In this document: positions 1 through 64,000 of the stretch, piece by piece
Layout of the letters: the number at the start of each line of letters is the position of its first letter
Position numbering within the stretch: the first letter of the stretch is position 1
Origin: Arthrobacter sp. MYb227
GTDB taxonomy: Bacteria > Actinomycetota > Actinomycetes > Actinomycetales > Micrococcaceae
Assembly: GCF_002975435.1 (NCBI RefSeq)
Contig: NZ_PCPT01000009.1
Location: forward strand, 1-64,000
Length of the DNA: 64,000 nucleotides
Direction of reading: 5' to 3'
The notes under the pieces: generated by a model
What the model was told of the DNA's origin: nothing
What the model saw: the letters and a program-made list of their open reading frames with translations, nothing else
Database searches by the model: none
Program-made: the position numbers and the translations under genes

Positions 1-23
1 GAACTACTTTTACGCATGAAAAA

Positions 24-70
24 CTCCCCGAAAGTAAGGAACTGAATTAGTCAGTCCAACTTTCGGGGAG
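24..70. repeat. 12-bp inverted repeat upstream of the first gene
   Basis: Arms at 24-35 and 59-70 (CTCCCCGAAAGT and its exact complement) enclose a 23-nt loop. No T-run follows on either strand, so it may be an operator, a leader hairpin or a terminator of a gene off the left edge. It ends 21 nt before the ATG of the next gene. Confidence 0.45.
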
Positions 71-91
71 CAGTTCAAATATGATTGGCGC

Positions 92-769
92 ATGGCTGCC
101 GTCAGTGAGGGCTTGGGGCCTTGGGGAATTGCGAACCGTCGCAGATTCATCTGCGCTGCGGCGTTTCTTGTGGTCTCGGGATTAATCGGGACGATTGCCA
201 CGATCATCCGTTGGTTTCCGTGTGGGGATACCTCCGACCGGGGCCAGTGCACTGGCTTTGATTCGTTGAGCATCATGCCCTTTGGCTGGTACTTCGTGAT
301 GTGGGGGATTGCCGACCTGCTCCTTGCCGCGGGTGTTTCATTAATATTGCTACGCCATGTGCATGGGGTTTTCATCACTGTATTGGCTTTAGGTATCGTG
401 TCAACCGCGGCGCTCACACTGCTCTTTGGGCTAGGCATTGAATCCCTGCGGTTGTCGGCGATGTGGTTCCTGACAATGAACTGGTGGCTATTTACGCCCT
501 TGATCGCGGTAACTATCATCATCATGATGGGTAGAACGTGGGACTACGCGGGAAACAATTGGGCCCTGCTGCCCGTAGTAGCTCTGGTGCTGGGAGCTGG
601 GCTGTGTGAGTATTTTTTCCTTCAGTTGGTGTTCCAATCGGTGGATACCCCCAGAGCGAGTGACGGGTTACGTTACATGTTTTTGGTTGTTATTGGATTG
701 CTGATGTGTGGGTTCCTGGTACAAAAGCGCCTCAGCGAGGCTGCGCTGGAGCGAAGAAATGCAAGCTAG
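92..769 (+). CDS. Multi-pass membrane protein, unknown function
   Basis: A 225-residue protein with about six hydrophobic segments: roughly residues 20-40, 65-87, 90-115, 122-147, 156-178 and 192-210. The N-terminus is short and polar and the C-terminus is a basic tail. I recognise no transporter or enzyme motif. Two cysteines (CGDTSDRGQC) lie in the first external loop and could form a disulfide. The ATG at 92 has no clear ribosome binding site; the purine-rich GGGGAG in the preceding hairpin is about 21 nt away and better spaced for an out-of-frame ATG at 81. The start is therefore uncertain. It reads toward the next small gene and could be co-transcribed with it. Confidence 0.6.
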   Translation: MAAVSEGLGPWGIANRRRFICAAAFLVVSGLIGTIATIIRWFPCGDTSDRGQCTGFDSLSIMPFGWYFVMWGIADLLLAAGVSLILLRHVHGVFITVLALGIVSTAALTLLFGLGIESLRLSAMWFLTMNWWLFTPLIAVTIIIMMGRTWDYAGNNWALLPVVALVLGAGLCEYFFLQLVFQSVDTPRASDGLRYMFLVVIGLLMCGFLVQKRLSEAALERRNAS

Positions 770-856
770 GCAACTTCACACTTTTTGGCATGTACGATTT
801 GCGTTCAGCAGACTACTATTGATCGCCGTAGAGTCATCAAGCAGGCAGGTAAAGCA

Positions 857-1243
857 GTGAGCAATCCCGATACACAAATGAGCGAAGAGATCGTCGAAGA
901 ATGGGCCGAAGCTACAAGCCGTGCCTATAACGATTCGCTGACCGGACTAAACTTTTCTCGTATTCCGGCGGCCGTCGAGACGTTTATTTCCCTGTATGCA
1001 CAGAGCAAGGCCTTGACCTTCAACCCGGCGTACTCGCCCATCGATTACTTTGAGGAGCACCCGGCTACAGCAATTGCCAGCATCCTTGATTCGCGTGAAG
1101 CGGTAGAGATGCTTGAGGACAATCAGGAAGAAGAGTTGGAAGAGATCCTTGAATTCGTTGAGGCCTGGGCCGCTTTTGACGAGAACCAGCAGCCAGATCT
1201 TGGTATCTCCGAAGCCGACGATGAGGAAGACCTCGCTTGGTAG
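857..1243 (+). CDS. Small acidic hypothetical protein
   Basis: I start this at GTG 857, preceded by an AGG-containing purine stretch, which gives 128 residues. The same frame is open upstream to a TTG at 785, and an ATG follows at 878. The protein is very acidic: a Glu/Asp-rich run lies around residues 94-106 and the tail is EADDEEDLAW. It looks soluble and helical, with no signal peptide. I do not recognise the family. The high acid content could suggest a binding-partner or chaperone-like role, but nothing in the context supports a specific one. The stop is 12 bp from the stop of the convergent MFS gene, with no obvious terminator between them. Confidence 0.5.
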   Translation: MSNPDTQMSEEIVEEWAEATSRAYNDSLTGLNFSRIPAAVETFISLYAQSKALTFNPAYSPIDYFEEHPATAIASILDSREAVEMLEDNQEEELEEILEFVEAWAAFDENQQPDLGISEADDEEDLAW

Positions 1244-1255
1244 GGTGATTCATTT

Positions 1256-2596
1256 TTACTCGGTGTGAGGAAGACGTGTTTTCTCTAGTACCGCATAGGC
1301 CGCTGCGCGCTGCGCCCAATCGACAGGTTTGGGGATGGTGCGCAGTGGCCTATTTTTTAGGGCAAGAATGCAAGCGAAAGTTGTAATACTTGCGCAAAGA
1401 ATTTGTAGACCGGTCCAGCCCCAGAATGGGAACCCAAAGCCCGCGATCAGCGGTGCCAGCGGGAGCGCGCCCATGCTCATGAGTGCCGAGGCGCTAGTGG
1501 CCCTGCCAAGTAGCTCGGTGGGTACGGCCGCCATGAAGTAGCCACCGATTCCGGCATTGATTGCCGGGGCAGCGCATAAGGCAAAACCTAGGACAACGCA
1601 GATGGCTGCAATAGGTTCTACGAAGGCCAATACCCACTGCGAGCCCGCCACCAGCAGCAGGCCGCCACAGGCCAGCGCGCCGCTGGGCACGTGCTTGATC
1701 AGGCTTGGCGCGGCAAAACTGCCAAGTAGCAGCCCCCCTCCGATGGAAGCGGAGACGAGCCCGATGGTTGCTGCGCTTTCTCCGCGTTGTTGCAGCGCAA
1801 AAACTGTTGAGGAGATTGCTGCATTTGAGCCAAGATTTACGATTACCGAAACTATTAATAGCATGCGAAGATCCCCGCGCCGCCACAGCCAGCTCATACC
1901 CTGGGCACTTTCACTGACAAAGGCACGGAACCAACCGGGTTTTGCTGCTTTTTGAGAGACATCAGCTTCGCGGCTTGCGGGAGCAACTTGAGTTAGATGC
2001 GTTGGCAACACCATGAATTTGGCGGCAAGGGTAGCCAGCGCATGAACGGCTGCTATCACCAGCATCACCACGGTGTTTGAAAGGGATAAGAGGACGCCGC
2101 CCAGTGGCCCGCCGGCCAAGGTAACCACAGCGTCTCGGCCCTGATTTGCTGCTAATGCCGAACCTAGCTGGGTCTCGGGCAGAAGATCTTTCAGCGCGGC
2201 GTCGGATGTTGAAGCGAACAGTCCGTTGCGCACCGACATGAGCAGATGCAGTCCCAGCAAGGTTCCAAAGTGCAGGTGGTTGCTTGCTGCGGCCAAGGCC
2301 AGCACAAGTCCGATCACCAGGCCGAGGCAAGAGCCGAGCATCATGAGCTTGCGGCGATTGTAGCGATCGGCAATCACGCCACCGGGCAGGGTGCCGAGCA
2401 TGCGTCCGATCATGCCTAAGGCCCCAATGATCCCTGCCTGAGCCGGAGAATTGGTGATAAACAGGGCGATGAGTGGGATGACGAATGAGTGTATTGCAAT
2501 GCCTAGGGCCGAGCCGGTGTCCGAAGCCAGCCACAATAAATAGCTCCTTTGACGCCATAGGGCAGGGGGAGCTGCGGGTGTTGTTGTGGTCTTCAT
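1256..2596 (-). CDS. MFS exporter
   Basis: A 446-residue protein with twelve predicted membrane segments and the MFS loop signature GGVIADRYNRRKLM between helices 2 and 3. Layout and length resemble the EntS/multidrug-efflux branch (MFS_1/MFS_3), so export of a small hydrophobic compound is likely; the substrate cannot be read from the sequence. It is divergent from an ArsR-type regulator gene, and the 81-bp gap between the two starts is mostly a perfect palindrome. This makes local repression by that regulator the obvious model. The ATG at 2596 follows a weak TTGAGGC and may be leaderless or nearly so. Confidence 0.85.
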   Translation of the reverse strand: MKTTTTPAAPPALWRQRSYLLWLASDTGSALGIAIHSFVIPLIALFITNSPAQAGIIGALGMIGRMLGTLPGGVIADRYNRRKLMMLGSCLGLVIGLVLALAAASNHLHFGTLLGLHLLMSVRNGLFASTSDAALKDLLPETQLGSALAANQGRDAVVTLAGGPLGGVLLSLSNTVVMLVIAAVHALATLAAKFMVLPTHLTQVAPASREADVSQKAAKPGWFRAFVSESAQGMSWLWRRGDLRMLLIVSVIVNLGSNAAISSTVFALQQRGESAATIGLVSASIGGGLLLGSFAAPSLIKHVPSGALACGGLLLVAGSQWVLAFVEPIAAICVVLGFALCAAPAINAGIGGYFMAAVPTELLGRATSASALMSMGALPLAPLIAGFGFPFWGWTGLQILCASITTFACILALKNRPLRTIPKPVDWAQRAAAYAVLEKTRLPHTE

Positions 2597-2612
2597 GCCT
2601 CAAAGAGTAGAC

Positions 2613-2658
2613 CCGCAAACTTAGTTGCGCAATATTTATTGCGCAACTAAGTTTGCGG
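2613..2658. promoter_or_regulatory. Perfect 22-bp-arm palindromic operator between MFS and ArsR genes
   Basis: Arms 2613-2634 and 2637-2658 are exact reverse complements with a 2-nt centre. Each arm contains its own smaller dyad (CGCAAAC...GTTGCG), so the site looks like two adjacent binding sites in mirror arrangement. Putative -35 elements (TTGCGC) for both divergent promoters fall inside the arms. A bound regulator would therefore block both genes. Confidence 0.8.
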
Positions 2659-2677
2659 ATTGTGTAAGCTGAGGGAC

Positions 2678-3295
2678 ATGAGTGAAGAAGCGTCGAAAAA
2701 CATACCATCCGAACCTCGGACCATGACCTCACCCATGCTCAAAGCCATGGCGAACCCCTTGCGCAGGCGCATCTTTGCGACACTCGCTGCAATGGACTTC
2801 GCTCGTGCCGCCGACCTATCCGAACGCTTGGATGTTCCGGCAAACTCACTGAGTTTTCATCTGCGGGTCTTGGCCGAGGCCGGGCTCATTGAGGAAGCCC
2901 CGGAATTAGCGCGCGACCGCCGGGACCGGGTGTGGCGCGCGATGCCCGGGGGGCTCACCATCGGTTCTCCGGAGCACCCGGCTCAGGTGGATGATCAGCT
3001 GGCGATGAACGCGTATTTGACGCAGCAAGAACAAGACCAAATTAGACAGTTGAAAGCCGTCATTGGTTGGGGGCGAAGCTATGCCGCGGGTTCCGAGAAC
3101 GTTCAAAAAGGCGCCCTGAATATCACAAACCTGATGCTCAACGATGAAGAGGCCGAAGAGCTGGAAACGCTCATGCTCGAGGCCTTGCGTGAAGTGAAGC
3201 GAAAGTCCATTGCGAATGCTGGGGACGGATCCAAACGCAGGCTCTGGGATGTAACGGTGATGATGGCGCGCGAAGATTTGTTGGGCGGACACTAG
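2678..3295 (+). CDS. ArsR-type winged-helix transcriptional regulator
   Basis: A 205-residue protein. Residues about 19-80 form a helix-turn-helix typical of ArsR-like regulators: LRRRIFATLA, then ARAADLSERLDVPANSLSFH as the recognition region, then a wing rich in Arg/Asp. The C-terminal 110 residues lack metal-binding cysteine motifs and probably bind a ligand or dimerise. I take ATG 2678 rather than an in-frame TTG at 2660 because the conserved part starts well downstream and a GAGGG lies just before the ATG. It is divergent from the MFS exporter across a perfect palindrome, so it probably represses itself and the exporter. The inducer is unknown. Confidence 0.85.
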   Translation: MSEEASKNIPSEPRTMTSPMLKAMANPLRRRIFATLAAMDFARAADLSERLDVPANSLSFHLRVLAEAGLIEEAPELARDRRDRVWRAMPGGLTIGSPEHPAQVDDQLAMNAYLTQQEQDQIRQLKAVIGWGRSYAAGSENVQKGALNITNLMLNDEEAEELETLMLEALREVKRKSIANAGDGSKRRLWDVTVMMAREDLLGGH

Positions 3296-3308
3296 GCAAC
3301 ACAAGAAA

Positions 3309-3350
3309 TGCTCGGTGGTGCACACCCCAGAGGGGCGGCACCACCGAGCA
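3309..3350. terminator. Bidirectional terminator hairpin
   Basis: A 12-bp stem (3309-3320 with 3339-3350) sits between the convergent regulator gene and the CoA-binding protein gene. Confidence 0.7.
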
Positions 3351-3369
3351 GTTGCTGGTACTTGGGTTT

Positions 3370-3867
3370 CTAGGCGAGCAGTTGGCGCTTGGAGGAGATT
3401 ACTCCTGTATTGAATCCGGCAAGTCGTAGGCCACCATGGAACCGAGCGTGCTCGATTTTCACGCAGCGGTCCATCACGACGTTCAGACCTGCGGCCTCGG
3501 CGTTTGCCGCGACCTCCTCATGCCAGGAACCTAGCTGAAGCCACAGGGTCTTAGCACCCACGGCGATTGCTTCATCGAGAACTCCGGGCAAATCATCATG
3601 TTTACGGAAAACCTCAACCAAATCCGGGGTTTCAGGAAGATCGGCAAGCGACTTGTAGACCGGCTGGCCCAAAATCTCATCGAGTACGGGGTTCACAAAG
3701 TAAACCTTGTACTTAGAGCTTGAGAGCAGATAGGTAGCAACAAAGTAGCTGGCGCGTGAGGGCTTATTGGAAGCACCAACAATCGCAATTGACTTGGTGC
3801 TGCGCAGAAGATCTAGGCGTTCGGCGGCATTCGGCCCAACCCACGTACGGATATCGATGGCGCTCAT
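3370..3867 (-). CDS. CoA-binding domain protein (YccU-like)
   Basis: A 165-residue protein with a Rossmann-type CoA_binding_2 fold. It shows KSIAIVGASNKPSRASY near residue 27, then YFVNPV, YKSLADLPETPD, AKTLWLQLG and the VVMDRCVKIEH segment typical of the family. Known members bind CoA-type ligands, but their physiological role is unclear. The start codon overlaps the metY stop (TAATG), so the two are translationally coupled and share the upstream SAM riboswitch. A diverged paralogue lies at 44371-44799, next to the sulfur-scavenging operon. The repeated association with sulfur genes suggests a role around thiol or acyl-CoA balance; this is inference. Confidence 0.85.
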   Translation of the reverse strand: MSAIDIRTWVGPNAAERLDLLRSTKSIAIVGASNKPSRASYFVATYLLSSSKYKVYFVNPVLDEILGQPVYKSLADLPETPDLVEVFRKHDDLPGVLDEAIAVGAKTLWLQLGSWHEEVAANAEAAGLNVVMDRCVKIEHARFHGGLRLAGFNTGVISSKRQLLA

Positions 3868-5240
3868 TATTTGGCTCCCGTCGTGGCTGCTGCGCGAGCG
3901 GAATCAATGGAGCAGGCGGCTCCGTCGTAGGCTTCCTCTTCAGAGGCAGGGACCACCTGCTGGGAAATCGTCAGTGCCTGATCCAGATCCCAGAGGATGT
4001 CTGCAAGATCTTCCAGGCCCACGGAGAAGCGAATTAAATCCTCCGGAACACCTGCGGCAAGCAATTGCTCGGCGGTGAGCTGCTGGTGGGTGGTTGAGGC
4101 AGGGTGCAACACCAGAGTGCGCACATCACCGATGTTGGCAAGGTGGCTTGCCAGCTGCAGTGCCTCGATGAAGGCGGAGCCGGCGGCGCGGCCACCCTTG
4201 ACCCCGAAGCTGAACACCGAGCCGACGCCCAGCGGTAGCAGCTCCTTGGCACGCTCATAGTGCGGGTGCGACGGCAATCCTGCGTAGTTCACATAGGAAA
4301 TGCGCGGGTCATTGTTCAACCATTGTGCAACCGCCTTGGCATTGGCAAGGTGCGAATCCATGCGCTGGGGCAGGGTCTCAACGCCCTGCAGTAGCTGGAA
4401 CGCAGACTGTGCCGGAAGCGCTGGACCGATATCGCGCAGCTGCTCGGAGCGCAGCTTGGTCAAGAAACCATACTCACCAAAGTTATCCCACCAAGAAACG
4501 TTCCCATAAGAAGCTACGGGCTCGGTCATGGAAGGGAACTTTCCGTTACCCCAGTTGAAGGTACCGGCCTCGATAACAACGCCACCCAGAGTGGTCCCGT
4601 GACCACCTATGAACTTGGTTGCCGAGTGAATGACAATGTCTGCACCATGTTCGATGGGGCGCAACAGGTAGGGAGGGGTCAGCGTCGAGTCGACGACAAG
4701 TGGGATGTTTGCCGCGTGGGCAACCTCGGCAAGGCCCTTCAAATCGGCGATATCACCGGAAGGATTGGCAACAATTTCCGTGTAGACGGCCTTGGTATTT
4801 TCCTGGATGGCCGCGGCAAATTCCGCAGGATCCGTGGAGTCAATGAACGTGGTTTCAACGCCAAAGCGGCGAAGCGTCACATCAAGTTGGGTGATGGTTC
4901 CGCCATAGAGCTTGGAGGAGGCCACGATGTGGTCTCCGGCTCCGGCCAGCGCGGCGAAGGTAATGAACTCGGCTGCCATACCCGAGCCAGTGGCCACGGC
5001 ACCGATACCGCCTTCAAGCGAGGCCATGCGCTCTTCAAAGGCAGCAACGGTCGGGTTGCCAATGCGTGAATAAATATTCCCGTACTTTTGCAGTGCAAAG
5101 AGGTTCGCGGCATCGTCTGAGTCCTTGAAAACAAAGGACGTTGTCTGATAAATCGGTACGGCACGTGACCCGTGCTCGGCGTCCGGGGTGCCGCCGGCGT
5201 GCAGTGCGCGCGTGCGGAATCCAAATTGATGTTCGGCCAT
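3867..5240 (-). CDS. metY: O-acetylhomoserine sulfhydrylase (MetY)
   Basis: A 457-residue PLP enzyme of the Cys/Met metabolism family. It would convert O-acetylhomoserine and sulfide to homocysteine and acetate, giving direct sulfhydrylation in methionine synthesis. Visible landmarks are the N-terminal FGFRTRALHAGG, YSRIGNPT, VDSTLTPPYL and the Schiff-base lysine K209 in SATKFIGGHGTT. The length matches MetY (about 430-460) rather than cystathionine gamma-synthase (about 390). The ATG at 5240 follows AAGGAG. A SAM riboswitch (5431-5524, minus strand) lies in a leader of about 190 nt, so expression should fall when SAM is plentiful. The CoA-binding protein gene overlaps its 3' end. Confidence 0.93.
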   Translation of the reverse strand: MAEHQFGFRTRALHAGGTPDAEHGSRAVPIYQTTSFVFKDSDDAANLFALQKYGNIYSRIGNPTVAAFEERMASLEGGIGAVATGSGMAAEFITFAALAGAGDHIVASSKLYGGTITQLDVTLRRFGVETTFIDSTDPAEFAAAIQENTKAVYTEIVANPSGDIADLKGLAEVAHAANIPLVVDSTLTPPYLLRPIEHGADIVIHSATKFIGGHGTTLGGVVIEAGTFNWGNGKFPSMTEPVASYGNVSWWDNFGEYGFLTKLRSEQLRDIGPALPAQSAFQLLQGVETLPQRMDSHLANAKAVAQWLNNDPRISYVNYAGLPSHPHYERAKELLPLGVGSVFSFGVKGGRAAGSAFIEALQLASHLANIGDVRTLVLHPASTTHQQLTAEQLLAAGVPEDLIRFSVGLEDLADILWDLDQALTISQQVVPASEEEAYDGAACSIDSARAAATTGAK

Positions 5241-5430
5241 GAGGGTGGCTGACTCCTTGCGTAGAAAGGCTTAAGAAAGTCCGGGGTTACCAACGTTCTA
5301 GGCGCCTGTGGGGCGGGGGTACTTCTTCTCCCGGTTCAATGAGGTGGCCGACGTTGCTCTTCTTTTCTGTGTAAAACCCGAACCGGGGTTCCACACAGGA
5401 AGCATCAGCACCAAAGATTGCTTGCGCGCT

Positions 5431-5524
5431 CTCCATCGTTTCTGGCGGTAGCACCTTGTCCACCGGAGTGTGGAAGGTTGCTGCGGCGTCATAGAACCAG
5501 ATCTCTCGGCCGCTCGGGATGGGG
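5431..5524 (-). promoter_or_regulatory. SAM riboswitch (S-box/SAM-I-like) upstream of metY
   Basis: Read on the minus strand, CCATC/GATGG arms (5518-5522 with 5433-5437) form P1. They enclose the conserved core: GAGCGGCCGAGAGATC, TGACGCCGCAGCAACC, a hairpin, then GGTGCTACCGCCAG. This parallels the S-box core (AGAG, GAGGGA, GAAGC, GCAACC, GGTGCTAA), but P4 looks very short or missing. About 190 nt of leader follows before the metY ATG, including a stem at 5367-5398, leaving room for an expression platform. Confidence 0.85.
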
Positions 5525-5655
5525 TCTATGCACCATTGTGGCAAGAAAACAGCAAGTAGCCAAAGAATAAGTGCTTAGGTTGCGTTAGATGGACATTGAA
5601 TCGAAGAATCTGCACCAAAATCCCTGGTGGATTTTGCCCAGCTACGCTAGAAGAC

Positions 5656-6207
5656 ATGAGTACAACGTTAGTTTTGGTCCGTCACGGTGAAACTGCTTGG
5701 AATGCCGAGGGGCGTTTGCAGGGGCAGACCGACATTCCGCTCAATGATGTAGGCCGAGAACAGGCTCGTGTAGCGGGAATGGAACTTTCCGCGCGAGCCT
5801 GGGATGTTGTCGTTTGCTCGTCGCTGGGACGAGCCGTTGAAACGGCTCAACTTATTGGGGCAGAGCTGGGGCTGGAACTAAGTGAACGCATCAGCGGGCT
5901 CAGTGAACGCCACTACGGCAAGGCCGAAGGTCACCGAGTACGGGACCTTCCACGCGAAGAGATCGATAGGCTGCTGGATTCGGCCGAGCTCGAAGACCTT
6001 GTCACACGGCGAGGCCTCGATGCACTCTTGGGTCTTGTGGAACGCTACGAAGGCCAAAGGATTGTTGCCGTAGCTCACGGAACCCTTATTCGTCTGACGC
6101 TCGATGCCTTCAGCGCCGGGCCGCCCATGAAAATCATGTGCAATGGGCAAACCGTTCAGGTCGATGTTGAAGCATTACGCCAGCATATGGCCACTGTAAA
6201 CCCCTAG
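5656..6207 (+). CDS. Histidine phosphatase family protein
   Basis: A 183-residue branch-1 histidine phosphatase (phosphoglycerate mutase-like). The signature LVRHGETAWN gives catalytic H10, a second Arg lies in CSSLGRAVETA, Glu in LSERHYGKAEG, and the late histidine in VAVAHGTLIR. The length fits small phosphatases acting on phosphosugars or nucleotides rather than dimeric phosphoglycerate mutase; the substrate cannot be told. I use ATG 5656, since upstream in-frame codons give a sequence unlike the family. A TACGCT element about 8 nt upstream suggests a short or absent leader. It is followed 32 bp later by a methyltransferase gene. Confidence 0.88.
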   Translation: MSTTLVLVRHGETAWNAEGRLQGQTDIPLNDVGREQARVAGMELSARAWDVVVCSSLGRAVETAQLIGAELGLELSERISGLSERHYGKAEGHRVRDLPREEIDRLLDSAELEDLVTRRGLDALLGLVERYEGQRIVAVAHGTLIRLTLDAFSAGPPMKIMCNGQTVQVDVEALRQHMATVNP

Positions 6208-6239
6208 GAGCTGGCGGGGGATGGGCGCACTATGAGGAC

Positions 6240-6887
6240 ATGAATGAATCATTCTTTGGTAACCCCGAATTTTATGCTCACCGGGCTCACTTATATGACG
6301 CGATGCTAGGCTCTCCCGCGTACAACAAGCTTTTCTGGGGCACCAGCCCCAACGACTATGCGGCCTTCGCCGCACGAGCCATCGGTTCGGGCTCCGGGCC
6401 ACTGCTTGAGGTGGCGGTTGGGACCGCGCGGGCAAGCGGGCTTCTCCATGTGGCCAGCGCGCGGAGCACAACACTGGTAGATATGAGCCAACCCATGTTG
6501 GCCCTGGCTCAAGAGACAATTCGAACCGCGGCTGGTGGACGGATTCCACAACGCATCACCTTCGAATGTCGTGACATGTTGGAACCCGGCAGTGAGCAAC
6601 ACTATGAAACGATCCTGGGTTTGGGGCTACTTCACCTGGTCCCGGATCTGCCACGGGTGCTTTCCGCTCTAGGAGTTCAGCTCAATTCCAGCGGCTCTTT
6701 GTTTCTTGGCTCATTGATCAAGGGGTCCGCGCGCTCAAATGCCTACCTGAAGCTTTTGAAGGCTCGTGGCGAGATTGCCGAGATTCGTTCGGTAAGTGAA
6801 ATTTATGAGCAGGCGAAGGACGCAAATATTGGCACGGTGGTGGTGTCCCATCGCGGTGCCATGGCGTATCTAGTGATCACGCGTTAG
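6240..6887 (+). CDS. Class I SAM-dependent methyltransferase
   Basis: A 215-residue protein with a Rossmann methyltransferase core: motif I-like LLEVAVGTARASG near residue 57, an acidic residue after strand 2 (LVDMSQPML), and a DML...YETILGLGLLHLVPD motif IV region. Motif I lacks the usual G-x-G-x-G and reads VAVGTARASG, a common variant in Actinobacteria. The substrate is unknown. It follows the histidine phosphatase gene closely on the same strand and converges with a MarR gene 7 bp away. Confidence 0.75.
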   Translation: MNESFFGNPEFYAHRAHLYDAMLGSPAYNKLFWGTSPNDYAAFAARAIGSGSGPLLEVAVGTARASGLLHVASARSTTLVDMSQPMLALAQETIRTAAGGRIPQRITFECRDMLEPGSEQHYETILGLGLLHLVPDLPRVLSALGVQLNSSGSLFLGSLIKGSARSNAYLKLLKARGEIAEIRSVSEIYEQAKDANIGTVVVSHRGAMAYLVITR

Positions 6888-6894
6888 CGATTAA

Positions 6895-7359
6895 TTAGTT
6901 TCTTAGCTCTGCTGCCACACGCCGCGTTTCGGCCTCAAACTTTGAGACTAAACGCAAGAGTGCTGACTTATCTGCTGCTGGCCAGTGCCCAATGAGTTCT
7001 TCAACCAAGGAATCTCCCGAACGGCCCAGTGCATCGGCGGTGTCCTGCCCAGCATCGGTTAGTGCCAGGAGGGAAGCACGCGAGTCCTGCGGGTCGGCTA
7101 ATTTGTGGATGATCCCGGCATCTTGCAGCCGGGCGGCAATTTTGGAGATATTTGATGCTCCGGTCACCATTCGTGCAGCAAGCGCCGAAGGGCGTTGTGG
7201 CCCCATCGCGCGGAGGATTCTCACCATGGTGATGGCTCCGGGATCTAGCATGACTCCTTCACAGGCTGCAACGGCCGTGATGAAATCCGGTGAGGTCCAT
7301 TGGGCAAGAATGCTGTTGAGTGCGCGCAAAAATTCAGTATCAACCGTTGTTGGCTTCAT
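6895..7359 (-). CDS. MarR family transcriptional regulator
   Basis: A 154-residue MarR-type winged-helix protein. The DNA-binding domain covers about residues 44-110: RPSALAARMVTGASNISKIAARLQD for the helix-turn-helix, and DPQDSRASLLALTDAG for the wing with its conserved Asp-x-Arg. The start lies 2 bp after the stop of the SDR gene, so the two form an operon. A perfect 15-bp-arm palindrome sits just upstream of that operon and is the likely binding site, giving autoregulation. The ligand is unknown. Confidence 0.88.
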   Translation of the reverse strand: MKPTTVDTEFLRALNSILAQWTSPDFITAVAACEGVMLDPGAITMVRILRAMGPQRPSALAARMVTGASNISKIAARLQDAGIIHKLADPQDSRASLLALTDAGQDTADALGRSGDSLVEELIGHWPAADKSALLRLVSKFEAETRRVAAELRN

Positions 7360-7361
7360 GC

Positions 7362-8105
7362 TCAGGCCTCGGTTCCGCCGTCAACCGGGAGTACGACTCC
7401 GGTAATAAATTGTGCTTGATCCGAAAGTAAGAATGCCGTTGCGTGCGCGATATCTTCCGGCTGACCAAGTCGTTTCATCGGGATTTCTGCGGCATAACCC
7501 GCCTTGGCCTCATCGGGAAGCGATGCAAGTGCTGCGGTTTCGATGGCTCCCGGTGCCACTGCATTGATCCGAATGCCCAGAGCAGCATTTTCCTTGGCAA
7601 CGCTTCGTGTCAGTGAGACAACCCCATGTTTTGCCGCACCATAGGGGGTCAGCTGCGGAGTGGCGCTGATCCCGGCCAAGGACGCGATATTGACAATTGA
7701 ACCGTGCCCCTGCTGCACAAAATGAGCGATCTGGGATTGGAGGGCCAGGAATGTTCCACGTAAGGTCACGTCAATGACCCGATCCCATTCCGCAAGTGTC
7801 ACCTCTTGCACCGGCTTGGGCATTGCGCCCACGCCGGCATTGTTAACGGCCAAATCTAGGCGTCCAAATTGTTCAAGGGCGAAGGGAACCAGCTGGGAAA
7901 CATCGCTTTCTTCGGCAACATTTGCATGTTTGTATGCTGCCCGGCCGCCTGCCCTAAGTATTAGCTCTACGGTTTCGTTGCCCGCCGGGTCATTGACGTC
8001 GGATACGACTATTGAGGCACCCTCTTCGGCAAGTCGCAGGGCAATTGAGCGTCCGATCCCGGCTCCCGCGGCCGTGACCAGAGCTACCTGATTTTCAAAA
8101 AGCAT
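7362..8105 (-). CDS. Short-chain dehydrogenase/reductase
   Basis: A 247-residue classical SDR. Cofactor motif TAAGAGIG (variant of TGxxxGxG) near residue 11, NNAG, catalytic Ser in VNIASLAG, the YGAAKHG active-site Tyr-x-x-x-Lys, and VAPGAIETA afterwards. An acidic residue after strand 2 (VVSDVND) predicts NAD(H) preference. I take ATG 8105, which has GGAGG six bases upstream, rather than the upstream in-frame codon inside the operator. It is first gene of an operon with the MarR regulator. The substrate is unknown. Confidence 0.9.
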   Translation of the reverse strand: MLFENQVALVTAAGAGIGRSIALRLAEEGASIVVSDVNDPAGNETVELILRAGGRAAYKHANVAEESDVSQLVPFALEQFGRLDLAVNNAGVGAMPKPVQEVTLAEWDRVIDVTLRGTFLALQSQIAHFVQQGHGSIVNIASLAGISATPQLTPYGAAKHGVVSLTRSVAKENAALGIRINAVAPGAIETAALASLPDEAKAGYAAEIPMKRLGQPEDIAHATAFLLSDQAQFITGVVLPVDGGTEA

Positions 8106-8116
8106 GGTTTGCCTCC

Positions 8117-8151
8117 AAAGCGTATACTGTCCTGCAGACAGTATACGCTTT
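8117..8151. promoter_or_regulatory. MarR-type palindromic operator
   Basis: Perfect inverted repeat with arms AAAGCGTATACTGTC (8117-8131) and 8137-8151 around a 5-nt centre, 11 bp upstream of the SDR start codon. Its position overlaps the expected promoter and ribosome-binding region, so binding would repress the SDR-MarR operon. Confidence 0.8.
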
Positions 8152-8264
8152 GTGGTCTTCACGCGAGGATTGAGCCCTCGTACAGACTTCCTGCGACGGT
8201 GCGGTGCACGATCTATCTGCTCTGGCTCGGTAGGAAATTCACGGTAGAACTTGTCTCAAGGTTT

Positions 8265-8306
8265 GGGTGGCGGGTAGCGCGGCTAATTGCCGGCCACCCG
8301 CCACCC
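8265..8306 (-). terminator. Terminator hairpin after gbcB
   Basis: An 11-bp perfect GC-rich stem, 8265-8275 with 8296-8306, plus a small inner GGC/GCC pairing, just downstream of the gbcB stop. The rest of 8152-8310 holds the SDR promoter and nothing else that I recognise. Confidence 0.65.
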
Positions 8307-8310
8307 GCGT

Positions 8311-9747
8311 TTAGGCGTCTATCACCAAGTCGCTTTGAGGCGTGGAACAACAAGGAAGGAACTTTCCCGTTTCGATCTCCCGGGCACGGATTCCACCTTG
8401 GTGATTCATGTCCACATCGCCCGAAACTTTAACGACCTTGCACGATCCGCACATTCCCTCTTGGCAGTTAGCCCCAATTCTTACGCCTGCGCGCTGGGCA
8501 ACACCTAAGATTCGTTCGTCGGGGCTGATCCTGACATTGAGGCCGGTTTTCAAGAATGACATGGTGAAACTTCCTTCCCCCACCGTCTCGAAGGAAGAAG
8601 TATCGGGAGGCTCCGGAGGAGAATCAGTACCGGGTTCACCATCAGATGCCAATGGGATCTGATCCTCTACCTCGTCCGGTTGTGCCGAGGTACCAGCGGC
8701 CCGCAGGGGTAGCCCCGTTGCTTCGAGGGTTCCTTCCGCATCGTAACCGGGCTCGTATATTTCCAGTTCGGCGGGCTGTTGTGCGTAATGCTGCTCGGCA
8801 GATTCCGCGATGCCCTCGGCAAACTCCTCGGCCAAACCTTCGGCAAGGGCAACTTCCTCCTGGTACTCCAACAAGGTCTGTCGGTCCCCGGAAAAGAATT
8901 CCATATGGATCGAGGTTTCATCCACCCCGAGTTGTTCCAAAAGTTCCGCGGCGTTGTTCAGGTAACCTTCCGGACCGCAGGCATAAACCTGTCGCCCGTT
9001 TGCATCGGGAGCTACCTGTTCAATCATGTGGCAGGTCAAACGGCCTAACATCCATTCCCATTCACCGGGCATGGATCGATCGCCTAACGAGTAGAACATC
9101 TTGATGCGTTCATCTACCGCGGCAATGTATTCAAGCTCCGCGGCAAATCCAAAACCACCAGGTTCGGCTCCGTGATACAGCACTACAACGTCTGCCTGTC
9201 CCGGCAATGCATGGATGGTGCGCACCATTGACATGATCGGGGTGATTCCTGCCCCGGCGGCAAGGAAGAGATAACGTGCCCGGCGTTCGGCGTCCGGAAG
9301 GTGGAACGCCCCCACCGGACCGAGCATATCCAGTACGGTTCCGGGCACCACATTTTCATGCACCCACGGGGAGACGAACCCGTTTGTTTCCCGCTTAACC
9401 GTGATGTTGAACGTCCACGGTGCCGTGGGCGCGCTGGAAATTGAATAGCTACGGTCAACGGGGTCTCCCGAATCCCCATGCACGGGGAAAGCAATATTTA
9501 GATATTGCCCGGCGCGGAATGCCAATGGCGCACCGTCGACGCGGCGGAAGACAAATGTCTTCATTCCGCCGGCCTCGGGAATCGTCTCAACACATTCGGC
9601 CATGAACTCCTGTGGGTGCCAAGGCCCCAAAGCTTTGGCGGCACCTGCTGCCAGTTCCGTGGCACGCAGCACCCGGTTCCAAGGCATCTCCAGGCCTCGG
9701 ATGCGTTGTATTTCCGGAACTTGAATGCTGGTGGTGGTAACAGTCAT
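8311..9747 (-). CDS. gbcB: Glycine betaine monooxygenase reductase subunit (GbcB) with long acidic linker
   Basis: A 478-residue electron-transfer protein feeding the Rieske oxygenase GbcA. Residues about 45-285 are a ferredoxin-NADP reductase module: FAD site RSYSISS at 99-105, nucleotide site FLAAGAGITPIMSM and the YACGPEGYL motif. Residues about 395-478 are a plant-type 2Fe-2S ferredoxin with C428, C433, C436 and a fourth Cys at 466 or 467. Between them lies about 100 residues rich in Glu, Asp, Pro and Ala (about 290-390), which typical GbcB proteins of about 360-370 residues lack. It overlaps the gbcA stop by four bases (ATGA), so the two are co-translated. Together they would demethylate betaine to dimethylglycine and formaldehyde. 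Confidence 0.88.
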   Translation of the reverse strand: MTVTTTSIQVPEIQRIRGLEMPWNRVLRATELAAGAAKALGPWHPQEFMAECVETIPEAGGMKTFVFRRVDGAPLAFRAGQYLNIAFPVHGDSGDPVDRSYSISSAPTAPWTFNITVKRETNGFVSPWVHENVVPGTVLDMLGPVGAFHLPDAERRARYLFLAAGAGITPIMSMVRTIHALPGQADVVVLYHGAEPGGFGFAAELEYIAAVDERIKMFYSLGDRSMPGEWEWMLGRLTCHMIEQVAPDANGRQVYACGPEGYLNNAAELLEQLGVDETSIHMEFFSGDRQTLLEYQEEVALAEGLAEEFAEGIAESAEQHYAQQPAELEIYEPGYDAEGTLEATGLPLRAAGTSAQPDEVEDQIPLASDGEPGTDSPPEPPDTSSFETVGEGSFTMSFLKTGLNVRISPDERILGVAQRAGVRIGANCQEGMCGSCKVVKVSGDVDMNHQGGIRAREIETGKFLPCCSTPQSDLVIDA

Positions 9748-11048
9748 GCCAAGTGCTCCTGCATACGCTGGATGTACCAGTTAATGAATGCCTCAACCTG
9801 GTATTCGCTCTTCATGTAGGGGCCGGGTTCGTAGGCTGGGCTTGCCGCGCCGGCCTGGCATAGTTCCACGAATGCCTTGTCTTGGATATTTGTTTGCTTC
9901 CAAGTGTGGGTGAGCTTAGCTAGATCGTAGTCCTGCCCCTCAACCGCATCATCGGCTACCAGCCAGGTGGTGCGCACCAGAGTTTGGTGTTCATTGATGG
10001 GGAATACCGCAAACGTGATTGCATGGTCGCCAAGGAAGTGGAACCAGCTATTTGGCTGCAGGTGCATGGAACAGCGGCCCAACCGGAAATCACGCAGATC
10101 ACCAAGAAGTTTCTTGGATAGCCTGCGGCCATCGAGGGAGAATGATTCACCGAGCCCATCGAGCGGTTCGCGTGAGATTCGAATGCCGGCAATGCGGGTG
10201 TCAAGCTCCTCCACGACCTCGTAGGGCAGACCGTAGCGGCGGCAACGTTCTTCGAGGGATTCTTCGGCCTGCTTGTTGCGGTCCCACACTTCTTGTAGAT
10301 GGGTGGGGACGGTCTCTTCGCTTAGTCCCCAGGTGGGGAACAGTGAGCAGGCTAGTTCGGGGTGGCCATCGCAGTGGTAGCACTCGCGATTGTTTTCCAT
10401 CACCAGCTTCCAGTTGCCCTCTTCAATGATGTTTTGCTGGTAAGCCACTTTGGCCCGGGAGAGATCGTGTGGTGCCAGGTATGGCTCAAAAATCTTGGCG
10501 GTTTCATCAAAGTCGGCAGGTGGCTCATCGGCGATGCAGACAAAAATCAGGCCGGCGTAGATCCTGCTGTGGGCCTTCTTTAGCCCAAAGCAGCCCTTGT
10601 CGAAGGTAGTTTCCCCCGGGGAGGAAGCATGAATCAGAGCTCCGTCCGGGGAATAGGTCCATGAGTGGTATCCGCACACTAGGTTTCCTGTGGAGCCGGC
10701 TTGTGCTGTGAGTACTCGTGCGCCGCGGTGACGACAGACATTGTGCAACACATTCACGCCCCCGTCGTCATTGCGGATCACGATCAAAGAGGTGGGTCCG
10801 TATTCGACGGTCACGTAGTCGCCCGGCTCCGGGATTTCGGCGATGCTCGTGGCATAGAGCCAGTGGGCACCGAAGATGCCTTCCATGTCCAGATTAAAGA
10901 TCGTTGGATCCGTATAAAAGGGAGCATCGAGTGAGAGCCCGATGCGGCGGTTATCGAACAATGCATTGATCTCCGAGAGCTGCTTGGCTGGCAGCGTGCT
11001 GGAAAGTTTTCCCCTCAGTGAGCGAGGCGCGTTGATCGAGACAGACAT
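9744..11048 (-). CDS. gbcA: Glycine betaine monooxygenase oxygenase subunit (GbcA)
   Basis: A 434-residue Rieske non-haem iron oxygenase. The Rieske 2Fe-2S ligands are C105-x-H107 and C125-x2-H128 (CRHRGARV and CGYHSWTY). The catalytic domain carries NNRECYHCDGHPEL, which holds iron-ligand histidines and the bridging-type acidic residue of this family. Length and motifs fit GbcA/stachydrine-demethylase-type oxygenases acting on quaternary amines. AAGGAG precedes ATG 11048. It is co-transcribed with gbcB and divergent from a LysR gene. The neighbouring fdhA, betaine carrier and dimethylglycine oxidase genes support betaine as substrate. Confidence 0.9.
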   Translation of the reverse strand: MSVSINAPRSLRGKLSSTLPAKQLSEINALFDNRRIGLSLDAPFYTDPTIFNLDMEGIFGAHWLYATSIAEIPEPGDYVTVEYGPTSLIVIRNDDGGVNVLHNVCRHRGARVLTAQAGSTGNLVCGYHSWTYSPDGALIHASSPGETTFDKGCFGLKKAHSRIYAGLIFVCIADEPPADFDETAKIFEPYLAPHDLSRAKVAYQQNIIEEGNWKLVMENNRECYHCDGHPELACSLFPTWGLSEETVPTHLQEVWDRNKQAEESLEERCRRYGLPYEVVEELDTRIAGIRISREPLDGLGESFSLDGRRLSKKLLGDLRDFRLGRCSMHLQPNSWFHFLGDHAITFAVFPINEHQTLVRTTWLVADDAVEGQDYDLAKLTHTWKQTNIQDKAFVELCQAGAASPAYEPGPYMKSEYQVEAFINWYIQRMQEHLA

Positions 11049-11185
11049 GAATTTGCTCCTTGGGAACGAAATATAAGAGTCGGCAGGTCGGAAAACGGCT
11101 GGGGGCGCCCCAAGGGCGCTCGAGGTGTTGTGTAGATCACATTACTGGCTTCAAAGCAACAATAAAAGCGTAAAAAATTGCCGCA

Positions 11186-11210
11186 AATCATGCACAATAG
11201 GTGCATGATT
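11186..11210. promoter_or_regulatory. Palindrome over the lysR start codon
   Basis: Arms AATCATGCAC (11186-11195) and its complement GTGCATGATT (11201-11210) flank AATAG. The right arm contains the ATG of the LysR-type gene at 11205. A T-N13-A dyad of this kind fits a LysR recognition site. Its position suggests autorepression and control of the divergent gbcAB operon. A smaller GCGCCC/GGGCGC dyad lies near 11105-11120 in the same intergenic stretch. Confidence 0.65.
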
Positions 11211-12137
11211 GATTCCAAGATCTTGACCCTGCGCGCCTTTGCCGCTTGCGGCACGGTGGCCGCCACCGCGGAGCTGACCGGATACTCGCCATCCGCGGTC
11301 TCGGCTCAGCTGCGCGAGCTGCAGCGGCAGTTGGGAGTGCGCCTCTTGGTCAAGGAAGGGCGAGGTGTGTCTTTGACCGCGGCGGGTCGAAAACTCGTTG
11401 CTGGCTCGGACGCACTATTGGCCGCGTGGGAGCAATTGCGGGCCACCACTTTAAATGCGGATGACCAGGTGCAGGGCCAATTTGGTCTGGGTGGATTTTC
11501 GACAGCAGCTGCACGTTTACTGGCCCCATTGGCCGCCAATCTAAAGATTTCCAGGCCGCATGTGGAGGTACATCTGATCGAGGCGAACCCAACGCGTTGC
11601 TTTGAGATGCTTGTAGCCGAGCGGATCGACATGGCGGTCGTGGTGGCGATGCGGGTGGGACAACCTGCTGAGGACGATACGCGATTTGAGCAAATAACAC
11701 TGCTCGATGACCCGTTGGATGTAGTGGTTCCTGCCGATCATCCGTTGTCGGACCAAGGCAAAGTCCACCTCGAGGAGCTAGCGGCAGAGAAATGGATCAC
11801 CGATACGCAAGGCTCGGCCTACCGTGAATTATTTACCTCCGCATTCTCGGCGGTTGGCCTCAGACCCAAGGTGGCGCATGAGGCCCAAGAATGGGAGACC
11901 ATGACGGCTTTTGTTGGGGCCGGGCTCGGCGTGGGATTTCTCCCGAGGCTCGCTCCTATGGGAGGCACAGTAAACGTCAAGCGTCTGCGTCTGGTGGGGC
12001 CCAGCCGGCCAACTCGCCGCATCGTCGCGGCTGTTCGTCGGGGGAGTTTGGGCTCGCCACTGGTGATTGAATCTCTTGAGTTTTTGCAGGGCACCGCGCA
12101 CAGGATCCTTGAGGCGCGCCAGGGGGAGGAAGTGTAG
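11205..12137 (+). CDS. LysR-type transcriptional regulator
   Basis: A 310-residue LysR protein. The helix-turn-helix covers about residues 1-60: LRAFAACGTVAATAELTGYSPSAVSAQLRELQ, with the usual ALxxxAAG-like wing replaced by LVKEGRGVSLTAAGRKLV. The effector domain follows from about residue 90 (GQFGLGGFSTAAARLL), with VAPADHPL-type and GLGVGFLP motifs late. I use ATG 11205; an in-frame TTG at 11178 adds only residues inside the palindrome. Divergent orientation to gbcAB makes it the likely regulator of betaine demethylation. No cognate ligand can be read off. Confidence 0.88.
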   Translation: MIDSKILTLRAFAACGTVAATAELTGYSPSAVSAQLRELQRQLGVRLLVKEGRGVSLTAAGRKLVAGSDALLAAWEQLRATTLNADDQVQGQFGLGGFSTAAARLLAPLAANLKISRPHVEVHLIEANPTRCFEMLVAERIDMAVVVAMRVGQPAEDDTRFEQITLLDDPLDVVVPADHPLSDQGKVHLEELAAEKWITDTQGSAYRELFTSAFSAVGLRPKVAHEAQEWETMTAFVGAGLGVGFLPRLAPMGGTVNVKRLRLVGPSRPTRRIVAAVRRGSLGSPLVIESLEFLQGTAHRILEARQGEEV

Positions 12138-12235
12138 CCCTTCCGGCTAAAGGCAAGCGGTATGACGCGGCGAGTGCCTTTGTGCGGCCCAATGCTCATG
12201 AGCGATGTTCGTCTAAATCAAATTCGATAGCACCC

Positions 12236-12275
12236 TTGACAGCCCGTGCGACGCTGAGCAGACTAATCATTAGTC
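12236..12275 (+). promoter_or_regulatory. Candidate promoter and operator of fdhA
   Basis: A consensus -35 TTGACA (12236-12241) is followed about 20 bp later by ACTAAT. The latter lies inside a perfect palindrome, GACTAAT-C-ATTAGTC (12261-12275). The spacing is longer than ideal, so the promoter assignment is tentative. The palindrome is the more secure observation and would place a regulator on the -10 region. Confidence 0.45.
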
Positions 12276-12320
12276 GTCGACTTGTATCCAACTAATATTT
12301 TAGGAACCGGAGGTTCTTGG

Positions 12321-13541
12321 ATGGGCAACAAGGCTGTCAGCTACGCTGGCCCTGGCAAGGTTGAAATCATTGATACCGCTTACCCGGACTTTATGCTCCA
12401 TGATGGTCCGGGTGTACACCCGGCCAACGTGGGTCGACAAGTGCACCACGGGGTCATTCTCAAAACCATCGCCACAAACATTTGCGGCTCGGACCAACAT
12501 ATGGTGCGTGGCCGTACCACTGCTCCGGAAGGCCTGGTGCTTGGCCACGAAATAACCGGTGAAGTGGTTGAAGTGGGCCGGGACGTGGAATTCCTCAAGG
12601 TCGGCGATGTTGTTTCGGTTCCCTTTAATATCTCCTGCGGGCGCTGCCGAAACTGCAAGGAAGGCCAGACGGGCATTTGCCTCAACGTCAACCCCGACCG
12701 CCCGGGCTCGGCCTATGGCTATGTGGACATGGGCGGATGGGTTGGCGGCCAAGCCGAATATGTGCTTGTTCCCTATGCCGACTGGAATGCCCTAAAGTTC
12801 CCCGACCGCGACCAAGCTCTGGAGAAAATTCTTGACTTGGCAATGCTTTCGGATATTTTCCCCACGGGTTTTCACGGGGCAGTAGGTGCCGGCGTCACCG
12901 TGGGATCCACGGTCTATGTCGCAGGTGCGGGCCCGGTGGGACTGGCAGCAGCCACCTCCGCACAACTGCTCGGTGCCGCAGTGGTCATCGTCGGTGACCT
13001 GAACCCGGATCGGCTAGCTCAAGCACGGAGCTTTGGTTGCGAAACAGTTGATGTTTCTCTGGGAAATCCGGCAGAGCAGATTGAACAGATCCTAGGTATC
13101 CCCGAAGTTGACTGCGGAATCGATGCCGTCGGTTTTGAAGCCCGCGGGCATGGCGCCGACGCCGGTAGTGAACAGCCAGCAACGGTGCTGAATTCGCTCA
13201 TGGAAGTTACCCGTGCAGGTGGCAGACTGGGAATTCCAGGACTCTATGTCACGGGCGATCCGGGTGCCAGCGACGAAGCCGCGAAGGTGGGTTCCCTGTC
13301 GATGCGCTTCGGTTTGGGCTTCGCCAAATCGCACACGTTCATCACCGGCCAATGCCCGGTGATGAAATACAACCGTGGATTGATGACCGCAATCCTGGGC
13401 GACAAGGTCTCAATTGCCAAGAACGTCAACGCCACGGCGATTTCGCTGGCAGAAGCACCGGCCGGCTACGCGGCATTTGACAAGGGAGCAGCGCAAAAAT
13501 TCGTGCTTGATCCGCATAATCTGATCCAGTCCAGAAACTAA
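12321..13541 (+). CDS. fdhA: Glutathione-independent formaldehyde dehydrogenase
   Basis: A 406-residue zinc-dependent medium-chain dehydrogenase of the Pseudomonas putida FdhA type, oxidising formaldehyde to formate with tightly bound NAD. Motifs in order: NICGSDQHM (catalytic zinc Cys), GHEITGEV, the structural-zinc cluster CGRCRNCKEGQTGIC, the family-typical YGYVDMGGWVGGQAEY, and the NAD site GAGPVGLAA. GGAGG lies seven bases before ATG 12321. Demethylation of betaine, dimethylglycine and sarcosine all release formaldehyde, so the gene fits between the gbc operon and the carriers. A strong terminator follows. Confidence 0.92.
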   Translation: MGNKAVSYAGPGKVEIIDTAYPDFMLHDGPGVHPANVGRQVHHGVILKTIATNICGSDQHMVRGRTTAPEGLVLGHEITGEVVEVGRDVEFLKVGDVVSVPFNISCGRCRNCKEGQTGICLNVNPDRPGSAYGYVDMGGWVGGQAEYVLVPYADWNALKFPDRDQALEKILDLAMLSDIFPTGFHGAVGAGVTVGSTVYVAGAGPVGLAAATSAQLLGAAVVIVGDLNPDRLAQARSFGCETVDVSLGNPAEQIEQILGIPEVDCGIDAVGFEARGHGADAGSEQPATVLNSLMEVTRAGGRLGIPGLYVTGDPGASDEAAKVGSLSMRFGLGFAKSHTFITGQCPVMKYNRGLMTAILGDKVSIAKNVNATAISLAEAPAGYAAFDKGAAQKFVLDPHNLIQSRN

Positions 13542-13560
13542 CGCCAGATAAACCGGCGGC

Positions 13561-13612
13561 AAGTACCCCTATCGACACCCCCTAGTTTTGGGGGACCGTC
13601 GGTAGGGGTACT
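13561..13612 (+). terminator. Terminator after fdhA
   Basis: A long stem pairs 13561-13576 with 13597-13612, with one G-U pair. An inner CCCCC/GGGGG pairing sits around a TAGTTTT loop. A second small hairpin (GACGGGG-ACC-CCCCGTC, 13661-13677) lies further on in the leader or promoter region of the BCCT gene. Confidence 0.8.
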
Positions 13613-13750
13613 TCTCACTATCCGGCCAAAGATTAACCGCTATTTACGCTGATTTCTACCGACGGGGACCCCCCGTCCCTCTACTTGCTCAACCATCCGG
13701 CATATTGATGTTGTTGTTTATTGCCGCACCGACCGGTGAAGGAAAAAGCC

Positions 13751-15592
13751 ATGAGTCAAAGTGATAGTTCAGTCCAAAACCTTGTCGAAGAGCTTCATTC
13801 GGCCCGTCGACGAGAGCAGAAGAAATATTCGGTGTCCGGGGTCGATTATTGGGTCTTTGGAATCGCCGGATGCATTGCCCTGGCATTTATTCTGTGGGGA
13901 TTCCTCTCCCCGAACGGACTCGGGAACGCCTCCAGCACGGCCCTAGACTGGGTGATCACCAATACCGGCTGGCTGTTCATCATTGCTGCCGCGTTCTTTG
14001 CCACGTTTGTCCTAGTGGTTGCGGCGAAAAGTTTTGGACGTATTCCGCTGGGCAGAGATGGCGAAAAACCCCAGTTCAGCACCGTTTCATGGATCTCCAT
14101 GATGTTTGCCACCGGAATGGGCATTGGGTTGGTTTTTTACGGGGTGGGTGAACCACTCTTCTTCTATATGTCACCTCCACCGGGAACCGTTGAAGGTCAA
14201 ACTGATGCAGCACTGAGCACCGCCATGGGAACCACCCTGTTCCACTGGACGCTCTTTCCATGGGCCATGTATGCGATTGTGGGACTCGGCATGGCCTACA
14301 GCAGTTTCCGGCTTGGACGCCCGCAACTCTTCTCCTCGATGTTCGCTTCAATTTTTGGTGAGCGCGTGATCTATGGCTGGGGCGGCCGAACCATTAACAT
14401 CCTGGCAATCCTTGCTACGCTCTTCGGATCTGCCTGTTCGTTGGGCCTAGGCGCATTACAAATCGGCGGTGGCATCCAATCCTCGGGTCTCATGGGAAGC
14501 GTTGGTTCGGGCATGCTCGTGCTGATTATCGCGATTCTGACCGCTTTGTTTGTTGCTTCAGCAGTCTCCGGAATCGAACGCGGAATCCAGTGGCTGTCGA
14601 ACATCAATATGGTGCTAGCCGTCATTCTGGCCCTGATCGTGTTTATTGGTGGGCCGACCCTCTTCATCCTCAATGTCATCCCCAACGCCATCGGCTCATT
14701 CATTAGCGACCTGCCCGAAATGGCTTCACGGACGGCGGCCTCGAGCGACGGAGCCATGGCATCGTGGCTTTCATCCTGGACTGTTTTCTATTGGGCCTGG
14801 TGGATCTCGTGGACCCCGTTCGTGGGACTGTTTATAGCGCGGATCTCTAGGGGTCGTAGCATCCGTCAGTTTGTAACTGGTGTGTTGCTGGTCCCCTCGA
14901 CGGTGACGTTGATATGGTTCTCGATCTTTGGTGGCGGGGCCATCGGCCTGCAGGAACGTGCCCAAAATTCGGAAGGTACCACCGAAGCCTTGGTGAATAT
15001 GGTCAATGGTGCCCCGGACATTAACTTCGACACTGTGCTCTTTGACCTGCTTGACGCATTGCCCCTGGCCAATTGGGTGTCGGTGCTGTTAATGATCGTA
15101 ACGATCTTGTTGATAGCAATTTTCTTTGTGACGGGCGCAGACTCTGCCTCGATTGTCATGGGAGCGCTCAGCGAACGTGGGGCCCAAGATCCCACGAAAA
15201 AGTCCGTGATCTTCTGGGGTGTTTCCGTGGGTGCCGTTGCCGCGGTGATGTTGTTGGCCGGAGGGGACCACCCGGCCGAGGCATTGAACGGGCTGAAAAA
15301 CATCACCATTGTCTCCGCCTTGCCATTCGTGGTGGTCATGCTGGTGCTCTGTGTTGCTATTTGGAAGGACCTGAGCCAGGACCCATTGGTCTTGCAGGGA
15401 CGGGTAGCACTTGAAGTTCTGGAACAATCGGTCTCCGATGGAGTTGAACGCCATGATGGTGAGAATTTCAGTCTGATGACCCAAGAGATCGCCACAGTAA
15501 GCCCGACACCGCGGCCCGAAGACTCCGGGTTGGCCCTAAGCGACGGGAACCCCGAGGATGATCTTGAACAGCCGATCCTGATCCGGGAATAG
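13751..15592 (+). CDS. BCCT family glycine betaine-type transporter
   Basis: A 613-residue betaine-choline-carnitine transporter with twelve membrane helices. The glycine stretch in helix 3 reads TGMGIGLVFYGVGEP, the betaine-type form seen in BetP. The family signature WAWWISWTPFVGLFIARISRG follows around helix 8. The N-terminus is about 40 residues, with a basic segment (RRREQKK), and the C-terminus is a roughly 70-residue polar and acidic tail, which in BetP-type carriers can sense osmotic stress. AAGGA lies upstream of ATG 13751. It would import betaine for the gbc pathway, by sodium symport on family grounds. Confidence 0.9.
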   Translation: MSQSDSSVQNLVEELHSARRREQKKYSVSGVDYWVFGIAGCIALAFILWGFLSPNGLGNASSTALDWVITNTGWLFIIAAAFFATFVLVVAAKSFGRIPLGRDGEKPQFSTVSWISMMFATGMGIGLVFYGVGEPLFFYMSPPPGTVEGQTDAALSTAMGTTLFHWTLFPWAMYAIVGLGMAYSSFRLGRPQLFSSMFASIFGERVIYGWGGRTINILAILATLFGSACSLGLGALQIGGGIQSSGLMGSVGSGMLVLIIAILTALFVASAVSGIERGIQWLSNINMVLAVILALIVFIGGPTLFILNVIPNAIGSFISDLPEMASRTAASSDGAMASWLSSWTVFYWAWWISWTPFVGLFIARISRGRSIRQFVTGVLLVPSTVTLIWFSIFGGGAIGLQERAQNSEGTTEALVNMVNGAPDINFDTVLFDLLDALPLANWVSVLLMIVTILLIAIFFVTGADSASIVMGALSERGAQDPTKKSVIFWGVSVGAVAAVMLLAGGDHPAEALNGLKNITIVSALPFVVVMLVLCVAIWKDLSQDPLVLQGRVALEVLEQSVSDGVERHDGENFSLMTQEIATVSPTPRPEDSGLALSDGNPEDDLEQPILIRE

Positions 15593-15676
15593 CGGAGCAA
15601 ACACAGGGAGGGAACGTATTGCGTTTTTAGATTTAAGTCGGGTTCCTCCTATGTGGGGGATGAATCCACGTATCTG

Positions 15677-15732
15677 GTAGGCCCGGCGTCGGGTTGGCTT
15701 TTATCCAGAAGCTAACCCAATGCCGGGCCTAC
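15677..15732. terminator. Strong hairpin in the gap between the two BCCT genes
   Basis: A long, nearly perfect stem pairs GTAGGCCCGGC (from 15677) with GCCGGGCCTAC (ending 15732). It is followed by a short ACTTT. The gap 15733-16116 holds a few weak dyads (for example CCCCGAGCGGGG near 16045) but no gene that I can support. Confidence 0.75.
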
Positions 15733-16116
15733 TTTGCGTGTAAAGGGGGGCGTTCAAGAAGGAACCCCCAGCAGATAAACTCACGGGCCGCCCGGTAGCT
15801 GGGTGCCTTGGAGTGATGGGTGGTTATAGCTACCACCTGTGCGGAATCCTGGCGAAATTATGTACGGCCCCGAACCCCAGAATTAATTTTTTGAACCGAA
15901 TTCACGGCACCGAACGCGATGTTCTGTGGCATGGGGAAGCTGAGTGGGTGGGCTCGAGTAGTTTCCCGACAGCACGGGGGGTCTGTTGATGGGCGGTATT
16001 TCCCCTCGCGGTGCAGCGAAGAAAGACCGCTTGGAGAAATCCCCGAGCGGGGTAGTCTCTAAACGGCCTTTCAAGGCAAGAGAAGTGCTGCCGGAACTAG
16101 CTGAATCCCGCGGAAG

Positions 16117-18216
16117 TTAATCTTCCGGTCGGTCGTTGGCGAAGTCCTCGGACCAGTTGGAAGGTTCCTGCAAGGAATGCAGCATTCCCTTGGCCACCGA
16201 GTGTGAGCGGCCAGCGGCAACATGCCGTTCGAAGCGCTCGACGATGTCGTTGATCAGCTGCTGCTTCGGCATCCCCATGACATCGTAGCCACGGCCTCCC
16301 GTGGCCGAGAAGATCTCAAGACGGATCATTTCACTCCCCGTTGGCTTGGACTTGCGACGGCCCGTCGGGATATCGAACACCGGATAGGTTTGGTAGCGGA
16401 AGGGGATCTGCCGTTCCATCGCAACCGTCAGGTCCAGTTGCCGCACGCCCACCTCGGGAATCATTTCCGTGGTCAACGAGATCTCGGTGCCGAACTTTGC
16501 GAGTTCGTTTGCAACCTCCACCATCACGGGCTCGGCTACCTGCTCGATGTAATTGTTTGCATCCTCGGCACAACTATCGCTCACGGTCCTGGCCAGACGT
16601 TCACGCCACTGCCGGTGCCTTCCGTGGGCGGCTATCCCTGGGTCGTGCAGCGTGTGCTCCTCCTGTTTCAGGGATCTCCAGAAAGCGATCATGATCAGGT
16701 AGAGGATCACAGTGAACGGCAGCGCCATAATGATCGTCATGTATTGGATGGTGACAAAACCTCCAACAAACAACATCGCAATGGTCAATGCCCCAACGGC
16801 CAATGCCCAGAAAATCCTGCTCCATTTGGGCCCGTCCTGGCCCGGGTGGGTGGTGTAAGCGGTAAAGCTGCTCATCATCAGGGCTCCGGAATCGGCGCTC
16901 GTGACGTAGAACAACAGCCCGGTGAATGTGGCGATACCCGCAACGAGAGCCGCACCGGGATACTGATCGAGCAACATGTAGAAGCCATGCTCGGGAGTGT
17001 TGACGGCGATCTCTCCAAACTCCTTTTGCCCCGAGCGCACCGCATCGACGGCTGAATTGCCGAAGATGGAGATCCAGACCAGCGTGAATAAGAACGGCAC
17101 CACCAAAACGCCGACCACAAACTCGCGCAGCGTCCTGCCACGGGAGATCCTGGCCAGGAACATGCCAACGAACGGCGACCACGCGATCCACCATGCCCAG
17201 AAGAATAGCGTCCAGGCGTTCATCCAATCATCGGGACGATCAATGGCGAAGGTATCCAACGCCATTCCGGGGAACCTGCTGATGAAGTCGCCAAGGTTCA
17301 TGACCACCGCGTCGATCAGCATCGTGGTCTTACCGGCGATCAGGATGTAGAGCATCAGGCCTACCGCGAGCAGGAAATTGAGCTCGGAGAGTCGGCGAAT
17401 ACCGCGATCCACGCCGGAAACGCATGAAATGGTGGCCATCAAGACACTGAGCAGGACCAAGCCAATTTGGATTGAAACGTGTTCGGGCCAACCAAAGAGG
17501 TAGGTCAGACCAAAGTTCAGCTGTAAGACGCCAATGCCAAGTGAGGCAGTGAGACCAAATACCGTGGCCACGGTTGCCGCAACATCGATGGCATCCCCGG
17601 TGCGGCCATGCACGCGCCGGCCCAAGATCGGGTAGAGCGCGGCTCGAATGCTCAACGGCATCTTGAACCTGAAGGCGTAGTAACCCAGTGCGGCCCCGAC
17701 CAATGCATAGAGAGACCAGCCGCTGATGCCGTAGTGGAAGGTAGTCCACACAACGCTTTGGCGGGCCGCTTCAACGGTTTCACCGGTGCTGTTTGGCGGG
17801 AGTAGGTATTGTGCCACTGGTCCGGCCACTGAATAGAACATGAGGTCCACCCCGATTCCCGCGGCAAAGAGCATCGCGGTCCAGGTACCCAGCCGGTATT
17901 TGGGACGTGCATGATCGGGGCCAAGACGGATTGAACCGAATCGGGATGCCGCCAGGAATATGACAAATCCCAGCACGATGGTCAGGGTCACGATGTAGAC
18001 CCAACCGAGCTTTTGGGAAGCCCAATTGACAACGTTTCCAATCACGCCTTCCGCCTGCGTGGGGAAGGCAGCGGCGTAGATGGTGATGCCCAAGATCACC
18101 AGCGCGGAAGCCAAGAAAACCCGCCAATTGGTACGGGCTGGTTGTATGGAATTGGTCGTGCTGACGAGCGTGGCCGTTACTGTATTTTCTTGCTTATCAC
18201 TGGCTATGTGTTTCAT
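16117..18216 (-). CDS. betT: BCCT family choline-type transporter (BetT-like)
   Basis: A 699-residue BCCT carrier. In helix 3 the glycine stretch reads AAGIGVDLMFYSVAGP. The Asp in place of the last Gly is the feature linked to proton-coupled choline carriers of the BetT group, whereas betaine carriers keep Gly. The family signature WAWWIAWSPFVGMFLARISRG is present. A cytoplasmic C-terminal domain of about 190 residues, after the last helix near residue 505, matches the long BetT tail. I prefer ATG 18216 (GAGGT seven bases upstream) to GTG 18225. It lies downstream of betB-betA on the same strand, separated by a strong hairpin. Confidence 0.88.
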   Translation of the reverse strand: MKHIASDKQENTVTATLVSTTNSIQPARTNWRVFLASALVILGITIYAAAFPTQAEGVIGNVVNWASQKLGWVYIVTLTIVLGFVIFLAASRFGSIRLGPDHARPKYRLGTWTAMLFAAGIGVDLMFYSVAGPVAQYLLPPNSTGETVEAARQSVVWTTFHYGISGWSLYALVGAALGYYAFRFKMPLSIRAALYPILGRRVHGRTGDAIDVAATVATVFGLTASLGIGVLQLNFGLTYLFGWPEHVSIQIGLVLLSVLMATISCVSGVDRGIRRLSELNFLLAVGLMLYILIAGKTTMLIDAVVMNLGDFISRFPGMALDTFAIDRPDDWMNAWTLFFWAWWIAWSPFVGMFLARISRGRTLREFVVGVLVVPFLFTLVWISIFGNSAVDAVRSGQKEFGEIAVNTPEHGFYMLLDQYPGAALVAGIATFTGLLFYVTSADSGALMMSSFTAYTTHPGQDGPKWSRIFWALAVGALTIAMLFVGGFVTIQYMTIIMALPFTVILYLIMIAFWRSLKQEEHTLHDPGIAAHGRHRQWRERLARTVSDSCAEDANNYIEQVAEPVMVEVANELAKFGTEISLTTEMIPEVGVRQLDLTVAMERQIPFRYQTYPVFDIPTGRRKSKPTGSEMIRLEIFSATGGRGYDVMGMPKQQLINDIVERFERHVAAGRSHSVAKGMLHSLQEPSNWSEDFANDRPED

Positions 18217-18243
18217 TGATGACACCTCACTGTGACAGTTGAA

Positions 18244-18283
18244 TTGGACCGTCTGCCACGCTTTGGTGTGGCAGACGGTCCAA
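18244..18283 (-). terminator. 16-bp perfect hairpin between betA and betT
   Basis: Arms TTGGACCGTCTGCCAC (18244-18259) and 18268-18283 are exact complements. Transcription runs from betA toward betT. The hairpin ends only 28 nt before the betT ATG, leaving no room for a separate promoter. No U-run follows, so it may be a processing or stabilising structure or a partial terminator. Confidence 0.7.
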
Positions 18284-18296
18284 CGGGGGTGCGGTG

Positions 18297-19973
18297 CTAG
18301 ACCGCCTCGCTTTGTGCTTGATGCCTATAGAACTCGCGATGCTCCGCATCCAGTGGCTGCTTACCCAGAATCAGGTCCGCAGCCTTTTCTGCCATCATCA
18401 TGACCGGAGCATAAATATTTCCGTTGGTCACGTACGGCATGGCCGAGGCATCAACAACACGCAACCCCTCCACTCCATGTACCTTCATGGTCAGTGGGTC
18501 GACCACCGCGTATTTATCGCTGGCCGGTCCCATTTTTGCGGTGCCGCAGGGATGCAATGCGGTTTCCGCGTCTCGGGCAACCCAATCGAGAATTTCCTGA
18601 TCGGTACGCACCGAGTTGCCCGGGGATAATTCCCCGGAGTTGAACTGACGCATGGCAGGCTGGGCGAGGATCTGGCGTGAGACTCGAATTGCCTCAATTC
18701 ATTCGCGCCGGTCCTGTTCGGTTGAGAGGTAGTTGAACAGGATGCTCGGGTGCTGCCGAGGATCTGTGGAGCGGATTTTCAGGCTTCCGCGGCTGTCCGA
18801 GTACATGGGACCCACGTGAAGCTGGAAACCGTGGGGTGTCTCGGCCTTCTTGCCGTCGTAGCGCACCGCCAATGGCAGGAAGTGGAACATGAGGTTTGGG
18901 TAGGCAACGTCCTGGTTGGAGCGGGCGAATCCGCCACCTTCGAAGTGATTTGTTGCCGCCGGTCCGGTGCGTGTGAGCATCCATTGGGCCCCAATGAACG
19001 GCATGCGCCATAGATCAAGGCTTGGCTGTTCGGATACCGGCTGCGGGCATCCATGCTGTACATAGACCTCAAGGTGGTCCTGAAGGTTCGCGCCCACGCC
19101 GGGTAGGTCTGCCACCGGGGTGATACCCAGCGAGCGCAGGTGCTCGGCCTCGCCAATGCCAGCTAGCTGCAGCAACTGTGGGGTGTTGAAGGCGCCACCG
19201 CACAGGATTACTTCCCCGGCATTCACCTGGTGAGCCTTGCCGCGGCGCGTGTAGCTGACCCCTGTGGCCCGCTTGTTTTCCATTTTGACACCCGTCACGA
19301 ACGCCCTGGTCAGCACCGTGAGGTTGGGGCGTGTGCGGGCAGGATCAATGTAGGCGCGTGCCGCGTTGAGTCGACGGCCGTTATTGATATTGCTGTCGAA
19401 AGGCCCAAACCCTTCCTGCCGGTGGCCATAGACATCGTTGGTACGGGCATATCCCGCTTCCGCGGCCGAGGAGAAGAATGCCTCAAAGAGTGGATTTTTT
19501 GCCGGGCCACGGCGCATGACCAGCGGCCCGTCGTGGCCCCGCATGGGGTCTTCGGGGCTGCCGGTGGCCGTTTCGAGGCGCTTGAAGTAGGGCAGGCAGT
19601 GCGCAAAATCCCAGGATTCCATGCCGGGATCCGCGCCCCAGCGTTCGTAGTCCAGCGGGTTGCCGCGTTGGAAGATCATTCCGTTGATGGAACTTGAGCC
19701 ACCGAGCAGCTTGCCACGTGCATGCTTGACCCGGCGTCCGTCCATAAACGGTTCGGGATCCGACTGGTAGATCCAGTCGTAGGCCTTATGCCCGGCCGGG
19801 AACATCAGGGCCGCGGGCATCTGGACGAATAGATCCCACCAGGAGTCCTTGCGGCCGGCCTCGAGGACAAGCACCGAGCGGGTTCCGTCGGCGGTTAAGC
19901 GGTTGGCCAGGGCCGAACCCGCGCTTCCACCGCCGACAATGACGATGTCAAAATTTTGGGTTGTTTCAGTCAT
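18297..19973 (-). pseudogene. betA: Choline dehydrogenase with in-frame TGA (betA)
   Basis: A GMC-family flavoprotein that would oxidise choline to betaine aldehyde. From ATG 19973 the frame gives [17 protein letters not shown] (FAD site), [16 protein letters not shown] and the later [16 protein letters not shown] signature. It is then cut by TGA at 18699-18701. The same frame continues without a shift through the C-terminal GMC region, with HPCGTAKMG and [14 protein letters not shown], to 18297. The full frame is 558 codons, the normal BetA length. Trp (TGG) would fit where TGA stands, so a single G-to-A change explains the break. The product would lose the catalytic histidine region. The start overlaps the betB stop (ATGA). 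Sequencing error cannot be excluded. Confidence 0.85.
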
Positions 19974-21482
19974 CGTGATCTCGTTCCCTGGCCCTTGAAC
20001 CAGCGTGCCGGCGCCGGGTTGATGTTTTGGTAAATGTGTCGGGTCTCGCGGTATTCGTTCAAGCCCTGAAGCCCGTTTTCCCGGCCCAGCCCGGACTTGC
20101 CGAAGCCTCCCCATTCGGCCTGGGGCAGGTAGGGGTGGTAATCGTTGATCCAGACGGTGCCATGGCGCAATTGCTCGGCAACGCGTTGTGCCCGTGAGGC
20201 ATCGTTGGTCCAGACCGCGCCGGCCAGACCGTATTCGGTGTCGTTTGCCAGGAAGATGGCTTCCTCTTCGGTGCTGAACCGTTCGATTGTCACAACGGGT
20301 CCAAAGACTTCCTCGCGAACAATGTCCATGGTGCGCTCGCAGTCGGCAAACACCGTGGGACGCAAGAAGTTTCCGGCCAGCAGTGCTTCATCTGTGGGCC
20401 GTTGGCCTCCGGCAACCAGCCGGGCTCCCTCGGCCACGCCCTGGGCAATGTGCCGTTCGACGTTTTCGCGATGTTCGGCGCTGGCCAATGGACCGCACTC
20501 GCTGTTGGGATCCAACCCGTCGCCGAGTTGGATGAGCTCCGCGCGACGTGCCAATTCGCTGACGAAGCGGTCATGGATTTCGTCGTGGACTATGAGTCGG
20601 GATCCGGCCGAGCAGACCTGGCCGGAGTGGACGAATGCGGCGGTCAGGGCGTTGTCCACGACGGTGTCAAAGTCGGTGTCATTGAAAATTATGTTGGGGT
20701 TTTTGCCACCGAGTTCAAGGGTGACCTTCTTGATGTCCCGGGCGGCGGCGGCCATGACTTTCTGTCCGGCATCTAGTCCTCCGGTGAAGGAGATCAGATC
20801 AACTCCCGGGTGCTCAACCAGTGCGGTTCCTACCCTCGATCCGGGACCCAAGACGAGGTTGACGGTTCCGGCGGGCAGGTTTGCCTCTTCGAGCAGTTCA
20901 ACAAGCTTGATGGTTGACAGGGGGGTGAGCTCACTGGGTTTGATGACCACGGTGTTTCCCGCGTCCAGCGCCGGGGCAAGTTTCCAGGAGATGGTCTGCA
21001 GCGGGTAGTTCCACGCGGCAATCAATGCGCAGACGCCGACAGGAACATAACCAATGCGGCTGAGAATGTTGGGGTTTCCCTGCATCCACCATGCGTCCGG
21101 CGTCGAGGTCCGCGATGTTGGCGAAATAGCGGAAGGCAGATACCGCATCATCGACATCCAGACGTGCTTCCCTGAGGGTTTTGCCGGCGTCGAGGCTTTC
21201 GATACGTGCCAGTTCTTCGCGGTGATCCAGCAGAATCTGGGCGATGATCCGCATCCGGTCGCCGCGTTCGCGCACCGGAAGACCCGACCATTCGCCCTTG
21301 CTGAAGGATGCTGCGGCGCTACGCACCGCGGTGTCGACGTCGTCTACCGATGCCTCGCAGACCGTGGCAAGTAGCGTGCCGTTGGCAGGATTGGTGACCT
21401 GGTGGGGTGGTAGTTGGCCTTGGGTAGTTACCCAATGGCCGTCAATGTAAAGGTTGTTCAAAGCCGTCATAAGATCATGCAT
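19970..21482 (-). pseudogene. betB: Betaine aldehyde dehydrogenase with frameshift (betB)
   Basis: An NAD-dependent aldehyde dehydrogenase that would make glycine betaine from betaine aldehyde. The first frame runs from ATG 21482 (GGAGGGG eight bases upstream) to DAGRMVDAG. The second frame picks up at NPNILSRIGYVPVGV and carries IAAWNYPLQ, LELGGKNPN (catalytic Glu), SGQVCSAGSRL (catalytic Cys) and EVFGPV. The switch lies in a homopolymer cluster at 21071-21080, and one extra base there accounts for it. Corrected length is about 503 residues, normal for BetB. It is first gene of a betB-betA-betT run and divergent from a BetI-like repressor gene. It is either a genuine frameshift or a homopolymer read error. 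Confidence 0.85.
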
Positions 21483-21532
21483 GAAACGTGCCCCTCCTCA
21501 CATTTAGTGATTTGAGGACAAGCGTACATAAA

Positions 21533-21550
21533 CTGTGTACAGGTGTACAG
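21533..21550. promoter_or_regulatory. Candidate BetI operator
   Basis: TGTACAG occurs twice in tandem (21536-21542 and 21544-21550) inside CTGTGTACAGGTGTACAG, which also has outer CTGT/ACAG dyad symmetry. It lies in the betB-tetR divergent gap about 50 bp upstream of betB. Confidence 0.5.
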
Positions 21551-21743
21551 ATAAAAGTGAGCAATAGATTTTGCGCGCTGTTTTTGGGTTGCTGGCGGGC
21601 GTTGCCGCGTAGCAGGATGGCGGCACGGAACCTTCCCTGATACCTCAGCCCAGCCGGGTCACCTCAGGAAAGTTCCACAGGCAAGCGGGTACTCTATATT
21701 TTCCAGATGTAATCCATGGATCGAAGGCGAAGAGGTGGATGTT

Positions 21744-22331
21744 GTGACACGAGAAACCGTGCAGGCCGGTGCCACCAGGCGCATTCGGGGTCCCGGAGAC
21801 CCCGACCGTCGTCAGCGGATAGCCGAGGCGGCCATTGCCGTGGCAATGCAGGAGGGGCTTGACGCTGTCACCCACCGGAGGGTCGCCGCCGAGGCCGGGG
21901 TCCCGCTGGGATCGACTACCTACTACTTTCAGACAATTGATGACCTGCTGTCGGTGGCCATGGAAAAGGCGGCGCAACGTAGCTTAGGTGAGGTCATGCG
22001 ATGGGAGGAAGGGCTTCCCGCGGATGTTGACCTCGCGTTTGCCTTGGCCGACTATGTGCTTGATTCCCTGGGGGAGGGGCGTGCCTCAACCGTCTTGGAT
22101 TACAACCTCTATGCCATGGCAAACCTCAGGCCGCCACTGCGCAAGGCGGCCTGGGAGTGGGATCGGGGCTTGATGGAAATTTTCAGTAAGCGGACCGATG
22201 AAATTACCGGAAAAATGCTCTCGGTGACCATGTGTGGTCTGTTATTGCAATTGGTGATTTCGGAAGAGCTGCCCCAGCACGAGGAGATCAGGCTACTATT
22301 CGAACGGGCCTTGGCCGGCGGTCGGGGCTAG
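21744..22331 (+). CDS. TetR family regulator, BetI-like
   Basis: A TetR repressor of about 195 residues. The N-terminal helix-turn-helix reads RIAEAAIAVAMQEGLDAVTHRRVAAEAGVPLGSTTYYF, a TetR pattern with the GSTTYYF end. The C-terminal ligand domain has no diagnostic residues I can place. I use GTG 21744, which has AGAGG eight bases upstream; GTG 21735 is the next option. It is divergent from the betBA-betT operon, the arrangement of BetI genes, so repression relieved by choline is the likely role. It converges with a GntR gene. Confidence 0.78.
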   Translation: MTRETVQAGATRRIRGPGDPDRRQRIAEAAIAVAMQEGLDAVTHRRVAAEAGVPLGSTTYYFQTIDDLLSVAMEKAAQRSLGEVMRWEEGLPADVDLAFALADYVLDSLGEGRASTVLDYNLYAMANLRPPLRKAAWEWDRGLMEIFSKRTDEITGKMLSVTMCGLLLQLVISEELPQHEEIRLLFERALAGGRG

Positions 22332-22378
22332 CCTGCTTCTCGCTCCACACTTACGGGGTGTTCGAGCCGTCGAGGTGG

Positions 22379-23056
22379 CTAAATATCAAGTAATGCAGCG
22401 CGCACCGCTGCCTCAAATTGAGCCACGTGCTCGGCCGATAGCTGGGCGGATTTTTCTTCATCGCCATCAATGATCGCCTGCAGGAGTTGCAGGTGTTCCT
22501 GCACGTGAGTGCTGAGGCCCGGGAGTTTATCGATGACCATGCACCAGATGCGGGTTGCCAGATTGCTATGGCGCACCAAGACATCTTCAAGATATGGATT
22601 GCCTGCGGCGCGATAGATCTTGCGGTGAACCTCTGCATCAAAGGTCAGAAGTTCGGCGGTGCTGGCTTCGCTAATATCAAATTCTTGAATCTGTCGATAA
22701 GTCTCACTCAATTCCTCACGAGTAGCGCTCGTGGCTACGCGCGCGGCACGGGCAGCGGCCATGGGTTCGAGTTGCTGGCGGATTTCTGAGACGTAGGCAA
22801 GATCGCTGATCTCTACCCGGGTGGCAAAGGTTCCGCGCTTGGCAAAGGTGACAACAAGCTTATCCGCCTCAAGGCGCTTGAGCGCCTCGCGCACGGGCGT
22901 GCGGCCAATGCTCAGCTCGCGCATGATCTGATCGTCATGGATGGGATCCCCGGGATGAATGTGTAGGGTCACGAGCATGTGAAGTATCTGCTCGTAGGCC
23001 TCATCGGCCATCGATCCACCCCGGGATGGAGAATGGGTATTGAGCAGCTGTTCCAT
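22379..23056 (-). CDS. GntR family regulator with FCD domain
   Basis: A 225-residue FadR-type GntR protein. The winged helix covers about residues 15-80 (ADEAYEQILHMLV, RELSIGRTPVREALKRLE, then VVTFAKRGTFAT). The all-helical FCD ligand domain follows, with metal-ligand candidates in FDAEVHRKIYRAAGN and late histidines in VQEHLQLLQAI and AEHVAQF. The frame is open upstream, but AAGGGA before ATG 23056 decides the start. It is divergent from purU-dimethylglycine oxidase with about 140 bp between starts. It is probably the local regulator of dimethylglycine/C1 genes. Confidence 0.85.
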   Translation of the reverse strand: MEQLLNTHSPSRGGSMADEAYEQILHMLVTLHIHPGDPIHDDQIMRELSIGRTPVREALKRLEADKLVVTFAKRGTFATRVEISDLAYVSEIRQQLEPMAAARAARVATSATREELSETYRQIQEFDISEASTAELLTFDAEVHRKIYRAAGNPYLEDVLVRHSNLATRIWCMVIDKLPGLSTHVQEHLQLLQAIIDGDEEKSAQLSAEHVAQFEAAVRAALLDI

Positions 23057-23196
23057 GCGTTTCCCTTTCGATAGCTGGCCCTCAAAATAGATTTGCGTAA
23101 ATCCCTTGACCGGCAAACTTCCTGTGACCTAGGCTACAAGACATCCTAGTATATAAGTTGGATACAAAGTGCGTATATCAAGGGAGTGAACCATCC

Positions 23197-24099
23197 ATGA
23201 CCCTCATTGATTTTCCCGCCGCAGAACGTGCCGCACTCAACGATGAGAACGGCGCCAGGGAATTCGTCTTGACCGTCAGCTGCCCAGACCAAGTCGGAAT
23301 CGTCTTTGCGATTAGCGAGTTCCTTTCGGCCCGCGGCTATAACATCCGGGAACATCAGCAATTCGACGACACCGGCCTTGGCAACGTGCATGTGCGTACC
23401 GCATTCACCACATTGCAGCCTCAACTCACCGAAGAACTAAGCAGTGAATTCCAGCAGGTTGCCCACCGCTTTGGCATGAAGTTTTCAATGCACGATGCCA
23501 CCCGGCCCAGGCTGCTACTTATGGTCTCCAAATCCGGGCATTGCCTCAACGACCTGATCTTCCGCTGGCGCACCGGTGCCCTGAAGGCAGATATTGCCCT
23601 GGTGGTCTCCAACCACGAGGATCTGCGTCCCATGGCCGAAGCCGCGGGAATCCCCTACCTCCACGTGCCGGTAGTCCCAGACGGTAAGGAAGCAGCCGAA
23701 GCCCGGCTGCTGGAATTAGTCGCCGAACACCGGATCGACCTGGTGGTGTTGGCCCGCTACATGCAAATTTTCTCCGACGGACTGGCCAGGAAACTCGCGG
23801 GCAAGGCCATCAATATTCATCACTCATTCTTACCCGGCTTCAAGGGAGCCAAACCGTACCATCAGGCCCATGCCCGCGGCGTAAAACTTATTGGTGCAAC
23901 AGCCCATTACATCACCACGGATCTCGACGAGGGTCCCATCATTGAGCAGGAAGTGATCCGCGTAGATCACACCTATAACCCCCGCACGCTCGCTCAAGCC
24001 GGACAAAGCGCAGAATCCCAGGCCCTGAGCCGGGCCGTGCAATGGCATTGCGAACACCGCGTCCTCCTTGATGGGCACAGCACCATCGTCTTCCGCTAA
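23197..24099 (+). CDS. purU: Formyltetrahydrofolate deformylase (PurU)
   Basis: A 300-residue enzyme hydrolysing 10-formyl-THF to formate and THF. Residues about 20-95 are an ACT domain (VLTVSCPDQVGIVFAI). The formyltransferase-type domain follows, with MVSKSGHCLNDL, ARYMQIFS, the catalytic INIHHSFLPGFKGAKPYHQA segment and an active-site Asp in TDLDEGPI. GGGAG lies about ten bases before ATG 23197. It is 39 bp upstream of dimethylglycine oxidase on the same strand. Its job here is probably to return folate from the formyl form as methyl groups are oxidised. This purU and dimethylglycine-oxidase pairing is common in betaine-degrading Actinobacteria. Confidence 0.93.
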   Translation: MTLIDFPAAERAALNDENGAREFVLTVSCPDQVGIVFAISEFLSARGYNIREHQQFDDTGLGNVHVRTAFTTLQPQLTEELSSEFQQVAHRFGMKFSMHDATRPRLLLMVSKSGHCLNDLIFRWRTGALKADIALVVSNHEDLRPMAEAAGIPYLHVPVVPDGKEAAEARLLELVAEHRIDLVVLARYMQIFSDGLARKLAGKAINIHHSFLPGFKGAKPYHQAHARGVKLIGATAHYITTDLDEGPIIEQEVIRVDHTYNPRTLAQAGQSAESQALSRAVQWHCEHRVLLDGHSTIVFR

Positions 24100-26667
<2,568 letters not shown>

Positions 26668-26671
26668 CCCC

Positions 26672-26711
26672 ACCGGTTTGCCGGGTGCCAACGGGCACCC
26701 GGCAAACCGGT
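26672..26711. terminator. 18-bp perfect bidirectional terminator
   Basis: Arms 26672-26689 and 26694-26711 are exact complements with a 4-nt loop. They sit exactly between the dimethylglycine oxidase stop and the acs stop codon at 26712. Confidence 0.88.
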
Positions 26712-28694
26712 CTAGCCCGCGCAGATTTCCTTGATCTCGGCGATGCACGGCTCATTTTGCAGGCTTGTTGTATCTCCCAGGGCGCTGTGCTCAAAAAGTT
26801 GTGTCAGCAATCGGCGCATGATCTTGCCCGAACGAGTCTTAGGAACATCGGGAACAAAAACAATGTCGCGCGGTTTAGCAATCGGGCCGATCTGCGTTGC
26901 CACATGGTTGCGTAGAGCGGTGATCATTTCCTGCTGTTGTGCCAGCGCCGCACCGGATAAATTGGTGCCGACCAAGGATTTATCACGGGGCACAACAAAA
27001 GCGGTGGCAGCATGACCTGTCTTTGGATCGTGAGTCGGGCACACTCCGGCCTCAACCACAGCAGGGTGAGTGACGAGTGCAGACTCGATTTCAATGGTGG
27101 ACAGGCGGTGCCCGGAAATATTTATAACATCATCGGTGCGCCCGAGGATCCAAATATCACCATCAGCATCAAAGCGCGCGCCATCTCCGGCCAAGAACCA
27201 TCCCTGCTTGGCGTATGCCTCCCAATAGGAGGTGTAATAACGTTCCGGGTTGCCCCATACGGTACGTGCCATCGAAGGCCCGGTTTTGGTCAAAACAATA
27301 TTGCCCTGCACCAAAGTAGCAACTGTCTGTGCCTGCTCATCAACAATATTCACCGAAACTCCGGGTAGTGCGCGCGTTCCGCAACCGGGTTTGAAAGCGT
27401 TATCACTTTGGCGTGGGGATAGGATCGTGGCACCTGTTTCCGATTGCCACCAGGTATCGACCATGGGAATTCCTGCAGGAGTAGCGCGGCCCACGTGGCC
27501 GCGCAACCAACGCCAGGCTTCCGGGTTGACTGCCTCACCCACTGTGCCGGCCAGACGGATTGATGAAAGATCGTATTCGGCAGGGACTCCCTCGGGGAAC
27601 CAGCCCATCAGTGAGCGCACCAACGTGGGAGCGGTGTAGTAACTGCTGACTCCGTAACGTTCGATAATCTCAAAGTGACGCCCGGGGTGCGGGGCGTTGG
27701 GCACACCTTCGTAGATCACCTGGGTGACGCCGTTGGACAGTGGCCCGTAGATTTCATAGGTGTGTGCGGTGACCCAAGCCAGATCGGCGGTGCACCAGTG
27801 GACATCGGCATCACGCTGAGCGGGGTCCGGGTTGGAGAAGAGGAACTCGTGGCTCCACGAAGCTTGCGTCAGGTAACCGCCGGTTGTATGAACAAGACCC
27901 TTGGGTTGTCCCGTGGTGCCCGAGGTATACATGATAAATAGTGGGGTTTCGGCGTCGAATGCCTCGGGGGAGTGCTGTGGGCTGGCGGTATCCACCACAT
28001 CGTGCCACCACACATCTCGGCCGGGGGTCCACGAAATCTCACACCCGGTCCGGCGCAACACCAACACATGTTCAATGTTGTTTTCGCCGGCAACCGCGGC
28101 ATCGGCATTGTCTTTAACTGCCACTGAAGAACCGCGGCGGAATTGTCCATCGGTGGTAACCAAAAGCTTGGCACCGGTATCTTCTACCCGGAATTTCAGG
28201 GCCTCGGATGAAAAACCACCAAAGACCAGCGAATGCACTGCACCAATGCGGGCGCACGCAAGGGTGATCACGATTGTTTCAATCAAGACAGGCAAGTAAA
28301 TGACAACTCTGTCTCCCTGCGTCATACCCAGAGAGAGCAACGCATTTGCTGCACGTGATACCCGATCCTGCAGATCTTGGTAGGTGACCGTGATCCGGTC
28401 GCCGGGTTCTCCCTCAAAATGCAGGGCTACCTTTTGACCACGACCTGCCTCAACATGGCGATCCACGCAGTTATAGGCTGCATTGAGTTTTCCGCCCGTA
28501 AACCAGCGCAGCTCCGGTCCGCGACGGGCTTGGGCATCTACCCCGGTGCTCGAATGGATGGTGTGCCAGTCTTGCGCCCAATCTAAGCGTCGGGCCGCGG
28601 CATCCCAGAAGGCTAGGCGTTCGTTTTCGCTCCAGTCGGCCTCATTGCTGATGTCCCAGTCTGAAGACGGGATGGCATTTGATATTGCAGTCAT
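26712..28694 (-). CDS. acs: Acetyl-CoA synthetase
   Basis: A 660-residue AMP-forming acetate-CoA ligase. Motifs: TSGTTGQPKGLVH (ATP P-loop), WWQSETGATIL (adenylate and acetate pocket), GRTDDVINISGHRLS (hinge), and C-terminal KTRSGKIMRRLL with the catalytic lysine that protein acetyltransferases usually modify. The length is right for Acs. The ATG at 28694 has GGAG six bases upstream, and those bases overlap the 3' strand of a SAM riboswitch. Translation should therefore fall when SAM is abundant. Sulfur control of acs is unexpected, but MetY releases acetate, so re-activation to acetyl-CoA for homoserine acetylation would fit. Confidence 0.93.
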   Translation of the reverse strand: MTAISNAIPSSDWDISNEADWSENERLAFWDAAARRLDWAQDWHTIHSSTGVDAQARRGPELRWFTGGKLNAAYNCVDRHVEAGRGQKVALHFEGEPGDRITVTYQDLQDRVSRAANALLSLGMTQGDRVVIYLPVLIETIVITLACARIGAVHSLVFGGFSSEALKFRVEDTGAKLLVTTDGQFRRGSSVAVKDNADAAVAGENNIEHVLVLRRTGCEISWTPGRDVWWHDVVDTASPQHSPEAFDAETPLFIMYTSGTTGQPKGLVHTTGGYLTQASWSHEFLFSNPDPAQRDADVHWCTADLAWVTAHTYEIYGPLSNGVTQVIYEGVPNAPHPGRHFEIIERYGVSSYYTAPTLVRSLMGWFPEGVPAEYDLSSIRLAGTVGEAVNPEAWRWLRGHVGRATPAGIPMVDTWWQSETGATILSPRQSDNAFKPGCGTRALPGVSVNIVDEQAQTVATLVQGNIVLTKTGPSMARTVWGNPERYYTSYWEAYAKQGWFLAGDGARFDADGDIWILGRTDDVINISGHRLSTIEIESALVTHPAVVEAGVCPTHDPKTGHAATAFVVPRDKSLVGTNLSGAALAQQQEMITALRNHVATQIGPIAKPRDIVFVPDVPKTRSGKIMRRLLTQLFEHSALGDTTSLQNEPCIAEIKEICAG

Positions 28695-28699
28695 TTGTT

Positions 28700-28790
28700 C
28701 TCCATTGTTCCTGGCTGTAGCACCGTTCCCTTCGCTGAAGGTGGTTGCTGCGGCGTCACTGAGCCAGATCTCTTAGCCGCTCGTAATGGG
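28700..28790 (-). promoter_or_regulatory. SAM riboswitch directly before acs
   Basis: Minus-strand core: GAGCGGCTAAGAGATCTGG, TGACGCCGCAGCAACC, a hairpin and GGTGCTACAGCCAGG, closed by CCATT/AATGG (28786-28790 with 28702-28706). The acs Shine-Dalgarno GGAG (28700-28703) begins inside the closing stem. This points to translational control. The usual GAGAGA reads AAGAGA here, a small variation from the other four copies. Confidence 0.83.
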
Positions 28791-28810
28791 TAAAGTGGAT
28801 GTACTAGGTC

Positions 28811-29632
28811 CTAAGCCCAGCGTTTAATGGCCTTGCGTTCGGCAAGACCAAGCAGCGCATCGGTAGTTTTTCCGAGGACAGCAAGCAAAATAATTGCCAG
28901 GATCAGCCGGTCAATGCGTCCATTGTTTTGTGAGTCATTGAGGAGGAAACCTAACCCCATGGACGAGGCAATGAGTTCCGCAGCCACTAAAAATAGCCAC
29001 GCCTGCGCCAAGGCAAGACGTAAACCAGAGAAAATTGCCGGTACTACCGCGGGTAACTGAACTGTGGCAAGCAACCTGGTGCCGGATAATCCGAAGGCTC
29101 GTGCCGCTTCAATCAAGTTCTTATCTACATGTCGAAGAGCCAGATAGACCGTCGTAAACACCGGGAAGAACGCGCCGATGATGATCAACGTGACCTTTGA
29201 ATCCTCACCAATTTTCATCCAGAGGATCAGCAGCGGCACCCACGCAAGGGAGGGGACGGCGCGAATGGCACCAATGAAGGGACCAAGAAGTGCATCGGCA
29301 AGATCGGAGAGCCCAACTAAGGCACCAACCGCCAGTCCAAGTAGCGCGCCGATGGCAAAGCCAAGGAGAACACGTTGAGTGGAGATGGCGATGTGTTGGG
29401 CGAGAATCCCGTCTTCTGCGAGTCCTATGGCAGCGGTCAAGACAGAACTAGGTGTTGGCAACTGTGAGGTGCTTGCCCAGCCTAGGGTTGTTGCGGCCTG
29501 CCAAAGTGCTAGTAGCGCCAAGGGCACCAGCATGCCTAGGAAAGTACGTCCCCACCGGGTATGTAGTAGGGGGTTTCCCGATGTTGGATGAGTGCTGAGC
29601 TCCGCTGACGGAACGTCGGTATGCGCAGACAT
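28811..29632 (-). CDS. ABC transporter permease, sulfonate/taurine type (SsuC-like)
   Basis: A 273-residue BPD_transp_1 permease of the SsuC/TauC/NrtB group, with six membrane helices. The group-typical RAVPSLAWVPLLILWMKIGEDSK lies mid-protein, and the EAARAFGLSG cytoplasmic loop contacts the ATPase. The start overlaps the stop of the binding-protein gene (TAATG). It is last gene of a riboswitch-controlled operon: ATPase, binding protein, permease. The order and SAM control point to an organosulfur substrate, but nitrate- or thiamine-precursor-type relatives exist. Confidence 0.85.
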   Translation of the reverse strand: MSAHTDVPSAELSTHPTSGNPLLHTRWGRTFLGMLVPLALLALWQAATTLGWASTSQLPTPSSVLTAAIGLAEDGILAQHIAISTQRVLLGFAIGALLGLAVGALVGLSDLADALLGPFIGAIRAVPSLAWVPLLILWMKIGEDSKVTLIIIGAFFPVFTTVYLALRHVDKNLIEAARAFGLSGTRLLATVQLPAVVPAIFSGLRLALAQAWLFLVAAELIASSMGLGFLLNDSQNNGRIDRLILAIILLAVLGKTTDALLGLAERKAIKRWA

Positions 29633-30660
29633 TAGGAGCCCTTAATCTTTGCGGAGTCTGCCTTCTTGGCGAAGCTGTCATCAAGCAGGGAGTTCAGGGC
29701 CTTATCGACCTGATCCTGTGAATCTACATCTTTGGATTCAACAAAGATTGGCCCAACCGCGGTCAATACCTTGAGCAGGGGTGCACCGGGCACCACATCA
29801 ACGTCGAGGTTTGAGCGTTCCAGAATGACTTTCTCGGCAACTGGCGTTTCGAGGCCCGCAACGTCTGCCAAAATAGCGGCAGTTTCTGCCTCGTTATCTC
29901 CTGCCCACTCACGAGCCTTCTGGTAAGCATCGACTACCGTTTGGGCAATTTCGGGAGACTTGGCCAAGAAATCTTCGGTGGCGTTTAGTGCGCCGTAGGT
30001 ATTGAAATCAAGGTTGCGGTAGATAAGCTGAGCACCTTTTTGCTCGGCACCTGCCATGATCGGATCTAAACCGCTCCAAGCATCAACCGAGCCGTTCTCC
30101 AGAGCCGAACGGCCGTCGGCATGCTGCAAGTTCTGCACGGTGACATCACTTGCTTTCAGACCCGCCTGCTCGAGTGCTTGGAGCAAGAAGAAGTAAGGAT
30201 CGGTTCCCTTAGTTGCAGCGACCTGCTTGCCTTTGAGATCGGTAACTTCCTTGATCGGTGACTCCTTGGCTACGACAAGTGCAGCCCACTCGGGCTGAGA
30301 GTATTGTGCAATCGTCTTGATATCAGCACCATTGGAACGAGCCAGTAGTGCTGCCGATCCAGCAGTTGAACCCACATCAATGGCACCGGCGCGAAGTGCC
30401 TCATTTGCCTTGTTGGACCCGGCAGACTGAACCCATTTAACGGTGACACCTTGGTCCTTGAGCGTTGCTTCGAGCCAGCCCTTGTCTTTGAGCACCAGGC
30501 TCAAAGGGTTGTAAGTCGCAAAATCGATATTTAGAGTTTTGCTTTCGGCGGCGTTAGCGCCACCCGAACCTTCGCCAGCGCAACCGGTGAGCATAGTGGT
30601 GGCTGCGGTGAGTGCGGTTGCGGCGAGAAGGAAACGGCGGGTGAAAAGATTCTTAGGCAT
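29632..30660 (-). CDS. Substrate-binding lipoprotein, sulfonate type (SsuA-like)
   Basis: A 342-residue lipoprotein. The signal peptide has a twin-Arg-like RR in TRRFLLAATAL and a lipobox LTGC near residue 27. The mature part is an NMT1/SsuA-type periplasmic-binding fold: INFATYNPLSLVL-like start, AGSNKANEALRAGAIDVGSTAG, KQVAATKGTDPYFFLLQALEQAG and the DAWSGLDP motif near residue 190. Those features are typical of aliphatic-sulfonate and sulfate-ester binders. It lies between the ATPase and permease genes of the same operon, 86 bp after the ATPase gene. The exact ligand is not deducible. Confidence 0.85.
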   Translation of the reverse strand: MPKNLFTRRFLLAATALTAATTMLTGCAGEGSGGANAAESKTLNIDFATYNPLSLVLKDKGWLEATLKDQGVTVKWVQSAGSNKANEALRAGAIDVGSTAGSAALLARSNGADIKTIAQYSQPEWAALVVAKESPIKEVTDLKGKQVAATKGTDPYFFLLQALEQAGLKASDVTVQNLQHADGRSALENGSVDAWSGLDPIMAGAEQKGAQLIYRNLDFNTYGALNATEDFLAKSPEIAQTVVDAYQKAREWAGDNEAETAAILADVAGLETPVAEKVILERSNLDVDVVPGAPLLKVLTAVGPIFVESKDVDSQDQVDKALNSLLDDSFAKKADSAKIKGS

Positions 30661-30746
30661 GGGGGGATGATCCTTGCGAGTAAAAGAGCGAGTTTGAATG
30701 ACCGCTTGTTCAAGCGGTTAAGAATGGTGACGCAAAAAGATAAGAG

Positions 30747-31571
30747 TTAGTGCCGGCCCGAATCGACGCCGAGCGACGCTAAGAGCGAGCTACGCATTCG
30801 GCCGAGGTCTTCGGCATTGCGATGACGCGGACGAGCCCCGGGTACCGTGAGTAATTGAGAGACCGTTGCCGCAGCCTGTCCTGGTTCGCGACCCAAGACC
30901 AAAATTCGGTCCGCTAACTGCAAGGCTTCATCAACATCGTGGGTTACCAACAAAACTGTAGTTGGGTAAGCCCGATGGATATCAAGCAAAAGATCCTGCA
31001 TTTTTAGCCGGGTGAGGGCATCGAGGGCACCGAACGGTTCGTCAAGAAGCAAAACACCAGGGCGGCGTGCAAGCGCACGTGCCAAAGAAGCACGTTGAGC
31101 CATGCCACCTGAGATCTCGCGGGGACGCAAAGAGCTATGTCCATCAAGTTCAACTAACCGCAACAGCTCTGCGACGCGTGCAGTGCCTTCCTTACGGTCA
31201 GTTCCTTGAGGTAGGCCGAGTGCTACGTTCTTTTCGATCGATTGCCAAGGCAACAACCGAGGTTCTTGGAATGCAACTGCGCATCGTGTATCCAGACCTG
31301 AGACCGGTGTGCCGTCGATGAAAACGGTGCCTGCCGTAGGGTTGTCGAGTCCTGAAACTGCGCGTAGAAGTGTCGATTTTCCGCAACCGCTGGGACCTAG
31401 AATTGCTAGAACTTCACCGGGGGTGACGGTGAGGTTGACGTCGCGAAGGACCTGGCGGCTTTCTTTGCCGACGGCAAAACTGCGCCCAACACCGCTAAAG
31501 GTGACGCTCAGCGAAGCATTGTCATGCTTATTCGGGTTGGCAAGGATTGGGCGGTCAAGCGTAGAAGTCAC
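30747..31571 (-). CDS. ABC transporter ATPase, sulfonate type (SsuB-like)
   Basis: A 274-residue ATPase. Walker A GPSGCGKST, Q-loop AFQEPRLLPW (typical of SsuB/TauB), signature SGGMAQRASLARAL (a variant of LSGGQ), Walker B VLLLDEPFGALD and the H-loop LLVTHDVDEAL are all present. The start is GTG 31571. GGAG lies five bases upstream and overlaps the closing stem of a SAM riboswitch, so translation is likely regulated directly. It is first gene of the three-gene importer operon. Confidence 0.9.
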   Translation of the reverse strand: MTSTLDRPILANPNKHDNASLSVTFSGVGRSFAVGKESRQVLRDVNLTVTPGEVLAILGPSGCGKSTLLRAVSGLDNPTAGTVFIDGTPVSGLDTRCAVAFQEPRLLPWQSIEKNVALGLPQGTDRKEGTARVAELLRLVELDGHSSLRPREISGGMAQRASLARALARRPGVLLLDEPFGALDALTRLKMQDLLLDIHRAYPTTVLLVTHDVDEALQLADRILVLGREPGQAAATVSQLLTVPGARPRHRNAEDLGRMRSSLLASLGVDSGRH

Positions 31572-31576
31572 GATCT

Positions 31577-31663
31577 CTCCATCGGTCCTGGCGGTAGCAC
31601 CGGCCTCGAATGAGGTGGTTGCTGCGGCGTCAAAGAGCCAGATCTCTCGGCCGCTCGGGATGG
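31577..31663 (-). promoter_or_regulatory. SAM riboswitch before the sulfonate-type ABC operon
   Basis: Minus-strand core: GAGCGGCCGAGAGATCTGG, TGACGCCGCAGCAACC, hairpin, then GGTGCTACCGCCAGG. The closing stem pairs 31659-31663 with 31579-31583. The GGAG at 31577-31580 serves as Shine-Dalgarno for GTG 31571, so ligand binding would trap it. Confidence 0.87.
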
Positions 31664-32090
31664 GGTATGTCTTAATACAAGTCGATCGGATGACACATAA
31701 TCAAATCCGTCGTAATGTGACGAAAAGTTCGACCGGGCACTCTTTGGGCGTGGTGCAATCAAATAATCTTCGACAAATACCAAGTTTTCTATTCTTCTTT
31801 TTTGGTGGATTACTGATGGTTAAGGCCCAGAGAAATGGAACTCAGGGTTGGGCGCAACTCCCGTCGTTCCGGTTCCTAATGAGCGTTTACTGTCGACGGC
31901 ACGCAAGCCAGATGCCGAGGTAGTTGCCCAGGGGAAGGCTCGAACTTTTGCCCCGCGATTCTTGAACTTCCTGTGTGAACGAACCAGTAAAAGCCTCAAA
32001 AATGCGTCTCAAATCCGTTGTTTTCGTTGCCTTATGTGACTTGTTGGGTTGGCCACTGGGCTAGTTGCCATGTAGAAATGTGACCAACAA
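31664..32090. other. Divergent promoter region between two SAM riboswitches
   Basis: About 430 bp without a credible gene. It must hold the promoters of the minus-strand ABC operon and the plus-strand monooxygenase operon. AT-rich tracts near 31790-31810 are visible. I see no clear operator palindrome and assign no specific -10/-35 pair. Confidence 0.5.
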
Positions 32091-32183
32091 CCATCCAGAG
32101 CGGCCGAGAGATCTGGCTCTATGACGCCGCAGCAACCCCTCCCCTTAATTGGGCGGTAGGTGCTCACGCCAGAACCGATGGAG
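32091..32183 (+). promoter_or_regulatory. SAM riboswitch before the first monooxygenase pair
   Basis: The closing stem pairs CCATC 32091-32095 with GATGG 32177-32181. The core reads GAGCGGCCGAGAGATCTGG, TGACGCCGCAGCAACC, hairpin, then GGTGCTCACGCCAG. GGAG at 32180-32183 is the Shine-Dalgarno of ATG 32192 and overlaps the stem, so control is probably translational. Confidence 0.87.
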
Positions 32184-32191
32184 AAAGAATT

Positions 32192-33529
32192 ATGGCGCTC
32201 GAATCCCCCTTGCATTCCTTTGATATTGAAACCGACCCCAATATTTTTGGTGCGGTTTCCTTGGAAGCACTTGCCGATAACACTCCTGCCAGGCACCTGC
32301 TTAAGCTAACCCCTGGCATTCCGACTAATGGGCACTACGACGAATTAGCAGCAATTTTCCGTCCGGTTTTTGCGCAGATTACTACCGGGGCCAACGAGCG
32401 CGACGCAAAGCGAATACTTCCCTTTGAACAGGTTGGCTGGCTGAACAAGATCCGTTTTGGTGCCTTGCGCATCCCGGAGAACGAGGGAGGCTACGGGGCT
32501 AGTCTCTCGGATCTGTTCCGGTTGCTCATTGAGCTTGCCGAGGCCGACTCTCACGTTGCGCATCTATGGCGCGCGCATTTTGCTTTTGTTGAATCTGTTT
32601 TGCTTTTCAAGGACCTCGCAGTGCGCGGCCGCTGGACCGAACGCATCTCAGGCGGTCAGATAATTGGCAATGCTTACACCGAACGTGGTGGCAACACGCT
32701 TGGCACGTTGAATACTAAACTTGATGAACACGGAGACCGGTTACGAGTCACCGGCGAAAAATACTATTGCACCGGCACCATTTACGCGGACTGGGTAGCT
32801 GTTGCCGCTTCACACCCAACCCGAGCCGGTAGGCAGATAGCTCTAGTCTCAACTCAACATTCCGGCGTCAAAATTTATGATGACTGGGATGGTTTTGGTC
32901 AGCAGCTCACCGGAACCGGGTCAACAACATTCGACAGTGTCCCGGTAGATACCCTGCTGCCCGAAGAACAACAGATCAATGATCCAGAATCGGCAATTTT
33001 TCAGCTCGTGCTGTTGGCAGTACAGGCCGGAATTACTCGTGCAGCACTCAATGATGTGCGCTCTGCGGTGCAATCACGTACCCGAACGTTCAGCACCGGA
33101 ACCGGCGTCCCGGTACGCAACGAACCACAGGTGCTGCAACTAGTTGGCGAAATTTCTGCAACAGCATTTGCCGTTGATTCGGTGGTGCTTGCAGCGGTCG
33201 GTGAGATCGAGATTGCGGTTGCCGATGATTCACTGAGTGCCGTCGAGCGGTTTGCCGTATGTGAGCTTGCCGCCAACCGTGCCCAGAGCGTTGTACAACC
33301 TCTAACGCTCTCGGCAGCAACCAAACTCTTTGACGGGTTGGGAGCTTCGGCAACTGCCAGTGGTTGCAATCTTGATCGGCACTGGCGCAATGCCCGGACA
33401 GTTGCCACTCATAATCCAGCGATCTACAAGTCACGCATTGTTGGTGATTACGAGGTCAATGGCACCGCGCCCAAACGGCTCAACGCCATAGGGGACCTTA
33501 GCCGGCCCCAGAATTCCTCGGACTACTAG
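32192..33529 (+). CDS. SfnB/DszC-like flavin-dependent monooxygenase (acyl-CoA dehydrogenase fold)
   Basis: A 445-residue acyl-CoA-dehydrogenase-fold protein of the SfnB/DszC type, which use reduced FMN and oxygen on sulfur compounds instead of dehydrogenating acyl-CoA. Landmarks are the FRLLIELAEADSHVAHLWRAHFAFVE helix, GNAYTERGG, GEKYYCTG, the DDWDGFGQQLTGTGST loop and the C-terminal DRHWRNARTVATHNP, with the His/Arg pattern of this group. An extra N-terminal extension of about 45 residues is absent from the paralogue at 41580. A SAM riboswitch abuts the start. The partner at 33618 is a second flavin monooxygenase. No flavin reductase gene is nearby. Confidence 0.83.
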   Translation: MALESPLHSFDIETDPNIFGAVSLEALADNTPARHLLKLTPGIPTNGHYDELAAIFRPVFAQITTGANERDAKRILPFEQVGWLNKIRFGALRIPENEGGYGASLSDLFRLLIELAEADSHVAHLWRAHFAFVESVLLFKDLAVRGRWTERISGGQIIGNAYTERGGNTLGTLNTKLDEHGDRLRVTGEKYYCTGTIYADWVAVAASHPTRAGRQIALVSTQHSGVKIYDDWDGFGQQLTGTGSTTFDSVPVDTLLPEEQQINDPESAIFQLVLLAVQAGITRAALNDVRSAVQSRTRTFSTGTGVPVRNEPQVLQLVGEISATAFAVDSVVLAAVGEIEIAVADDSLSAVERFAVCELAANRAQSVVQPLTLSAATKLFDGLGASATASGCNLDRHWRNARTVATHNPAIYKSRIVGDYEVNGTAPKRLNAIGDLSRPQNSSDY

Positions 33530-33617
33530 TACTTCTTTAAATTCAAGGCTCCTTGCAAGCACGCAAGAAATCGTTCTACTCCCTTTGCCCACTCCTACCC
33601 GCACGTGAAGGAATACT

Positions 33618-35021
33618 ATGAGCAATACTCCAGCCAAGCGCCAGATCCGTTTCAATGCCTTCGACATGAACTGTGTTGGTCACCAATCTCCGGGTCTGTG
33701 GAAGCACCCGAAAGATCAGTCCGCTCGGTACAAAGATCTTTCCTACTGGACCGAGCTTGCAAAGACCCTAGAAAAGGGCAAGTTTGACGGCATCTTCATC
33801 GCCGATGTGTTGGGCACCTACGACGTCTTCGGCGGTTCAAACGAGGTTCCCTTGCGCGCTGGAACCCAGGTACCGGTCAACGACCCATTTATGCTGGTCT
33901 CGGCCATGGCAGCGGTGACCGAGAACCTTGGCTTCGGTGTTACAGCCGGAACCGGATACGAACATCCCTACCCATTCGCACGCCGTCTGGCCACCCTCGA
34001 TCACTTGACCCAGGGCCGCATCGGCTGGAATGTTGTCACCGGCTATTTGCCCTCCGCCGCCCGAAATATGGGCCAAGAAGATCAGCTTGAACACGATGAA
34101 CGCTACAACCACGCAGACGAGTACCTTGAAGTCATCTACAAGCTGCTCGAAGGCTCGTGGGAAGAAGACGCTGTGGTTCGGGATGCGGAACGCGGTATCT
34201 TCACAGACCCGGCCAAGGTGCACGAGATTAACCACGAGGGCAAGTACTTCAAGGTCCCGGGCATCGCCATTACCGAACCAAGCCCGCAGCGCACCCCGGT
34301 TATTTTCCAGGCGGGAACCTCATCGCGTGGACTGAAATTTGCTTCCGAAAACGCGGAAGCGGTCTTTGTTACTTCGCCAACCAAGGAACTGCTCAAGGCA
34401 ACAGTCACGAAGATCCGTGACGAGGTTGAGGCGGCGGGGCGCGATCGCTACGACGTACGCATCTATGCCATGCAGACGATCATTACCGATGTTGATTCGG
34501 CAGCGGCGCAGGAAAAGTTCGAGGACTACAAGTCCTATGCGGATATTGATGGCGCGCTAGCGCTGATCTCCGGTTGGATGGGTGTGGACCTTTCCACCTA
34601 CGGACCGGATGACGTGATCGGTGCAAACGTGAAGTCCAATGCCATCCAGTCCTCAGTTGCCACCTTCCAAAAGGCAAGCGGCGATGACGGAAACCCGTGG
34701 ACGATTCGTCAGCTTGCCGAATGGGTTGGTGTTGGTGGGTTTGGTCCCATCACCGTTGGTTCCCCCACGGAGGTTGCCGACAAGCTCATTGAGTGGGTTG
34801 AAGATACTGACGTTGACGGCTTCAACCTTGCCTACGCCATTACCCCGGGAACCTTTGACGACATCGTTGAATTCATTGTTCCGGAGTTGCAAGCTCGAGG
34901 CGTTTACCAGAGCGAATACTCGGAAGGCACCTTGCGCAATAAACTCTTTGGCAAGGGTGATCGCGTGCAGAATACGCACCGTGCGGCAAACTACCGCTTT
35001 GCCAATGCTGTAAGCAAATAG
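33618..35021 (+). CDS. NtaA/SnaA/DszA-family FMN-dependent monooxygenase
   Basis: A 467-residue bacterial-luciferase-like monooxygenase. Family marks: IRFNAFDMNCVGHQSPGLWKHP at the start, KFDGIFIADVLG, the LATLDHLTQGRIGWNVVT core, the ADEYLEVIYKLLEGSW helix and a late GPITVGSPTEVADKL. DszA, NtaA and dimethylsulfide monooxygenase belong here and need FMNH2 supplied by a separate reductase. The substrate is likely an organosulfur compound cleaved to sulfite or thiol, given riboswitch control; this is inference. It follows the SfnB-like gene after 88 bp, and a paralogous pair lies at 41580-44234. Confidence 0.85.
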   Translation: MSNTPAKRQIRFNAFDMNCVGHQSPGLWKHPKDQSARYKDLSYWTELAKTLEKGKFDGIFIADVLGTYDVFGGSNEVPLRAGTQVPVNDPFMLVSAMAAVTENLGFGVTAGTGYEHPYPFARRLATLDHLTQGRIGWNVVTGYLPSAARNMGQEDQLEHDERYNHADEYLEVIYKLLEGSWEEDAVVRDAERGIFTDPAKVHEINHEGKYFKVPGIAITEPSPQRTPVIFQAGTSSRGLKFASENAEAVFVTSPTKELLKATVTKIRDEVEAAGRDRYDVRIYAMQTIITDVDSAAAQEKFEDYKSYADIDGALALISGWMGVDLSTYGPDDVIGANVKSNAIQSSVATFQKASGDDGNPWTIRQLAEWVGVGGFGPITVGSPTEVADKLIEWVEDTDVDGFNLAYAITPGTFDDIVEFIVPELQARGVYQSEYSEGTLRNKLFGKGDRVQNTHRAANYRFANAVSK

Positions 35022-35041
35022 GCGGTTAGCAAGTTGCCAAG

Positions 35042-35079
35042 GGTTGGGGAGAATTCTGTTGGAGGAATTCTCCCCAACC
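35042..35079. terminator. 15-bp perfect bidirectional terminator
   Basis: Arms GGTTGGGGAGAATTC (35042-35056) and 35065-35079 are exact complements. They sit between the monooxygenase stop and the convergent DUF1345 gene. Confidence 0.88.
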
Positions 35080-35083
35080 ATCG

Positions 35084-35734
35084 TTAAGCGGCGAGGCTCA
35101 CCACAAGGTTGATGGTGGTGGCCACGATGCCGGTTCCAAAAACGAAGGCCAAGAGACTGTGTCTGAAGACCGTTGACCGCATCTGTGAGTTGGTGATGAT
35201 GGTATCCGAAACTTGGTAGGTCATGCCCACGCTGAAGGCCATATACGCAATGTCCATATAGCGTGGTGGTTCGTCTTGGTTGAAGCCAATTCCGCCGGGC
35301 TCACCGTCGTAGTAGATCATTGCGTAGCGCAGGGTAAAGAGCGTATGAACCATGAGCCACGACATTGCCGTGCAGCTCATGGCCAGCAGGGCAAGAACCA
35401 ACCGAGACGCGCCAACTACATCTTTGCTGCCAATCATCACCAGCACCACTGCCGCCAGCGAGCCAAGCGCCGCCAACAAAATTAGAAGGTCGGTGGTTCG
35501 AAACCCGGGATCTTCTTCCCTTGCATGAGCGGCGGTCCGAAGATGATCCATTGGCGCAATGGTGGACCACACCGAAGAGTTATAGACAATTGCCGCTGCG
35601 GTCCATCCGACAGCAGGCGCGTAAAACCACTCGCCAAAGGAACCAGTGAGAATGGCGGCGGCCACACCGCTTAGAACCATGCCAAGCAGGCGCCATCTGC
35701 GATGGCGCGTCCGTCTTGATTGTGTGCTGTCCAT
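35084..35734 (-). CDS. DUF1345 membrane protein
   Basis: A membrane protein of about 216 residues with five or six hydrophobic segments. It carries the DUF1345 hallmarks VHTLFTLRYAMIYY, YMDIAYMAFSVGMTYQVSDT and a late RSTVFRHSLLAFVFGTGIVATTIN. The function of the family is unknown. Several in-frame Met codons exist upstream to 35773 and none has a convincing ribosome binding site. I use ATG 35734, which matches family length. It is convergent with the monooxygenase operon and otherwise isolated, so it is probably unrelated to sulfur use. Confidence 0.75.
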   Translation of the reverse strand: MDSTQSRRTRHRRWRLLGMVLSGVAAAILTGSFGEWFYAPAVGWTAAAIVYNSSVWSTIAPMDHLRTAAHAREEDPGFRTTDLLILLAALGSLAAVVLVMIGSKDVVGASRLVLALLAMSCTAMSWLMVHTLFTLRYAMIYYDGEPGGIGFNQDEPPRYMDIAYMAFSVGMTYQVSDTIITNSQMRSTVFRHSLLAFVFGTGIVATTINLVVSLAA

Positions 35735-35773
35735 GAACGTGATCATTCCACACGCCATTTGTAGAAACGCCAT

Positions 35774-36100
35774 TGCTGTTGCGGAAAGACACGGTGCCTC
35801 CGCGGTATGAACTTGATGATTAGGACCCTCTAATCGTCAAGATTTAGACAATATACAGAATTCTTGTCAATTACGGTGCTGGCTTCCACGGCATTTTCAA
35901 CATGAAGCAACCGCGACGCAAGTCCATGCCGAGTAGGTATGTCATGAAGTGACTTATGACGTTTTGTTACTTGATTCGATGCCCCAAAGCCGCATCTGAG
36001 TCGATTTATTTCACGAACAGGCGTTTTTGATTGGTCATATCGAAGAATCTGCAACACACTTGAATTGTTCGCTATCGATAACTTGTCGAAGTTGAACACA
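35774..36100. other. Intergenic region upstream of the oligopeptide-type ABC operon
   Basis: About 330 bp, AT-richer than its surroundings, without a supportable gene. It must contain the promoter of the riboswitch-led operon. Possible promoter elements near 36059-36083 are not convincing enough to call. Confidence 0.45.
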
Positions 36101-36189
36101 CCATCCAGAGCGACTGAGAGACCTGGCTCGTTGACGTCGCAGCAACCACCTCCGTAATTGGAGACCGGTGCTACCGCCAGGACCGATGG
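36101..36189 (+). promoter_or_regulatory. SAM riboswitch of the oligopeptide-type ABC/monooxygenase operon
   Basis: The closing stem pairs CCATC 36101-36105 with GATGG 36185-36189. The core reads GAGCGACTGAGAGACCTGG, TGACGTCGCAGCAACC, hairpin, then GGTGCTACCGCCAGG. The C-to-T changes in P2 are compensated (GCGAC with GTCGC), supporting a real RNA structure. The first gene starts 112 nt downstream, so the expression platform is separate from the aptamer. Confidence 0.87.
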
Positions 36190-36274
36190 AGATAGCCAAA
36201 CTCTGCGCCGGTCCGCCGACCTATAACCATGTCCGTATGGTTACCGGTTGACTGATCCGCCATGCCGCGGCGTT

Positions 36275-36293
36275 CCTCGGGTAAACCGAGAGG
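36275..36293 (+). promoter_or_regulatory. Hairpin that can hide the ribosome binding site
   Basis: CCTCGG (36275-36280) can pair with CCGAGAGG (36286-36293) around GTAAA. The right arm contains the GAGAGG Shine-Dalgarno of the binding-protein ATG at 36302. A second small stem, AACCAT/ATGGTT, lies near 36226-36243. These could be the expression platform of the upstream riboswitch. Confidence 0.55.
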
Positions 36294-36301
36294 AAATACT
36301 C

Positions 36302-37960
36302 ATGGGCAAAACCAACCCACCTGCGAAGAAGCGCGCTCGCGTAGGACTTAGCGTCAAGATCCTAACGGTCCTATCTGTCGCAACACTGGCCCTAAGCGCC
36401 TGCGGCTCGGGGAACCAGGTTGCCGGTAATGCAGCGACCCCCACCAGCACCGAACCCGTTCAAGGCGGAACCTTCGTCTATGCGGAAGTTACCCCGATCA
36501 ATAACTGGCAAACTCAGGCTGCGCGCTTCTACGAAAAGTCCAACGTACTCAATAGCGTGCTCGACCGATTGACTTACTACGATGTCGAATCGGGAAAGCT
36601 CGTTGGCTGGATCGCCTCCACCTTCGAGACCAATAAGGACCAGACCGAAATCACCTTCACGATTCGTGATGGGGTGACCTTCTCCGACGGAACCGCTTTG
36701 GACGCGGCCGCCGTCAAGGCGAACCTTGATGCCTTGGGTCTGGGAATCAAGACGGCTCAGATCGCACCCAACGTTGATTTCTCTGCCTACGAGTCTTCAG
36801 AAGTTGTCGGCACAAACCAAGTCAAGGTCATCTTGAAGGCACCAGATGCCAACTTCCTGCGGGCCACCTCGTCGGTGACCGCGGGACTTGTCTCCCCTGC
36901 AACCTTGACGCTGGACAACGCTGGGCAGTCAGCAATTGCCAAGATCGTAGGGTCAGGACCGTTTGTCTTTGAATCCGAAAAAACGGATGAAGAGGTCACC
37001 TTCGCTAAACGTGCAGAGTATAAGTGGGCACCGGAAACCGCAGCAAACCAGGGCGCAGCGTACCTGGACAAGCTCGTGGTGAAGTATCTTCCTGAAGTGG
37101 CACACCGTGCCGGTGCGGTCCAGACCGGTCAAGTCGATTTGGTCCGTGGGCTTCAGCCCGTCGACGAGCAAGCACTGCAAGGCAGCGGGGACCAGGTACT
37201 TCCTGCCCAAGGAGTCGACCTGACCACCAACATGGCGGCAGTGCGCATTGGCAGCGGCAAACTCAATGATGTGAAGGTGCGTCAGGCGCTGCAGATCGGT
37301 ATCGATCGGCAGTCAATCAAGGACACAGTGCTTTCGGATTCTTATGTCATTGCAGACTCGGTACTTAACCACGCGGCCCCGGGATTCATCGATCTCTCGG
37401 CAGAGCTGGCCTATAACCCGGAGAAGTCTAAGGCTTTGCTCGATGAGGCAGGCTGGGTCCTCGGCGCGGACGGTGTGCGTGAAAAGGACGGCCAGAAACT
37501 AGAACTCACCGTCACAAGTTCAAATAACTCGGTGGTCATCAAGCCAGCATTCGAACTAATCGAACAGCAGTGGCGTGAAATTGGCGTCAAGCTCATCAAC
37601 CGAGCGGCAGATAATACATTCCTTGCCACGGCAATGATCGATCCCAACACCGAATTCTTTGGCACTCGTCAGTTTGCCTATGGCGGTCTGGGACCGGTCT
37701 TCGGCCCGGAGAACAATACGCAGACGTTGAACGCTGATACCGAGCTCAACGCGCTCTTTGCCAAGGAACGTGCCGCGAAAACCGAGGCCGAGCACAAGGA
37801 ACTCGTTGCCGAGGAACAACGCCAGCTAGTCACGCAAAAGGCCCTCTCCCTCGTTCTATGGGATGAAGTCCAGGTTTATGGTGGCAACTCGGATGCTCAC
37901 GTCGAATTTACCTCCGGTACCGCCCCAATTTTCCAGGGCGCCTGGAAAACCGGAAAGTAG
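36302..37960 (+). CDS. Oligopeptide/nickel-type ABC substrate-binding lipoprotein
   Basis: A 552-residue SBP_bac_5 lipoprotein. The signal peptide has a basic start and the lipobox LSAC near residue 36. Family marks are ESGKLVGWIASTFETN, ITFTIRDGVTFSDGTALDAAAVKANLD, the LNDVKVRQALQIGIDRQSI stretch and a C-terminal WDEVQVYGG. ATG 36302 follows GAGAGGAAA. It leads an operon of two permeases, a fused ATPase and a monooxygenase pair, all behind a SAM riboswitch. The ligand is thus more likely an organosulfur solute or sulfur-containing peptide than a general peptide; this is inference. Confidence 0.88.
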   Translation: MGKTNPPAKKRARVGLSVKILTVLSVATLALSACGSGNQVAGNAATPTSTEPVQGGTFVYAEVTPINNWQTQAARFYEKSNVLNSVLDRLTYYDVESGKLVGWIASTFETNKDQTEITFTIRDGVTFSDGTALDAAAVKANLDALGLGIKTAQIAPNVDFSAYESSEVVGTNQVKVILKAPDANFLRATSSVTAGLVSPATLTLDNAGQSAIAKIVGSGPFVFESEKTDEEVTFAKRAEYKWAPETAANQGAAYLDKLVVKYLPEVAHRAGAVQTGQVDLVRGLQPVDEQALQGSGDQVLPAQGVDLTTNMAAVRIGSGKLNDVKVRQALQIGIDRQSIKDTVLSDSYVIADSVLNHAAPGFIDLSAELAYNPEKSKALLDEAGWVLGADGVREKDGQKLELTVTSSNNSVVIKPAFELIEQQWREIGVKLINRAADNTFLATAMIDPNTEFFGTRQFAYGGLGPVFGPENNTQTLNADTELNALFAKERAAKTEAEHKELVAEEQRQLVTQKALSLVLWDEVQVYGGNSDAHVEFTSGTAPIFQGAWKTGK

Positions 37961-37970
37961 CTGATCCTTC

Positions 37971-38930
37971 ATGGCCGCATACATTGCCAAGCGCATAGGA
38001 CAAGCACTCTTGGTCATTTGGCTTGCCTACACGTTGGTCTTCCTTGCCGTGCAATTACTCCCAAATGACCCGGTCACGATCTTCCTTTCAGCGGATGCCG
38101 CGGCCGATCCGGCAACCATTGCTGCCATGAAGGCCCAGTACGGCTACGATCAGCCGCTACTCACCCAATACTTCAACCAGCTAATTGGCCTATTCCAGGG
38201 AGACTTTGGCTATTCGTTGGCCTCGGGACAACCAGTATCCGAACGCATTGGAGCCGTAGTTGGATCCACCCTGGTCTTGGCCTCAAGTTCCTTCATCACC
38301 GCCGTTCTATTCGCAGTATTGCTGGTGGCAGCGGCCACCTTGGCACGCCAAAGCTGGCTCAAGCGGCTGATCGTCAACCTGCCGCCGCTCTTTGCCGCGA
38401 TCCCGGTATTCTGGCTCGGCCTCGTTTTGCTACAGGTTCTTTCTATTCAACTGGGCGTCATGTCCCTGTTCCCGGACGGATCATTTGCCGCGATCGGGGT
38501 TCCGGTGTTGGTCTTGGCTATTCACGTATCTGCCCCGATCGCTCAGGTGCTGCTCAAGAGCGTGGATAACGTCAACGCACAACCGTTCGTGGATGTGTTG
38601 CGTGCCAAAGGTGCATCGCCGTCTTGGATTTTCTTCCGACACACGCTAAAGAATGCGGCGGCACCGGCCATGACCATTAGTGGAATCACCGTCGGAACCC
38701 TGTTGGCCGGATCCGTTATTACCGAAACCGTATTTGCCCGCTCCGGGCTTGGACAAGTGGTATTACAGGCAGTCACGGCCCAGGACGTTGCCCTAGTCCA
38801 GGGTCTTGTACTGCTGACCGCCACCGCATTTGTTGTGGTGAACCTCGTAGTTGACCTGCTCTACCCGTTATTGGATCCACGGATCCTCAAGAGTGGAACG
38901 CACGGGGCCCCGCGCGCACTTGCGGCCTAG
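37971..38930 (+). CDS. Oligopeptide-type ABC permease (DppB-like)
   Basis: A 319-residue permease of the DppB/OppB type with six helices. The N-terminal IAKRIGQALLVIWLAYTLVFL and LPNDPV are typical, as is the cytoplasmic EAA-like loop FVDVLRAKGASPSWIFFRHTLKNAAAPAM. It starts 10 bp after the binding-protein stop and is followed after 18 bp by the second permease. Confidence 0.9.
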   Translation: MAAYIAKRIGQALLVIWLAYTLVFLAVQLLPNDPVTIFLSADAAADPATIAAMKAQYGYDQPLLTQYFNQLIGLFQGDFGYSLASGQPVSERIGAVVGSTLVLASSSFITAVLFAVLLVAAATLARQSWLKRLIVNLPPLFAAIPVFWLGLVLLQVLSIQLGVMSLFPDGSFAAIGVPVLVLAIHVSAPIAQVLLKSVDNVNAQPFVDVLRAKGASPSWIFFRHTLKNAAAPAMTISGITVGTLLAGSVITETVFARSGLGQVVLQAVTAQDVALVQGLVLLTATAFVVVNLVVDLLYPLLDPRILKSGTHGAPRALAA

Positions 38931-38948
38931 GAAGAAACGGAGACTTTC

Positions 38949-39857
38949 ATGAGTATCAAGCTTGATGAACCACTTGAATTGGTCCAGAGCCCGGAAACAA
39001 TCATCGTTCCCGAAACTCCGGTAGCCGAAGAATCCCAGACCGCGCGCACAAAACCCTCAGCCCTCAAATCCCCGACCTTGTGGCTCACCTGCGCTCCGCT
39101 AATCATGATCTTAGGCTGGGCCTTGTTCCCGACGTTCTTTACCGGTTTTGACCCCATCAGTGGGGTGCCGGCACAGAAATTCCAGGGCCCCGGTGCCGAG
39201 CATTGGTTTGGAACCGATCATCTGGGCCGTGATGTCTTTGCCCGTGTGGTTCATGGAACCAGCCAGACCCTGCTGACCGCGGGCCTTGCGGTAACAATTG
39301 GTTTGGTCGTTGGAACCGGCTTGGGTCTCCTTGCCGCAACCGCCGGTCGGGCCGCCGACGCGGTAACCATGCGCCTCATTGACGTTTTGTTGGCGGTCCC
39401 GGGATTTCTGATTTCACTGATCATCGTCACGGCGTTCGCCCCCGGACCCATCTCATTGGGGGTGGGTGTTGGCATTGCCTCGATCGCTTCCTTCGCACGC
39501 GTCGTACGTTCCGAGGTATTGCGCGTGAGAAGCCTTGATTATGTTGAGGCGGCCTTCATGAACGGTGGAACCTACTGGTCGGTGGTGTTCAATCACATTC
39601 TGCCCAACTCCTGCGGCCCGGTATTGGCCCTATTGGCAGTAGACCTAGGGGTGGCAATCCTGGCGATTTCCGGTCTTGGGTTCCTCGGCTTCGGTTCTCC
39701 ACCGCCTACCCCTGAATGGGGACTGCTAATCGCCGAGGGCCGCCAATACCTGGCCTCGGCATGGTGGCTCACAACGCTTCCTGGGGTAGTCATCGTTGCC
39801 GTTGTCATCCTGCTGGCCGGACTGGGCCGTCAGCTTCACAAGATCTTCCGTTTCTAG
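38949..39857 (+). CDS. Oligopeptide-type ABC permease (DppC-like)
   Basis: A 302-residue DppC/OppC permease. A polar N-terminus of about 45 residues precedes the first helix. The HWFGTDHLGRDVFARVVHGTSQ motif is diagnostic for this subunit. The EAA loop is YVEAAFMNGGTYWSVVFNHILPN, and the C-terminal GFGSPPPTPEWGLLIAEG is typical. It pairs with the DppB-like gene upstream and the ATPase downstream. Confidence 0.9.
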   Translation: MSIKLDEPLELVQSPETIIVPETPVAEESQTARTKPSALKSPTLWLTCAPLIMILGWALFPTFFTGFDPISGVPAQKFQGPGAEHWFGTDHLGRDVFARVVHGTSQTLLTAGLAVTIGLVVGTGLGLLAATAGRAADAVTMRLIDVLLAVPGFLISLIIVTAFAPGPISLGVGVGIASIASFARVVRSEVLRVRSLDYVEAAFMNGGTYWSVVFNHILPNSCGPVLALLAVDLGVAILAISGLGFLGFGSPPPTPEWGLLIAEGRQYLASAWWLTTLPGVVIVAVVILLAGLGRQLHKIFRF

Positions 39858-39870
39858 TCAGGAGCACACC

Positions 39871-41508
39871 ATGAGCAGCATTGCCCAAACACCAAAGCTT
39901 CTGAATATCCGGGGGCTGGATATCACCTACGGAACTGGAACAGAAGCAGTCAGCGCGACACGGAACATCAACCTTGAATTGGCGGCCGGGGAAATCGTTG
40001 CCCTGGTTGGTGAATCCGGGTCGGGTAAGTCCACCTTGTCCAAGGCCATCATTGGGCTGCTACCTGAGGTTGCACGAATCGGCGGTGGGCGTATTGAACT
40101 AGCCGGCGAGGACCTGCTGCAATATACCGAAAAGCAACTCCAGGCGCTGCGTGGACGGCGTATTGGGATGGTTCCGCAGGATCCGGGGGCCTCGCTTGAT
40201 CCGGTTAAGACCATTGAGTCGCAGGTTGCTGAGGTCTTCCGTTTACACCCACAGGGTGCCAAACGATCCAAGAAGCAGCTGCGCACCGAGGTCATCCGAT
40301 TGCTGAATTTGGTGGGAATCGACCGTCCGGAGCAACGCCTCACGCAGTACCCGCACGAACTGTCCGGAGGCCTGAAACAGCGTGTGTTGATCGCGATTGC
40401 CTTTGCGCTGGAACCGGATCTACTGATTGCCGATGAGCCGACCTCTGCATTGGATGTCACGGTTCAACAAACAATCCTAGAAGTGTTCACCCGCCTCGCC
40501 AGAGAGATGGGGACGGCGGTCATCTTCGTGACCCATGACCTCGCCGTCGCCACCGACATAGCCGACCGCATCGTGGTCATGCAGCACGGCCGGATCAAGG
40601 AAGACCGCCCGGTACGTGAGATCCTCCAAAATCCTCACGACCCCTACACCAGGATGCTGCTCACCGAAGCAGCACCAACCGAGGGCACAGCGGATGACAG
40701 CCTTGCCACGGCAAGCGAGCTGATCCCGGCGATCGAGGTACTTGGTCTACACAAGGTGTACGGCAACGGAAAGACCGAACATACCGCGGTAGACTCAGTG
40801 TCCTTCGCTGTACGCCCTGGCACCACGTTCTCCCTGGTCGGAGAATCCGGCTCCGGAAAGTCGACGACAGCCCGCATCATCATGCGACTACTTGACCCCA
40901 CCGCCGGAACCGTAAAAATTCATGGCACAGACATCACCACGGTTCGTGGGGCAGCTAAACGCGAGTTATGGCGCAGCCTGCAACTTGTTTACCAAAATCC
41001 AGATTCTGCACTGGATCCGCGCTACTCGGTATCGCGCATCATTAGCGAACCACTGGAAAACTATAAAGTCGGCAGCAAAAGCGAACGCAAAACCCGGGTC
41101 AGCGAACTACTCGATGCGGTAAACCTGCCCTCGCGCTTGGCCGAACTTGGTAGCAAGGAACTCTCCGGTGGCCAACGGCAACGTGTTGCCATCGCCCGCG
41201 CGCTGGCCTTGGGAGCCAAAACATTAGTTCTTGACGAGGCCCTATCGGCTCTCGACGTGCTCACCCAAGCACAGATCCTCACGCTACTTGAGGATCTACA
41301 AATTACTCAGGGCTTGTCTTACCTCTTTATCTCCCACGACCTTCATGTCGTGGAACGCTTCTCACATGATGTGGGAGTCATGCACCAGGGCCGACTGGTT
41401 GAAACCGGTTCCGCTGCCCAGGTCTTTGAAAACCCCACAAGCCAATACACGCAACAGTTACTGGACTCGAACCCCGGAACGCTCTTGCGGGAACTCGCTC
41501 TCAGCTAA
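39871..41508 (+). CDS. Fused double ABC ATPase (DppD-DppF type)
   Basis: A 545-residue protein with two complete ABC ATPase modules. Module 1 has Walker A GESGSGKST, signature LSGGLKQR, Walker B LLIADEPTSALD. Module 2 from about residue 290 has GESGSGKST, LSGGQRQR, and a Walker B VLDEALSALD. The second Walker B has EALSALD where EPTSALD is usual, a mild change that keeps the catalytic Glu. AGGAG precedes ATG 39871; the frame is open upstream inside the permease gene. It energises the two-permease importer. Such fusions are common in Actinobacteria. Confidence 0.92.
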   Translation: MSSIAQTPKLLNIRGLDITYGTGTEAVSATRNINLELAAGEIVALVGESGSGKSTLSKAIIGLLPEVARIGGGRIELAGEDLLQYTEKQLQALRGRRIGMVPQDPGASLDPVKTIESQVAEVFRLHPQGAKRSKKQLRTEVIRLLNLVGIDRPEQRLTQYPHELSGGLKQRVLIAIAFALEPDLLIADEPTSALDVTVQQTILEVFTRLAREMGTAVIFVTHDLAVATDIADRIVVMQHGRIKEDRPVREILQNPHDPYTRMLLTEAAPTEGTADDSLATASELIPAIEVLGLHKVYGNGKTEHTAVDSVSFAVRPGTTFSLVGESGSGKSTTARIIMRLLDPTAGTVKIHGTDITTVRGAAKRELWRSLQLVYQNPDSALDPRYSVSRIISEPLENYKVGSKSERKTRVSELLDAVNLPSRLAELGSKELSGGQRQRVAIARALALGAKTLVLDEALSALDVLTQAQILTLLEDLQITQGLSYLFISHDLHVVERFSHDVGVMHQGRLVETGSAAQVFENPTSQYTQQLLDSNPGTLLRELALS

Positions 41509-41579
41509 CAGACCAACGGATCTGCACAAAATTTCTTATCTTCTCAACTACTCATCCCCTCAGAAACAAAGGAAAGCTC

Positions 41580-42815
41580 ATGAGCACCACACAGGTACAG
41601 GAACGAACTGCGGAGGCAAGATACGCGGAACTTAGTGCACGCTTCGCACCGGTCTTTGCCCGCATTGCCGAAGGCACGGTTGAACGCGAAAATAACCATG
41701 TGTTGCCCTTCGAACCGGTGAAGTGGCTCAAGGAGGCCGGGTTCACCACGCTACGTGTACCCGCAGCACATGGGAGAGACCCGGTCAGCCACGAACACCT
41801 CTTCAGGCTCATCGTTGAGCTCTCAGCCGCCGACTCCAACGTCGGGCACCTGCTGCGCAGCCACTTCTCCTTCGTAGAAACCATCGCACTGCAGCCCGAG
41901 GAATTTCAGCTGCGCTGGTTCCCACGCGTACTAGCCGGAGAAATCTTTGGCAATGCCGCCACGGAAAAGGGCGGCAACGCGCTGGGCACCACCAACACCA
42001 CGCTGCGCCAGGAAAACGGTACATGGTTGCTCCATGGCGAAAAGTATTACACCACCGGCTCAATCTTTGCCGACTGGGTAGTTGTCATGGCAAGCACCGC
42101 GGGCGTCGAGGGACGCCAGTACGCGATCGTGCGTGCCGATGACGCAAAGGTGCGCATCATCGATGATTGGGACGGATTTGGCCAGCCTCTGACGGGTACT
42201 GGCACCGCGATCTTCGATGATGTTGTTGTTCCCTTTGAAGACATTATCCAACGCAAGGTTTCCTCCACCCTGGAACCGGCCTTCTTCCAGCTCGCACTGC
42301 TCAGCGTGCTTGCCGGCATCGGACGCGCAGCGCTCGCCGACGCCGCGGACCTGGTGCGTAGCCGCACCCGCACCTTCAACACCGGCTCCGGGGACTTATT
42401 CCGCAATGATCCGCTCATTCAGGAAAAAGTTGGCCGCATTGCTGCCGGAGTCTATGCCGCAGACTCAATCGTCTTTGCCGCGGCTCGCGACTTGGACGCA
42501 GCGGTAGATGCTTCGCTGAACCTAGATCCAACGGCTGCCTTTGTGCGCGCCGAACTTGCCGTGCAGCTGGCCCACGTGGCCGTGCCCAAACTGGTCCTCG
42601 ATGCCACCAGCGAACTCTTTGACGTTACCGGCGCCTCCGCGGTTTCCCGCGGTAAATCCCTAGACCGGCACTGGCGCAACGCCCGCACCGTCGCCACGCA
42701 CAACCCGGTGGCCTTCAAGGCCCGCTCGGTGGGCGACTACTACATTAATGGCACCATCCCCACCGGACTTCACTCCATTGGCGAAGCCAAGGATTCGAAA
42801 GCAGGCAACAAATAA
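41580..42815 (+). CDS. Second SfnB/DszC-like flavin-dependent monooxygenase
   Basis: A 411-residue paralogue of the protein at 32192. It shares LFRLIVELSAADSNVGHLLRSHFSFVE, GNAATEKGGNALGT, GEKYYTTGSIFADW, DDWDGFGQPLTGTGTA and DRHWRNARTVATHNPVAFKAR. It lacks the 45-residue N-terminal extension of the first copy. AAAGGAAAGCTC precedes ATG 41580. It is coupled to the next gene, whose ATG directly follows its stop. Its place downstream of a SAM-controlled importer suggests it processes the imported sulfur compound. Acyl-CoA dehydrogenase activity is less likely given the partner enzyme. Confidence 0.83.
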   Translation: MSTTQVQERTAEARYAELSARFAPVFARIAEGTVERENNHVLPFEPVKWLKEAGFTTLRVPAAHGRDPVSHEHLFRLIVELSAADSNVGHLLRSHFSFVETIALQPEEFQLRWFPRVLAGEIFGNAATEKGGNALGTTNTTLRQENGTWLLHGEKYYTTGSIFADWVVVMASTAGVEGRQYAIVRADDAKVRIIDDWDGFGQPLTGTGTAIFDDVVVPFEDIIQRKVSSTLEPAFFQLALLSVLAGIGRAALADAADLVRSRTRTFNTGSGDLFRNDPLIQEKVGRIAAGVYAADSIVFAAARDLDAAVDASLNLDPTAAFVRAELAVQLAHVAVPKLVLDATSELFDVTGASAVSRGKSLDRHWRNARTVATHNPVAFKARSVGDYYINGTIPTGLHSIGEAKDSKAGNK

Positions 42816-44234
42816 ATGGGTACCTTTGACGCGCGCCCGCGCCTATTACTCAGTGCTTTTTTGATGAACACCTCAAGCCACATCCTGGGGGGACAATGGC
42901 GTCACCCGGAGGCCCAACAACACCGCTTCAACGAGCTGCAGCTCTGGGTGGATCTGGCCAAGCAATTGGAGGATGCAAAGTTCGACAATATGTTCTTTGC
43001 CGATGTAGTGGGTCTCTATGGGGATCATGAAGGAGGTTGGGCCTCAATGGTCCGTAAAGGTATGCAGGTTCCCTCGCATGACCCATTGGTGCTGCTCTCC
43101 GCGCTTGCCGCGACCACCAGCGAAATTGGCCTGGCCATGACCAGCTCCGTGGTGCAGGCTTCCCCGTTCCAGTTCGCACGCCAGCTTTCCACCCTTGACC
43201 ATATTTCCAACGGGCGCGTGGCCTGGAACATTGTCACCAGCGTGCTGGAAAATTCGCACAAGAACTTCGGTGCTGCCGGGCTCACCGCCCACGATGACCG
43301 TTACGACTGGGCTGATGAATACGTAGAGGTCACCTACAAGTTGTGGGAAGGATCTTGGGAAGACGACGCGCTATTGGCCGACAAGGTTTCCGGTATCTTT
43401 GCTGACCCAGCGAAGGTCAACAAGATTCACCATGCCGGCAATCGATACTCAATTGAGGGCCCGCACCTGGCCATTCCGAGCCCTCAGCGCACCCCGTTCC
43501 TGTTCCAGGCAGGTTCTTCAGCCCGCGGCAAACAATTTGCCGCGCAGCATGCGGAGGCAACTTTCCTCTTTGCACCACATGCGCAGTACGTGGCCAAGCA
43601 GGTGGGCAAGATCCGTGAACTAGAAGCAGCAGCGGGGCGCGCCAAGGGCGATGTAAAGGTCTTTGCCGGGCTTTCGTTCGTGGTGGGAAGCACCGAAGAA
43701 GAAGCAAAGCGTAAGGAAGCCGAGTACGACGAGTACCTAGACCTACACGCCATCGTTGCCCACATCGGCGGTGGCATCGGGGTGGACCTCGGGGGGCTGG
43801 ATCTTGACACCCCGCTGGGGGACATCGAGACAGAGGGTGCCCGTGGCGTGCTGGAAGCCGCGATTGCCTCGGTTCCCGGTGGCAAGCCGACCATCGGGGA
43901 CTTGGCTCGTTACCGGGCCAAAGCACAGCAGATCTCCGGCACTCCGGAGCAGATCGTTGATGAGATTGAACGCTGGCAGGATGCGGGCATGGATGGGCTA
44001 AATATCATGAACCAGGTCCTACCCGGTTCGTACACCGACTTCATCGAGGGAATTCTGCCCGAACTGCACAAGCGTGGCCTTGCGCAGACCGAATACGCAC
44101 CGGGAACCTTGCGCGAGAAGGTCTTTGGGCGCGGGGCTCGGCTTGAAGATACTCACCCGGCGGCCCGCTTCCGTGGCGCGTTCTCAGAGTTCTCGGCGGC
44201 CAATACCGAGAAGAAGTTTGAAACCATCACCTGA
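42816..44234 (+). CDS. Second NtaA/SnaA/DszA-family FMN-dependent monooxygenase
   Basis: A 472-residue luciferase-like monooxygenase, paralogous to the protein at 33618. Shared marks are the LLLSAFLMNTSSH start, KFDNMFFADVVG, LSTLDHISNGRVAWNIVTSVL, ADEYVEVTYKLWEGSW and the late ISGTPEQIVDEI. The start abuts the stop of the SfnB-like gene, implying translational coupling and a matched enzyme pair. It is last gene of the SAM-controlled operon and is followed by a terminator hairpin. It needs reduced flavin from a reductase not seen in this window. Confidence 0.85.
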   Translation: MGTFDARPRLLLSAFLMNTSSHILGGQWRHPEAQQHRFNELQLWVDLAKQLEDAKFDNMFFADVVGLYGDHEGGWASMVRKGMQVPSHDPLVLLSALAATTSEIGLAMTSSVVQASPFQFARQLSTLDHISNGRVAWNIVTSVLENSHKNFGAAGLTAHDDRYDWADEYVEVTYKLWEGSWEDDALLADKVSGIFADPAKVNKIHHAGNRYSIEGPHLAIPSPQRTPFLFQAGSSARGKQFAAQHAEATFLFAPHAQYVAKQVGKIRELEAAAGRAKGDVKVFAGLSFVVGSTEEEAKRKEAEYDEYLDLHAIVAHIGGGIGVDLGGLDLDTPLGDIETEGARGVLEAAIASVPGGKPTIGDLARYRAKAQQISGTPEQIVDEIERWQDAGMDGLNIMNQVLPGSYTDFIEGILPELHKRGLAQTEYAPGTLREKVFGRGARLEDTHPAARFRGAFSEFSAANTEKKFETIT

Positions 44235-44264
44235 ATAATGCTGAGAGTTTCGTAGCCCTAATAA

Positions 44265-44310
44265 CGGGTGGTTGGTGCACGAGATGAGAATCCAAGCACC
44301 GACCACCCTC
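44265..44310 (+). terminator. Terminator after the monooxygenase operon
   Basis: GGGTGGTTGGTGC (44266-44278) pairs with GCACCGACCACCC (44296-44308) with one G-U pair. A TCGTTT follows. Confidence 0.8.
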
Positions 44311-44370
44311 GTTTAAGCCCTAAGATATTTGACCTGCCTACCTTGAGAATTCGGCTGTAGCGTGGGTGTC

Positions 44371-44799
44371 ATGAGCACCGAAGTCGAAATACCTCATGTT
44401 AATGATCCAGAGATCATCAGTCGTTTGTTGAACACTCCTGCACGCTGGGCAGTGGTTGGTCTGAGCAATAATCCACGGCGAGTGGCTCCCGGTGTATCAA
44501 AATTTCTGCAAGAGAAACTTGGCATGAAAATAGTTCCTGTTTCCTTGCGCGGTGACAGCGTTTTAGGCGAACCAGGTTTCCAAAAGCTTGCTGATATTAC
44601 CGGGCACATTGACGTTGTGGATTGCTTTGTTAACTCATCGCGGGTTGGCGCGGTTGTTGAGCAAGCCATTGCCATTGGGGCTAGCGCGGTGTGGCTTCAA
44701 TTGGGTGTTATTGATGAGGCTGCCGCTGCGCGTGCTAAGCAGGCAGGGCTTGAAGTAGTGATGGATACCTGTCCTGTCATGGAATTTCCGCACCTATAA
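44371..44799 (+). CDS. CoA-binding domain protein, second paralogue
   Basis: A 142-residue CoA_binding_2 protein. It shows ARWAVVGLSNNPRRVAPGVSKFL near residue 28, VPVSLRGDSVLG, VVDCFVNSSRVG, ASAVWLQLGVIDEAAAARAKQAGL and VVMDTCPVMEF. It is shorter than the copy next to metY and lacks its C-terminal tail, but has the same fold and ending pattern. No good ribosome binding site precedes ATG 44371; a short leader is possible. It sits alone after the sulfur-scavenging operon. Confidence 0.85.
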   Translation: MSTEVEIPHVNDPEIISRLLNTPARWAVVGLSNNPRRVAPGVSKFLQEKLGMKIVPVSLRGDSVLGEPGFQKLADITGHIDVVDCFVNSSRVGAVVEQAIAIGASAVWLQLGVIDEAAAARAKQAGLEVVMDTCPVMEFPHL

Positions 44800-44978
44800 C
44801 CAAATAATTACGCGCTGCTTCCAAGGATCGCAACCTACCCTCAAGACAGGTGCACTTCTCGAAGATACTTTTGGCGCCGTAATGGAGCCGAGCTGCCCGG
44901 GAACCTAATCCTGCGATGCGGTCCATATTTTTTGTCTTTTCCCGGCCATTGTGGCGGTGAAGAAGCCTAGATTCTCCG

Positions 44979-45043
44979 AACGATACTTATCGTTTCTGTG
45001 CCTCACTGCCATCGCTAAGGTCGAGTGAGAAAGTGGCTCGACC
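44979..45043. repeat. Two small inverted repeats upstream of the pilus operon
   Basis: AACGATA (44979-44985) pairs with TATCGTT (44988-44994). GGTCGAG (45019-45025) pairs with CTCGACC (45037-45043), which is followed by GTTTCTT. The first looks like an operator and the second like a weak terminator. The rest of 44800-45075 shows no gene. Confidence 0.4.
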
Positions 45044-45075
45044 GTTTCTTGCTACCTCAATGACGTGAAATAATT

Positions 45076-45372
45076 TTGTTTGACGTCACAAATCCGTCCT
45101 CAGCTGAAGTTACTAGTCTTCCAAAACGGATAGTAACGTGGCACACAAAGCCCGCCATTGCGGGGGCTGTTGCAATTTTTGAGGGTGAGTATGAATGGGT
45201 GCTTTCAGAAAGTGCGTATGTAACAAAGCTAGACGTATGGCGTAAAACGCGGTTAGTGTCATCGCAGCAAGGAAACACAAATTGGGTGCTGGGACCTGAC
45301 ACATACTGGGGGACGTTCGAACTTGGGGTTCGAGCAGAACAAGCGGATCGGCTGGGACTGACCCGTTACTAG
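45076..45372 (+). CDS. Doubtful 98-residue open frame
   Basis: A TTG-initiated frame without a ribosome binding site, of AT-rich composition compared with its surroundings. It could encode a small soluble protein, but I recognise nothing in it. It overlaps the likely promoter region of the adhesin gene, so it may be non-coding. Confidence 0.2.
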   Translation: MFDVTNPSSAEVTSLPKRIVTWHTKPAIAGAVAIFEGEYEWVLSESAYVTKLDVWRKTRLVSSQQGNTNWVLGPDTYWGTFELGVRAEQADRLGLTRY

Positions 45373-45423
45373 TGTTTGTTGTGTGGTTTTCGCACCCCTT
45401 GGGGCAATTGGGGTAATTACACC

Positions 45424-48400
45424 GTGTTCGGCAAATCTGGGGATAAGGCTACACGAAAGAGGAACGGGGCTCACGCACTTCAGCGTGACTCCATTTTGAG
45501 TTCCCTTTGGAAAAACAAGATTGCTCGATCTGCTGTTGGCGTTGGCGCAACAACAATGCTCGTCGCGACCATGATGTTCGGTGGTGGTGGATTTAATCCC
45601 GCAACCGCAGCACCACTTGAGGCACAAGAATCTGGTGTTGAAGAACCGCTTCTTGACGCTCCCGTGGTTGCTGACAGCACGGAGGAACTGGCCGCAAAGG
45701 CGACAGAAGCTCAAACTGGCAATCCTGATTCAAAGCAAGAGAAGGCTCCTGTAGCTGAGGTTCCTTCGGTATCTGTTGAAGAAGATCCAAAGGTTTCAGT
45801 CAAGACAGACAAGCTAAATATCGTGGAACCGGAAAAGCCAAACGCCCAACCAGTTGAACCTTTCGATCCTGCCGAAACCGGGGCCATTAGCAATAAATCA
45901 GACGTGCCATCCGGCGATGAATCGGTTGGATCGCCCGTGGAGATGGCGGCCGTTGGTCCAGACGGTGCCCTCAAGCCGTACGTTCACTGGAATGTCGTTG
46001 ACAACAAGGGGACCCCCGTACCCGGAGCTACTTTCACCTTCGAGAGATGGTCCGCGACTGGCTGGCGGCCAAGTTGGACTGGGAAGCGGACCGTGAAGGA
46101 CTGTGTTTCTAGCGAATGCAAGATTATTGACAGAGACCCCGATCTTGGAGAGTACCTAGTCAAGTGGATTGATTCGGAGACGCCGGGTGTTAACCCGAGC
46201 GGAAGCAGCATTATCGCGGGCAACGCCTACCGTATTAAGCCGGTCAACCCACCAGCAGGGTATGAATGGGTCTCAAGTACCACTGCGGTGGAATCAAATA
46301 CGCTGACTTGGTCAGGTCAGGGCCAGGACCGAATCCTGGATTTTGGCAAGTTCGTTGTTAGGAAATCTTCGTTTGTGCCGGTCTGTGAGGCTGGCTATGT
46401 CTACGGGCTCAGCAGCACTGGACAAATTCAAGGTGTGTCTCCGACCGGAACGGTCACGAAGCTTGGCCAAGCTGCCAAGAGCGTAAATAGTTTCAATGGA
46501 TTGGGTATCGGAGCAGGCGGTTCGCCTGTCTTCGCATATGAAAGGTCAAAATCGACTGAGTCGGCAACGATCTACCGATACGACGTCAATGCGGGCACCT
46601 GGGCCAACACAAATGTCACGACAAATTCGACCCAGAACAGCCGAACCGTTCAGTTCGTAGCGGGCGCGGTGAATCTTGACACCGGGAACTATTTTATTGG
46701 CGGGTATACCCCTAGCGGCAACAACACGCGAGTTTTCCGTATCTGGGAATACAATCCTTCGACGAATGCCACGGTCTACAAGGGGTATATCGCAACGGAC
46801 TTGAAGAAGGATGACACCGCCAACGGCGATATTGCTTTCGATTCGAATGGAAACTTGTTCGTTGTCAGTGGAACTGGAACCAGTACCACGATCTACTCCG
46901 TCACCGCTGAAAACCTGGCAAATGCGACGTCCGAAGGGCTGATCCCATCGTCGGGTAGCAAAAGTTTCACCACGATGAAGGATGTCAACGGTGTTGCTTT
47001 CGACGCAGACGGCAAGGGCTACCTGAGCTCAGATAACACGGTGTACAGCTATGACATGCCGGGCTGGACTAATTCGAAAAATGTGACTTCGTCACTCAGT
47101 AGCAGTACCGACCTTGCATCCTGCGGTTCGCCTCCGACCGTCACGATTGAAAAATACGTCGAAGGCGGCCGAGTTGCTGTAACTGATCAGTTCAACCTGA
47201 CGCTGCGACAGGGTGGAGAGAACGGCACCGAAATCGGTACCGCAACGACCACTGGCAATGCAAACGGACTACAGAAGGAGCGGGTTGGCCCGCTGCCAAC
47301 CGTGCGTGGCGTCAACTTGCATTTCAACGAAACTGCTGCGGGGACCACTAACCTGAGTAACTACGCCTCCAGCTACCGCTGCCTGGTGGACGGGGAGCAG
47401 AAAGTGCAGGGCACCGGAACATCGGGCAGCATTACAATTCCTGCCGGTGGGCAGGCCGTTGAATGCCGTTTCTACAACTCTCCGCTGATTGCGCAGGTCA
47501 ACGTCCATAAGCAGGTGACCGACTCAAAGGGTGAGAACCCGGAACCGGGAGCGAATTGGAACGTTGGAGCGACTGCAAAGGCAACCACCGGTCCCATCAG
47601 CGCGACCCCGAACTCTCCCACACAGCAGACAAATGCCTCCGGCACCGCTTCGTGGAAGTTTGCTTTCGGAGCCAGCAATCACAAAGCTGACCTCTCGGTG
47701 AAGGAATTGATGCAGGACGGTTACGACTTCAAAAAGGGAACATGTGAGGTGACCAACCTTGATGGAACCACCAAGAAAACAGAGCTGAGCGGGGCTGCCA
47801 ACAACCCGAACGTAGCGATCGTTCCGGGCGACGTGGTGGACTGCACCTTCGTGAACACACTGAAGCCTGCGAAGGTTACTGTGGGTAAACAGCTGCAAGA
47901 TTTTGCCGGCCAGAACGCTAAACCAACAGCGGGATGGACCGTCGGCGCGACGCTCGACCCGAGCAACGCCAACGGAATCACCATCAGCACACCTGAGACT
48001 GCGCAAACCGGAACAAACGGCAAAGTTGAAAAACCGTGGATCGTCAACTTCCCAACCAAACCCGGCGCACGTGCCCAGGTGAAGGTGCGGGAAACGATGC
48101 AAGATGGATATGACTTTGTCGGCAGCACCTGTGTGATCACCGCCAACAACGGATCTACCCGCGAGCAGAAGATCAATGCAGCCAGCGGTGTACTCACGGG
48201 GCTTGCACCAGGAGAATCCGCAGACTGTACCTTCACGAACAAGCCCAAACCGGGCACCGTTACGTGGGAGAAGGTTGATGAAACGGGATCCGCGCTCCGC
48301 GGTTCGGAATGGGAACTGACCGGACCGGGCAGCGATGGTGTCACTACCGCAATCACGGACTGCGTCGAGGCGGAAGCAAGCACATGCTCCGGTCCTGACA

Positions 48401-48705
48401 AGGATCCGAAGGCAGGTGGATTCCAGCTTTCCAACCTGAAATGGGGCAGCTATACCTTGGTCGAAACCAAGGCTCCGGCGGGCTACATTCTGAGCACTGA
48501 AGTTCATAAGTTCACCATCGACGGGACGAAACCTGCAGGCCTCACTATCGATCTGAAAAAGATCGAAAATGAGCAGCAGCCAGCACTCTCACTTCCGTTG
48601 ACCGGTGGACTGGGATCACAGTCTTTCTTCATCGGTGGTGGAGCTATCTTGCTTGCAGCACTCGCAGTGCTCGGCATTCGTCGCCGGAAAGGGGCTACCC
48701 AGTGA
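45424..48705 (+). CDS. Large LPXTG surface adhesin, probable pilus tip protein
   Basis: About 1093 residues from GTG 45424 (GGGG eight bases upstream; TTG 45376 is an alternative start). Order of parts: signal peptide ending near ATAAP, an acidic low-complexity stretch, an SpaA/prealbumin-like domain (HWNVVDNKGTPVPGATFTFE), then about 250 residues with repeated GLGIG, YRYDVNAGTW, IWEYNP and AFDSNGN segments resembling a beta-propeller. Two related beta domains follow (VNVHKQVTDSKGEN... and VTVGKQLQDFAGQN..., DUF5979-like), then a C-terminal SpaA domain (VTWEKVDETGSALRGSEWEL). It ends with the sorting signal LPLTG at residue 1057, a hydrophobic helix and RRRK. Position before the major pilin and sortase fits a tip adhesin. 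Confidence 0.85.
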   Translation: MFGKSGDKATRKRNGAHALQRDSILSSLWKNKIARSAVGVGATTMLVATMMFGGGGFNPATAAPLEAQESGVEEPLLDAPVVADSTEELAAKATEAQTGNPDSKQEKAPVAEVPSVSVEEDPKVSVKTDKLNIVEPEKPNAQPVEPFDPAETGAISNKSDVPSGDESVGSPVEMAAVGPDGALKPYVHWNVVDNKGTPVPGATFTFERWSATGWRPSWTGKRTVKDCVSSECKIIDRDPDLGEYLVKWIDSETPGVNPSGSSIIAGNAYRIKPVNPPAGYEWVSSTTAVESNTLTWSGQGQDRILDFGKFVVRKSSFVPVCEAGYVYGLSSTGQIQGVSPTGTVTKLGQAAKSVNSFNGLGIGAGGSPVFAYERSKSTESATIYRYDVNAGTWANTNVTTNSTQNSRTVQFVAGAVNLDTGNYFIGGYTPSGNNTRVFRIWEYNPSTNATVYKGYIATDLKKDDTANGDIAFDSNGNLFVVSGTGTSTTIYSVTAENLANATSEGLIPSSGSKSFTTMKDVNGVAFDADGKGYLSSDNTVYSYDMPGWTNSKNVTSSLSSSTDLASCGSPPTVTIEKYVEGGRVAVTDQFNLTLRQGGENGTEIGTATTTGNANGLQKERVGPLPTVRGVNLHFNETAAGTTNLSNYASSYRCLVDGEQKVQGTGTSGSITIPAGGQAVECRFYNSPLIAQVNVHKQVTDSKGENPEPGANWNVGATAKATTGPISATPNSPTQQTNASGTASWKFAFGASNHKADLSVKELMQDGYDFKKGTCEVTNLDGTTKKTELSGAANNPNVAIVPGDVVDCTFVNTLKPAKVTVGKQLQDFAGQNAKPTAGWTVGATLDPSNANGITISTPETAQTGTNGKVEKPWIVNFPTKPGARAQVKVRETMQDGYDFVGSTCVITANNGSTREQKINAASGVLTGLAPGESADCTFTNKPKPGTVTWEKVDETGSALRGSEWELTGPGSDGVTTAITDCVEAEASTCSGPDKDPKAGGFQLSNLKWGSYTLVETKAPAGYILSTEVHKFTIDGTKPAGLTIDLKKIENEQQPALSLPLTGGLGSQSFFIGGGAILLAALAVLGIRRRKGATQ

Positions 48706-48819
48706 CCTTTCGGTGAGGATAACCAAGGCAGTAAGACAGCACTAAAAATTTCCAAAGTTTGATTAAGTGTGGGGGCCGCTGGGGATGCGGTCTCACAAAT
48801 TGAAAGGAATACAGCTCTC

Positions 48820-50334
48820 ATGGCTGAAATCAAGAACACTTGGGGGAAGCGAGCACTCGCCGGATTCGGCGTACTCGCATTGGCCTCTGCCGGTCTGCTT
48901 GGGGGCAGCACCGCAGCCTCCGCAGCAACGGAGTTGGGCAACATCGATCAGGATGCCAAGGGCAGTATCAACATCCACAAGCACAAGCACCAGAACGGCA
49001 CCGATAAGGTGCAGAATCCAGATGGCAGCTCTCCCGCGTTGGGCTCACCGCTTGACGGTGTCGAGTTCACGGCCTTCCCAATTACCAATGTCAATCTGAA
49101 GACATCCGAGGGCTGGGGCAAACTCCAAGACGTTACGCTCGGATCAGCTTGCGAGCTTCCGGCAGATCTCACCAAGGGTGCAGAAGTTGCCAAAGTCGTC
49201 ACCGGATCAGCTGGGACCGCGGGTCAGGCCAAGATCTCGGAGCTTCCCGTAGGCGCATACCTGCTCTGTGAAACTGCTGCTCCGCCAGAAGTCGTTGACC
49301 GCGCGCTTCCATTCATCGTCACGATCCCACTGCCACACAACAATGGCTGGCTCTACGATGTTAACGTGTACCCGAAGAACGGTACCGCCGGCATTGAAAA
49401 GACCATCACCCCGGAGCATGGTTTGACTTTGGGAAGCGTTGTCGAGTTCCCGGTCAAGACCGATGTTCCTTCGGTCCGCGCTGATTCATCGCTGACCAAG
49501 TACGTTATCTCGGATACCTTGGATGCCCGTCTGGGCTCGGTGGGCGTTACCTCGGTAACCCTTGATGGTGCCGACGTTAATGTGGACTACTACGACGTGC
49601 TGCCCGCTGATGGAGTGGGAAACAAGCGCGAGGTTGTCTTCAACGCTGCTGGTCTTGCTTGGTTGAAGACTCAGCCAGAGAAGCAGATTGTCACCACCTT
49701 CCAGGGCACCGTTATCGAGATCGGTGATGGCGCTATCACCAATAAGGCAACAGTCTTCGTCAACACACCAGAAAACGAAAATGAGCTCGTCTCCAAGCCG
49801 GTTACCACCAACTGGGGTGACGTGAAGATTCTGAAGATCGATGATTCCGAAGCCGCCAAGGGACTGCAGGGCGCCGAATTTCAGGTTTACGAAGCAGCAG
49901 ACCCGTACGCAACCACCTGTGCGGCAACTCCAGCAGGCGATGCTTTGAACGTCAATGCTGAAAAGATTGTCACCTCCGGTGCCGATGGCACCATCAAGAT
50001 TGCTGGCCTGTTCGTTAGTGACAGCGTCAACGATCCAGGACGCGACTCAGCGTTCCGTTGCTACGTGGTGAAGGAAATCAAGGCACCAGCTGGCTTTGTC
50101 ACTCCTACTGGTGACGCAGCTTTCACCGCAGTAAAGGTTGTTAAGGGTCAGACTGCCGAGGGTGAGTACGACGGAGATCCCATCGTGAACAAGCAGCAGG
50201 AAGTTCCAGAACTCCCGCTGACCGGTGCAAACGGCCAGATGGTCATGGTTATTGGTGGATCGGCACTGTTGCTGATCGCCGGTGGCGTGGTCATGCTGAA
50301 CCGTCGCCGCTCCGCAAACGAGCAGCAGAACTAA
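48820..50334 (+). CDS. Major pilin subunit, SpaH/EbpB-type LPXTG fimbrial protein
   Basis: A 504-residue pilin. The signal peptide ends near AASAA. The pilin motif WLYDVNVYPK runs from W177 to K186, the lysine that a class C sortase would link to the next subunit. The E-box is YVVKEIKAPAGF, with E419. Sorting signal LPLTG starts at residue 465, followed by a hydrophobic helix and RRR. Ig-like pilin domains lie between, with an N-terminal domain before the motif as in SpaA/SpaH shafts. I use ATG 48820 after AAAGGA. It is 115 bp after the adhesin gene and followed by the sortase gene. Confidence 0.93.
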   Translation: MAEIKNTWGKRALAGFGVLALASAGLLGGSTAASAATELGNIDQDAKGSINIHKHKHQNGTDKVQNPDGSSPALGSPLDGVEFTAFPITNVNLKTSEGWGKLQDVTLGSACELPADLTKGAEVAKVVTGSAGTAGQAKISELPVGAYLLCETAAPPEVVDRALPFIVTIPLPHNNGWLYDVNVYPKNGTAGIEKTITPEHGLTLGSVVEFPVKTDVPSVRADSSLTKYVISDTLDARLGSVGVTSVTLDGADVNVDYYDVLPADGVGNKREVVFNAAGLAWLKTQPEKQIVTTFQGTVIEIGDGAITNKATVFVNTPENENELVSKPVTTNWGDVKILKIDDSEAAKGLQGAEFQVYEAADPYATTCAATPAGDALNVNAEKIVTSGADGTIKIAGLFVSDSVNDPGRDSAFRCYVVKEIKAPAGFVTPTGDAAFTAVKVVKGQTAEGEYDGDPIVNKQQEVPELPLTGANGQMVMVIGGSALLLIAGGVVMLNRRRSANEQQN

Positions 50335-50356
50335 CAACTAACGTTGTAGTTTGAAT

Positions 50357-50390
50357 GATGGGTGGTAGAGCAAGCGCTCTGCCACCCATC
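50357..50390 (+). terminator. Hairpin between the pilin and sortase genes
   Basis: GATGGGTGGTAGAGC (50357-50371) pairs with 50376-50390 with one G-U pair and a 4-nt loop. No U-run follows. Within the operon it could reduce sortase expression relative to pilin. Confidence 0.65.
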
Positions 50391-50429
50391 ACTCGATAAT
50401 CTTCACGCTCTGATCCAGGAAGTTTCACA

Positions 50430-51377
50430 ATGTCCAACGCCACGCAGCTAGCGCCCGACGATTCAAACGTTGGTACACCCAACGTTGAAAATAAGCGGGC
50501 AAAACGGCGTTGGCGTCCCGGCGCACTGACCTGGATCAGTGCGCTTCTGGCCCTAGCCGGGCTGACCATCGTGATATATCCACTGGCGGCGAGCTGGCTT
50601 TCTTCATATAACCAATCCCAGCTCATTAAGGACCTTGCACAGCAAGTCCAAACATCAGGCCCGGAACGCTCTGATCAGCTTGGGGCAGCTCGCCAGTACA
50701 ATGATGCGCTCAGTTCCGGTGTGCGTCTCGATGCAAATACCAATGTACCCACGGGCGCTGGATCATCTAGCGATACATCGCTGGTGTACAAAGATATTCT
50801 TTCCACGGGTGCCTCCGAAGTGATGGCACGCGTAAAAATACCCGCAATCGACGTTGACCTGCCGATCTACCACGGCACCAGCGATGAGGTATTGCTCAAG
50901 GGCGTCGGGCACCTTGAAGGTTCCCACCTTCCCATCGGTGGGAAAGATACCCACTCGGTGCTCACCGCGCACCGAGGGCTTGCGAATGCAACGATGTTTT
51001 CCAACCTAGATAAGGTCAAGGTGGGGGATACCTTTACCGTTGAAGTGTTCGGTGAGGTCCTGACCTACCGGGTACGCGAAACCAAAGTTGTTGACCCGGA
51101 TGACACGGACACCTTGTTAACGGTTGCCGGAGACGACCTCGTCACTTTGGTGACGTGTACACCACTAGGGATTAATAGCCACAGAATATTGGTGACGGGG
51201 GAACGGATTACCCCAACACCCATCAAGGATATTGAAGCTGCCGGTGCGGATCCCACGATCCCCGGATTCCCATGGTGGGCCGCCATTTATGGTGGGGGGC
51301 TGATCTTGATCACTACTTACGTGTGGCGCTCGGGATATACCGATGCCAAACGAGTCCGGCGTACCAAGCGCCACTAA
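50430..51377 (+). CDS. srtC: Class C pilin-polymerising sortase
   Basis: A 315-residue membrane-anchored transpeptidase. It has an N-terminal helix near residues 36-56, an extended lid-bearing region, then the sortase core with catalytic H181 (LTAHRG), C243 (TLVTC) and R252 (NSHR). The C-terminal second membrane helix (WWAAIYGGGLILITTYVW) followed by a basic tail is typical of class C enzymes. It would join pilin subunits through the pilin-motif lysine and add the tip adhesin. A housekeeping sortase for wall anchoring is not in the window. Confidence 0.93.
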   Translation: MSNATQLAPDDSNVGTPNVENKRAKRRWRPGALTWISALLALAGLTIVIYPLAASWLSSYNQSQLIKDLAQQVQTSGPERSDQLGAARQYNDALSSGVRLDANTNVPTGAGSSSDTSLVYKDILSTGASEVMARVKIPAIDVDLPIYHGTSDEVLLKGVGHLEGSHLPIGGKDTHSVLTAHRGLANATMFSNLDKVKVGDTFTVEVFGEVLTYRVRETKVVDPDDTDTLLTVAGDDLVTLVTCTPLGINSHRILVTGERITPTPIKDIEAAGADPTIPGFPWWAAIYGGGLILITTYVWRSGYTDAKRVRRTKRH

Positions 51378-51482
51378 GGCTTGCTGCCGTTGTACAGTGC
51401 CCGTCCCGCACGACTACGTATAGGGGCAGCAAATTCGTTCGCATCCAAGGCCTAGATTCTTGAGCCTGACGCGAACACCAAA

Positions 51483-51533
51483 GATAGCCGGCATGCACCG
51501 GACTCCCCCCTACCGGGCCGCATGCCGGCTATC
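51483..51533 (+). terminator. Terminator after the pilus operon
   Basis: GATAGCCGGCATGC (51483-51496) is the exact complement of 51520-51533. GCTTGTATTGCT follows. Confidence 0.85.
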
Positions 51534-51586
51534 GCTTGTATTGCTATCATCCCCAGAGACTGGTTCTAGAACCTAGGATTAGAAAC

Positions 51587-51973
51587 GTGGAATACGAATT
51601 ATGGCGCAACATGGCACTGTCTCAGCCCGGAGCCTTTGAAGACTTCCCCTTCGGCCCCGAATCCGCGGTGTTTAAGGTCGCCGGCCGTGAAAGAGCACGC
51701 GCCAAAATGTTTGGCTTGCTGATGCACCGCGGAGGCATCGTAAGCCTAAATCTTAAATGTGATCCGGCCCTTGCCGAACAACTGCGTGTTGCAAATGCTC
51801 AGATCACCCCCGGGTATCACATGAACAAAAAACATTGGAACACCATCACCCCGGGATTGGACCCCGAAACGATGCGGGACCTCATCGAGGATTCCTATGA
51901 CTTAGTCGTCGCTTCATTGCCGCGCACGGAACGTGAGGCGTTGGGCTGGCAGGGAATTGTTCAGCGAGAATGA
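51587..51973 (+). CDS. MmcQ/YjbR family protein
   Basis: A 128-residue protein of the YjbR fold. It has FEDFPFGPESAVFKVAGRERAR near the start, FGLLMHRGGIVSLNLKCDP, then PGYHMNKKHWNTITPG and a C-terminal DLIEDSYDLVVASLP. Those are the usual conserved blocks. Members are called DNA-binding by fold, but their role is unclear. The start is GTG 51587, placed so the family's N-terminal helix begins at VEYELW. No good ribosome binding site is visible. It is 24 bp upstream of a monooxygenase-fold gene on the same strand. Confidence 0.85.
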   Translation: MEYELWRNMALSQPGAFEDFPFGPESAVFKVAGRERARAKMFGLLMHRGGIVSLNLKCDPALAEQLRVANAQITPGYHMNKKHWNTITPGLDPETMRDLIEDSYDLVVASLPRTEREALGWQGIVQRE

Positions 51974-51997
51974 AACGGAATCTGTACGCTTAGAAAT

Positions 51998-52321
51998 ATG
52001 TACTTCATCGTAGTTAAATTCAAGACAAAGTCCGAGTTCACCGAACAGTTCATTGAGCTGGTAACCCCATTCACCACCGCCACCCGCGCAGAGCCGGGGA
52101 ACCTCTGGTTCGATTGGTCACAGTCGGTTGAAGATCCTTCAGAGTTTGTCCTCGTCGAGGCATTCCTTGATGATGAGGCAGCTGGTCTGCACGTAAATTC
52201 CGATCACTTCAAGGCAGGGCTTGAATCCATGCGTCCTGCGCTTGTCTCAACCCCCAAGATCGTTTCCCGCAAGGTTGAGGGCGATTCCTGGGGCGAGATG
52301 GGCGAATTGCAGATCGGTTAG
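51998..52321 (+). CDS. Antibiotic biosynthesis monooxygenase (ABM/YgiN) domain protein
   Basis: A 107-residue single ABM-fold protein: YFIVVKFKTKSEF, then TRAEPGNLWFDWSQS, FVLVEAFLDDEAAGLHVNSDHFK. YgiN-type members act as quinol or small-molecule monooxygenases and usually dimerise. The substrate is unknown. It lies between the YjbR-like gene and the DUF2236 fusion gene with short gaps, so the three may be co-transcribed. Confidence 0.85.
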   Translation: MYFIVVKFKTKSEFTEQFIELVTPFTTATRAEPGNLWFDWSQSVEDPSEFVLVEAFLDDEAAGLHVNSDHFKAGLESMRPALVSTPKIVSRKVEGDSWGEMGELQIG

Positions 52322-52331
52322 TAATTTCACC

Positions 52332-53747
52332 ATGTTCTCCGCGCTCCGGCTCAAGCTTCATCAGACATTTTCCGCGCAGGAAACCTATGATCCTCTCTGG
52401 GAACGTGCGCTGGATGCGGGGGAGGACACCGGGTATTTTGCCCATGATTCGGCGGTCTGGGTGGTCCATGGTGGCATGAGCCCCATTGCCGCGGGCATCA
52501 GGGCGTTGCTCACCCAAGCGCTACACCCCGGCGCGCTGGCCGGGGTAGCTGAACACTCAAATTATCAAGTCGATCCGCTGGCAAGACTTGCCGGGACCAT
52601 CCGCTGGATCTTCACGCTGACCTACGGCGATACCAAGTCCGCGGATGCTGCTTGTGCTTGGGTTCAGCGGTTGCATCAACCCGTCGTCGGAAATTTCACC
52701 TCGGGCAACGGCGAAGAACGCGAGTACGCGGCAAACGATCCAGGACTTTCCGACTGGGTGCATATAGCCTTTGCCGACGCTTTCTTGCGTTGCCACGAAG
52801 CCTTCAGCGGCCCGGTGCCGCAGGGAGCCGATGCGTATGTGCGCGAATGGGCCAAAGCAGGGGAACTCATGGGTGTTACTAACCCACCGCGCAGTGACGC
52901 CGAATTGAAGGCCGCGATTGCCGGATATGAGTCTCGCGGCGAGCTCGTTGGCGGTCCCCGGGTTGCGGAGGTTGTTTCTTTCCTGAAAAACCCACCGCTT
53001 GATCCGGTGGTGTTGCCCGGTTACAGGTTGCTCTTCGCAGCGGTCGTTGACACACTTCCGGAAAACCATAGGAAGCTTTTGGGTCTAGAGTCGGCAACGC
53101 TCGGCCCACTAAAGGTACCCAGCAGGCTTGGTGGGAAGGCCGCCCTTGGGCTGGCCGGACTCGTGCTTGACGAGCGCGGGCCAGCGGAACTTGCCGCACG
53201 GCGTCGGCTCTACCGCATTGGCGCGCTGCGAGATGTGAACTATCTGGAAATTGGGATGACCGAACAAGCGCAGATTCCCGCCGGGTTTACTGCGTCGAAG
53301 TTGCGTGAGCCGGTGGGGCACGGCCAAGCTGCCTTTGAGGCACTGGCCGATGGAATCCTGAGCTGGAAATTGCATGAACGTTCGGGATTACGTACGCGGC
53401 CCGATACCCCGCGGGTGCAACTGGGCAGCTTTGTGCACTTGGGCTTTGGTTTTGGTCCGGCCCGTATTACCGCACCCTGCCGGGTAGTTCGGTTAATCAA
53501 TGATGAAACAACGGCGGAAATACGATCGGGTTTTGCCTACGGGACATTAGAGGGACACCCGGAAACCGGGGAAGAATCCTTTGCCGCGGTACTCTGCACG
53601 GATGGGAGCGTATACCTAGAGATCGTTGCCGGGTCCCGGCATTCAACCTGGTTTTACAGATTAGTTGCACCGCTTTCGACGGCGGTCCAACGTTTTGCCA
53701 CACGCCGTTATGTGCAAGCAGCGCGACTACTTGCCCAAGACTCCTAA
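52332..53747 (+). CDS. DUF2236 (MpaB-type oxygenase) fused to DUF1990
   Basis: A 471-residue two-domain protein. Residues about 1-265 are the DUF2236/MpaB-like oxygenase domain (DTGYFAHDSAVWVVHGGM, ALLTQALHPGALAGVAEHS, IFTLTYGDTKSADAA, WVHIAFADAFLRCHEAF), related to the haem-dependent latex-clearing proteins. Residues about 290-460 are DUF1990 (NYLEIGMTEQAQIPAGF, GFAYGTLEGHPETGEESFAA). Both domains are known singly; the joined form is less usual. I use ATG 52332; the frame stays open upstream inside the ABM gene. No signal peptide. The function is unknown, but oxidative modification of a lipid or hydrophobic compound is plausible. Confidence 0.82.
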   Translation: MFSALRLKLHQTFSAQETYDPLWERALDAGEDTGYFAHDSAVWVVHGGMSPIAAGIRALLTQALHPGALAGVAEHSNYQVDPLARLAGTIRWIFTLTYGDTKSADAACAWVQRLHQPVVGNFTSGNGEEREYAANDPGLSDWVHIAFADAFLRCHEAFSGPVPQGADAYVREWAKAGELMGVTNPPRSDAELKAAIAGYESRGELVGGPRVAEVVSFLKNPPLDPVVLPGYRLLFAAVVDTLPENHRKLLGLESATLGPLKVPSRLGGKAALGLAGLVLDERGPAELAARRRLYRIGALRDVNYLEIGMTEQAQIPAGFTASKLREPVGHGQAAFEALADGILSWKLHERSGLRTRPDTPRVQLGSFVHLGFGFGPARITAPCRVVRLINDETTAEIRSGFAYGTLEGHPETGEESFAAVLCTDGSVYLEIVAGSRHSTWFYRLVAPLSTAVQRFATRRYVQAARLLAQDS

Positions 53748-53758
53748 ATAGCGCGGAG

Positions 53759-55519
53759 CTATGGGCAGGTGTTGAGAGGTTCCTTGCCGGACAAGCGGTC
53801 TTTTGCCCAGAGTACAAGATCTCCTATGAGCGGGGACTCATCCTCAACCAACGGCATATGATCGAGCCCCTCATACTCGCGGTATTCCATGGTTTGCCCG
53901 GCAGCACAACGTTCCGCCACCCAATCTTGTTGCATGGTCGGTAATACCAGCTGGTCCGCTAGCCCCTGACCAACAAAGAGGGGAACCTCAAGGAGCATAT
54001 TCACCGAATTTTCGCGCAGCATCTCCCCGATCGGCCCGTTGATCGCACTTTCGGGAATCACCGCGTCAAAGAGTTGCGTGCCGCGAATAACGGCTGCCAG
54101 TGCGTCTCGTCCGTCAAAGCAGAGATCGCCAATGCGTTGCACAGCAGTGGAGTATCCGGGAGTGGTCATTGAATTGACGTCAAGTTCCGGGAACACTTCA
54201 TTCCAGGCTCCGGCTATGTACGAGGAAACCACCTTGCCCGCTGCCGAGTCTTTGACACCTAGGGCAAGATCAACAAGATTGGTCGCCGGGGCCAAGGCCG
54301 CAACACCAAGGATTTCGATCTCGGGAGCATAATCTTTGGCAATAGCCGCGCTAAAAAGTGCTCCGTGACCACCCTGCGAGTGGCCCCACAATACCGTGTC
54401 GTCTCTTAATGTGAAGCCTTCGAGCTCGGTAGCGGCACGGTAAGCATCAAGCACATTGCGGCCCTCGGCCTGACCTACCAGGTAAGGGTGCGGCCCCTCG
54501 GTCCCCAAACCAACATAGTCACTTGTCACCCCCGCCCAACCTTCGGATACTAAAACCCGTAATGCAGCAGCGGGGCCATCGGCAAGAGGGCGTGCGGAAA
54601 GCGTTGGAGCGCATCGCGGAATGATTCCCTTGGTACCGTGCGCAATCGAGATGACCGGAAGCGGATCGTTACCGTGGGTTTTGGGGACAACCACGGAGCC
54701 TGATGCCACCGCCGGTGATCCATCGGGATGTGTCGTTGTGTAAAGGATGCGCCATGCATCGGCGTCTTGCGGAATGCCTTCGTGTAGTGGTTCGTAGCGA
54801 AGAAGCATGCCGGGTTCTTCGGGCACCGTGGTTGGTGGGGTGTAAAACGCATCGGGTACTAATCGCGGGTCGCCCGAGTGAATAAATGAGGTAACCAGCA
54901 CCATGCCAATGGCAAGGATTAAGGCAAGCACCGAACCGGCTAATTTGCTGAGGGTACGGAATTTTCCTTGCTGCTTGGCTGGGTTCTCGTGGTGATTTCT
55001 GCCGAAAAATGCCAAGATCAAACGCAAACCGCTAAAGATGAGCCAGCCACCAAAGAACACACCGAAGACCCACAGGCTTAGCGTCGGCCACAATAGGACG
55101 AGCAACCCGGCAATCATCGAGGCGAGGCCGCTCAATGCCGAGGAGGTCTTATGCCTTGAAGATTTTGTGAAAAGGGATGAGAGGGATGCGGTGCCGGAAA
55201 TTAGTAGGGCAATGGAAACTGCAAGCGCGAGCATGGGTAGCGTGGTGCCGCGCCACAATAATGCGGCAATTCCGGCACCTACCAGGAGTACTCCGCTAAG
55301 ACCCATGATCCCGGGTAGACCTTGATCTTCATCAGGTTCCTTGCCGAAGATTCCAACAATTCTTGTAACTCCAACGGTTATCAATCCGCAAGCCACAAGG
55401 ACGACGAAAACCTTGACGGAGGCCGAGGAGTTCAATGCAAGAATCGAACCCATGACAACCAACGCCAGACCGAGTATTGGGCGTACCCACAACGGAATCT
55501 TGTGTAGCAGGTGTGTCAT
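53759..55519 (-). CDS. HdeD-like membrane domain fused to a secretory lipase
   Basis: A 586-residue protein. Residues about 10-165 hold six hydrophobic segments of the DUF308/HdeD type, with the repeated VxxxGxxxL pattern. A further helix near 195-215 anchors the rest outside the membrane. From about residue 225 it is a fungal-type secretory lipase (LIP family alpha/beta hydrolase): ISIAHGTKG, the nucleophile elbow GHSQGGHG, AALAPATNL and a late DHMPL with the catalytic His. GGAGGG before ATG 55519 decides the start. It would be a membrane-tethered esterase or lipase acting on the outside. It is convergent with the DUF2236 gene. Confidence 0.85.
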   Translation of the reverse strand: MTHLLHKIPLWVRPILGLALVVMGSILALNSSASVKVFVVLVACGLITVGVTRIVGIFGKEPDEDQGLPGIMGLSGVLLVGAGIAALLWRGTTLPMLALAVSIALLISGTASLSSLFTKSSRHKTSSALSGLASMIAGLLVLLWPTLSLWVFGVFFGGWLIFSGLRLILAFFGRNHHENPAKQQGKFRTLSKLAGSVLALILAIGMVLVTSFIHSGDPRLVPDAFYTPPTTVPEEPGMLLRYEPLHEGIPQDADAWRILYTTTHPDGSPAVASGSVVVPKTHGNDPLPVISIAHGTKGIIPRCAPTLSARPLADGPAAALRVLVSEGWAGVTSDYVGLGTEGPHPYLVGQAEGRNVLDAYRAATELEGFTLRDDTVLWGHSQGGHGALFSAAIAKDYAPEIEILGVAALAPATNLVDLALGVKDSAAGKVVSSYIAGAWNEVFPELDVNSMTTPGYSTAVQRIGDLCFDGRDALAAVIRGTQLFDAVIPESAINGPIGEMLRENSVNMLLEVPLFVGQGLADQLVLPTMQQDWVAERCAAGQTMEYREYEGLDHMPLVEDESPLIGDLVLWAKDRLSGKEPLNTCP

Positions 55520-55778
55520 GGGGTGGTTCCCTCCAAGGAGCGCTGGCAAGCTACATGCTTAGCCTCTTATAAATTCTGCCGTATTGCAGCGCATTGCCAG
55601 GTATCCGTTGCACTAAAGATTGCATGCGCGCGGCACATCTAAAAGCACCACACCTACCTTGAGGTGTTTAGGCGGCCTCCCCACGACCGAAAGTATCGGC
55701 AATAGATAAGGCAGCAGCCCCATGCGCCGGGGGCGACGGTGCTCCTAGTCTTGGCATATCAAGGACCGGGAGGACGCC

Positions 55779-56555
55779 ATGACGTTACGAACCCCGCAAA
55801 AATATGCGGACGAGGCAGAAAACAAACCACAACTACCATCTGGCAACGCCGAACGATTTTCTGGTTATGCACTGATGGGAATGCCTTTCGGAGCCGGGCG
55901 GTACCTTGCGTACCGACGTTTCACCGCAAGTTCAATAGGCCCTGCCTACCATGCCGTGTGGTTACGCAGGAGCGACGGGCGGTGGAGTGTCTATGCCGAT
56001 GCCCCACCGGAGCTCAGCTGCAACAGGTACTTTGGGGCAGCTTTTAGCCAGGCAATCCGGCGCCCGGTGGACGGAAACTTTACCGGACCCTTTACGTTGG
56101 AGATCGCCGTGCCAGGGGTGCTGGAATGGCGGATCGAGCTGGAAATCACTTTGGTGTCTGGATCTCTGAGCAAACTGGCGGGCAGTATTCCCGCAAAGAT
56201 GTGGCACGACGATCGCATCCTGAGGACCATGGGAGCCGCGATGGGACCGGTACTACGAGCCGGAAAGCTCGGCATGGCCGGGCACGTGCCTAACGGCCAG
56301 TGGTTTCGCGCCAGGCCCTTGCAAATATGGACTGTAAAAACCTCCGCGGCAGTGGTTGACGGAAAAGACATTGGGATGCCGCAACCATTGGAGGTGCAAG
56401 AGCAGCTTGGTGATTTTTGGTTGCCGCAGCGCGGCCTATTCGTTGCCGAGATGAATTTGGAATTCCCCTCGACGGCGGCCGACGCTCCTCCCCTGCCGGA
56501 GAGCAACAAAATCATGACCTCATCAGGGCAGTCCAAGGCTCTGCTCGCGACGTAA
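55779..56555 (+). CDS. Hypothetical protein, possible lipocalin-like fold
   Basis: A 258-residue protein without signal peptide or membrane helices. Alternating strands such as YHAVWLRRSDGRWSVYAD, FTLEIAVPGVLEWRIELEITL and WFRARPLQIWTV suggest a beta-rich fold like the hydroxyneurosporene-synthase/lipocalin group, but the match is loose. GGGAGG precedes ATG 55779. It ends 9 bp before the HD-GYP/LuxR gene, so the two form an operon and could share a pathway. Confidence 0.6.
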   Translation: MTLRTPQKYADEAENKPQLPSGNAERFSGYALMGMPFGAGRYLAYRRFTASSIGPAYHAVWLRRSDGRWSVYADAPPELSCNRYFGAAFSQAIRRPVDGNFTGPFTLEIAVPGVLEWRIELEITLVSGSLSKLAGSIPAKMWHDDRILRTMGAAMGPVLRAGKLGMAGHVPNGQWFRARPLQIWTVKTSAAVVDGKDIGMPQPLEVQEQLGDFWLPQRGLFVAEMNLEFPSTAADAPPLPESNKIMTSSGQSKALLAT

Positions 56556-56564
56556 AATTGTTTC

Positions 56565-58226
56565 GTGGCCGAGCACGAAGCGGAGACTTTTCCGAAGCCC
56601 GCGAGAGCTAATCGGGAACGTGGTGCACAACCTCAAGCTCCCGGAAAAACGCCGCGCCGCAGCGAACTCTTGGGAGCCCTTTCGCTGGCCATTGACCTAG
56701 GACTTGGCCAACCCATGGAACATATGTTGCGCGCAACCTGTCTGGGGCTGCGGATCGTCGACCTTGTGGGTGGTGGGCAGCAACTGCGCGAACGTGTCTA
56801 CTATGCCAATCTGTTGGCCTGGATTGGATGCCATGCCGATTCCCCCGAGCTCGCTGCGCTATTTGGCGATGACATAGGCTTTCGTTCCGACTACTACCTG
56901 ATCGATGCCAGGGGCCTTTCGATGCTCTCGATGATGGTGCGCCATATTGCCGCGGACCAGCAGGGAGCCAGGCGAACGATGGCACAGGCCCGATTCATCG
57001 CCACGGCACGCCCAGAACTGCGCGAACTGATCTCCTCGCACTGCACCTCGGCCGGTCGGTTGGCAGCACGCATCGGCCTTGACGAAGAATTACCGGTCAT
57101 TCTGGCTAACACCTTTGAACGGTGGGACGGGAAGGGGCTACCGGCAGGAAAATCCGGTGCGGAAATTCCCTTAGAAATGCGGATTGCACAGCTTGCCGAT
57201 ACCGTCGAGGTATACCTGCGCTCCTCGGGCCTAGCCGGGAGCCTGTCAATGGTGAAGAAGCGTAGCGGAACCCAGTTTGATCCGGCACTCGCCGAGCTGT
57301 TCTGTGCACGCGCAACACAATTAGTTGATGGATTGTTGGCCGCCGATCCCTGGGATAACGTGCTGAACTCGGTACTACGGGACGCAATGCTCACCGCGCC
57401 GGAGCTTGACGCGGTACTCGAGGCCATGGGGGATTTTGCCGATCTGAAGTCTCCGTGGACAACTGCTCATTCCCGGGCAGTTGCAGACCTGGCCGGCTCG
57501 GCGGCAGCCAGTTACGGGCTGGGAATTTCCGAGACTCGGGTGCTACGACGTGCGGGCTGGGTGCATGATCTGGGCCGAATGGGGGTTTCCAACTCGATCT
57601 GGGATGCGCCCGGAGAGCTCTCCGGGGTACAGCGCGAACACCTTGCCATGTATCCGCTGCTGAGCGAACGGATCCTTGGCCGGCTTCCGGGAATGCTACG
57701 CGTTGCCCAGGTAGCGGGAGCCCATCGTGAGCGGCTCGATGGCTCCGGCTATCCGCTGGGACGCACGGCACCAGCTCTGGATCCATGTCAGCGACTGTTC
57801 GCGGCGGTTGATGCCTATCAAACCTACCTGGAGCCACGTCCGCACCGGGTGGCACTCGAGGCTCGTGCCGCGGGTGCGCGTCTGCGTGCCGAAGGTGCCG
57901 CGGGTCGGCTTGAAGCTCGTTCCATCGAAGCGGTGCTCGCCGCGGTCGAGGGTAGCGGGAAGCTACGTGGGGCCGGGGCCGGTGGGCTTACGGCCCGTGA
58001 AATTGAGGTGTTGCGCTTGCTATGCAGGGGTATTGATCACCATGGCATTGCCACAGCCCTGGTCATTTCCCCCAAGACCGCCCGCAACCACATTGAACAT
58101 ATTTATCTAAAGAGCGGGGCAACAAACCGGGTGTCTGTCACGTTGTTTGCCCTGGAAAATGGATTGTGGGATCGCGGAACCCCAGTAAACCCGAGCGCTG
58201 CAGCTCGCACAGCGGAGATTGTGTAG
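56565..58226 (+). CDS. Tandem HD-GYP protein with LuxR-type DNA-binding domain
   Basis: A 553-residue protein starting at GTG 56565. The first half is a degenerate HD-GYP unit: the HD pair is missing (IGCHADSPELAAL) though ERWDGKGLPAG keeps the GYP-like segment. The second half is intact, with AHSRAVADLA, the metal pair VHDLGRMG and HRERLDGSGYP. The last 70 residues are a LuxR helix-turn-helix (LTAREIEVLRLLCRG...ISPKTARNHIEHIYLKSG). HD-GYP domains can hydrolyse cyclic di-GMP, so this could link nucleotide or ligand sensing directly to transcription. The target is unknown. A strong terminator follows. Confidence 0.85.
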   Translation: MAEHEAETFPKPARANRERGAQPQAPGKTPRRSELLGALSLAIDLGLGQPMEHMLRATCLGLRIVDLVGGGQQLRERVYYANLLAWIGCHADSPELAALFGDDIGFRSDYYLIDARGLSMLSMMVRHIAADQQGARRTMAQARFIATARPELRELISSHCTSAGRLAARIGLDEELPVILANTFERWDGKGLPAGKSGAEIPLEMRIAQLADTVEVYLRSSGLAGSLSMVKKRSGTQFDPALAELFCARATQLVDGLLAADPWDNVLNSVLRDAMLTAPELDAVLEAMGDFADLKSPWTTAHSRAVADLAGSAAASYGLGISETRVLRRAGWVHDLGRMGVSNSIWDAPGELSGVQREHLAMYPLLSERILGRLPGMLRVAQVAGAHRERLDGSGYPLGRTAPALDPCQRLFAAVDAYQTYLEPRPHRVALEARAAGARLRAEGAAGRLEARSIEAVLAAVEGSGKLRGAGAGGLTAREIEVLRLLCRGIDHHGIATALVISPKTARNHIEHIYLKSGATNRVSVTLFALENGLWDRGTPVNPSAAARTAEIV

Positions 58227-58232
58227 CGGGAG

Positions 58233-58271
58233 ATTCGGGGCCCGCAGCGATGTGCGCTGCGGGCCCCGAAT
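58233..58271. terminator. 17-bp perfect bidirectional terminator
   Basis: Arms 58233-58249 and 58255-58271 are exact GC-rich complements. They lie between the convergent HD-GYP/LuxR and hydroxylase genes. Confidence 0.88.
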
Positions 58272-58286
58272 GTAGGTTATTGCTGG

Positions 58287-60179
58287 CTAGACGCGTGCAC
58301 CGGTATGAATCCCGGCGAAGAATGCGCCGAGTTCCGCGGTGGCATCTAGCGGCAGCACGTTTGCCACGTACTGGTCTGGACGGACCACCACGATCGCGCC
58401 GTCGCGGGAGATCCCGCGCGTCTCGAAGATGTCGGCTCCCGGAACCACTCCGTAGACCTTCTCGTAGTCGGTGAGCTTGAACGGGCCAACCAGTGGCTTG
58501 AAGACCGATGGGACCGCGTTGATGTCGATGTTCTCGTGTGGCTGCTGGTAGATGACCTTCACGTCGAACCAGGCGTCCTCGTCCAGACCTTCGGGCATTG
58601 CCGCAAGCGGGGAATCGGTGGCGGTTTCTAGCCAGCTGCCTAGTTCATCGACCTTTGATCCGGTGCCCGGCGCCGCCGCATCGGCGAAGACATAGATGCG
58701 CCAGCGGCCATCGGCGGTTGCATGGTGGCCCAGCTGCATCGGGTTGGTATCGCAGACCCGTGAGGCCATAGCGGATTTGAAGCGCTTGCCCACGGTGTAG
58801 CCGGATGCGAGTTCCTGGTGGCTTGCCTCGCCGGTGATCAGTGAGGGGGTGTATTCGGTCATGAACCCGGCCGGGAATTCGGCGGTGCGCACGTAGAAGT
58901 CCTCGAGGTCCGAGGGGTTCTCGAACTCTTCGGGCTTCTTGGCCATCATGGTGGACCAGGTCTTGTCGAAATCGATGAGGTTCTTGGCTACTACCTGGCG
59001 TTCGGCCGAGTAGGTCGAAAGCAGTGACTCAGGGCTGCGGCCCTCGAGTACGTGGGCCAGCTTCCACGCGATATTGAAGCCGTCCTGCATTGAAACGTTC
59101 ATGCCCTGACCGGCCTTGGCGCTGTGCGTGTGGCAGGCATCGCCGGTGATGAATACGCGCGGGTTGCGGGTTCCGATGTCTTCGAGCAATACGTCGTCGA
59201 AGCGGTCGGTGAGGCGGTGTCCGACCTCGTAGACGCTGTGCCAGGCAACGTTACGCACATCCAAGGTATACGGCGTAAGGATCTGGTTGGCGTGCGCAAT
59301 GATCTGCTCGATGCTTGTCTGGCGCACCGCGCCGTTGTCATCCTCGGCGACCTCGCCAAGGTCTACATACATGCGGAAGAGGTGTCCACCTTCGCGTGGG
59401 ATGTGCAGGATCGAGCCGCCGTCGTGGGACTGGATAGCGCACTTGAGGCGGATGTCCGGGAAATCTGTGGAGGCAACGACGTCCATGACACCCCAAGCGT
59501 GGTTTGCCTTGTCGCCGGCCATGGTGGCTCCAATGGCGGTGCGGACCTTGGAGCGGGCCCCGTCGCAGCCGATCACGTATTTGGCGTGCACGATCTTTTC
59601 GGTGCCGGCATCTTCGCCGGCGCTGCGCACCAAGGTGACCTTGACCGGGTAGTCGCCTTCCTCGGTGAGTTCGAGGGTCTGGAAATCCCAGCCATAGTCG
59701 GGAGTCAGGCGAGTCGGGGAGTTGCGTGCGACCTCGGCAAAGTAGTCGAGCACGCGTGCCTGGTTGACGATCAGGTGCGGGAATTCGCTGATGCCGTGCT
59801 CGTCATCGACGGCACGCCCGCCGCGCACAATGTTCTTGGGATTTTCGGTATCCGGGCGCCAGAAGGCCATCTCGGTGATGCGGTAAGCCTCGGCAATGAT
59901 GCGTTCGGCGAAGCCGAAGGCCTGGAAGGTTTCCACGCTGCGGGCCTGAATGCCATCGGCCTGGCCGATTTCCAGGCGTCCATCGCGGCGCTCAACAATG
60001 CGCGTGGTGATGTCCGGGAATTGGGCCAGCTGGGCTGCGGCGAGCATGCCGGCGGGGCCGGAACCGACGATCAGTACGTCGACTTCCTCGGGGAGTTCCT
60101 CCGGGCGGTTGATGCCGACTCCGGCGGCTGGTTTGATACGCGGGTCACCGGATACGTAACCGTGGTGGTGGAACTGCAC
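58287..60179 (-). CDS. FAD-dependent aromatic hydroxylase (phenol 2-monooxygenase / 3-hydroxybenzoate 4-monooxygenase type)
   Basis: A 630-residue class A flavoprotein hydroxylase. FAD motif VLIVGSGPAGMLAAAQL near residue 36, the DG motif CDGARSKVR, GDACHTHSAKAGQGMN (second FAD contact), and a C-terminal thioredoxin-like domain from about residue 450. Length and layout match 3-hydroxybenzoate 4-monooxygenase (MobA, about 640) and phenol hydroxylase; sequence alone does not decide between them. It starts at GTG 60179 with AGGAA eight bases upstream. It is divergent from a glyoxalase-fold gene across tandem IclR-like palindromes. Ring-cleavage genes are not in the window. Confidence 0.85.
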   Translation of the reverse strand: MQFHHHGYVSGDPRIKPAAGVGINRPEELPEEVDVLIVGSGPAGMLAAAQLAQFPDITTRIVERRDGRLEIGQADGIQARSVETFQAFGFAERIIAEAYRITEMAFWRPDTENPKNIVRGGRAVDDEHGISEFPHLIVNQARVLDYFAEVARNSPTRLTPDYGWDFQTLELTEEGDYPVKVTLVRSAGEDAGTEKIVHAKYVIGCDGARSKVRTAIGATMAGDKANHAWGVMDVVASTDFPDIRLKCAIQSHDGGSILHIPREGGHLFRMYVDLGEVAEDDNGAVRQTSIEQIIAHANQILTPYTLDVRNVAWHSVYEVGHRLTDRFDDVLLEDIGTRNPRVFITGDACHTHSAKAGQGMNVSMQDGFNIAWKLAHVLEGRSPESLLSTYSAERQVVAKNLIDFDKTWSTMMAKKPEEFENPSDLEDFYVRTAEFPAGFMTEYTPSLITGEASHQELASGYTVGKRFKSAMASRVCDTNPMQLGHHATADGRWRIYVFADAAAPGTGSKVDELGSWLETATDSPLAAMPEGLDEDAWFDVKVIYQQPHENIDINAVPSVFKPLVGPFKLTDYEKVYGVVPGADIFETRGISRDGAIVVVRPDQYVANVLPLDATAELGAFFAGIHTGARV

Positions 60180-60225
60180 GTGGCTTTCCTCTTTTCAACG
60201 TTGCGAGTGTTTGCGGCCTCAGTGT

Positions 60226-60290
60226 GTTCTATATTAGAACTCGATGTTCCATAGTTGAACTTTTGCCTGTGGTACAGAACTCTACTGTAC
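60226..60290. promoter_or_regulatory. Tandem IclR-like operators and a third palindrome
   Basis: GTTCTATATTAGAAC (60226-60240) is a perfect 15-bp dyad. GTTCCATAGTTGAAC (60246-60260) repeats it exactly 20 bp on with one symmetry break. A third perfect dyad, GTACAG-N7-CTGTAC, lies at 60272-60290. The first two resemble GTTC/GAAC sites of IclR regulators of aromatic catabolism. No iclR gene is in the window. Confidence 0.7.
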
Positions 60291-60370
60291 CGGAGAGCTG
60301 GCTCACAAGTGGAAGAAGTGGGCGGGTAATAGACTGCTGGGGGAAGTCAGGAGCTAAAGCGGAGGAAAGT

Positions 60371-60762
60371 ATGAGATTGCATCACGTACAGCTGTCAATG
60401 TCGGCAGGCATGGAAGATCGGGCTCGCACGTTTTACGCCCAGATATTGGGTCTTAGCGAAGTTGAAAAGCCGCTTTCACTGGCCGGCCGCGGGGCTGTTG
60501 GTTCCGCGCCTATGACAGCGGCGTTGTTGTTGCCGAAGTCCATTTAGGTGTTGACCCCGGGTCTGTGCCCAGTAAGAAATCGCACCCGGCCTTCGTATTG
60601 GAATCTGTGGAAGAGCTCGAAGAGTTGGCCGTGAGGATCCAAGCGGGTGGCTTTGAATTTTCCTGGGAGGAACGGCATACCTTTGAGGGATACGAACGGT
60701 TTCATTGTCGAGATCCGTTTGGAAATCGGGTTGAGGTGCTCGTGCCACTTACCGGAGCCTGA
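60371..60762 (+). pseudogene. Glyoxalase/VOC family protein with frameshift
   Basis: A VOC-fold protein of about 130 residues if repaired. The first frame starts at ATG 60371 (GGAGGAAAG upstream) with MRLHHVQLSM and ARTFYAQILGLSEVEKP. It runs out of frame at the GGGG run 60491-60494. One added G restores WFRAYDSG, VAEVHLGVDP and the ending FHCRDPFGNRVEVL, a typical VOC end. Members bind metal and include dioxygenases and glyoxalases. Divergence from the aromatic hydroxylase suggests an accessory role. A homopolymer sequencing error is a real alternative. Confidence 0.75.
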
Positions 60763-60858
60763 CGGCCAGCCCGGGGGATATGAAAACTTCTACGCGTATC
60801 AGGGGGAATAGGAGGGGTGCTTGCACCTTGCATAAATCTTGCTGTAGCGACAGCTGGA

Positions 60859-61010
60859 CTGCTAAAGGAAAACCCTTTTAGCAGCCCCGCCGTATTGCAG
60901 AGTGCTAACGCCTAGCCGAAATACTTCGGCAGCGTGCCCTCGTGAGCTTCGCGCAGATTATCTAGTGCAACGCAGTGACGGGACCGCCATCGGACAGGTC
61001 GTGTGCTGGA
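60859..61010 (-). pseudogene. Diverged, decayed copy of the purL 3' end and terminator
   Basis: Positions 60881-60956 align without gaps to 62336-62411, the end of purL, with 65 of 76 bases identical by hand count. The copy encodes LREAHEGTLPKYFG then TAG (60912-60914), against [14 protein letters not shown] and TAA in purL. Most coding changes are silent. A CTGCTAAA/TTTAGCAG hairpin (60859-60884) holds the place of the purL terminator. Beyond 60956 only fragments match internal purL (AGTGCAACGC and ACAGGTCGTGTGC), so the middle has been lost. The rest of 60763-61115 shows no gene. Confidence 0.82.
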
Positions 61011-61115
61011 GCTATTGCGAGGAGGCTCGAGCGGCAAACGGAGGCCTGTATGAAGAGATATAAGTGAGTATGGGACTTTTCCTTATATTGATGCATATTC
61101 TGTCATAATTGGTCT

Positions 61116-62291
61116 ATGGAGCCCGCACTGAACCCCTATAATCCCGGATCCGGAGTACCTCCACTATTCATGGCTGGTAGGGAATCGGAAATTGACGCAT
61201 TTGATCTTTTGGTTGCTAGGACAAAGCTATCTCGCCATAGTCGGTCGATGATGCTCAGTGGATTACGTGGAGTCGGAAAAACTGTACTGCTCAATAAACT
61301 GCGAGGCATCGCAAGAGCGCATGGGTGGCTGACAATTAAGATTGAGGCTCAGACGGGCGCATCAGCGGCAAAAGATGTGCGAAACACTCTTGCACGAGAA
61401 CTTCAGATAGCTTCTCGCCGGTACGTCCAGCGCTCGAAGGAGCCTAAGTTCAAAAACATGCTTCAAACCGTTTCGTCATTTGGGGCAACCTTCGGCGTTA
61501 CAGGAATTTCTCTTGAGGTGGATATCGATCCGTCCCGTGCTCAAACCGGCATTATGGACATCGATTTAAGAGATGTTATTGAAGATGTAGCTCATGCCAT
61601 GAGATCGATCAGGCAAGGGTTTGTCATTTTTATCGATGAGATGCAAGACCTTGACGAAGAATTGCTTATTGCGCTGGTTACCGCACAGCATCATGCAAGC
61701 CAAGACGAGCTGCCCTTCTTCGTCGTCGGTGCGGGTCTGCCCAACCTTCCTGCACGACTGGCGGACGCAAGAAGTTATGCAGAGCGCCTTTTTGACTATC
61801 GCGTCATCGGAAAGCTCACGAAGGAAGAAACCGAGGAATCCTTTACTATCCCTGCTCGAACGGTTGGGCCTACCTATTCTCAGGAGGCACTGGACAAACT
61901 CGTCAAAGCTTCTGGCGGGTACCCCTACTTCGTCCAGGAATTCGGTAGCGCAATGTGGAACGTAGCGACTGCATATCCATTCCAAAAAGATGATGCAGTA
62001 ACTGCAGTTAACGCTGGTTTAATGAGACTGGACGCGGGATTCTTTCCATCTCGTTGGGACCGTGCCACCCCAAAAGAACGTGAATACATGCTCGCCATGG
62101 CGGAAGATGGGGAAGGCCCGTCGATGACGGGAGAGATTGCAACGCGACTGAAGAGCAGCGCAGCCAGTATAGGCACATATCGGGCCCAGCTTATTGCCAA
62201 GGGCCTCGTTTATTCCCCCGAGCATGGTGAAATAGCGTTTACGGTTCCAGGCATGGCCGACTTCATCCGCAGACAAAACATCGAGAGATGA
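61116..62291 (+). CDS. AAA-type ATPase, stand-alone
   Basis: A 391-residue P-loop ATPase of the ORC/STAND-like group. Walker A GLRGVGKT at 49-56, Walker B VIFIDEMQD with D174 and E175, sensor-like VVGAGLPNLPARL, then a lid with GGYPYFVQEFG. The last 90 residues look like a winged helix (TPKEREYMLAMAEDG...GEIATRLKSSAASIGTYRAQL). CATAAT seven bases before ATG 61116 and no ribosome binding site suggest a leaderless mRNA. Its AT content appears higher than that of neighbours. It lies between two copies of the purL end, so it was probably acquired. The function is unknown; a regulatory, DNA-linked or defence role is possible. Confidence 0.82.
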   Translation: MEPALNPYNPGSGVPPLFMAGRESEIDAFDLLVARTKLSRHSRSMMLSGLRGVGKTVLLNKLRGIARAHGWLTIKIEAQTGASAAKDVRNTLARELQIASRRYVQRSKEPKFKNMLQTVSSFGATFGVTGISLEVDIDPSRAQTGIMDIDLRDVIEDVAHAMRSIRQGFVIFIDEMQDLDEELLIALVTAQHHASQDELPFFVVGAGLPNLPARLADARSYAERLFDYRVIGKLTKEETEESFTIPARTVGPTYSQEALDKLVKASGGYPYFVQEFGSAMWNVATAYPFQKDDAVTAVNAGLMRLDAGFFPSRWDRATPKEREYMLAMAEDGEGPSMTGEIATRLKSSAASIGTYRAQLIAKGLVYSPEHGEIAFTVPGMADFIRRQNIER

Positions 62292-62304
62292 TCACGCTTT
62301 AACG

Positions 62305-62348
62305 AGAGCGGGGCGGCGGAAGGAAAAATCCTTCCGCCGCCCCGCTCT
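62305..62348. terminator. 20-bp perfect terminator between the ATPase gene and purL
   Basis: Arms 62305-62324 and 62329-62348 are exact complements with an AAAA loop. They serve the two convergent genes. The right arm and what follows recur, diverged, near 60881. Confidence 0.9.
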
Positions 62349-62366
62349 ATTACGGAGTACTAACGC

Positions 62367-64000
62367 TTAGCCGAAGTACTTCGGCAGCGTTGCTTCGTGA
62401 GCTTCGCGCAGCTCGGCCAGGTCCAGATCGAACTGGCCCTGAACCTCAAGCGAGGTAGCCGATGCGTCGACAACACCTAGGCGAAGTACCGGGAAGTTGC
62501 GCGCGGTAGCCATGTCGTTGAAGCGAACTTCTTCCGAACGCGGAACAGCAACGATGGCGCGAGCCTGCGACTCGGAGAACAGTGCGGTGAAGGCGTCTAC
62601 GCCGTCACGTGCGCACAGATCATCAAGTGCAACGCGGGCGCCAACGCCATAGCGCAGAGCCATCTCGCCCAGTGCGGCACCCAGGCCACCCTCGGAGAGG
62701 TCGTGTGCCGAGTCGATCATGCCATCGCGTGAGGCGTTGATCAGGATCGCACCCAGGGTCTTCTCTGCTTCCAGATCGACCTTTGGCGGCAGACCGCCAA
62801 GGTGACCACGGAGGTTAGCGAATTCCGAACCATCGAGCTCGTCGAAGGTGGTGCCCAACAGGTAGATGGCCTGGCCATCTGCATCCGCGCGCCAGCCCGA
62901 CGGGGTGCGACGTGCAACATCGTCAAGCTTGCCGAGCATTGCCACAACCGGGGTCGGGTGGATCGGGGTGGTGCCGGTCTGGTTGTACAGCGACACGTTA
63001 CCGCCGGTCACCGGAACGCCGAGCACCATGCAAGCATCCGAGAGACCACGAATGGCCTCTGCCAGCTGCCACATGACATCCGGGTCTTCCGGGGAACCGA
63101 AGTTCAGGCAGTCAGAAACTGCCATCGGGATGGCACCGGAGGTAGCAACGTTGCGGTAGGCCTCGGAGAGAGCCAGCTGCGCGCCGTGGTACGGATCTAG
63201 GTAGGTGTAGCGGCCGTTGGCATCGGTAGCCAGAGCAACGCCCAGACCGGTTGCCTCATCCACACGGATCACACCGGCATCATCCGGGGTTGCAAGTGCG
63301 GTGTTGCCGCCAACATAGCGGTCGTACTGGTTAGTGATCCAGTTCTTGGAGCACAGGTTCGGAGAAGCCATCAGCTCAACCAAAGTGGCCTTGAGCTCTT
63401 CACCGGTGGACGGCAAATTCGCACCAGCGGCTGATGCCTTGAAGGTATCTGCCTGCAGGGCATCCTGCCACTCCGGGCGAGCGTACGGGCGGTCGTAGAC
63501 CGGGCCGTCGTGTGCCACGGTGCGCGGGTCAACATCGACGATGACCTCGCCATCCCACTTGATAACCAGGCGGTTGGTGTCGGTCACCTCGCCGAGCCAC
63601 GAGTATTCAACGGCCCACTTGTCCATGACTGCCTCGAAGGCTGCCACGTTATCCGGGGAAACCACGGCCATCATGCGTTCCTGCGACTCGGACATCAGGA
63701 TTTCGCCCGGGGTCAGGGTCGGATCGCGCAGCAGAACGGACGTCAGCTCGATGTCCATGCCACCGTCACCATTGGAGGCAAGCTCCGAGGTGGCGCAGGA
63801 GATGCCAGCGGCACCGAGGTCCTGGATACCCTCAACGAGGGAACCCTTGAACAGTTCCAGGCAGCACTCGATGAGGATCTTCTCGGCGAACGGGTCGCCG
63901 ACCTGAACTGCCGGACGCTTCGATGGCTTGGAATCGTCGAAGGATTCCGAAGAAAGGATCGAAGCGCCGCCAATGCCGTCGCCACCGGTGCGTGCACCGA
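62367..64000 (-). CDS. purL: Phosphoribosylformylglycinamidine synthase II (PurL), 5' end outside window
   Basis: The last 544 residues of FGAM synthase, which converts FGAR to FGAM with ATP and glutamine-derived ammonia in purine synthesis. Visible marks: [15 protein letters not shown] at the window edge, [18 protein letters not shown], the GGMDIEL segment, [10 protein letters not shown], and in the second half [32 protein letters not shown] and [14 protein letters not shown]. The frame is intact from the edge to TAA at 62367, so the gene is partial only because the window ends. Its 3' end and terminator are duplicated in decayed form 1.45 kb away. Confidence 0.95.

Follow-up and report, generated by a model that had tools for sequence, protein, structure and literature searches.

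An accessory ATPase gene between two purL 3' ends in Arthrobacter sp. MYb227, a probable scar of recombinational gene insertion

In Arthrobacter sp. MYb227, a gene for an AAA+ ATPase lies between two copies of the 3' end of purL, one intact and one worn, and the locus raises the question of how a single gene came to be enclosed in this way. The DNA analysed, called the window here, is a stretch of 64,000 nt (contig NZ_PCPT01000009.1, positions 1 to 64,000). An initial annotation had proposed a cassette insertion at the gene end by homologous or site-specific exchange, with the worn copy coming from a related genome and the purL end as a possible hotspot. The arrangement is probably the scar of a gene insertion by recombination; that the accessory ATPase was inserted at the purL 3' end through homology in purL itself is the explanation preferred here, with moderate confidence.

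The purL repeat and the gene within it

The locus is made up of the following features:

58287..60179, minus strand: gene for a phenol 2-monooxygenase-type flavoprotein, the outer neighbour (NF006144, 1058 bits, cut-off 560)
60371..60762, plus strand: broken glyoxalase/VOC-type gene outside the outer purL copy (two-piece tblastn match; full-length in the relatives G005 and G009; PF00903 on the G005 protein)
60836..60956, minus strand: outer, decayed purL 3' end with a terminator remnant (about 60845-60890), the stop codon (60912-60914) and the last 15 codons (79% over 121 nt to 62291-62411, and shuffles)
60954..61007, minus strand: short remnants of deeper purL, the remainder deleted (gapped alignments, repeat families D2 and D5)
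61050..61109, plus strand: putative ATPase promoter with a degenerate iteron-like stretch (about 61060-61095) and a -10-like CATAAT (61104-61109) (sequence; family-wide periodicity and dyads)
61116..62291, plus strand: AAA_16 ATPase with a C-terminal winged helix, 391 aa (Pfam PF13191; AlphaFold prediction with pLDDT 92.8; structural matches 2qen and 2fna)
62305..62348, no strand: perfect hairpin separating the end of the ATPase gene from that of purL and probably terminating transcription of both genes (inverted repeat with arms of 20 nt, 100% complementarity)
62367..64000, minus strand: intact 3' part of purL, continuing beyond the window (ORF; last 98 residues with 90-96% amino acid identity to the other 14 genomes)

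The direct repeat links 60836-60956 to 62291-62411 (121 nt, 79% identity) at a spacing of 1455 nt, which upholds the diverged purL terminus first described some 1.45 kb from the intact one. Its local alignment score is 112, whereas 300 plain shuffles reach no more than 35, and a chance origin is ruled out by the shuffle controls. A gapped alignment of the two copies, scoring 167.8 (maximum of 200 shuffles, 102.8), takes in inner purL pieces in collinear order (60954-60973 with 62616-62635, and 60986-61007 with 62682-62709). Because these deeper pieces are present in order, the outer copy would formerly have extended about 340 nt into purL, and the alignment confirms, at the level of sequence, that most of its interior has been deleted, as the initial annotation had it. 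Four of the last 15 purL codons differ between the outer and the intact copy and three of these changes are silent, which agrees with the earlier description of the coding changes as mostly silent, though 15 codons are too few to weigh. The outer terminator is diverged and forms an imperfect hairpin, as judged by eye; the inner one has perfect arms of 20 nt.

The foreign look ascribed to the ATPase gene is borne out by its composition, with a GC content of 51.3% and a GC3 of 49% over 61116-62291 compared with 62% and 72% for purL, and GC3 is low in all four genomes that carry the gene intact (0.49-0.60). Between 60180 and 62366, the broken VOC-type gene and the ATPase gene are the only credible genes: no recombinase gene, tyrosine or serine, was found among the ORFs of this interval and no transposase by domain search of it. 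No tRNA was seen in the window, and terminal inverted repeats like those of an insertion sequence or transposon were not found around the ATPase gene. Elsewhere in the 64 kb, five SAM (S-box) riboswitches score above the gathering threshold, at 5430-5525 (-), 28699-28792 (-), 31576-31666 (-), 32088-32184 (+) and 36098-36192 (+).

The purL end across the genus

The site was compared in 15 genomes of the genus, taken to be Paeniglutamicibacter, with the window's genome as G000, P. antarcticus W2 as G001 and P. terrestris as G014, and with G008 and G009 being Arthrobacter sp. Beside the purL end, the ATPase gene is intact in four genomes (G000, G001, G005 and G009), reduced to remnants in two (G010 and G014) and lacking in nine, and the intact proteins of the relatives share 81-82% amino acid identity with that of the window. 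G014 and G008 have a further, more distant copy (64%) elsewhere in the genome. A sensitive search of the 5 kb downstream of purL in the 15 genomes found a second purL end only in G000 and G001, that is, in two of the four intact carriers compared with none of the 11 others (one-sided Fisher test, 0.057). Both second ends flank the ATPase gene, and the other genomes have different genes at the site; at the remnants in G010 and G014 no purL copy was found, the alignment scores lying within the null. The idea of the purL end as a hotspot thus stands in so far as the same ATPase recurs there; varying cargo between purL-end copies is unsupported, with just these two genomes holding a second end.

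A possible purL relic upstream of the G005 ATPase, a 34-nt match (E 9e-4; 0/146 cross pairs at 0.01), was dropped, since G009 (locus L101) is without it, other scoring placed it within the null, and 14 of 203 same-locus controls give weak matches at that threshold; the last of these grounds also led to the discarding of further weak flank repeats. Further afield, none of 26 ATPase loci with 1.5-kb flanks (L071-L096, three of them further copies from within the genus) adjoins purL, and in a set of 80 loci the only purL-adjacent ones are L101 and L102, which are those of G009 and G001. The last 98 residues of PurL are matched in 292 of 295 genomes, and twice in G001, G018, G030 and G048, by a search that misses the window's worn copy. 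The double matches in G018, G030 and G048 may each represent one match in two pieces or a duplication of the purL end.

On the outer side, the neighbours in the window, the phenol monooxygenase and VOC-type genes, match those of G005 and G009, in both of which the VOC-type gene is whole; in the window it is broken by a frameshift. Among the purL stretches retrieved from the 15 genomes, most contain the monooxygenase gene, and those of G001, G002 and G004 lack it.

The most informative comparison is that of G001 with G004. P. antarcticus has the same ATPase sandwich at the same place with a fresher purL copy: the outer copy comprises roughly 240 nt from the end of purL, broken by a single gap of 18 nt, its terminator is apparently intact, its frame is open across the last 71 codons, and 204 of 221 compared sites are the same as in its own intact end. 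This outer copy adjoins a gene with a RibD_C domain, and the same gene adjoins the sole purL end of G004, a genome that groups with G000 and G001 (100/100) in the species tree built from gyrB, parE and rpoB (rpoB missing for G011). The two genomes are 83% identical in nucleotides over the RibD_C stretch (580/696 columns) and 79% over the 3' region (92/116), and the ATPase-side terminator of G001 matches the G004 terminator in 40 of 77 columns (52%). Since the neighbouring gene and the terminator are shared with the single purL end of G004, the outer copy of G001 represents the resident context. One ATPase gene is thus found between two purL ends in two species, with the outer end in its resident context in G001, and the initial annotation, in which the outer copy was the foreign one, probably had the relation reversed.

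In G001, either the added part is the ATPase together with a terminator of its own, or a precise loss of the insert took place in G004 by recombination between the two ends; the same repeats are used in both cases. G004 provides the insert-free state in a relative, with the RibD_C gene, the terminator and purL, though the polarity could be that of a loss. No donor-like purL segment is visible in G001, because at 120-240 nt from the stop its two copies of purL have G001-specific sites in common; such sharing would fit a crossover near the stop, and equally later gene conversion.

Insertion through purL homology or old inheritance

Under the preferred explanation, incoming DNA with the ATPase gene, its terminator and a purL 3' end would have crossed over with the resident purL. 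The purL gene would thereby retain a working 3' end beside the ATPase, and the displaced resident end would be left on the far side, decaying. A linear piece may have entered by homology-facilitated illegitimate recombination, or a circle by a single crossover. We infer that the direction was insertion, instead of precise excision in G004, and the window would have arisen as G001 did. Homology-facilitated illegitimate recombination is described for Acinetobacter, Pseudomonas stutzeri and Streptococcus pneumoniae (PMC2884548) and for conjugation in E. coli (PMC3240628). In this process, foreign DNA is joined by homology on one side only and a gene is added beside the resident one, the homology in the present case being purL; the present case differs in being known from sequence, with a crossover inside purL that has no assigned position. 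At one border of the insert homology is evident, purL lying directly at the ATPase stop and again on the far side. Towards the other border, similarity to purL tapers off some 75-110 nt upstream of the ATPase start, with no clear junction.

Alternatively, the ATPase and a duplicated purL end could have been present early in the genus and been lost or worn in most species, an old vertical state that we regard as rather unlikely. An early presence followed by losses would account for the remnants in G010 and G014, and the species tree pairs G000 with G001 and G005 with G009. The divergence of the ATPase is, moreover, in line with that of ordinary genes: G000 and G001 are alike at 60 of 171 4-fold sites in the ATPase (35%) and at 52 of 143 in an ordinary neighbour gene (36%), and separate arrivals of the ATPase in these two genomes were dropped as a candidate for this reason. 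Vertical descent is, however, difficult to reconcile with a copy that is fresh in G001 (71 open codons, 204/221 sites) and mostly deleted in the window, with outer neighbours in G001 that are those of G004 and unlike those of G000, G005 and G009, and with the need for about five or six separate losses, as counted on a partly unresolved tree. A layout common to relatives by vertical inheritance, which would speak against insertion, is in this way excluded only partly.

Between insertion and vertical inheritance, trees of purL itself do not settle the matter. The 5' part of purL in G000, past window position 63000, groups with G003 (91/94) and apart from the sister species G001 and G004, which points to an exchange of this locus between lineages. 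Approximately unbiased (AU) tests on the final 500 nt of purL do not clearly reject the species groupings (p 0.161 for G005-G006-G008-G009 and 0.0525 for G000-G003), and the four carriers as one clade are slightly rejected (p 0.0499), so an imported purL end common to the carriers is not supported. Between G005 and G009, the ATPase is alike at 202 of 216 4-fold sites (93.5%), compared with 392/450 in purL (87.1%, p 0.012), 149/184 in the neighbour gene q5 (81.0%, p 2e-4) and 253/323 in the monooxygenase gene (78.3%, p 9e-7), which suggests a recent exchange of the ATPase between these two genomes, with core genes about level with it (991/1082, 91.6%).

The ATPase family, its flanks and its promoters

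A further, improbable reading is that the ATPase gene and its promoter element together are mobile in their own right, inserting at gene borders with long target duplications. At a threshold of E 1e-10, flank repeats were found at five of 202 ATPase loci (L001, L102, L115, L264 and L322) compared with two of 403 same-locus controls (p 0.045); for the three gene-border cases alone (L001, L102 and L115) the difference is not significant (p 0.34). In these three, the repeats do start close behind the ATPase stop, after 5, 28 and 6 nt, respectively, and L115, from Microbacteriaceae, offers a second target: the 5' end of a GntR gene lies on one flank and is repeated directly after the ATPase stop as a copy of 119 nt with 83% identity; an empty L115 site was matched in none of 186 genomes, from a family that may differ from L115's own. 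At L264 (genome G241), a 64-nt palindromic promoter element, of which the genome yielded no other copy, stands on both sides of the gene (97% identical; 32-95 nt before the start and 11-74 nt after the stop), the next gene being a convergent SNO/pdxT-type gene. This would suit a mobile unit, but as a target duplication L264 was rejected, the repeat being the promoter element without a target gene, and so was L322, which by eye resembles dispersed GAGACACGAGC-like repeats. The promoter element of the window occurs just once in its genome, and no nuclease or transposase domain was found. The more specific proposal, that a solitary ORC-like AAA+ gene and an iteron-like operator would form a minimal self-mobilising unit at gene borders, with the ATPase steering recombination and long target duplications on both sides, is likewise hard to credit.

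In a first set scored at E 1e-4, seven of 146 loci were positive compared with none of 60 core-gene loci (one genus, overlapping rpoB pieces among them) and none of 150 cross pairs, and in a second set four of 58 loci had a flank repeat. Inverted flank repeats occur at five of 146 family loci compared with one of 146 cross pairs; in the window, the signal comes from the palindromic stop region of purL aligning with itself. Scars of flank duplication are rare, and nothing demands the ATPase as their cause.

Site-specific exchange, also raised by the initial annotation and considered here as the work of an integrase acting in trans, with the element replacing the end of purL, is very improbable. 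The site is recurrent, one end is kept on each side of the insert and the target gene stays intact, as with the genomic island SGI1 at the 3' end of trmE (PMC8409611), but no integrase gene was found among the ORFs of the interval and no tRNA in the window, the cargo is a single gene and the long repeats differ in extent between the two species. Of that first proposal, the addition of the ATPase at the gene end stands, with homologous exchange as its best explanation.

The ATPase itself belongs to a widespread family and is predicted to have an archaeal-ATPase/ORC-like core with a winged helix. It matches PF13191 (AAA_16) with 56.8 bits against a curated cut-off of 32.6, and the closest structures to its model are the archaeal ATPases PABY2304 (2qen; Z 23.7, 325 residues, 4.8 Å) and SSO1545 (2fna; Z 22.5, 327 residues, 4.4 Å), followed by archaeal ORC proteins. 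Together with the Orc1/Cdc6 initiators, these share the AAA+ core and C-terminal winged helix, although identity is only about 12-16%; no solved structure matched the ATPase by sequence, and the Orc1/Cdc6 model TIGR02928 gives 18.8 bits, far under its curated cut-off of 181.3. Structure searches additionally listed NLR-type, RuvB and TnsC proteins, from which no function was read, and the anti-phage families of PADLOC-DB 2.0.0 gave no convincing match (best E 0.032 over 39 residues). Homologues occur in 106 of 295 genomes of the family (E at most 1e-20), in 114 of 396 of the order (1e-60) and in 118 of 72,556 plasmid records (E 1e-10), and the ATPase family is mostly solitary. No shared partner gene is annotated in four plasmid neighbourhoods inspected. 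The 72 pattern matches in viral contigs included no relative, and the sole 'phage' record is a faecal scaffold of unverified status.

A by-product of the analysis, and its more original one, is the architecture of the family's promoters; no description of an ATPase family with such a conserved architecture was found in the open-licence literature. In the window, a leaderless ATPase transcript is likely, because the -10-like CATAAT ends 6 nt upstream of the ATG. Across 112 promoters retained as dissimilar from 148, the stretch upstream of the start has a 10-bp period (z 20 at lag 10 and 8.6 at lag 20), whereas control stretches have only a 3-base period. Dyad symmetry at 19 or more of 28 positions is found in 21 of the 112 compared with 5 of 112 controls, most centres lying 28-46 nt upstream of the start; in the window itself the dyad is weak (14/28). 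Perfect palindromes were rejected as a rule for the family, since the median palindrome score is 6 in promoters and controls alike, and they mark a minority, scores of at least 10 occurring in 21 of 146 promoters compared with 4 of 146 controls. The strongest palindrome, 12-71 nt before the ATPase start, consists of perfect arms of 28 nt enclosing a loop of 4 nt, with repeated TTCTAA-like half-sites, and is common to L262, L259, L258 and L096, all from one genus (g3), so that it counts once. Archaeal orc1/cdc6 genes often adjoin palindromic binding repeats. The promoter element of the ATPase family is probably an operator, which would be read by an ATPase oligomer through the winged helix, and fold and promoter together suggest that the ATPase is probably a self-regulated, DNA-bound AAA+ protein.

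As a probable insertion, the locus would illustrate from nature, complete with an insert-free relative, how a housekeeping gene can gain a single accessory gene at its end and remain whole. It likewise draws attention to an ATPase family that is widespread and mostly solitary, with a conserved promoter architecture, and that lends itself to direct testing.
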